IMG/VR virus record: IMGVR_UViG_3300025083_000270
Location: 1 to 21,014 of that record
Source: a virus
Strand: one strand, 5' to 3'
DNA length: 21,014 bases
In this document: positions 1 to 21,014 of the stretch, in pieces
Layout: each line of letters begins with the position of its first letter
Numbering within the stretch: the first letter of the stretch is position 1
Notes under the pieces: generated by a model
What the model saw: the letters and a program-made list of their open reading frames with translations, nothing else
Database searches by the model: none
Told to the model about the DNA's origin: nothing
Translations under genes and position numbers: made by a program

Positions 1-1
1 T

Positions 2-964
2 GATGGTTCGTTAAATGCTACAAAACTTCAAGAAGCTAATAGTAATTTTGGCTATCACAGATTAAGCAAAACCATCACAGCTTCATCAGCAACAGATTAT
101 GCTTTAAGTATTTTTGTTAAAAAAGGAACACAAAAATATATACAGTTGTTACTACTTAGCACAAGCAATTCTTTTGCAGCAAGTAAGGTTTTTGATTTAG
201 AAAATGGTACACTTGGCGAAACAATTATAAATGGCACAGCAACTCTTACTGATGCTAAAATAGAAGATTTTGGTAATGGGTGGTATAGATGTACAATTAT
301 AGCACAGTTATCAACTGCTCCAAACACATTTAGAGTAAATTTAGCTAATGCAGCCACAGGAAATACCAAGAGCTTAGGTATGGTGCAATATACAGGGGAT
401 GGTAATGGCAATATCTATATATGGGGCGCACAACTCGAAGCAGGAAGCTACGCTACATCTTACATACCAACACAAGGTAGTGCAGTAACGAGGTTGGCTG
501 AAACTTCTGAAATAAATTCAGTACCTAATGTACCAACATCTTATCCTTTTGTTATGTATGTTGAGGGTAATCATACTTTAGGACAAGAGAGTGGTACTTG
601 TGGTTTTTATGACAAATCAAATCAATATCACTATTACTCAATACTATTTAGCAGTAATAATAAAGTATTGGCTTTATCACGACCACAGGGCACAGAAAAT
701 ATTTTAACTTCAACTTCAACATATACTGATGGATTTCATAAAGTAGCAGTTTTATTTTTAAACGATACAACTGTAAAATTATATGTAGATGGCGAACTTG
801 AAGCTACTAAAACCGATTGTTCAAATAATTCCTTTAATACATCTTTTACTGATTATATAATTGGTGTTTTTAGGTCAATTAGTACAAATTCTTGTAATAT
901 AAAAGATTTTAGAATATTTAATCACGAACTAACCGACAGCGAATTACAAGCATTAACAACGTAA
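2..964 (+). CDS. Tail fibre / receptor-binding protein with LamG-like domain (3' part, start outside window)
   Basis: The reading frame is open from the left edge, so the gene begins upstream; 320 residues are visible. The first half ends in the stretch WGAQLEAGSYATSYIPT...AVTR, which recurs in phage tail and fibre proteins after a carbohydrate-binding-like beta domain. The second half (roughly the last 140 residues) looks like a concanavalin/LamG fold: GFHKVAVLF, then VKLYVDGELE, then a closing IKDFRIFNHELTDSELQAL strand-and-turn pattern. Such modules bind surface glycans, so the likely role is host recognition at the tail tip; this is inferred from fold resemblance. Internal ATG codons (for example 146) are not the start because the homologous-looking beta domain continues upstream. 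Codon use differs from the genes that follow: AAT, GAT and TAT are common here, whereas AAC, GAC and TAC dominate downstream, which suggests a separately acquired adhesin. Confidence 0.75.
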   Translation, partial: DGSLNATKLQEANSNFGYHRLSKTITASSATDYALSIFVKKGTQKYIQLLLLSTSNSFAASKVFDLENGTLGETIINGTATLTDAKIEDFGNGWYRCTIIAQLSTAPNTFRVNLANAATGNTKSLGMVQYTGDGNGNIYIWGAQLEAGSYATSYIPTQGSAVTRLAETSEINSVPNVPTSYPFVMYVEGNHTLGQESGTCGFYDKSNQYHYYSILFSSNNKVLALSRPQGTENILTSTSTYTDGFHKVAVLFLNDTTVKLYVDGELEATKTDCSNNSFNTSFTDYIIGVFRSISTNSCNIKDFRIFNHELTDSELQALTT

Positions 965-1016
965 CAATTACACCTATAATAAAAACAAGAGTAAAATAAT
1001 TAAAAGTTAATATAAA

Positions 1017-1361
1017 ATGAAATATTTATTTAAGAAATACGAATTTACAGACGAAGCCGCAGCAGACGCGCTAATAGACGCGCTGCCACATAGCGAAGAC
1101 GAAGTAACTGGCGAAACATACCCAGACCACAAACACACAATAGTAAAGCTAGGACATATAGTAGTAACGCCAGGCGAATACGAAGAAGACGAAGACGGCG
1201 AACTAGTAGAAACTACAGCGCCAATACTAGCTGAAAAATACAGCGTAGACGTACTATGGCAAGGTATAGAAGAACAGCCAGAAGACTGGGCTGCTAGCGA
1301 AATAGTAATAGAAGACAACGGCGTACACACTTTTTTTGGTATTAACTACAGCAAAAAATAA
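1017..1361 (+). CDS. Small acidic hypothetical protein next to the fibre gene
   Basis: This 114-residue protein is rich in Glu and Asp (for example EYEEDEDGELVE around residues 54-65). It has a pattern I associate with a small protein often found beside fibre or tail genes in Bacteroidota phages: a conserved-looking DHKHTIVKLGHIV...TPGEY centre, a VDVLW strand, a PEDW turn and a HTFFGIN end. I cannot assign a function. It starts 53 bases after the fibre stop, behind an A-rich leader, and shows the window's typical codon habit (GAC, CTA, ATA, GTA). Its position between fibre and major tail protein suggests a virion or assembly role, but that is inference only. Confidence 0.7.
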   Translation: MKYLFKKYEFTDEAAADALIDALPHSEDEVTGETYPDHKHTIVKLGHIVVTPGEYEEDEDGELVETTAPILAEKYSVDVLWQGIEEQPEDWAASEIVIEDNGVHTFFGINYSKK

Positions 1362-1375
1362 AAAAAATAAATACG

Positions 1376-1383
1376 TATATTTG
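1376..1383 (+). promoter_or_regulatory. Promoter -7 box TATATTTG before the major tail protein gene
   Basis: The sequence TATATTTG fits the Bacteroidota -7 consensus TAnnTTTG and lies 18 bases before the ATG at 1402. No well-spaced -33 TTTG is seen. It sits in the short AT-rich gap after the acidic protein gene, directly in front of what should be one of the most strongly expressed structural genes. Confidence 0.55.
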
Positions 1384-1401
1384 TAGAAAATAAAACGACT
1401 T

Positions 1402-1821
1402 ATGGCTAGTACAGTATTTAACGGAACAGATTTACTACTAAAAGTATCGTCTACAGACGGTGCGGAAGCGAATATAGGACACACTACAAGCTGTACTATA
1501 TCTTTGTCTAATGATTTACCAGAAGCTACTACTAAAGATAGCGGCGGCTTTCAAGAAGTAATAGCTGGCGTAAGAAGCGGCGAAATTTCATTTGAAGGCT
1601 TAGTAGATTATACAGACGCACAAAACGCTGCTGAACTAGGCGACTTTTTACTAGCACGTACAAAATTGTATTTTGAGTTTGGAACTGCCGCTACAGGCGA
1701 CCAACTTTATAGCGGTGCTGGTTTTTTAAGCAGCTTAGAAGTAAGCGCAGAAATGGAAAGCCCAGTAACTTATAGTGGTTCTATTACTATTACTGGTACT
1801 ATTACAGCGTCTACAAACTAG
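1402..1821 (+). CDS. Major tail protein (tail tube), TP901-1-like
   Basis: This 139-residue protein should form the tail-tube rings. It begins MASTVFNGTDLLLKV and shows the pattern of the TP901-1/HK97-type tube proteins: an N-terminal strand, a Ser/Thr-rich CTISLSNDLPEATTKDSGGF loop region (residues 31-50), a GVRSGEISFEGLVDY strand, and a C-terminal TYSGSITITGTI strand. Its size is within the normal range for small siphovirus tube proteins. The position, followed by the frameshifted chaperone pair and the tape measure, is the canonical siphovirus order. The gene has its own TAnnTTTG box upstream and a strong terminator immediately downstream, as expected for a protein needed in hundreds of copies. 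Confidence 0.88.
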   Translation: MASTVFNGTDLLLKVSSTDGAEANIGHTTSCTISLSNDLPEATTKDSGGFQEVIAGVRSGEISFEGLVDYTDAQNAAELGDFLLARTKLYFEFGTAATGDQLYSGAGFLSSLEVSAEMESPVTYSGSITITGTITASTN

Positions 1822-1833
1822 TAACAAACTAAC

Positions 1834-1867
1834 AGCCCTAGCGTAAGGAACTAGGGCTAATTTTTTT
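1834..1867 (+). terminator. Rho-independent terminator after the major tail protein
   Basis: The inverted repeat AGCCCTAG (1834-1841) and CTAGGGCT (1851-1858) forms a perfect 8-bp stem with a 9-base loop, followed by AA and seven T residues. It ends only four bases before the ATG of the next gene. Transcription of the chaperone and tape-measure genes therefore depends on read-through, which would keep them below the tube protein. Confidence 0.85.
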
Positions 1868-1870
1868 AAT

Positions 1871-2263
1871 ATGGCAAACAGAAAAAGGGGGTACTACACT
1901 CTAAAACTAGGCGGTAAAAACCGCACACTTCATTTTAGTATGAACTTCTGGGCAAACTTTACAGAAGCCCAAGGCGTAGCACTAGACCAAATAGGCGACC
2001 TATTCGCTAGTGGTTTAAGTCTAAGCGCTATTCGTGATTTAATATACAGCGCACTACTAGCTAACGACCAGGAAAATAATAACGAAATAGACTACAATAA
2101 ATTTACTGTAGGCGCCTGGCTAGAAGACCTTACTAGCGACCAGTTAAACGACATAGTAGCCGCGCTAATGGAAACTAAACTACTAGGTAACGACTTAAAT
2201 ATGGGTGTAGAACGTAACCCAAAACCTAGTAAAACTACTACACAAAAAAAAACAAAACCCTAA
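1871..2263 (+). CDS. Tail assembly chaperone, short (G-like) form
   Basis: This 130-residue protein is the zero-frame product of the lambda G/GT-type chaperone locus between tube and tape-measure genes. It reads as a helical, moderately acidic protein (NFWANFTEAQGVALDQ near residues 26-41, LTSDQLNDIVAALMETK near 85-101) and ends in a low-complexity basic tail, TTTQKKTKP. The tail is encoded by an A9 run just before the stop. In siphoviruses this protein and its frameshifted longer form coat the tape-measure protein during tail assembly and are absent from the finished virion. The assignment rests on position, size and the frameshift signal rather than on a sequence motif. Confidence 0.8.
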   Translation: MANRKRGYYTLKLGGKNRTLHFSMNFWANFTEAQGVALDQIGDLFASGLSLSAIRDLIYSALLANDQENNNEIDYNKFTVGAWLEDLTSDQLNDIVAALMETKLLGNDLNMGVERNPKPSKTTTQKKTKP

Positions 2264-2619
2264 CCTGGGACGACCTACTAGACTATTATATAGGGCAAAT
2301 AGGTATTAACCCTAACGACTTCTGGGCTAATACTTGGAACGAAAACCAGCTGCTAGGCGAAGCCCACACTATACAGAACTACGTAAACTGGGAACAAACG
2401 CGCTATATAGCTACTATGCTGTATAACGTAAACTGTACTAAGCGTAGCCAAATGGTAAAACCAGAACAGCTACTACCACTTCCACAGGATATATATACTA
2501 AAAAAGCTACTGCGCCTAAAAGCACTAGAGAACAATACGAACGCTTTTTAGAACGGTCAGCTAGGGCTAAGGCTAGCGGCACTAGAACTGTAGCAGATTT
2601 TAAAAATACTAACGGTTAA
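1871..2619 (+). CDS. Tail assembly chaperone, long (GT-like) form made by -1 frameshift
   Basis: A -1 shift at the A-run near 2245-2251 joins the 1871 frame to an open frame that runs without a stop from 2251 to the TAA at 2617-2619. The join would read ...TTTQKK then NKTLTWDDLLDYYIGQ..., giving about 249 residues. The added part starts with a Trp/Asp-rich helical segment (TWDDLLDYY, NDFWANTWNENQLLGEA) of the kind seen in gpT-like extensions, and ends in a basic, helical tail (STREQYERFLERSARAKA). The extension has no sensible start of its own: its first ATG (2416) lies in the middle of this coding stretch. In the lambda paradigm the T part contacts the tube protein while the G part contacts the tape measure. 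Confidence 0.85.
2244..2252 (+). promoter_or_regulatory. Programmed -1 frameshift slippery site (A9 run)
   Basis: Nine consecutive A residues lie at 2244-2252. In the zero frame they are read CAA AAA AAA ACA, so the heptamer A-AAA-AAA (2245-2251) allows both tRNAs to slip back one base with full re-pairing. The zero-frame stop follows at 2261-2263, only ten bases downstream. No obvious Shine-Dalgarno stimulator is present, as expected for this host group; I did not identify a convincing downstream pseudoknot. Confidence 0.82.
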
Positions 2620-2653
2620 AAATTTCGTAATTTTACAGCTATAATTCTACACT

Positions 2654-4762
2654 ATGGCAGACCAAAAATTAAGGGTAATACTAGAAGCTAAAAGTGACAA
2701 GCTAGTAAAGGCGCTAGAAAAGTCTAGTAACAAATTACAACAGTTTGGTAAGGACGCTACGCGCATAGGTAAAAATTTAAGCGTAGGTCTTACGTTACCT
2801 ATTGCTGCTGCTGGTGGCGCTGCTATAAAATTAGCTAGTGATTTTGAAGAAAGCCTAAATAAAGTAGACGTAAGTTTTAAAAAAAGTAGTGAAAGCGTAA
2901 AAGAATTTTCTAAAACTACTTTAACCCAGTTTGGTATAGCGCAAGGTACAGCGTTAGATATGGCTGCTATGTTTGGCGATATGGGTACTAGTATGGGTTT
3001 AACAACCGACCAGGCAGCTAAAATGTCTACCAGTATGGTAGGGCTAGCTGGCGACTTAGCGTCTTTTAAAAACATAAAAATAGAAGAAGCTACTACAGCG
3101 CTAGCTGCTGTATTTACTGGCGAAACAGAAAGCTTAAAGCGCCTAGGTATTGTAATGACAGAAGCAAACCTAAAACAGTTTGCACTAACCCAGGGTATTA
3201 CAAAAAATATAAAAGCAATGACGCAAGCGGAAAAAACTACGCTGCGTTATCAATATGTAATAGCTAGTACAGGAAACGCGCAAGGCGATTTTGCTAGAAC
3301 CCAAGGCGGCGCAGCTAACCAGATGCGTATTTTTACAGAAAGCCTAAAAGAAATAGGCGCTAACTTAGGACAGATACTTCTACCAGCGTTTACCAAAATG
3401 GTAACTAAAGTAAACGAATTACTTAAAGCGTTTATGGGACTTGACGAAGGCACTAAAAAAACTATATTAGTTATTACTGGAATAGTAGCCGCTGTAGGTC
3501 CGTTTCTAATGGCTTTAGGAAAACTACCAGGACTATTAAGCCTAGCGGCTGGTGGCTTTAGAGTTTTAACCGCAGCTATGATAGCCAACCCTATACTAGC
3601 TGTAGCAACTGCTATAGCAGCTGTTACTGTAGCTTTAGTACAATATAGAAAAAGCCAAAAAGAAGCTAATAAAGTAGCGCTTGAACAAATGGACGCCGCA
3701 CAGTTAGGCGAAAAAATAGAAGCGCTTGAAAAAAGAAAACAAAGCCTTTATAAACGCGGCTATGAAGACGGTCAATTTAGAGTACAACAAGTACAGGACG
3801 AAATAGACGTATATAAAAAGCAGCTAGTAGTAGTAAACGAAGCTATAAAAGCTAACGAAGACCTAGAAAAACAAAAGAACAAAACAGCCGCTGCACCAAT
3901 ACAGCCAGCAGCTGGACCAGTTAGACAGCAAGCTACAGGCGTAAGCGCCTTAGGTGCTACAGCTGGTACTGCTATGGGTACTACCCAGCAGTTAAATTTA
4001 CAAGCTGGAAGTAGTTTACTAGGCGAAATGCAAACCGTAACTACAGACCCTGTAGCTATGTTAGCCGCTAGTGTTAGTAATAGTAGTAAAGAATTAGACG
4101 GCGCACTACAAAGAAGTAATAGTATTCTAAAAGCTAGAGGTATAGAACAGCAACTAATAGCACAGGAAAACGCCCTAGCTGTAGGCGAAATAGTTACTGG
4201 TGGTCTTCAAGGTGTAGCCGAAGGTATAGGTATGGCTTTAGGCGAAGCTATAGCAAACGGCGGTAGCTTAATAGGCGCACTATCTAGTACACTACTTACT
4301 GGCTTAGCAAATATGGCTATACAAATGGGTAAGCTAGTTTTACAAAATGGTATAGCTATTGAAGCTATAAAAGAAAGTTTAACTAAACTAACTGGAATAC
4401 CAGCTATAGTAGCTGGTGTAGCCTTAATAGCTATAGGTGCTGCGGTAAAAGCTGGTGCTGCTAACATAGCAAAAGGAAAAGGAAAAGGCGGCGGCGGTGC
4501 AACAGCTAGCGGACCACGTACAGGCGCTATAGCGGCGTTTGCTAATGGCGGTATAGTTAGCGGTCCAACACTAGGACTAATGGGCGAATATGCTGGCGCT
4601 AGAAGTAACCCAGAAGTAATAGCGCCACTAGATAAACTTAAAAACTTAATAGGCGACAGACAAGCGCAGCAAGTAAACGTAGGCGGTCAATTTGAACTAC
4701 GCGGTCAAGACCTTATAGTAGCACTACAACGCGCCGAAAAACAGCGCGGCAGAATTAAATAA
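2654..4762 (+). CDS. Tape-measure protein
   Basis: This 702-residue protein sets tail length and helps DNA entry. The N-terminal third is helical with the phage tape-measure pattern (LPIAAAGGAAIKLASDFEESLNKV at 48-71, GTALDMAAMFGDMGTSMGL at 98-116, LAAVFTGETESLKRLGI at 150-166). Two strongly hydrophobic stretches follow (about 270-300 and 307-330), another lies near the C-terminus, and the protein ends with the tape-measure signature FANGGIVSGPTLGLMGEY followed by NPEVIAPLDKL. It is preceded by the chaperone pair. By the usual rule of about 1.5 angstrom per residue the tail would be near 100 nm; that is inference. I see no peptidase or lysozyme domain inserted. Confidence 0.93.
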   Translation: MADQKLRVILEAKSDKLVKALEKSSNKLQQFGKDATRIGKNLSVGLTLPIAAAGGAAIKLASDFEESLNKVDVSFKKSSESVKEFSKTTLTQFGIAQGTALDMAAMFGDMGTSMGLTTDQAAKMSTSMVGLAGDLASFKNIKIEEATTALAAVFTGETESLKRLGIVMTEANLKQFALTQGITKNIKAMTQAEKTTLRYQYVIASTGNAQGDFARTQGGAANQMRIFTESLKEIGANLGQILLPAFTKMVTKVNELLKAFMGLDEGTKKTILVITGIVAAVGPFLMALGKLPGLLSLAAGGFRVLTAAMIANPILAVATAIAAVTVALVQYRKSQKEANKVALEQMDAAQLGEKIEALEKRKQSLYKRGYEDGQFRVQQVQDEIDVYKKQLVVVNEAIKANEDLEKQKNKTAAAPIQPAAGPVRQQATGVSALGATAGTAMGTTQQLNLQAGSSLLGEMQTVTTDPVAMLAASVSNSSKELDGALQRSNSILKARGIEQQLIAQENALAVGEIVTGGLQGVAEGIGMALGEAIANGGSLIGALSSTLLTGLANMAIQMGKLVLQNGIAIEAIKESLTKLTGIPAIVAGVALIAIGAAVKAGAANIAKGKGKGGGGATASGPRTGAIAAFANGGIVSGPTLGLMGEYAGARSNPEVIAPLDKLKNLIGDRQAQQVNVGGQFELRGQDLIVALQRAEKQRGRIK

Positions 4763-4768
4763 AACATT

Positions 4769-6901
4769 ATGGCGTACGGCGTAAAATTTAGGCTAGATTT
4801 TGAAGACCACGAAGGCAACGGTAGACGTTTAGACATTTTAAAAGACGGCTATACAGGCGAAATACTGCCGCTAGTAGGTGGCGAAGACCCAGTAAAAATT
4901 AAATGGGACGGCGACGACGACTTTTACAGCCCTATAATTGGTAGCACTTGCAATATAAGCCTATACCAAACAGACGAAACAAACTACGACGACTTCTTTA
5001 ACGAACCAGAACGCGAATACAAAGTAGAAGTATATGTAGCCCAGACTGTACGCGACGCATATAAAACTAGAAGCCAACAGGACGGCGGTATAGTGGAAGC
5101 TGACAACTGCGTAGATAGTAGTTTAATAGGCTACCTAGATACGCAAACAGCTTTTAATAGAAGGGTACTAGACGACGGTGGAACTGTAGAAGGTGGTACG
5201 TGTTTTAGTAAATATCTAACTATAGAAACTGTAGACGACTATAGGCTATTCTGGACTGGCTGGCTACTTAGCGACCAGTTTGCAGAAGTTTTAGCGCCTA
5301 ACCCACAACCTATAAACCTAACCGCTATAGACGGTATAGGCGAACTAGATAACTATTTTGTAGATAACAGCTACTATACTATTTCTTTTGGCGATTTAAA
5401 CTTTACACTATCTAGCGTTATATGTAAAGCGCTAGACAATATAGGGCTGGATATTGACGTAATACTAAATAACGACATAGCTGTAATAGATATACTAGGA
5501 ACTAACTACAATTTATATACACGCGATTTTACAGGAAACGAACAGGTTTTTATAAGCGACGACTACGAATTTTTTAACGCTAAAGAATTTTTAGAAAACA
5601 TACTAAAAAATATAAACGCTAGAATTTTCCAAGCTAATGGGCGCTGGGTAGTTTTAAATAACAGTACATACAGCGAAGAAGCTATAATAGACTACGTTAA
5701 ACAGTACAAGGTAGATAATTCGGCGCTACCAGCTGGTATAGGAACTATGCGACAGGCTTATTTAAAAGGCGATATAGAACGCCTTTATTTTAAGCGTTTC
5801 AATAGTAGCGGTACATACCAGGAAGACTATAACCACGAAGGTTTAAGAACTGTAAGAACTGACCTACAGCCACTAGACCAAAACCTAACACGCGAAGCAG
5901 AACGCGGCTATAAAGCTGTACAGTTTAAAGTACCGCCAATAAAAGGAATAGTAGACTATAACGACGACGTAGGTTTTGAATTTCAAAATACTACACACTG
6001 GACTATAACTAGCGGTAGTTTTACTACAGACGAAATAGCTTTAACTGGTAGTAGAAGTTTTAAAACAACTGCTATAAACAGCGGTAGTACGCCTACAAAC
6101 CTAGCAATAACAGGACAGTATAACGGTAACCGCGGCGTAGCTATGAAGCTAAGACTAAACTATTACTACGACACAAACAACGCTATACAGTCTACTACAT
6201 TATATAATAGGTTCTGGTGCCAAATTTATTTTACTAGTGGAACTACTTACTACTACGATACAACAAATAAGAACTGGACTACTACAGTTAAATACTTCTT
6301 TTTTGAAAATGATAAAAACGCTGCCGACGCCTGGGTAAGCCAGTCTTTAGACGTAGCCGAATTACCAGCAGCAGCTGGACAAAGCCAAACGGTTTATTTA
6401 CGTATATATGGACCTAGAAACTATTTAACTAACTACCAGGGCGTTTATATAGATAATACTGTAATGTTTCGCGACCAGCAACGAACGTCAATATATGAAC
6501 GCCTACTAACACAAGACACTACTACAAATGTTTTAATAAACGAAACAGAAATAGAACGCGAATTATTTAACTTTAGTCTAGGTTATACTGATATTTATAC
6601 TAGTATTTTAGATGTACCTAGACCTTACCAGGCTACAGCTAAACAGCAACTAAACGACTTTAGAAGTACTGTACTACGTTATGAAGGTACACTATACAAC
6701 CTACAGACAGAACCGCTTACGCCTATGGATAAAATACGAATAAACTTTACTAATTTTAGCGAAGGCGACAGCTTAATACTAGACGGCTTAGAATGTAGCC
6801 TACGTAAAAATAGATACAATATTATAGCACACAAACCAAACCAGGACGGCGATACCGCCGCTACAGAAACCACAAAAACAGAAGTTTATACATACCAATA
6901 A
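4769..6901 (+). CDS. Baseplate / distal tail protein (large, tail-tip associated)
   Basis: This 710-residue protein lies directly after the tape measure, where siphoviruses encode distal tail and tail-associated proteins. The N-terminus (YGVKFRLDFEDHEGN..., residues 3-17, then IKWDGDDDFYSPIIGSTCNI) looks like a beta-rich tail-hub domain. Residues 97-114 and 128-145 are two copies of an A-x3-R-x3-DGG-x-VE-x3-C motif. A middle insertion (about 405-570) resembles a carbohydrate-binding beta sandwich (FQNTTHWTITSGSF, then a long YYYDTTNKNWTT segment). The C-terminus (MDKIRINFTNFSEGDSLILDGLE) is compact and beta-rich. No lysozyme or peptidase motif is visible. I infer a structural tip or hub role; the exact equivalent (Dit or Tal) cannot be decided by eye. 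Confidence 0.75.
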   Translation: MAYGVKFRLDFEDHEGNGRRLDILKDGYTGEILPLVGGEDPVKIKWDGDDDFYSPIIGSTCNISLYQTDETNYDDFFNEPEREYKVEVYVAQTVRDAYKTRSQQDGGIVEADNCVDSSLIGYLDTQTAFNRRVLDDGGTVEGGTCFSKYLTIETVDDYRLFWTGWLLSDQFAEVLAPNPQPINLTAIDGIGELDNYFVDNSYYTISFGDLNFTLSSVICKALDNIGLDIDVILNNDIAVIDILGTNYNLYTRDFTGNEQVFISDDYEFFNAKEFLENILKNINARIFQANGRWVVLNNSTYSEEAIIDYVKQYKVDNSALPAGIGTMRQAYLKGDIERLYFKRFNSSGTYQEDYNHEGLRTVRTDLQPLDQNLTREAERGYKAVQFKVPPIKGIVDYNDDVGFEFQNTTHWTITSGSFTTDEIALTGSRSFKTTAINSGSTPTNLAITGQYNGNRGVAMKLRLNYYYDTNNAIQSTTLYNRFWCQIYFTSGTTYYYDTTNKNWTTTVKYFFFENDKNAADAWVSQSLDVAELPAAAGQSQTVYLRIYGPRNYLTNYQGVYIDNTVMFRDQQRTSIYERLLTQDTTTNVLINETEIERELFNFSLGYTDIYTSILDVPRPYQATAKQQLNDFRSTVLRYEGTLYNLQTEPLTPMDKIRINFTNFSEGDSLILDGLECSLRKNRYNIIAHKPNQDGDTAATETTKTEVYTYQ
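5057..5203 (+). repeat. Region coding two DGG-VE-C peptide repeats in the tail protein
   Basis: Residues 97-114 (AYKTRSQQDGGIVEADNC) and 128-145 (AFNRRVLDDGGTVEGGTC) share A, R, DGG, VE and the final C at the same spacing, 8 of 18 positions, 31 residues apart. The DNA is too diverged for a recent duplication, so the repeat is conserved at the protein level. Confidence 0.7.
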
Positions 6902-6930
6902 CCAGAATTAACAGCCCTTTGTTTGCTGCT

Positions 6931-6965
6931 AACCCACCTGTAAGCCTAGCGCTGGGTGGGTTTTT
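6931..6965 (+). terminator. Rho-independent terminator closing the tail block
   Basis: AACCCACC (6931-6938) pairs with GGTGGGTT (6955-6962) across a 16-base loop, and the second arm runs into TTTTT. It lies in the 125-base gap between the tail genes and the replication block, so it separates late from early transcription. Confidence 0.82.
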
Positions 6966-6974
6966 ACTTTAAAA

Positions 6975-6982
6975 TAAATTTG
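6975..6982 (+). promoter_or_regulatory. Promoter -7 box TAAATTTG before the replication block
   Basis: TAAATTTG matches TAnnTTTG and lies ten bases after the tail-block terminator and 44 bases before the ATG at 7027. A second near match, TCTATTTG (6995-7002), follows. No -33 TTTG at the expected 19-20 base distance is seen. By position this should be the start of the early operon. Confidence 0.5.
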
Positions 6983-7026
6983 CATAGTTTAATATCTATT
7001 TGTAATTTAGCAGTAAAATATACAAT

Positions 7027-7227
7027 ATGTATAAAGATTTATTTACAGCTGAAATGCGTAAGCTAGGTTTTACTTTAAAAGATATATGCGAACTAATAGG
7101 CGCTAAATACCCTACGGTATATACGCGGCTAGATAGCCCAGAAACTTTTAGAGTAGCCGAACTTCGCGCATTACATAAAGCTGGTTTTAGTATAGATATT
7201 ACTTTTAATTTAATTATAAACAAGTGA
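7027..7227 (+). CDS. Small helix-turn-helix protein, putative early regulator
   Basis: This 66-residue protein has the profile of a compact DNA-binding protein: LGFTLKDICELIGAKYPTVYTRLDSPETFRVAELRAL (residues 13-49) reads as helix, turn, recognition helix, with the ICELIGAKYPTVY part fitting an HTH of the Xre/Cro or sigma-region type. It is the first gene after the promoter at 6975 and its stop overlaps the next start (GTGA), so it heads an early operon. A regulator of this operon is a reasonable inference; no operator was identified. Confidence 0.6.
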   Translation: MYKDLFTAEMRKLGFTLKDICELIGAKYPTVYTRLDSPETFRVAELRALHKAGFSIDITFNLIINK

Positions 7228-7724
7228 AAACAGTAAATATAAAAGGCAAAGAGTATATAACCGTAAACGAACGGCTTATGCACTTTAGAAAAGAAGCCAC
7301 CTATAATGGCTGGCGAATAGTCGAAGACCTAATAAGTTTAGACGACAAAGAAGGCGTATTTAAAGCTACTATTTTAGACCCAGACGGTAACGAAATGGTA
7401 AGCGCCCACGCCCAGGAATACCGCGACAGTAGCTACATAAATAAAACGTCGTTTTTAGAAAACGGCTTTACAAGCGCTTTAGGGCGCGCGTTAGGCTATT
7501 TAGGTATAGGACTAGACACTAGTATAGCTAGTGCTGACGAAGTAGGTAACGCTGTACATAACCAAAGCGGCAAAAATGGTAACCAGGATAATAAAAGCTG
7601 GCTAACAGAAAACCAACTAAACGCAACCCTAAAGGGTACAACCGACCAGGCTAAAAAAGTACTGGCTAATTACAAAATGAAAAAAGAGTATAAACAGCAG
7701 ATAACTGCACAATTCAATATATAA
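7224..7724 (+). CDS. Putative single-strand annealing / ssDNA-binding recombination protein
   Basis: This 166-residue protein starts with GTG at 7224, overlapping the previous stop by four bases. Its core, YINKTSFLENGFTSALGRALGYLGIG (residues 71-96) followed by TSIASADEV, matches the S-x-E-N-x-x-T-S-A-x-G-R-A-L-x-x-x-G-x-G signature of a phage protein family I associate with ERF/Rad52-type annealing functions; in many phages it lies beside an exonuclease, as here (8084-8842). The C-terminal part (NQSGKNGNQDNKSWLTENQLN) is a polar linker followed by a short helical domain. Biochemical annealing activity is not demonstrated by the sequence, so the call is by family resemblance and context. Confidence 0.6.
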   Translation: MKTVNIKGKEYITVNERLMHFRKEATYNGWRIVEDLISLDDKEGVFKATILDPDGNEMVSAHAQEYRDSSYINKTSFLENGFTSALGRALGYLGIGLDTSIASADEVGNAVHNQSGKNGNQDNKSWLTENQLNATLKGTTDQAKKVLANYKMKKEYKQQITAQFNI

Positions 7725-8014
7725 TGAGTAACACGAAAACTAAGTACGTAAATGGCGTACGACTATTTAACCCTGGCGATAATGCGCCACAGAACCTTTT
7801 AGCAAACGTTTTAATAACGCCAAAACTACTTATAGAATGTTTAAAACAGGACGAAGTACAAGACGCTAAAAGCGAATATAAAGGCGACACGCAATACAAA
7901 GCGAACCTATGGAAAAATGACGACGGTAGTTTAAGTATGTCGTTTAATACCTATAAGCCTACAGAACAAAAAGAAACTAAAGTAGCACAAGGGGAAACCG
8001 ACCTACCCTGGTAG
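7724..8014 (+). CDS. Small protein with SSB-like acidic C-terminal tip
   Basis: This 96-residue protein overlaps the previous stop by one base (TAATG). It contains a beta-rich stretch (YKGDTQYKANLWKNDDGSLSMSFN, within residues 53-76) and ends in a flexible charged tail closing with GETDLPW. An acidic tail ending in D-x-P-(F/W) is the hallmark of bacterial and phage single-stranded-DNA-binding proteins, which use it to recruit partner enzymes. The body is shorter than a normal OB-fold SSB (about 110 residues for the fold alone), so it may be a reduced SSB or an accessory protein. Between an annealing-like protein and an exonuclease, a recombination role is likely but unproven. Confidence 0.55.
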   Translation: MSNTKTKYVNGVRLFNPGDNAPQNLLANVLITPKLLIECLKQDEVQDAKSEYKGDTQYKANLWKNDDGSLSMSFNTYKPTEQKETKVAQGETDLPW

Positions 8015-8025
8015 GTTTTAATAAC

Positions 8026-8058
8026 AGCCTGGGCGTTTATTCGCCTGGGCTTTTTTTT
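8026..8058 (+). terminator. Rho-independent terminator after the SSB-like gene
   Basis: AGCCTGGGCG (8026-8035) and CGCCTGGGCT (8042-8051) form a 10-bp stem containing two G-U wobble pairs, with a six-base loop TTTATT, followed by a run of T residues to 8058. It splits the recombination cluster, perhaps keeping the exonuclease below the annealing and SSB-like proteins. Confidence 0.8.
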
Positions 8059-8083
8059 AACAAATGATTTAAAATATAAAGAA

Positions 8084-8842
8084 ATGAAAATAGTAAAAGA
8101 CACCAACGCAGAATACCATAGTAAAAAAGACTATATAAGCGCCAGCGGTTTAAAAATGATAGCAAAAAAAAGCGTACACCACTACTTAAATGCAGACTTT
8201 AAAAGCACGCCTAGTATGGCTTTTGGGACTGCTGTACATACGGCTATATACGAACCTAACGAATTTTATAAAGATTACCATATAATACCAAAAATAGACA
8301 GGCGTACAAAAGCTGGTAAGGAACTATACGCCGAACACCAAGCTAAAGCAGAAGGCAAAGAAGTGCTAGACGAAGCCGACCACCAGCGTATACTTACAAT
8401 ACTAGAAAACCTAGGTAAAAACCAACAAGCTAAAGATTACGTACAGGGCGAAATGGAACTAAGCCACTATTTAGAATATGAAGGCGTAAAGGTTCGCGTA
8501 CGCCCAGACTGCGTAAATAAAATAGCTGGTTTTATTAGCGATGTTAAAACGTGCCAGGATAACAGCCCTAGGGCGTTTCTAAGCGACGTATATAAATACA
8601 AATACCATATACAAGCTGCTTTTTATATGGATATGTTAAACGTAAATAAACTAGTATTTATAGCAATAGAAACTAATGCGCCTTATAGTGTTGAAACTTA
8701 TGTAATTAGCGACGAACTGCTAGAAAAAGGACGCCAGGAATATAAGAAGGCTATAGCCGACTGGAAGTACTACCAAGACACTAACGTAGCGCTAGGTTAT
8801 GACGGTAAAAGAAACGACGACGGTATAATAGTTTTAGGTTAA
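8084..8842 (+). CDS. PDDEXK phage exonuclease (RecE-C/YqaJ-like superfamily)
   Basis: This 252-residue protein carries the ordered motifs of PDDEXK exonucleases: SASGLKMIAKKS (19-30), GTAVHTAIYEP (48-58) with the conserved His52, then RVRPDCV (138-144) with Asp142, ISDVKT (151-156) with the D-x-K pair Asp153/Lys155, and a YHIQAAFYMD helix (174-183) with Gln177. These residues bind metal and cut DNA; relatives digest double-stranded ends 5' to 3' to make single strands for annealing. The annealing-like protein two genes upstream would be its partner in double-strand-end repair or recombination. Its length is normal for the family. It follows a terminator, and no consensus promoter box is visible in front. 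Confidence 0.85.
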   Translation: MKIVKDTNAEYHSKKDYISASGLKMIAKKSVHHYLNADFKSTPSMAFGTAVHTAIYEPNEFYKDYHIIPKIDRRTKAGKELYAEHQAKAEGKEVLDEADHQRILTILENLGKNQQAKDYVQGEMELSHYLEYEGVKVRVRPDCVNKIAGFISDVKTCQDNSPRAFLSDVYKYKYHIQAAFYMDMLNVNKLVFIAIETNAPYSVETYVISDELLEKGRQEYKKAIADWKYYQDTNVALGYDGKRNDDGIIVLG

Positions 8843-8861
8843 ATTTTTAGATATTATAACA

Positions 8862-9251
8862 ATGAAAATGCAAAAATATAGAGAACTAGTAGAAGACTTT
8901 TACGGTATAGATTTAGGTTTAAAATGTAGAAGAACAATTTATATAGAAGCAAGGGCTTTATACTATTATTTATGTAGAAATTTAGGGCGCTACAGCTTAA
9001 ATAAAATAGCGCAAAGTTTAAATAAAAACCACGCTACAGTAATGCACGCACTAGCCGAATTGCCATATATGCGTAAATTTAATAGTAAACTTGACGAAAA
9101 TTTTTACGAACTTTACGAAATAGCAGAAGCACTAGACAAGCAAAAAACAGAAGAATTAACACTAGAACAACTAGTACGAAAATATAATAAACTGCAAATA
9201 GACTACCAGGTAATAAAATACCGTCTATTAAAATATGAAAATGTAATATAA
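8862..9251 (+). CDS. Stand-alone DnaA domain IV-like DNA-binding protein
   Basis: This 129-residue protein contains RRTIYIEARALYYYLCRN (residues 23-40), then SLNKIAQSLNKNHATVMHAL (45-64). It follows the C-terminal domain of DnaA, where R-x-I-x-x-Y-L, an HTH and the signature D-H-S-T-V-x-H-A make contact with the DnaA box; here the signature reads N-H-A-T-V-M-H-A. There is no AAA+ ATPase part: only this domain plus a C-terminal coiled-coil-like tail (LTLEQLVRKYNKLQIDYQV). It could steer origin recognition or interfere with the host DnaA. ATG at 8868 is an alternative start two codons in. The stop overlaps the next start (TAATG, 9251). Confidence 0.75.
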   Translation: MKMQKYRELVEDFYGIDLGLKCRRTIYIEARALYYYLCRNLGRYSLNKIAQSLNKNHATVMHALAELPYMRKFNSKLDENFYELYEIAEALDKQKTEELTLEQLVRKYNKLQIDYQVIKYRLLKYENVI

Positions 9252-9616
9252 TGGCAAACCACTACCACAAATATTTAGGACCAGAAGACAGGCTACAAAA
9301 CGCTGTAATGGACTATATAGCCGTACAGTACCCAAACGTACTAGCGGCGCATATTCCAAACGAAGGTAAGCGTACGCCTTTCGAGCGGTTTAAATTTAAG
9401 TATTTAGGTGGTAAGGCTGGTATACCAGACGTAATGGTATTTTGCCCTAGTGGCGACTTTGTAGGGCTAGCTATTGAACTTAAAGCTGGTAGAAACAAAC
9501 CAACAGAAGCGCAGGAATTTTGGCTAGAAGAATTACAAAATAACGGCTGGGCTGCATATTGTTTGAATGATTTTGATAAATGTAAAGACGTTATCGATAA
9601 ATACTTTAAAAAATGA
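9251..9616 (+). CDS. VRR-NUC domain nuclease
   Basis: This 121-residue protein is a complete small VRR-NUC (PDDEXK) nuclease: PEDRLQ with Glu12, HIPNEGKRT (34-42), GGKAGIPDVMVF (53-64) with Asp60, AIELKAG (74-80) with the E-x-K pair Glu76/Lys78, and a QEFWLEELQNNGW helix (88-100) with Gln88. Phage members of this family act on branched or structured DNA and often sit in replication and recombination blocks, as here. It overlaps its neighbours on both sides by one to four bases, showing a tightly packed operon. Confidence 0.88.
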   Translation: MANHYHKYLGPEDRLQNAVMDYIAVQYPNVLAAHIPNEGKRTPFERFKFKYLGGKAGIPDVMVFCPSGDFVGLAIELKAGRNKPTEAQEFWLEELQNNGWAAYCLNDFDKCKDVIDKYFKK

Positions 9617-9855
9617 AATATAACGCTGTATACTTTGACGAAGAAAACCAAAAGGTACGCTGGACGCAAACAGCGCCAGAAGGGTTTAAATTTAACTACG
9701 AATATGTAGGTAAAATGACACGTATTGAATTCGACTTATTAGTAGAAGTTCTTTGGGAACTATACGAAGACGACAAAATAAAATTTAGCGATTTTATAAA
9801 ACACTTTGGCGATTTACGTACCTTTTGCGACCAACTTAAAGGGCTTGTAGAATGA
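9613..9855 (+). CDS. Hypothetical 80-residue protein
   Basis: The start overlaps the stop of the nuclease gene (ATGA). The protein begins with short beta strands (YNAVYFDEENQKVRW) and continues as an acidic helical segment (RIEFDLLVEVLWELYEDDKIKFSDFIKHFG). I do not recognise a family. Translational coupling on both sides supports that it is a real gene of the replication operon. Confidence 0.65.
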   Translation: MKYNAVYFDEENQKVRWTQTAPEGFKFNYEYVGKMTRIEFDLLVEVLWELYEDDKIKFSDFIKHFGDLRTFCDQLKGLVE

Positions 9856-9941
9856 ATAATTATATTAAGTCTATTACGTGGCTATTTATAACCGCAATAA
9901 CAGTAACGCTATGGTACAGCGTATATAAAGTACTAATATAG
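9852..9941 (+). CDS. 29-residue single-pass membrane micropeptide
   Basis: An ATGA overlap with the preceding stop (9852-9855) opens a 29-residue frame, MNNYIKSITWLFITAITVTLWYSVYKVLI in outline, almost all of which (ITWLFITAITVTLWYSV) is a single hydrophobic helix. The short charged N-terminus and lysine near the end would position it in the inner membrane. The coupling to the upstream gene and the otherwise gap-free operon argue for translation. The function is unknown; small early membrane peptides of phages often alter host membranes or exclude other phages, but nothing here proves that. Confidence 0.5.
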   Translation: MNNYIKSITWLFITAITVTLWYSVYKVLI

Positions 9942-9963
9942 AAACAGCTAACAAATGAAAATA

Positions 9964-9999
9964 AACAGAATAATAAATGAAATTTAACAGAATAATAAA
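9964..9999 (+). repeat. Duplicated start region before the initiator gene
   Basis: AACAGAATAATAAA occurs at 9964-9977 and again at 9986-9999, 22 bases apart, each within an ATGAAA-like context. The first copy gives a ten-residue frame (MKINRIINEI, 9955-9987), the second the true start of the initiator (MKFNRII...). The two frames overlap out of phase. Confidence 0.65.
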
Positions 10000-10846
10000 A
10001 CCGTCGAAATTCGACCAGTTTACTATAGTGCCTAGTGCTATATTTAGGCAGCAAGGTATAAGCCAGCAAGCCACAGGGTTATATTGTTATTTATTTAGCC
10101 ATAGTAGTAACCATAAAATAACTATAAATTTTATTACAAACCACTTTAAAAACGGTAGGGACGCTATACGCAGCGCTTTAGCTGAACTTGAACAGCTGGG
10201 CTATTTACACCGCGAACAGGAACGTAAAGACGGTAAAATAGTAGGTTATAACTATATACTAAAAGACGCACCAGCGCCTGAAAAACCGTCGCCTGAAAAA
10301 CCGTCGCCTGAAAATCCGATACAAAGTAATAATAGTATATATACTATTAAGAATAATAGTACATATACAAAAAGAAATAATAGTACGAAGTCTGAAAATG
10401 TCGAAAAAGCATACCCACACTTCGCACAACTTTTTCCTGAAAGGTATAGACCTAAAACGCCAGCCACTATAGAAAAATGGAAAATTTGCCTAGACAGAAT
10501 AGAACGTATAGACGGCTACGACCTACGCCAAGTTTACGAAGTTTGTAAACAGCTACGCCAGGACCAATTCTGGTCTGAAAACTTTTTAAGCGTTTTAAAG
10601 CTACGTAATAGCGATAAAAACGGTGTACGGTATATAGACAGGTTTATGGAACGAAACGCGCTTAGAAAGCGTCCTATAGCTTTAAACAAGCTAAAAGGTG
10701 TTAAAGAATTAGTACCGTATTTAGAAGACGGCGTTAAAATGGTTAAAGCTATTACTAATAACGGCGTAATACAGGACTTTAATTTACGAATGAATTTAAC
10801 ACCAGCTGAATATAAAGAAATATTAGAATATGCAAATAGTAAATAG
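9977..10846 (+). CDS. Winged-helix replication initiator (lambda O-like organisation)
   Basis: This 289-residue protein has an N-terminal winged helix (residues about 8-80: FTIVPSAIFRQQGISQQATGLYCYLFSH, then GRDAIRSALAELEQLGYLHRE and KIVGYNYIL), the form found in phage replication initiators and DnaD-like proteins. A low-complexity linker follows (EKPSPEKPSPENP, then three NNS repeats, about 96-135), and then a helical C-terminal domain (TPATIEKWKICLDRIERI..., WSENFLSVLKLRN). The winged helix would bind origin DNA and the C-terminal domain would recruit the helicase encoded at 11450. The linker-coding DNA itself contains regularly spaced repeats and a palindrome, as the origin does inside the lambda O gene. 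The assignment is by domain pattern and context. Confidence 0.75.
   Translation: MKFNRIIKPSKFDQFTIVPSAIFRQQGISQQATGLYCYLFSHSSNHKITINFITNHFKNGRDAIRSALAELEQLGYLHREQERKDGKIVGYNYILKDAPAPEKPSPEKPSPENPIQSNNSIYTIKNNSTYTKRNNSTKSENVEKAYPHFAQLFPERYRPKTPATIEKWKICLDRIERIDGYDLRQVYEVCKQLRQDQFWSENFLSVLKLRNSDKNGVRYIDRFMERNALRKRPIALNKLKGVKELVPYLEDGVKMVKAITNNGVIQDFNLRMNLTPAEYKEILEYANSK
10276..10318 (+). repeat. 15-bp tandem repeats in the initiator gene
   Basis: GCCTGAAAAACCGTC occurs at 10276-10290 and 10291-10305, with a partial third copy GCCTGAAAATCCG at 10306-10318. They encode the PEKPS repeats of the linker and lie directly before the iterons. Confidence 0.9.
10328..10399 (+). other. Candidate replication origin: three 24-bp-spaced iterons and a 20-bp palindrome
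   Basis: AATAATAGTA occurs exactly three times, at 10328, 10352 and 10376, each 24 bases apart. The first two copies also share the following YATATAC. Overlapping the first iteron is a perfect 20-bp palindrome, TAATAGTATATATACTATTA (10330-10349). The stretch is very AT-rich compared with the flanking code. Iterons inside an initiator gene, next to an AT-rich region, are the arrangement of the lambda origin. Because 24 is a multiple of three, the repeats also appear in the protein (NNSIYTIK, NNSTYTKR, NNSTKSEN). Confidence 0.6.
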
Positions 10847-11255
10847 TATAGAAAAAATACACCTACTAGAACAGCAGTTAGTATTTTTATTAAACCTAGA
10901 CGGCTGGCAACTAGAATGGACTGGCGAAGACTATAGCCACTTCGACGCTATGGGTTTAAACTTGAATGGTAAAAAATGTATAATAGAATTTAAGTTTAGA
11001 CGTGAAACATATATAGATAAAATGCTAGAAGTATATAAATACCAGGCGCTATTAGACGTAGATATAGCTAAACGGTATTACGCTGTAATAGATTTTAAAG
11101 GCTGCTGGGTATTCGACCTAGATAGTATAGAATACACAAGCCAGACTATAAACAGCCCTAGACAGTCTATTTTTGAAGACACTAATAAAGTACAAAAAGA
11201 AGTAATGATGCTAGAAAAAAGCAGCGTTATAAAGCGTTATTTATATAATTTTTAA
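10830..11255 (+). CDS. Putative PDDEXK-fold nuclease
   Basis: This 141-residue protein overlaps the end of the initiator gene by 17 bases. It shows a restriction-endonuclease-like core: YSHFDAMGLNL (residues 35-45) with Asp39, then KKCIIEFKFRRE (48-59) with the E-x-K pair Glu53/Lys55, then a helix with YKYQALLD (69-76) and a final strand RYYAVIDFKGCWVFDL. This order (acid, E-x-K, Q/Y helix) suits a small PDDEXK nuclease. I cannot name the substrate. With the exonuclease at 8084 and the VRR-NUC at 9251 it would be the third nuclease of this block. Confidence 0.55.
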   Translation: MQIVNSIEKIHLLEQQLVFLLNLDGWQLEWTGEDYSHFDAMGLNLNGKKCIIEFKFRRETYIDKMLEVYKYQALLDVDIAKRYYAVIDFKGCWVFDLDSIEYTSQTINSPRQSIFEDTNKVQKEVMMLEKSSVIKRYLYNF

Positions 11256-11280
11256 TTAATAAAAAACTAAATTTTAAGAT

Positions 11281-11418
11281 ATGAAGCTACCAAAAATAAA
11301 ACCTATACAACTAAACAGAAACCATAAATTTTTACTAAAAGCTGCTGTATATTTTGTAGCAGTTTACGTAATTACAGTACAAATGCTAATTTTTACACTA
11401 GATTTTTTTGTAGGTTAG
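11281..11418 (+). CDS. 45-residue single-pass membrane protein
   Basis: An ATG 25 bases after the nuclease stop opens a 45-residue frame: a basic N-terminus (MKLPKIKPIQLNRNHKFLLK) and one hydrophobic helix (AAVYFVAVYVITVQMLIFTL) ending in DFFVG. The positive-inside rule puts the N-terminus in the cytoplasm. It fills a gap that would otherwise be about 190 bases in a packed operon. The function is unknown; a holin or superinfection-exclusion protein is possible, but a holin would be expected beside a lysin, which is absent here. Confidence 0.55.
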   Translation: MKLPKIKPIQLNRNHKFLLKAAVYFVAVYVITVQMLIFTLDFFVG

Positions 11419-11449
11419 CAAACGAGAAAACAAAAACAGAAAAAAACAA

Positions 11450-13135
11450 ATGGAATACAAACAGAAACTACAGGACCTAGGTATAAACCTAACGGCTAAC
11501 AGCGGCGAAACCAAAACAATATGCCCAAAATGTAGCCACACCAGAAAAAACAAAAGCGATAAATGCCTAAGCGTAAATATAGACGAAGGTATATACAACT
11601 GCCATAACTGCGGCTGGTCTGGTAACGTAAAATTTACGCCTAAAAAGGAATATGTAAAGCCACCAAAAGTAAACGCTGAACTAAATAACCGTATTATAGA
11701 ATGGTTTGCTGGTAGGTCTATTACAGAACCTACACTAGTACATTGGAAAATAGGCGAAAGCCTAGAGTACATACCACAAGTACAGAAAAAGCGTCGTACG
11801 ATTAACTTTAATTATTTTAGAAACGGCGAACTAATAAACGTAAAATACAGGGACGCAGAAAAAAACTTTAAAATGGTTAGTGGCGCTGAACTTATTTTCT
11901 ATGGTATAGACAACCTAAAAGATAAAAAGCGCTGTTATATAGTAGAAGGCGAAATGGACGCGCTAAGCTTACACGAAGCTGGACTATATAGCGTTTGTAG
12001 TGTACCTAACGGCGCTAGTAAAGGAACGCAAAAGCTAGACTATTTAGACAACTGCTATAAGTACTTCGAAGACAAAGAAGAAATAATACTATGTACTGAT
12101 AACGACCAGCCTGGTCTACAGCTGCGTAACGAACTAGCTAGAAGGTTAGGCGCATACCGCTGTAAATACGTTGAGTTTGGCGACTACAAAGACGCTAACG
12201 AAGTTTTAATACAAAAAGGTGCAGAAACACTACGCCAGCTAATTAACGACGCTAAAAACTTCCCACTAGAAGGCGTACTAAATATAGGTAATATATGGAA
12301 TAACGTACTAAATTATAACGAAAATGGTATAAAGAACTATAGTATAAACCTAGGCGAAAGCGACACATATTTTAATATGGCTTTTGGCGAATGGACGGTA
12401 GTAACTGGTATACCTAATAGCGGTAAGTCTGACTTTATAGACCAGGTACTAGTAAACCTAACTACAAAGTATAACTTTCGCTGCGCTATGTTTAGCCCAG
12501 AAAGCTACCCATACGAAGGGCATATAAAACGCATAGCAGACAAGCTAAATAATAAAAGCTGTAATACAGACGACCTAAATAATACCAGGGACTTTATAGA
12601 AGAACATTTTTATTGGATAAAAATAGACCTAGAAAATTTAACTTTGAAAGGTATACTTGATGCTTTTAGACAGCTAGTGTTTCAAAAAGGCGTAAACGTG
12701 CTGGTAATAGACCCCTGGAATATGCTAGACCACAGTGCCCAGCGCGATTTTACCTACATAGGAAAACTATTAAGTGAAATAACGCAGTTTTGCCAGCAGA
12801 CCAATACGCACCTGTTTTTAGTAGCACACCCTAGAAAAATAGAAAGCGATAACGGCGTATTTAAAAAGCCTAATTTGTACGATATTAGCGGCAGCGCAGA
12901 CTTCTACAATAAGGCTTATAACGGTCTAGTGTGCTTTAGGTCTGTAGGGCAAAAGACAGAATACAAAAGCGACCTAGTAACTATATACGTAGAAAAAATA
13001 AAACGTAAAGAAAATGGGCAGCTGGGACAGTTTGACCTAGCGCCAGACTTCCATAACGGCGGCGTATATAAACCAATAGGCAAAGCCAGTAAAACTTTTG
13101 AAGTAATAAAAGACACTAACGTACCTTGGGACTAG
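11450..13135 (+). CDS. Bifunctional DNA primase-helicase (T7 gp4-like)
   Basis: This 561-residue protein combines a primase and a replicative helicase. The N-terminal zinc ribbon has CPKC (25-28) and CHNC (51-54). The TOPRIM domain shows YIVEGEMDAL (163-172) with Glu166 and LCTDNDQPG (214-222). The RecA-like helicase part has Walker A TGIPNSGKS (319-327), Walker B VLVIDPWN (417-424), and LVAHPRK (457-463) and SGSADFYNKA (480-489), which correspond to motifs H3 and H4 of DnaB-type helicases. It would unwind the fork and prime the lagging strand after loading by the initiator encoded upstream. The leader is A-rich and there is no separate polymerase gene in the window, so the host polymerase is probably used. 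Confidence 0.92.
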   Translation: MEYKQKLQDLGINLTANSGETKTICPKCSHTRKNKSDKCLSVNIDEGIYNCHNCGWSGNVKFTPKKEYVKPPKVNAELNNRIIEWFAGRSITEPTLVHWKIGESLEYIPQVQKKRRTINFNYFRNGELINVKYRDAEKNFKMVSGAELIFYGIDNLKDKKRCYIVEGEMDALSLHEAGLYSVCSVPNGASKGTQKLDYLDNCYKYFEDKEEIILCTDNDQPGLQLRNELARRLGAYRCKYVEFGDYKDANEVLIQKGAETLRQLINDAKNFPLEGVLNIGNIWNNVLNYNENGIKNYSINLGESDTYFNMAFGEWTVVTGIPNSGKSDFIDQVLVNLTTKYNFRCAMFSPESYPYEGHIKRIADKLNNKSCNTDDLNNTRDFIEEHFYWIKIDLENLTLKGILDAFRQLVFQKGVNVLVIDPWNMLDHSAQRDFTYIGKLLSEITQFCQQTNTHLFLVAHPRKIESDNGVFKKPNLYDISGSADFYNKAYNGLVCFRSVGQKTEYKSDLVTIYVEKIKRKENGQLGQFDLAPDFHNGGVYKPIGKASKTFEVIKDTNVPWD

Positions 13136-13140
13136 GTATA

Positions 13141-13170
13141 TAACATAAATTAACATAGATTAACATAATG
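13141..13170 (+). repeat. Three 10-bp tandem repeats at the start of a small gene
   Basis: TAACATAAAT, TAACATAGAT and TAACATAATG follow each other directly, with a further TAACAT at 13173-13178. The third copy contains the ATG of the next gene. A ten-base period puts all copies on one face of the helix, as for a protein-binding site. Confidence 0.75.
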
Positions 13171-13374
13171 GATAACATACAATATAAAGCTATGTCCTGG
13201 GCGCTAAAAAACGGTATAAAAATATACATAGTAGCAACTAAAAAAGGGCTAGGTATAGTAATAGAAGACAACGGTAAAAAGGTCCGCAGCCCAGATATAT
13301 ACACTAATAATAAAGAAGCCAGCGCTAAAATATGGGAACTTTATACTTATCTTTATAAAAAATATAATAAATAA
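13168..13374 (+). CDS. Hypothetical 68-residue protein
   Basis: This small basic protein has an alternating strand pattern (IKIYIVATKKGLGIVIEDNGKK) and a C-terminal helix rich in Tyr and Lys (AKIWELYTYLYKKYNK). I do not recognise a family. Its ATG lies inside a set of 10-bp tandem repeats, which suggests regulated expression. Confidence 0.6.
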   Translation: MDNIQYKAMSWALKNGIKIYIVATKKGLGIVIEDNGKKVRSPDIYTNNKEASAKIWELYTYLYKKYNK

Positions 13375-13379
13375 ATACT

Positions 13380-13550
13380 ATGTATATAACATTTTTTCCT
13401 ATTTACGGTTTTGTGCTGGGTATAAATTATACAGATAGCTACGCACGCGGTAAAGAGGTAACACACTACAACGAACACCAGCTACAGTTTTTATTCTTAT
13501 TTTTTGGTATTACTATAGGCTGGTATACAGACTGCTGGTATAAAGGCTAA
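13380..13550 (+). CDS. Hypothetical 56-residue protein with hydrophobic segments
   Basis: The frame starts five bases after the previous stop. It has a hydrophobic N-terminus (MYITFFPIYGFVLGI) and a second hydrophobic stretch (LQFLFLFFGITIGW) around a polar loop (YTDSYARGKEVTHYNEHQ). It looks like a small membrane protein with two short segments in the bilayer. The function is unknown. A 17-bp direct repeat begins in its last codons. Confidence 0.5.
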   Translation: MYITFFPIYGFVLGINYTDSYARGKEVTHYNEHQLQFLFLFFGITIGWYTDCWYKG

Positions 13551-13575
13551 AAAGCATAACTATAGGCTGGTATAC
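13512..13575 (+). repeat. 17-bp direct repeat flanking the end of the 56-residue gene
   Basis: ACTATAGGCTGGTATAC occurs at 13512-13528, inside the gene, and again at 13559-13575, between genes, 47 bases apart. A partial copy (GCTGGTATA) lies between them. It looks like a small local duplication. Confidence 0.85.
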
Positions 13576-13588
13576 TAATATATAAAAA

Positions 13589-13738
13589 ATGTCAAAGCCA
13601 GATATATTTTTAAAAAGGGACTTAGAACGGCTTAAACTAGAGAAGTCCGAACTATACCAAAGGGTTATACAACTGGAAGCCGAAAACGGTCTACTGCGTA
13701 CACAAATCAAAATAAAGTTTGGTTTAAAGGTAGAATAA
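13589..13738 (+). CDS. Hypothetical 49-residue coiled-coil protein
   Basis: The frame starts ATGTCAAAG and encodes a highly charged helix (LKRDLERLKLEKSELYQRVIQLEAEN, within residues 8-33) with Leu or Val at heptad spacing, ending in a basic tail (TQIKIKFGLKVE). It is probably a short dimerising coiled coil. No family is recognised. The start follows the second copy of the 17-bp repeat. Confidence 0.55.
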   Translation: MSKPDIFLKRDLERLKLEKSELYQRVIQLEAENGLLRTQIKIKFGLKVE

Positions 13739-13771
13739 CTAACCTGTAAAACCTAAAAAGTTTAAGATTAA

Positions 13772-13802
13772 TTTGCAAGTATAGATTTTTTGTATATCTT
13801 TG
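13772..13802 (+). promoter_or_regulatory. Complete Bacteroidota-type promoter (TTTG, 19 bases, TATCTTTG)
   Basis: A -33 element TTTG (13772-13775) and a -7 element TATCTTTG (13795-13802) are 19 bases apart, the expected spacing. The following leader (about 25 bases) ends AAAAACAGAAAAATG at the next gene. This is the best promoter in the window and supports the host assignment. Confidence 0.75.
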
Positions 13803-13831
13803 CTAAACAAATAACAATTAAAAACAGAAAA

Positions 13832-13984
13832 ATGGTTTATTCAAAAACACAAATTATTCAACAGGTAAGAGAATTATTACCTAGTACACAATTTTATTTA
13901 ACAAAAGACGGTAACTTGACAATGTCTTTAGAAGGCGAATTTATAGACCACGAATGGCAAAAAGGCACTTTTATAAATAAATAG
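13832..13984 (+). CDS. Hypothetical 50-residue protein under its own promoter
   Basis: I place the start at 13832 (MVYSKTQIIQQV...), not at the upstream ATG 13790, because 13790 lies before the -7 box at 13795-13802 and because the leader TAAAAACAGAAAA is shared with the next gene. The product has one helix (SKTQIIQQVRELLP) and then strands (FYLTKDGNLTMSLEGEFI). The function is unknown. It is flanked by a strong promoter and a strong terminator, so it is a single-gene transcript, which is uncommon among the packed operons here. Codon use is more AT-rich than that of the neighbours. Confidence 0.65.
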   Translation: MVYSKTQIIQQVRELLPSTQFYLTKDGNLTMSLEGEFIDHEWQKGTFINK

Positions 13985-13993
13985 AAATAAACA

Positions 13994-14016
13994 GGGGGTG
14001 TAAAAACCCCCTTTTT
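13994..14016 (+). terminator. Rho-independent terminator
   Basis: GGGGGT (13994-13999) pairs with ACCCCC (14006-14011) across a six-base loop, followed by five T residues. It ends the single-gene transcript starting near 13802. Confidence 0.88.
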
Positions 14017-14038
14017 AAATAACACTAAAAACAGAAAA

Positions 14039-14275
14039 ATGAATACTTTAAACACCTTTAACCCTAATAATTACGAAGCACATTATAACCGCAGAATAGA
14101 TGCAGATAACCTTAGCTATAGTTTATATAGAAAAAATGAAACATTTGAAATAGGCTATGTACAATATAACGCTAGGACTAACTTCGCACACGTTACAATA
14201 GGCGACCTTAGCGAAGAAAAATTTGAATACGATTTTACCCTAGCTATTGAAAATAGAGAAATTGAACTACAATAA
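14039..14275 (+). CDS. Hypothetical 78-residue protein between two terminators
   Basis: This protein is polar, with predicted strands (FEIGYVQYNARTNFAHVTIGDL) and an acidic C-terminus (FEYDFTLAIENREIELQ). I recognise no family. It uses the same leader (TAAAAACAGAAAAATG) as the 50-residue gene upstream but no separate TAnnTTTG box was found, so it may be expressed by read-through of the terminator at 13994 or from a non-consensus promoter. Confidence 0.6.
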   Translation: MNTLNTFNPNNYEAHYNRRIDADNLSYSLYRKNETFEIGYVQYNARTNFAHVTIGDLSEEKFEYDFTLAIENREIELQ

Positions 14276-14300
14276 AACTAAAAACAACTATAGTAACAAG

Positions 14301-14324
14301 CCCACCAATACGGTGGGTTTTTTT
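14301..14324 (+). terminator. Rho-independent terminator before the packaging genes
   Basis: CCCACC (14301-14306) pairs with GGTGGG (14312-14317) across a five-base loop, followed by seven T residues. It separates the small-gene cluster from the terminase operon. Confidence 0.88.
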
Positions 14325-14352
14325 ATGCTTATTAGTTTACGGCGTTTTTATG

Positions 14353-14360
14353 TACTTTTG
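14353..14360 (+). promoter_or_regulatory. Promoter -7 box TACTTTTG at the terminase small subunit gene
   Basis: TACTTTTG fits TAnnTTTG and ends only four bases before the ATG at 14365. With the usual start point about seven bases downstream, the transcript would begin at or within a few bases of the ATG, that is, with almost no leader. Confidence 0.6.
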
Positions 14361-14364
14361 CAAT

Positions 14365-14718
14365 ATGGCTATACAAAATACACAACAGAAAAAAGCAGCG
14401 ATGCTAGAAGCCCTAGAAAAAAGCCTAGGCGTAGTAACTACCGCCTGTAAGCAGGTGGGAATAGCTAGAAAAACTTACTACTTATGGCTAGCTAAAGACA
14501 AAGAATTTAAAGCCGCTGTAGACGATATTAGTAACGTAGCCCTAGACTTTGCAGAAAGCCAGCTACATAAACTTATACGCGAAGAAAACCCTACAGCTAT
14601 TATTTTCTACTTAAAAACAAAAGGTAAGAAGCGCGGCTATATAGAACGCCAGGAAATAGCACACGACGGCGCTATAGAAAGCAAGCTAATAGAATGGAAG
14701 CCAGCAAACAAAAAGTAA
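14365..14718 (+). CDS. Terminase small subunit
   Basis: I start this protein at ATG 14365 (MAIQNTQQKKAAML..., 117 residues) rather than at the upstream in-frame ATG 14350, which lies before the -7 box. The N-terminal half has an HTH typical of small terminases (LEKSLGVVTTACKQVGIARKTYYLWLAKDKEFKAAVDD): V-x-x-A-C-x-x-V-G-I, then R-x-T-x-Y-x-W. It is followed by a helical oligomerisation part with NPTAIIFYLKTKGKKRGY, a segment seen in phBC6A51-type small subunits. It would recognise the packaging site on phage DNA and recruit the large subunit, whose gene overlaps its end by 25 bases. Confidence 0.85.
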   Translation: MAIQNTQQKKAAMLEALEKSLGVVTTACKQVGIARKTYYLWLAKDKEFKAAVDDISNVALDFAESQLHKLIREENPTAIIFYLKTKGKKRGYIERQEIAHDGAIESKLIEWKPANKK

Positions 14719-15875
14719 GCGAAAGCTGTAATATACAATTTTACCAAACCCTTAATAGTAAAGCTAGAATAAAAATACACCAAGGCGGTACTAGAAGCGG
14801 TAAGACCTACGCTATTTGTCAGTACCTAGTATACCGTATTACAACAGCAAAAGAACCGCTAACTATTGATATAGTACGTAAAACACTACCAGCTATTAAA
14901 GGTTCTGTACAGCGCGACCTAATAGGAATACTACAGCGCCTAGGTATATACTACCGCGGCGTACACAACAAAAGCGAAAACACCTTTAAGTATAACGGCT
15001 GTACTATAGCGTTTCTGTCTGTAGACGAACCACAGAAAATACGCGGTAGAAAGCGCGATATATGCTTTATAAACGAAGCTAACGAATTACACTTTGAAGA
15101 CTTTAGACAGCTTAATATGCGTACTACTGAACAGGTTATAATTGACTTTAACCCTTCTGACCCTGTACACTGGCTATATACAGAACTAATAGACGTAGAC
15201 CGCGACGACGTAGACACCTGGATAACAACTTACCAGGATAACCACTTCCTACCAGCTGAACTAGTACGCGAAATAGAACTACTTAAAGACCGCGACCCAG
15301 ACTACTGGCGTGTATTTGGCGAAGGGCAGCGCGCTGTATTTAGTAGCCGCCAGATATTCCAAAACTGGACCTATATACCTTACGCAGAATTCCCAGACCT
15401 GGACTACCACCTAGGGCTAGACTTTGGTTTTACTAATGACCCTACAGCTGTAGTTAAAGTAGCTAAGAAGGGTAACAAGCTATACGTACACGAACTGTTA
15501 TATAAGACAGGACTAACAAACCGCGATATAGCCGACTTCCTGAAGGCGCAAGGCTTAAACCATACGTTAATGTTTTGCGATAGCGCCGAACCTAAAAGTA
15601 TAGTAGAACTTAAACAAATGGACTGCCTAGCTAAGCCAGCTATAAAGGGCGCTGGTTCTATTACCGCTGGAATATCGCTACTAAAGGAATTTGACGTAAT
15701 AATAAGCCAGGAAAGTAGCAACCTAATTAAAGAACAACAGAACTACTACTGGCAGCAATTAAAGGACGGTACGGTAATAAACACGCCAATAGATAAGCAT
15801 AACCACCTATGCGATGCGCTGAGGTATAGTACCTATAGTTTATATAAAAACCGTAACGACTTTTTTGTAATTTAA
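14694..15875 (+). CDS. Terminase large subunit (ATPase-nuclease)
   Basis: This 393-residue protein is the DNA packaging motor. Walker A is GGTRSGKT (31-38), Walker B is ICFINEAN (123-130) with catalytic Glu128, and DFNPSDPVHWLY (151-162) is the coupling segment typical of the PBSX/Terminase_3 family. The RNase H-like nuclease domain shows GLDFGF with Asp243, MFCDSAEPKSI with Asp296, and HLCDALRY with Asp374, the three metal-binding acids. Length is normal to slightly short. The start overlaps the small subunit gene in another frame, giving coupled expression. Nothing is truncated. Confidence 0.95.
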   Translation: MEASKQKVSESCNIQFYQTLNSKARIKIHQGGTRSGKTYAICQYLVYRITTAKEPLTIDIVRKTLPAIKGSVQRDLIGILQRLGIYYRGVHNKSENTFKYNGCTIAFLSVDEPQKIRGRKRDICFINEANELHFEDFRQLNMRTTEQVIIDFNPSDPVHWLYTELIDVDRDDVDTWITTYQDNHFLPAELVREIELLKDRDPDYWRVFGEGQRAVFSSRQIFQNWTYIPYAEFPDLDYHLGLDFGFTNDPTAVVKVAKKGNKLYVHELLYKTGLTNRDIADFLKAQGLNHTLMFCDSAEPKSIVELKQMDCLAKPAIKGAGSITAGISLLKEFDVIISQESSNLIKEQQNYYWQQLKDGTVINTPIDKHNHLCDALRYSTYSLYKNRNDFFVI

Positions 15876-15881
15876 AAATAG

Positions 15882-15889
15882 TAAATTTG
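15882..15889 (+). promoter_or_regulatory. Promoter -7 box TAAATTTG before the portal gene
   Basis: TAAATTTG matches TAnnTTTG and lies just after the large-terminase stop, 13 bases before the portal ATG at 15903. The expected start point leaves a leader of only a few bases. Confidence 0.55.
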
Positions 15890-15902
15890 TAAAAATTTAA
15901 GT

Positions 15903-18155
15903 ATGGCTAGCCTTTTAGACAGAATTTCAAAACTTATTAGTAAGAACGCCCAACAGACAGCAGCAGAATATAACCGCGCTATATACCAATACTTAGGCGA
16001 AAGTATTTTATGGAACCCAGAAAACGACAGAAGCTATATAGACGAAGGCTACCGTAAGAACGCTACAGTATATTCGCTGGTAAACATTATTACCAAAGCA
16101 GCTACTACTATACCCTTCCAGGTCTACGAAAAACAAAGCGATAACGACTTGAAACGCTACAAGGCGCTAACAAGTGGCACGCTAGATAGTAGTACTATGT
16201 ACCAGGCTAAGATGCTACAGAAGAACGCGCTAGTAGAAGTTAAAGACACCGCACTACACCAACTGCTAGACAGACCAAACGCGGCGCAGTCTTATAACAG
16301 CTGGCTAACTGAACTTATAGCCTTTGGTAAACTAACTGGTAACCGTTACGTATATGGTATAGGACCAGATAGCGGACCTAACCAAGGTAAGTATACTGAA
16401 CTATATGTACTACCTAGTCAAGTAGTAGAAATAGTATCTAACGGTATAATGCAGCCTATTAAAGAATACCGTATAGAATATAACGGTAACTATAGTATGG
16501 ACGCAGACTGCGTACTACATATAAAAGACTTTAACCCTTACTACGACGGTACAGGCAGCCACTTATACGGTCAAAGCCCACTACGCGCTGGTCTTAGAAG
16601 TTTAACAACAAACAACGAAGCCGTAACTACAGGGGTTAAATATCTACAGAACCAGACCGCTAGGGGTGTACTTATGTCCGAGGAAGGCGACCTAAACGAA
16701 GTACAGGCGCAACAATTAAAGGATAAATTTAGACAGCAATACCAAGGTAGTAACAATGGCGGCGACGTTATTATAACACCTAAGAAACTTAGCTGGGTAA
16801 ACTTTGGTTTAAACGCTGCGGACGTTTCACTAATAGACCAGTATAACGCATCTATAAAAGATATTTGTAACATATTTAACGTACCAGTACAGCTACTAAA
16901 CAATACAGAAGCCAGCACGTATAACAATATGAAAGAAGCCAAAAAGGCTTTATACCAAAACGCTGTTATACCAGAACTAGTAAAACTACGCGACGAACTG
17001 AACCGCTGGCTGGTCCCAATGTACGGCGACAACCTATACCTAGACTTTGACTTTACAGCCATACCAGAACTACAGGAAGAAAACGACAAAGTAGTACAAC
17101 AGCTAAGCGCTGCCTGGTGGATAACACCAAACGAAAAACGCGCTGTAATGAACTACGGCAAAGACGAAGACACGCCAGCTATGGACGACTACTATATACC
17201 TAGTAACCTACTACCAGTAAGTAACCAGGATATAGAAATACCAGAACCAGCGCCTATGGCTGTAGATATAGAAGAAGAAAAACGCCTAATAAAAGAAGCG
17301 CTTAAAGATATTGTAGTAAACGCCGAAACTGTAGAAGTTAAAGCTAAAGTACCTGGAATGACAGACGTATATACTACAGAAGAAGAAGCACAGGCACGCG
17401 CTGAAGAACTAGGCGGCAGCGGTACACACCAGCACACCTTTGACGGCGAAGAAGTATATATGCCTTTTGACACCCACGCAGAATACGAAGAAGCTATAGC
17501 CGAAAGTAAAAAGCAAATGTCTGACAAGCTAAAGACTGCACTAGAAAAAAAAACTAACGACCATAACGAAGAAGTAGGCGACGACGATAGCAAGCGTACT
17601 ACTGTAGGCACACTATACGAAGTATATAAACGCGGTATAGGCGCTTATAGAACTAACCCAGAAAGCGTACGCCCAACGGTACAAAGCCCAGAACAGTGGG
17701 CTATGGCACGCGTAAACAGTTATTTATATGCGCTTAAAAATGGTAAGTTTAGGGGTGGCAAACACGATACAGACTTACTACCAGCTGAACACCCAGAAAG
17801 CAGTAAAGAAACTAGCAAAGCAGAAAGCTACGACGACTACCCACAAACGGCGACTAACAACGCTAAGCGTATGCTAGGCTGGATAGAGAAATACGGTAGG
17901 GACGTAGTAACAGCTGGTACGAACGTAGGGCTAGCTAGGGCGCAGCAATTAAGCAGCCGCGAACCAATTAGCCTAGATGTTTTAAAACGCACTAGAAGCT
18001 ATTTAGAACGCGCCAAAACGTACAGTACTGTAGACCCAAAACACAAAGACGAACCCTGGCTAGATAACGGTTTTGTAGCTTACAACTTATGGGGTGGCGA
18101 AGCTATGCGCGTATATGCAAACAAAAAGCTAGCCGAACTAGAAGACAATGCCTAA
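15903..18155 (+). CDS. Portal protein (HK97 family) with two extra C-terminal domains
   Basis: The first 440 or so residues form an HK97-type portal: NATVYSLVNIITKAATTIPFQVYE (near 52-75), LLDRPNAAQSYNSWLTELIAFGKLTGNRYVY, GQSPLRAGL, then FNVPVQLLNN and YNNMKEAKKALYQNAV, which are recurring portal motifs. The protein is 750 residues, against a usual 400-500. The extra part begins with a short EAQARAEELGGSGTHQHTF...YMPFDTHAEYEEA linker (about 492-531) and continues with two modules. One (about 539-630) carries GTLYEVYKRGIGAYRTNP and PEQWAMARVNSYLYALKNG; the other (about 640-750) carries NNAKRMLGWIEKYG and DEPWLDNGFVAYNLWGGE. I have seen similar modules attached to phage head proteins, but their roles are unknown to me. 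The MuF gene overlaps its end by eight bases. Confidence 0.9.
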   Translation: MASLLDRISKLISKNAQQTAAEYNRAIYQYLGESILWNPENDRSYIDEGYRKNATVYSLVNIITKAATTIPFQVYEKQSDNDLKRYKALTSGTLDSSTMYQAKMLQKNALVEVKDTALHQLLDRPNAAQSYNSWLTELIAFGKLTGNRYVYGIGPDSGPNQGKYTELYVLPSQVVEIVSNGIMQPIKEYRIEYNGNYSMDADCVLHIKDFNPYYDGTGSHLYGQSPLRAGLRSLTTNNEAVTTGVKYLQNQTARGVLMSEEGDLNEVQAQQLKDKFRQQYQGSNNGGDVIITPKKLSWVNFGLNAADVSLIDQYNASIKDICNIFNVPVQLLNNTEASTYNNMKEAKKALYQNAVIPELVKLRDELNRWLVPMYGDNLYLDFDFTAIPELQEENDKVVQQLSAAWWITPNEKRAVMNYGKDEDTPAMDDYYIPSNLLPVSNQDIEIPEPAPMAVDIEEEKRLIKEALKDIVVNAETVEVKAKVPGMTDVYTTEEEAQARAEELGGSGTHQHTFDGEEVYMPFDTHAEYEEAIAESKKQMSDKLKTALEKKTNDHNEEVGDDDSKRTTVGTLYEVYKRGIGAYRTNPESVRPTVQSPEQWAMARVNSYLYALKNGKFRGGKHDTDLLPAEHPESSKETSKAESYDDYPQTATNNAKRMLGWIEKYGRDVVTAGTNVGLARAQQLSSREPISLDVLKRTRSYLERAKTYSTVDPKHKDEPWLDNGFVAYNLWGGEAMRVYANKKLAELEDNA

Positions 18156-19806
18156 ACAACTGCTAAGTAAACAGTTTAAGCAAGTCTGGCAAACGTCCGT
18201 AGAACGCGAACGCGGTAAAATGGAACGCCAGTACATAGCTAAGCTACGCAAATGGTATAACGCCGAATACGCTAAAGGCGTCCAGCAGTTTGTAGACGAA
18301 GGGCGTATAATAGTACAGGGTTTATTTCCTGTAGCTTTTTTGTCTAAATTCTACGAAGAATACTACGAAGAAACAGGGCTACACTTTGCGAACTGGTATT
18401 TTAAGAACTATAAAAAGTTTGTAAAGAAGCAAAGCGCCGAACAATACCAGAACCAATGGCGCGCTAGTTTTGCTAGTTATGGCGCTGCGGTAGCTAAAAC
18501 AAACGTAACACTAGTACAGGGTACAGCGTTAAAAACCCTTATAGCCCTTACAACTAAACTTAGCCGCGACCCAGAATTCCAAGCGCTAGGCGCAGCTGAA
18601 CAAGCGCGTATATTACGCCGACAGTTTGACGGCTACAGTAAATATCAAGCTGAACGGTTTATACGTACAGAAACCACCGCTATAAGTAATAAGGCTATAC
18701 TAGAAAGCGCTACTACTATATTCCCAGCAGACCAGCTATATAAAGAATGGTCTACAGCACTAGACGGACGCGAACGCGCAAGCCATAGGGCAGCAGACGG
18801 ACAAACCGTACCTTTTAACCAGCCTTTTATAGTACAGGGACAGGAACTAATGGAACCAGGCGACAGGAACGGCAGCGCTAGTAACGTAATAAATTGTAGA
18901 TGCGCCGCTATACCAGTACCTATAGAAGACGCTGTAGCTGTAGAAGGTTTAGAAAATATAGGCGTACAAATAGCTGGCGAAAACCTAACAGGTGGACTAA
19001 CCGCCGCAGACGTAGCAAGTATAGCAGCAACTATAGGCGCACCAAAACCAAAACCTAAGCCAAGGTACAGCGGACCAGACCAAGGCAAAGGCGAACCGCT
19101 AGGCGACTACTTAGAAAGGGTAAACCACCCAGCACTAGACCAGTATAAGCAATTAAAGAAAATAGAAGCCCAAGGCTATATAGTAGGCGACCTAGAAATA
19201 CTAAAACAAGTAAAACAAAGTATAGATATACGTTTGAAGTCAAACCAAGGCGCTTTTTTAAGCGCTGATAACACCTTTATAGAAATAGGTACACTAAGAT
19301 TTAAAAAAGGTAGTAATTCGTTTAAAAAGGTTTTGAACCACGAAATAGGACACCAGATACATTTTCAAAATGAATGGTCTAGCTATAAAATAGTTTCTAA
19401 TAAAATAGTAGAAAAATACTTTACTAAATTTAATAAACAGCTAGGTTTTAGAGATAGACGCCAAGGCGATATACATTTTAAGTATAATAGGAAGCTACAA
19501 AATTTATTTAATAAAGATAAAGCCGACTATTTTAAAAAGAAATATAAACTAACCGACCAGGAATATAAAGAATTTCGCGCCGCTACTTATGATTTTTTTG
19601 GCGCTATTACTAAAAATAAAGTAGGCGGCGGACACAAAAACGTTTATTATAAAGGTAGTTATGGTAAAAACGCCCAGCGCTGGGAAGTATTAGCCCACGC
19701 TAGCGAAAACTTCTACGACGGCGGTAACCCTTTATTTAAGGAACTTTTTCCAGAAATATACGCTGACACTTTAAAACTTTGGGACGAACTTTTAAAAAGC
19801 AAATAA
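18148..19806 (+). CDS. MuF-type minor head protein fused to a zinc-metallopeptidase-like C-terminal domain
   Basis: Residues 1-260 are a phage Mu F-like head morphogenesis protein: RFIRTETTAISNKAILES (170-187), then KEWSTALDGRERASHRAADGQ (199-219) and NVINCRCAAIP (246-256), the family's conserved end. A Lys/Pro linker (KPKPKPR, 300-306) leads to a separate domain of about 240 residues. It contains VLNHEIGHQIHF (395-406), an H-E-x-x-H zinc site with His398, Glu399 and His402, and later WEVLAHASENF (512-522), where Glu513 could be the third ligand; TYDFFGAITKNKVGGGHK lies between. MuF proteins of phages are known carriers of polymorphic C-terminal toxin domains that can be injected with the genome. 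Whether this one is a toxin, a head-maturation enzyme or inactive cannot be told from sequence. From about 19230 the code becomes more AT-rich, as if the domain came from elsewhere. Confidence 0.85.
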   Translation: MPKQLLSKQFKQVWQTSVERERGKMERQYIAKLRKWYNAEYAKGVQQFVDEGRIIVQGLFPVAFLSKFYEEYYEETGLHFANWYFKNYKKFVKKQSAEQYQNQWRASFASYGAAVAKTNVTLVQGTALKTLIALTTKLSRDPEFQALGAAEQARILRRQFDGYSKYQAERFIRTETTAISNKAILESATTIFPADQLYKEWSTALDGRERASHRAADGQTVPFNQPFIVQGQELMEPGDRNGSASNVINCRCAAIPVPIEDAVAVEGLENIGVQIAGENLTGGLTAADVASIAATIGAPKPKPKPRYSGPDQGKGEPLGDYLERVNHPALDQYKQLKKIEAQGYIVGDLEILKQVKQSIDIRLKSNQGAFLSADNTFIEIGTLRFKKGSNSFKKVLNHEIGHQIHFQNEWSSYKIVSNKIVEKYFTKFNKQLGFRDRRQGDIHFKYNRKLQNLFNKDKADYFKKKYKLTDQEYKEFRAATYDFFGAITKNKVGGGHKNVYYKGSYGKNAQRWEVLAHASENFYDGGNPLFKELFPEIYADTLKLWDELLKSK

Positions 19807-20009
19807 TGGACGAACTAGGTAAACTATTAGAAAAATACCAAGCAGCTAACCCAGAAGCTGAAAACCCTTTTAACTTCTTTAGCTATTTAGGCGACGAAGG
19901 TTTAATAGATATGCTTAAAAAAGCACTAAAAGAAGGTTTAATACTAGAAGCTGTAGAAGACGGAATAGGTCCAGACCAAGGCGAAGTAACACTAATAAAA
20001 AAACCGTAA
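19806..20009 (+). CDS. Small acidic protein coupled to the MuF-metallopeptidase gene
   Basis: The frame starts at 19806 with a one-base overlap of stop and start (TAATG), so it is translationally coupled to the MuF gene. It encodes 67 residues, strongly acidic and helical (MDELGKLLEKYQAANPEAENP, then GDEGLIDMLKKALKEGLILEAVED). No family is recognised. Genes in this place beside MuF toxins can encode immunity or inhibitor proteins, but small head-assembly genes are equally common between MuF and protease genes. The call is therefore open. The TAA stop is also the start of the next promoter box. Confidence 0.65.
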   Translation: MDELGKLLEKYQAANPEAENPFNFFSYLGDEGLIDMLKKALKEGLILEAVEDGIGPDQGEVTLIKKP

Positions 20010-20014
20010 ATTTG
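20007..20014 (+). promoter_or_regulatory. Promoter -7 box TAAATTTG before the protease gene
   Basis: TAAATTTG matches TAnnTTTG, overlaps the stop codon of the preceding small gene and lies 16 bases before the ATG at 20031. It could drive the protease and capsid genes independently of the portal operon. Confidence 0.55.
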
Positions 20015-20030
20015 TACAAATTATTCTAAT

Positions 20031-20702
20031 ATGAGTATTTTATTTAAAAGCGCGCCACTAGGCGAACTAGTAGACGCTGACGAAAAAAAAGGTATTGTAA
20101 AAGGGTACGCTAGCTACTTTAATAATAAAGATAGCGACAGCGATATTATACGCCCTGGTGCATACGCAAAGACTATTAAAGAAAATGGACACCGCGTAAA
20201 GTATCTATACCAGCACAATATGGCGCAGCCACTAGGTAAAATGGTAGAACTAGTAGAAGACGACAAAGGTTTAATGTTTACAGCTGAAATAGCTAAAACT
20301 ACTTTAGGAAACGACGTACTAGAACTAATGAAGGCTGGCGTAATTACTGAAAACAGCGTAGGTATTTTACCAATGCAAAAAGAAAACAAAATGGACTACC
20401 GCGAAATAACGGAAGTAAAGCTATACGAAGTAAGCGCCGTAACACTAGCGGCTAACGACCAAGCTAAAATACTAGACGTTAAAGGCGAAAAAGCCCAGGA
20501 AAACATTTTAAAAAGATACGATGCACTAGCTAAACTTGTACGCAAAGGCGATATAAGCGACGAAATGGGCTACGCTATCGAAGCCGAACTACTAAAACTA
20601 AAAGGTTTATTCGCTACAGCTACTGCGCCGTCTAACGACACGCAGCCAGCAGATGACAGCCAGGCGGTTTTTGAGTATTTAATAAATAAATTTAACAACT
20701 AA
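20031..20702 (+). CDS. HK97-type prohead protease (peptidase U35)
   Basis: This 223-residue protein matures the capsid by removing scaffold peptides. It follows the family pattern: GIVKGYASYFNNKDSDSDIIRPGAY (21-45), VKYLYQHNMAQPLGKM (56-71) with catalytic His62, MKAGVITENSVGI (100-112) with catalytic Ser109, and VKLYEVSAVTLAAN (129-142) with Glu133 as the probable third member of the triad. The last third is a helical and low-complexity tail. It sits directly before the major capsid gene, the usual place. Confidence 0.93.
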   Translation: MSILFKSAPLGELVDADEKKGIVKGYASYFNNKDSDSDIIRPGAYAKTIKENGHRVKYLYQHNMAQPLGKMVELVEDDKGLMFTAEIAKTTLGNDVLELMKAGVITENSVGILPMQKENKMDYREITEVKLYEVSAVTLAANDQAKILDVKGEKAQENILKRYDALAKLVRKGDISDEMGYAIEAELLKLKGLFATATAPSNDTQPADDSQAVFEYLINKFNN

Positions 20703-20721
20703 CTTTTTTAATTTTTCTATA

Positions 20722-21014
20722 ATGGAAGAAAATACTAAAAAACACCTAGACCAGTTAGGCGACGTAATCGACGCTAAATTGGAAAAGGCGTACGGACAGG
20801 CGATTGAAAGCGCCAACGGAAAAGCAGACGAAATGTTAAAGTCTGAAATTTCCAACTTGACTAATAAATTTAACGAACGTTTTGACGCGTTAGAAGTAGC
20901 TAATAAAAAGAACTTCGAAGCTGGAAAAAAAGTATCTTTTAAAGGTGCTTTAGCAGAAGCTATTGAAGGCGGTGCTATTGACGCTATGCGTAACGGAATG
21001 TCTAAAGCTGCACG
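20722..21014 (+). CDS. Major capsid protein, HK97 fold (N-terminal part, cut by window end)
   Basis: The frame opens at ATG 20722, 19 bases after the protease stop, and is still open at the right edge (97 full codons). The visible part is a charged helix (MEENTKKHLDQLGDVIDAKLEK..., EMLKSEISNLTNKFNERFDAL) typical of the delta or scaffold domain of HK97-type capsid proteins, followed by KKVSFKGALAEAIEGGAIDAMRNG. The HK97 fold itself would lie beyond the window. Codons such as TCC and TTG that are rare elsewhere in the window appear here. Position after the U35 protease makes the call secure even though the core domain is not visible. Confidence 0.85.
   Translation, partial: MEENTKKHLDQLGDVIDAKLEKAYGQAIESANGKADEMLKSEISNLTNKFNERFDALEVANKKNFEAGKKVSFKGALAEAIEGGAIDAMRNGMSKAA

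Follow-up and report, generated by a model that had tools for sequence, protein, structure and literature searches.

A candidate replication origin of the TP901-1 kind within the linker codons of a marine phage initiator gene

Introduction

In the lactococcal phages TP901-1 and Tuc2009, the closest known counterparts of the system described here, the proteins ORF13 and Rep2009 bind direct repeats located in their own genes, and these regions act as origin, according to a paper on another lactococcal phage; for TP901-1, the origin formed by the repeats within the gene, to which Rep binds, has been determined experimentally (PMC8965321). A related placement has been described in lambda and Stx phages, in which iterons in the middle of the O gene take the form of imperfect inverted repeats with A-tracts, vary in copy number (4 or 6) and are followed by an AT-rich tract (PMC7466680). 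RepA_N replicons, which include the V. cholerae PLE and Gram-positive plasmids, also pair a DNA-binding initiator domain with semi-palindromic iterons, those of the PLE being ~30 bp long and intergenic (PMC8263062).

Here, we analyse a 21,014-base linear virus record (the window) from a marine phage, which contains portal and terminase-type genes along with a replication block. We conclude that positions 10277–10384, with constraint reaching to ~10444, are very probably the phage replication origin, placed inside its own initiator gene, in the codons for the linker. Comparison at the sequence level indicates an origin of the known TP901-1 kind, an assignment that is well supported, with a diverged iteron and an unusual covarying dyad.

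Results

The initiator protein has a predicted disordered linker

Two genes of the window are referred to throughout:

9977–10846, + strand: replication initiator gene, encoding 289 aa with a winged helix (HTH_36) at the N-terminus, a disordered linker and a DnaD-like part at the C-terminus
11450–13135, + strand: gene for a TOPRIM primase fused to a DnaB-type helicase

The initiator matched a single Pfam family, HTH_36 (E 2.5e-8), and several PHROGs families of the replication initiation protein or DnaD-like helicase loader type (best E 1.6e-18), together with PHROG profiles labelled 'replication initiation O-like', of which several were hit (E 4.5e-10 to 7e-3). Its AF2 model consists of two confident parts joined by residues 101–136, which have pLDDT below 50 and are encoded by nucleotides 10277–10384; in this model, the candidate origin DNA and the predicted disordered, low-complexity linker coincide. 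Foldseek searches with the model returned DnaB/DnaD primosome proteins as top PDB matches, which were weak, and no relative of solved structure was found by sequence search. The downstream gene matched Pfam Toprim_2 (E 6e-13) and, below the cut-off, DnaB_C (E 2e-4), as well as the PHROG DNA primase/helicase (E 2.8e-86), and its product is likely the enzyme recruited at the candidate origin.

The start of the initiator gene is accompanied by a near-tandem 22-bp duplication of itself (9949–9992, 86% identical), which leaves a mini-ORF, MKINRIINEI; a duplication of this kind is present in one relative (L001) and absent from several others. Further upstream, the product of 8862–9251 is a small protein carrying a helix-turn-helix like that of DnaA domain IV (Bac_DnaA_C, E 2e-10), possibly a host-DnaA mimic or a second origin factor. 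Despite the presence of this protein, no DnaA boxes (TTWTNCACA) were found within the window.

Repeats and a palindrome occupy the linker DNA

The linker DNA contains the following elements:

10277–10318, + strand: iteron array of two CCTGAAAAACCGTCG units and a partial unit, CCTGAAAATCCG, with a 15-bp period; candidate initiator-binding sites
10320–10384, + strand: AT-rich TAn tract, holding the AATAATAGTA copies at 10328, 10352 and 10376; candidate unwinding element
10330–10349, no strand assigned: perfect 20-bp palindrome, TAATAGTATATATACTATTA, particular to this contig

A reading of the DNA without database searches (the sequence-only reading) had singled out these elements, and each was recovered as described: the three AATAATAGTA copies are spaced by exactly 24 bp, the 15-bp repeats at 10276–10318 comprise three in-register copies (spacing 15 and 15), and 10320–10384, which encodes low-complexity linker, is 85% AT compared to 64% for the gene. 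With a fourth, minus-strand copy at 8961, AATAATAGTA has four matches in the window against 0.47 expected, a count never reached in shuffles, and the palindrome is the sole perfect one of at least 16 bp in the whole window. The named repeats and the palindrome are real and go beyond chance expectation.

The functions first proposed for two of these elements did not survive comparison with relatives. The exact triplet of AATAATAGTA, put forward as a 24-bp set of origin iterons, is changed in relatives, and AATAATAGTA is part of the TAn tract; it was rejected as the primary iteron. Similarly, the palindrome carries one mismatch in L001 and is broken in other relatives, and was rejected as a functional dyad. 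In contrast to the palindrome and the exact triplet, the 15-bp repeats and a covarying dyad (see below) are conserved in relatives, and the repeats at 10277–10318 take the place of AATAATAGTA as the putative key origin elements.

Synonymous change is suppressed across the candidate origin

Comparison with relatives defined two further features:

10277–10444, + strand: region of suppressed synonymous change, giving practical limits for the candidate origin
9997–10006, + strand: extra copy of AAAACCGTCG, in codons 7–10 of the initiator gene

Close relatives were drawn from 21 IMG/VR loci that encode initiator homologues, mostly at 79–89% protein identity and in one case at 44%. When 14 sequences were aligned by codon, synonymous diversity was 0.024 in 10277–10408 versus 0.169 elsewhere in the gene, a sevenfold drop, and in amino-acid-matched resampling the observed value was reached in 0 of 20,000 draws (P <=5e-5). 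Non-synonymous diversity was more than twice as high within the same interval as outside it (0.24 vs 0.10). A sliding window placed synonymous diversity at ~0.02–0.05 across 10277–10444, compared to ~0.1–0.29 over most other parts of the gene. The sequence-only reading had held that iteron bases conserved at synonymous positions would support an origin and that free synonymous change in relatives would speak against one; the former is strongly evident in these data, and the latter did not occur.

Codon usage showed the same pattern at individual sites. The CCG and TCG codons for Pro and Ser in the two full iteron units were invariant (17/17), although in the 21 other genes of the window Pro is encoded by CCG in 4% of cases and Ser by TCG in 2%. 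All seven Asn codons of the window's linker are AAT, though AAC is commoner window-wide. Frozen synonymous sites combined with varying residues, and the fixation of rare CCG and TCG codons, indicate selection on DNA. The rare CCG TCG pair is also invariant at the extra AAAACCGTCG copy, in all 16 sequences that span it; this copy is possibly an additional binding or autoregulatory half-site.

The repeats might alternatively be peptide repeats, in which a Pro/Asn-rich linker grew by slippage and its DNA has no function. Growth of this kind would suit a disordered, low-complexity linker in which the 15- and 24-bp periods equal 5 and 8 codons and repeat copy number differs between relatives by whole 15-bp units, and the Asn-rich TAn tract could partly reflect linker composition. 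It is at odds with synonymous sites that are frozen while residues vary, with the fixed rare codons and with linker Asn codons that are all AAT, and a further objection arises from more distant relatives.

One DNA core is translated in three reading frames

A profile scan added initiators of 45–49% identity, whose linkers contain AACCGANNTCGGAAAA-type repeats, mostly with the same terminal GAAAATCCGnnACAAAGTAATA as well. In these and in remote relatives, the iteron equivalents consist of CCGANNTCGG with an A-tract, are placed 15 or 16 bp apart and occur at the matching gene position. The window contains no exact CCGANNTCGG core; its CCTGAAAAACCGTCG units are positional equivalents of the CCGANNTCGG arrays, with a diverged core and imperfect units. 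DNA searches, which by design select for the motif, matched 61 viral contigs with a single CCGANNTCGG-type motif and 36 with the tandem motif, and 35 of these 36 tandems (the exception being L140) lie within initiator genes homologous to a family profile that itself includes some tandem-bearing proteins. A control pattern of equal composition and symmetry matched no viral contigs, and HTH_36 was detected at E <=0.01 in 28 of 42 tandem-bearing proteins.

Cores were found in reading frames 0, 1 and 2 in 69, 19 and 20 instances, respectively, with neighbouring cores spaced by 15 bp (28 times) or 16 bp (18 times), apart from three exceptions. Cores occur in more than one frame in 18 genes; in one of them (L153), three cores at 16-bp spacing each fall in a different frame. 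The encoded peptides vary (PMSE, NRCR, SEVG) and the DNA is kept; because cores are translated in three frames and 18 genes mix frames, the DNA and not the peptide is conserved. The synonymous dip recurs in a second clade as well (~0.06 vs ~0.3). The reading of a single DNA core in every frame, with as many as three frames used in one gene, and a 16-bp spacing that is not a codon multiple refute peptide repetition as the source of the iterons of the class, and we consider it extremely improbable as an account of the repeats.

In genome contigs, a protein scan detected no initiator relative, and the tandem pattern gave 15 matches, several of them in non-initiator genes, e.g. one for pyrroline-5-carboxylate reductase; these non-initiator matches are likely due to chance. 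Another candidate, AAACCGTCG on the minus strand of three relatives, was rejected, lying within an unrelated ~400-codon gene and outside any array. When the literature was searched with the iteron string, none of the matches listed was a paper on replication. In one relative (L018 in contig G003, 1174–2050), the initiator is split by an apparent one-base insertion in the linker DNA into separate N- and C-terminal open frames; this is due to faulty assembly or else represents a natural initiator in two parts that flank the origin.

Annotated phages connect the window to the TP901-1 origin

The circularity of profile and motif searches is avoided in phages chosen by protein similarity, and we examined 10 annotated phage initiators selected in this way. 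The strongest short period was 15 or 16 bp in nine of them, within or adjoining the linker. The tenth, a DnaD-like initiator from Cellulophaga phage phi18:3 (L179, 421–1281), has 11-bp linker repeats, AAAGGGCAAGC, which necessarily fall in several frames since 11 bp is not a codon multiple; these probably mark a further origin located within a gene and built on a different iteron. In Arthrobacter phage BeatusComedenti (L175, 665–1609), CCGTCGCCTGAAAATCCG is identical over 18 bases to the window repeats and occupies the same gene position, at ~31% protein identity.

The nine include TP901-1 Rep, a remote homologue that was found from a relative (L095) at 34.5% identity and is matched with E 5e-17 by a profile built from the clades of the window itself. 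Its gene contains CCAGATGTGG cores with a spacing of 15 bp, and the 15-bp repeats, with their CC-n6-GG core, are followed by a TACTAAT-rich tract, a layout that matches the window. The TP901-1-type features present in the window are a homologous winged-helix initiator, 15/16-bp linker repeats and DNA-level constraint.

Repeats within the gene of a DNA-binding protein could in principle serve autoregulation, and the extra AAAACCGTCG copy at the gene start would fit an operator through which the initiator binds its own gene to limit expression, with the origin located elsewhere. In iteron replicons, origin binding and autoregulation often coexist. An operator function in place of an origin is nevertheless very unlikely: the array is placed ~300 bp into the gene, with an AT-rich tract after it class-wide, and the intragenic repeats of the homologue TP901-1 are an origin (PMC8965321).

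GC skew, which the sequence-only reading had also named as a criterion, had no minimum at the site in the contigs of two relatives (G001 and G002, from L002 and L013), where it is without power because almost every gene has the same orientation and skew at third positions is uniform. These contigs carry direct terminal repeats of 127 and 141 bp and are probably complete genomes, of ~28 kb for this phage group.

A strand-specific TAn tract follows the iterons

In 37 non-redundant genes, TACTAA, ACTAAT and AGTAAT are enriched 28–36-fold in the 80 bp past the last iteron compared to the remainder of the gene, and the complements of TACTAA and ACTAAT are absent from the same 80-bp stretches. The TAn tract resembles the DnaA-trio of bacterial oriC, in which strand-specific TA(A/G)-type trinucleotides lie beside the last initiator site (PMC10797057); unlike DnaA, the window initiator has no Pfam match to an AAA+ domain. 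We treat a DnaA-trio-like role of the tract as a lead rather than a result, since a linker rich in Asn would produce a bias on this strand too.

A covarying dyad overlies the tract in the window's clade

The conserved dyad has two arms, separated by a 4-nt loop (10350–10353):

10335–10349, + strand: dyad left arm
10354–10368, + strand: dyad right arm

The dyad overlaps the 20-bp palindrome, has 15-bp arms with one mismatch, and is the window's sole hairpin of such size. Among five distinct sequences, the arms show four compensatory pair changes, no one-sided changes and one constant A.C mismatch. In the window's clade, the inner stem of type A linkers reads ACTATTA, AGTAATA, AGTTATA or AGAAATA, and the other arm matches exactly each time; the changes are all non-synonymous, and each alters two amino acids. 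A comparable hairpin is missing from type B linkers (L011, L012 and L015, and the recombinant-looking L014 and L018), and the class therefore does not depend on the dyad.

Two explanations other than selection on origin DNA bear on the dyad only. A hairpin in the mRNA, affecting translation or stability of the transcript, would be consistent with the compensatory changes and with a stable RNA fold of the + strand (z -5.3); however, the constant mismatch, A.C in the mRNA, becomes a G.T wobble when the opposite strand is folded, and that strand gives the better fold (z -8.2); no Rfam family matched, and type B relatives do without such a hairpin. We regard this function as unlikely. Template switching at quasi-palindromes is a known mutational process. 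It could copy changes between the arms and produce covariation with no selection, and it is a serious rival because only five distinct dyad sequences exist in our set, in an AT-rich, close-spaced dyad confined to one clade. Against this stand the perfect pairing of the inner stem in all four variants, the outer mismatch left unrepaired throughout, and the retention of each change although it alters two amino acids. We judge template switching to be a plausible source of the covariation, though short of a probable one.

Discussion

The proposal of an origin inside the initiator gene is supported by synonymous constraint, by the iterons of relatives and by homology to TP901-1, with AATAATAGTA and the 20-bp palindrome falling away as its key elements. 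As in TP901-1 and Tuc2009, the window encodes a homologous winged-helix initiator with direct repeats in its own linker codons. Unlike those phages, its CCTGAAAAACCGTCG units have a diverged core, its clade adds the covarying dyad, and a fused primase-helicase gene lies downstream.

We propose that the winged-helix domain would bind the 15-bp iterons, that the iteron-bound assembly would open the adjoining AT-rich TAn tract, and that the DnaD-like C-terminal part would bring in the primase-helicase encoded at 11450–13135. In lambda, helicase loading depends on a separate P protein. Origin DNA could be parked in the linker because a disordered linker tolerates any peptide that the DNA happens to spell.

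The parallel with lambdoid phages drawn in the sequence-only reading is borne out, as the window has the same order of iterons in mid-initiator followed by an AT-rich tract (PMC7466680); the likeness is one of layout, and lambda/Stx iterons are ~19 bp long compared to 15-bp units in the window. The window also resembles RepA_N replicons in combining a DNA-binding initiator domain with iterons, but its 15-bp units are intragenic, unlike the PLE origin (PMC8263062), and Pfam detected no RepA_N domain in its initiator.

More speculatively, a single origin design may be shared by winged-helix/DnaD-like phage initiators in hosts of several phyla, a generalisation that we hold as doubtful: short palindromic 15/16-bp iterons would lead into a strand-specific TAn loading tract, accommodated in any frame by a disordered linker, with a selected hairpin or dyad overlaid in the window's clade. 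If this is true, the dyad overlay would constitute an extra initiation step, for example one in which the primase-helicase or the initiator recognizes folded single strands, and such a step is not described for the TP901-1 type. The dyad provides natural variants with compensatory changes, which could be used to test folded or dyad DNA in initiation. The frame switching of one DNA repeat cleanly demonstrates selection on a coding stretch at the DNA level, and 15/16-bp repeats conserved at synonymous sites in the linkers of HTH_36 initiators offer a way to find phage origins from sequence alone.

What the first reader, a model, noticed from the sequence alone, without database searches (positions are those of the whole stretch)
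18148..20009. MuF head protein armed with an HEIGH metallopeptidase-like domain and a coupled acidic small gene
Seen: a MuF-like N-terminus, a Lys/Pro linker, then a 240-residue domain with HEIGH (His398, Glu399, His402) and a later WEVLAHASENF; a 67-residue acidic gene overlaps the stop by one base. Known: MuF proteins of phages often end in swappable toxin domains, and zinc metallopeptidases of H-E-x-x-H type are among such effectors. Inferred: the C-terminal domain may be an injected effector cutting a host target, or an enzyme acting in the head, and the small gene may be its inhibitor. The more AT-rich code of the domain, relative to the MuF part, fits module exchange.
Basis: partly seen in the sequence, partly recalled or inferred. 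Interest (0 to 1): 0.75.

Follow-up and report, generated by a model that had tools for sequence, protein, structure and literature searches.

The report
Swappable phage capsid protease-plus-partner cassette
A phage head protein ends in a zinc-protease domain that, together with a tiny acidic gene behind it, is swapped, replaced or deleted as one unit between otherwise near-identical phages, which is what one expects of an injected effector and its matching antidote.

Summary
Residues 1-296 form a MuF head protein. The C-terminal part (modelled 308-552, pLDDT 90) is an HExxH metallopeptidase-like domain. A 67-aa acidic gene overlaps the stop codon by one base.

Related phage loci turn the guess of module exchange into a demonstrated fact. 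MuF parts over 90% identical carry domain alleles 39-49% identical to the window's. Domain and small gene change together (r=0.92) and independently of MuF and the prohead protease (r -0.13 to 0.07), with sharp joints. A small ORF follows in 39 of 39 domain-bearing loci; 60 of 63 domainless ones lack it. Other zincin types (B/C, D) come with other, unrelated partner families. Two contigs keep an orphan type-A partner without its domain.

Two cultured Flavobacterium phages isolated on one strain, lotta8-1 and pippi8-1, align at 98.8-99.96% but carry different cassettes.

Best reading: a capsid-delivered protease effector with a cognate inhibitor/immunity protein, a variant of the MuF polymorphic toxins (Jamet 2017). 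It differs in occurring where no integrase was found and in a slot where all 31 complete extensions seen were metallopeptidase-like. Delivery, toxicity, target and inhibition are inferred.

The parts
15903..18155 (+). portal protein with C-terminal extensions; its end overlaps the start of the MuF gene
   Evidence: PF04860 E 4e-58; ORF table
18148..19806 (+). MuF head protein with C-terminal metallopeptidase-like domain, 552 aa
18148..19035 (+). conserved MuF part (residues 1-296)
   Evidence: 91-96% aa identity in close relatives; PF04233 at residues 151-255
19036..19107 (+). Lys/Pro linker = 5' joint of the exchanged cassette
   Evidence: 19036-19095 93-100% identical DNA in the 11 relatives that have it, while the domain beyond drops to 42-71% in the 7 divergent alleles
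19108..19803 (+). zincin-like metallopeptidase domain (residues 321-552), type A
   Evidence: AlphaFold pLDDT 89.9 for residues 308-552; invariant motif residues
19339..19353 (+). HEIGH motif (His398, Glu399, His402)
   Evidence: H, E and second H invariant in 24 of 24 aligned alleles
19633..19635 (+). His496 of the invariant GxGH motif, possible further active-site residue
   Evidence: invariant in 24 of 24; role inferred
19684..19686 (+). Glu513, probable third zinc ligand
   Evidence: invariant in 24 of 24; in a helix after the HExxH helix; role inferred
19806..20009 (+). 67-aa acidic partner (putative inhibitor/immunity) gene, type A
   Evidence: co-varies with the domain; found only with the domain apart from two orphan copies
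19976..20030 (+). 3' joint of the cassette (last codons of the partner gene and spacer)
   Evidence: 91-100% identical DNA in 12 of 12 relatives, incl. the cassette-free allele L030
20031..20702 (+). S78 prohead protease, conserved flank
   Evidence: PF04586 E 3.3e-30; 93-97% DNA identity

Best explanation
The locus encodes a capsid-loaded effector and its antidote. The MuF part binds the portal side of the procapsid and carries the C-terminal zinc protease into the head (inferred from SPP1 gp7). At infection the protein enters the cell with the DNA and the protease cuts a cytoplasmic target (inferred). The 67-aa acidic protein is made from the coupled cistron, binds the positively charged domain and keeps it inactive in the producing cell, and can protect a cell or a co-infecting phage genome that carries a matching allele (inferred). 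Domain plus partner recombine as one cassette through conserved joints in the linker and at the end of the partner gene, so phages exchange, replace or lose the weapon and its antidote together (shown).
For: Cassette boundaries in DNA: 87-100% outside, 42-71% inside for the 7 divergent alleles, among 12 relatives. Domain-partner distance correlation r=0.92 (p 2e-4), MuF-S78 r=0.77 (p 2e-4), but MuF-domain -0.13, MuF-partner -0.09, domain-S78 -0.04, partner-S78 0.07 (11 sequences). Small ORF in 39 of 39 domain-bearing loci against 3 of 63 domainless. Zincin types that align only around HExxH (A vs B; A vs D) carry partners with no detectable relation (A vs B/C; D vs both). Within type B, lotta8-1 matches in domain (E 2.4e-30) and partner (E 3.6e-24); within type D, L238 matches in domain (57%) and partner (71%). 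Orphan type-A partner in L138 (no domain) and L137 (type B domain and partner plus leftover A partner), with 10 silent against 3 amino-acid-changing codons between the two copies besides the start codon. Domain under purifying selection: dN/dS 0.15-0.27 in 7 close pairs, 0.08 in one near-identical and 0.48 in two divergent pairs. lotta8-1 and pippi8-1: 997 bp without counterpart, from about residue 276 of the MuF protein to the end of the small gene, in genomes otherwise aligning at 98.8-99.96%. Position with a small ORF also in Enterococcus, Streptococcus and Stenotrophomonas phages and 8 of 8 complete VEsP-1-like contigs. SPP1 gp7 is targeted to the procapsid interior by the portal protein (PMC6316719 passage).
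Against: No experiment shows delivery, toxicity or inhibition. Partners do not follow domains strictly: L017 and L024 have domains 48% but partners 87% identical, and the type B and C partners L166 and L167 are 56% identical while their domains are only weakly related once the shared linker is cut off (E 2.3e-4, probability 44%). Specificity may thus be broad. Partner dN/dS is noisy, 0.24 to 1.35 on few sites in 9 informative pairs of 10. The silent bias between the orphan copies may date partly from before they lost the domain. The small protein could be a loading chaperone. All 31 complete extensions on this MuF lineage have HExxH, narrower than the mixed repertoire of published MuF toxins. 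No integrase or resolvase was found in 16 records, while published MuF toxins are tied to temperate phages. The type-A partner and the Enterococcus partner are alike by position only; a profile comparison did not support homology.
Confidence: 0.67

Rival explanations
1. Counter-defence or host-takeover protease: the injected domain destroys a bacterial immune or regulatory protein to help infection; the small protein merely holds it inactive during assembly. Allele diversity follows diversity of host targets, not competition.
For: Fits virulent phages (no lysogeny genes detected in pippiphages, PMC7077304 passage) and a slot in which all 31 complete extensions are HExxH domains. Jamet et al. 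also suggest resistance to host defence as a role for mildly toxic MuF proteins such as peptidases (passage). Looser partner matching fits as well.
Against: Does not by itself explain retention of orphan partners without a domain. No PADLOC match for the seven proteins tested, which says little about targets.
Confidence: 0.3
2. Head-acting enzyme: the domain processes portal, scaffold or other head proteins during assembly and the small protein times its action.
For: It sits in the head operon between portal and prohead protease.
Against: 96 of 137 loci found by MuF-part queries have no extension over 100 aa, including the 92% identical L030, so assembly does not need it; an S78 (window) or Clp-like (lotta8/pippi8) protease gene is present anyway; flanking head genes are conserved while the domain is replaced.
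Confidence: 0.07
3. The small gene is a loading chaperone or stabiliser of the domain, not an inhibitor; the pair is still an injected effector.
For: Co-inheritance, gene overlap and opposite charge fit this equally, as do similar partners with divergent domains.
Against: Two orphan copies stay intact without a domain of their type to load.
Confidence: 0.22

Closest known systems
MuF polymorphic toxins (Jamet et al. 2017, PMC5576092; parts 1 and 2 of 6 and searched passages seen)
   Same: MuF N-terminus next to portal gene; exchangeable C-terminal domain; 20% of their 191 toxins have a metallopeptidase domain; 89.4% are followed by an ORF under 150 aa against 25.5% of short MuF genes
   Different: Theirs are concentrated in Firmicutes and temperate phages and more than half have nuclease domains; here environmental phages without detected integrase, HExxH domains only, allelic exchange shown at DNA level, several partner families, orphan partners
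Bxa of a Bacteroides stercoris prophage (Alexei et al. 2024, PMC11699363; abstract and section 7 seen)
   Same: Bacteroidota prophage MuF protein with a toxic C-terminus neutralised by adjacent immunity gene products
   Different: ADP-ribosyltransferase, not protease; prophage; experimentally tested there, not here
phrog_4728 / phrog_115 minor head proteins (e.g. Enterococcus phage VEsP-1)
   Same: 8 of 13 aligned domain alleles match phrog_4728 at E up to 1, best 4e-10; VEsP-1 domain aligns to the type-A profile, E 1.2e-13; a 76-aa ORF follows
   Different: The window's own domain does not match phrog_4728 on its own; the small partner is not shown to be homologous; Firmicutes phages
Lethal-factor / PPEP-like zincins
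   Same: HExxH with a later Glu; the first 21 structural rows are all of this group; the type C domain matches Pfam ATLF below cut-off, E 9.2e-5
   Different: Z at most 7.5 and no Foldseek hit at E<=0.001; no Pfam match over cut-off; no cell-entry apparatus other than the phage head

Membership tests
MuF polymorphic toxin | MuF domain at the N-terminus | tested here: met
   PF04233 E 2.7e-11, 44.6 bits over the cut-off of 29.6
MuF polymorphic toxin | gene immediately downstream of the portal gene | tested here: met
   portal 15903-18155, MuF gene from 18148
MuF polymorphic toxin | C-terminus varies while the N-terminus is conserved | tested here: met
   mean aa divergence MuF 7.4%, domain 46.8% in 11 sequences; replaced or absent domains
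MuF polymorphic toxin | small ORF directly downstream, tied to presence of the domain | tested here: met
   39 of 39 with domain, 3 of 63 without
MuF polymorphic toxin | C-terminal domain is toxic and the small protein protects | not testable with these tools
   needs expression; no complex prediction was available
MuF polymorphic toxin | association with temperate phages (statistical, not definitional) | tested here: inconclusive
   no PF00589 or PF00239 match in any of 16 virus records, but their completeness is not known
Zincin-like metallopeptidase | HExxH plus conserved downstream Glu | tested here: met
   invariant in 24 of 24 alleles
Zincin-like metallopeptidase | zinc-site geometry | not testable with these tools
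   no coordinates returned; helix positions agree
Lethal-factor/PPEP-like zincins | shared fold | tested here: inconclusive
   Z 6.2-7.5 for the first 21 rows, all of this group, but under 8; Foldseek E above 0.001
Prohead maturation protease | needed for head maturation, conserved with head genes | tested here: not met
   no extension over 100 aa in 96 of 137 relatives, decoupled from head genes; separate S78 protease next door

The most novel reading that the evidence does not exclude
In these seemingly virulent phages the cassette is a phage-against-phage weapon: the virion-borne protease injected by one phage disables a cell already infected by a competitor, or the competitor's proteins, unless the resident phage makes a matching partner. 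The orphan partners are immunity kept against weapons of neighbours, and the slot holds proteases because the target must be destroyed without damaging the shared host's machinery.
Probability: 0.2. Interest if true: 0.88.

Novelty: new variant of a known kind. Interest (0 to 1): 0.62.

Why it matters
Capsid-delivered polymorphic toxins have been proposed mainly for temperate phages, where killing competitors helps the lysogen. Finding a cleanly exchanged protease-plus-partner cassette, with empty alleles and orphan partners, in phages that appear virulent asks what such a weapon is for when there is no lysogen to benefit. Two cultured phages isolated on one Baltic Sea Flavobacterium strain, nearly identical except for this cassette and two other short regions, make the question directly testable by mixed infection.

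Tried and rejected
Sequence searches of the window-type domain alone: no match in the phage collection, no solved relative (only weak ribosomal-protein chance hits), no family over cut-off in Pfam or NCBIfam, no PADLOC match. Scan of the bacterial genome collection with the domain profile: 40 pattern stretches, none confirmed. A scan with the MuF alignment could not start; with the window's MuF part it gave 26 stretches and 3 distant relatives (30-47% identical; two Campylobacteraceae MAGs, one Rhodobacteraceae MAG), whose C-termini I did not examine. So the host of the window phage and any provirus of its lineage were not found; these scans rest on short patterns. Foldseek and VIA with the small partner: no meaningful match (best Z 3.7), so its fold is not assigned.

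I first thought that the type-A partner and the partner of Enterococcus and Streptococcus phages were one family because of a similar pattern by eye; the profile comparison did not support it and the claim is dropped. The type B-type C domain match (E 1.9e-13) was inflated by a linker that both loci share; without it E is 2.3e-4, probability 44%. Type D against type B: E 0.0025 over 86 columns, probability 12%; against type A only 15 columns at HExxH. The type-B profile also matched 14 type-A loci, which I put down to the shared linker. One weak partner-A match in G014 (E 0.0012) was not followed.

Rows dropped before counts: one search reduced 217 loci with a MuF hit to 150 by identical sequence around the ORF end; these are still related contigs, not independent events. 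One search counted the 102 of 150 whose MuF ORF was complete and whose prohead protease was recognised by a motif. Its three domainless loci with an ORF are L138 (orphan partner), L067 (unrelated 91-aa ORF) and L057 (MuF ORF read as only 23 aa, next ORF 259 aa). One search used the 137 of 150 reached by MuF queries: 31 long, 96 short, 10 cut by the contig end (3 of these with HExxH). One search used the window and 10 loci with all four segments complete; near-duplicates such as L018, L026 and L032 were left out.

Annotations 'structural protein' in lotta8/pippi8 rest on similarity; 'mass spectrometry' does not occur in the paper, so they are no evidence of presence in virions. Literature: the searches listed nothing on exchanged MuF metallopeptidase cassettes in such phages; the library lacks most subscription journals.

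Full report
What is there. The window is a 21,014-base virus record. ORF 18148-19806 encodes 552 aa and ORF 19806-20009 encodes 67 aa; stop and start share one base. Upstream lie terminase and portal genes, downstream an S78 prohead protease (PF04586, E 3.3e-30). Residues 151-255 match PF04233 MuF (E 2.7e-11). The C-terminal part matches no family over a curated cut-off in Pfam or NCBIfam.

The domain folds. AlphaFold on 13 alleles gives pLDDT 89.9 and pTM 0.88 for residues 308-552: a few strands, the HExxH helix and a later helix with Glu513. In 24 aligned alleles, the others 25-94% identical to the window's, H398, E399, H402, D482, G493, G495, H496, Y500 and E513 are invariant. The first 21 rows of the structural second look are all lethal factor, Certhrax, PPEP or edema-factor chains, Z 6.2-7.5, which is below 8 and only suggestive; Foldseek gave nothing at E<=0.001 in the PDB. 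In the viral library the two hits at E<=0.001 are unnamed, the third is a minor capsid protein.

Exchange as a unit. Among 12 relatives, DNA identity to the window is 87-97% in the MuF part and 93-100% in the linker (11 with a linker). For 7 divergent alleles it is 42-71% through the domain and most of the small gene. It is 91-100% from the last codons of the small gene to the protease gene, and 93-97% in that gene. In 11 sequences the domain and partner distances correlate at 0.92 and MuF with prohead protease at 0.77 (both p 2e-4). The four cross comparisons are -0.13 (MuF-domain), -0.09 (MuF-partner), -0.04 (domain-S78) and 0.07 (partner-S78), none significant. L020 and L024 share an almost identical cassette (dS 0.02 and 0.00) on MuF parts with dS 0.29. 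The sequences were chosen by me for completeness and are related, so p-values are indicative.

Presence and absence. Of 137 loci reached by MuF-part queries, 31 have a complete extension over 100 aa, all with HExxH; 96 are short; 10 are cut by contig ends. Of 102 loci with a recognisable prohead protease, 39 of 39 with a domain have a small ORF between, against 3 of 63 without. L030 (MuF 92% identical) lacks domain and small gene but keeps the last codons of the small gene as a scar.

Types and partners. Type A (the window) and type B zincins align only over 12 columns around HExxH, and their partners show no relation. Types B and C have Cys/His-rich partners of 54-66 aa, 56% identical between L166 and L167, although their domains are only weakly related. 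The cultured phage lotta8-1 has a type B domain and partner. pippi8-1 has a further zincin (type D), with only HExxH in common with type A and a weak match to type B, and a 70-aa very acidic partner unrelated to A or B. L238 carries type D with a 71% identical partner; L239 has a more distant type D domain and a 76-aa ORF that resembles the partner by eye. So unrelated protease types come with unrelated small genes, but within a type one partner form can sit with quite different domains (also L017 and L024: domain 48%, partner 87%).

Orphan partners. L138 has a short MuF followed by an intact 61-aa type-A partner (36% identical to the L048 partner, E 1e-13). L137 has a type B domain, its type B partner, and then a type-A partner. 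Between the two orphan copies 10 codons differ silently and 3 change the amino acid, besides the start codon; part of this may predate loss of the domain. In the loci held, type-A partners occurred in 82; only these two lacked a type-A domain. Five loci with a type-A-like domain and no type-A partner are Enterococcus, Streptococcus, Stenotrophomonas and gut phages; in four of the five a different ORF of 71-76 aa follows directly, in the gut record L130 none was seen.

A natural experiment. lotta8-1 and pippi8-1 were isolated on Flavobacterium sp. LMO8 (host range passage of PMC7077304). Their genomes align in three blocks at 98.8-99.96%; 33,189 of 34,711 positions of pippi8-1 are identical. 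Bases 16,822-17,818 of pippi8-1, the MuF C-terminus from about residue 276 plus gp029, have no counterpart; the other strong differences are a ~260-bp early stretch and part of a tail gene. The paper states that no genes for lysogenic replication were detected in mumin-, pippi- and tantphages (passage); lotta8-1 is a Pippivirus. For the window lineage no integrase or resolvase was found in any of 16 records.

How it most likely works. SPP1 gp7 is targeted to the procapsid interior by the portal protein, and toxin delivery by gp7-like fusions has been proposed (PMC6316719 passage). On that basis the domain is carried in the head and enters with the DNA (inferred). The partner, acidic against a basic domain (net -2 to -9 against +4 to +15 in 11 sequences), is best read as inhibitor (inferred). 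The unrelated partner families and the orphan copies favour immunity over simple chaperoning; the looser matching within types speaks the other way. In virulent phages the beneficiary is unclear: host takeover, counter-defence or contest between phages all remain open.

Known or new. Jamet et al. 2017 defined MuF polymorphic toxins, with 20% metallopeptidases and small downstream ORFs; Alexei et al. 2024 tested one in Bacteroides. The window pair fits that kind. New here, as far as the searches show, are the slot in which every extension seen is HExxH, the cassette exchange with its joints, orphan and empty alleles, and occurrence in phages that look virulent.

Noticed in passing
window 17200-18155: The portal protein carries optional C-terminal modules (about 300 aa beyond the portal core; DUF5824 E 3.2e-6, phrog_2859 E 8.2e-9): L028 and L025 lack about 145 aa of it and L164 lacks the extension.
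   Followed up: partly
L028:4866-5000 and similar: Several relatives have an extra ~45-aa N-terminal peptide with conserved Arg/Cys on the MuF protein that the window lacks.
   Followed up: no
L129:4592-4822: The small ORF behind the MuF-protease of Enterococcus phage VEsP-1 is annotated 'coenzyme F420 hydrogenase domain protein', probably a misannotation.
   Followed up: partly
L236:6623-6886 and 30501-31000: Apart from the MuF cassette, pippi8-1 and lotta8-1 differ strongly only in a small early gene region and in part of tail gene gp046.
   Followed up: no
L235:3795-4709: In Flavobacterium phage FPSV-S1 a short MuF gene is followed, at the place of the cassette, by a gene annotated as site-specific DNA methylase.
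   Followed up: no
L166/L190, L168/L182/L198, L173/L186: Contigs from the same metagenome number include both cassette-bearing and cassette-free phages of one MuF lineage, so the alleles appear to coexist (that the number names the sample is recalled).
   Followed up: no
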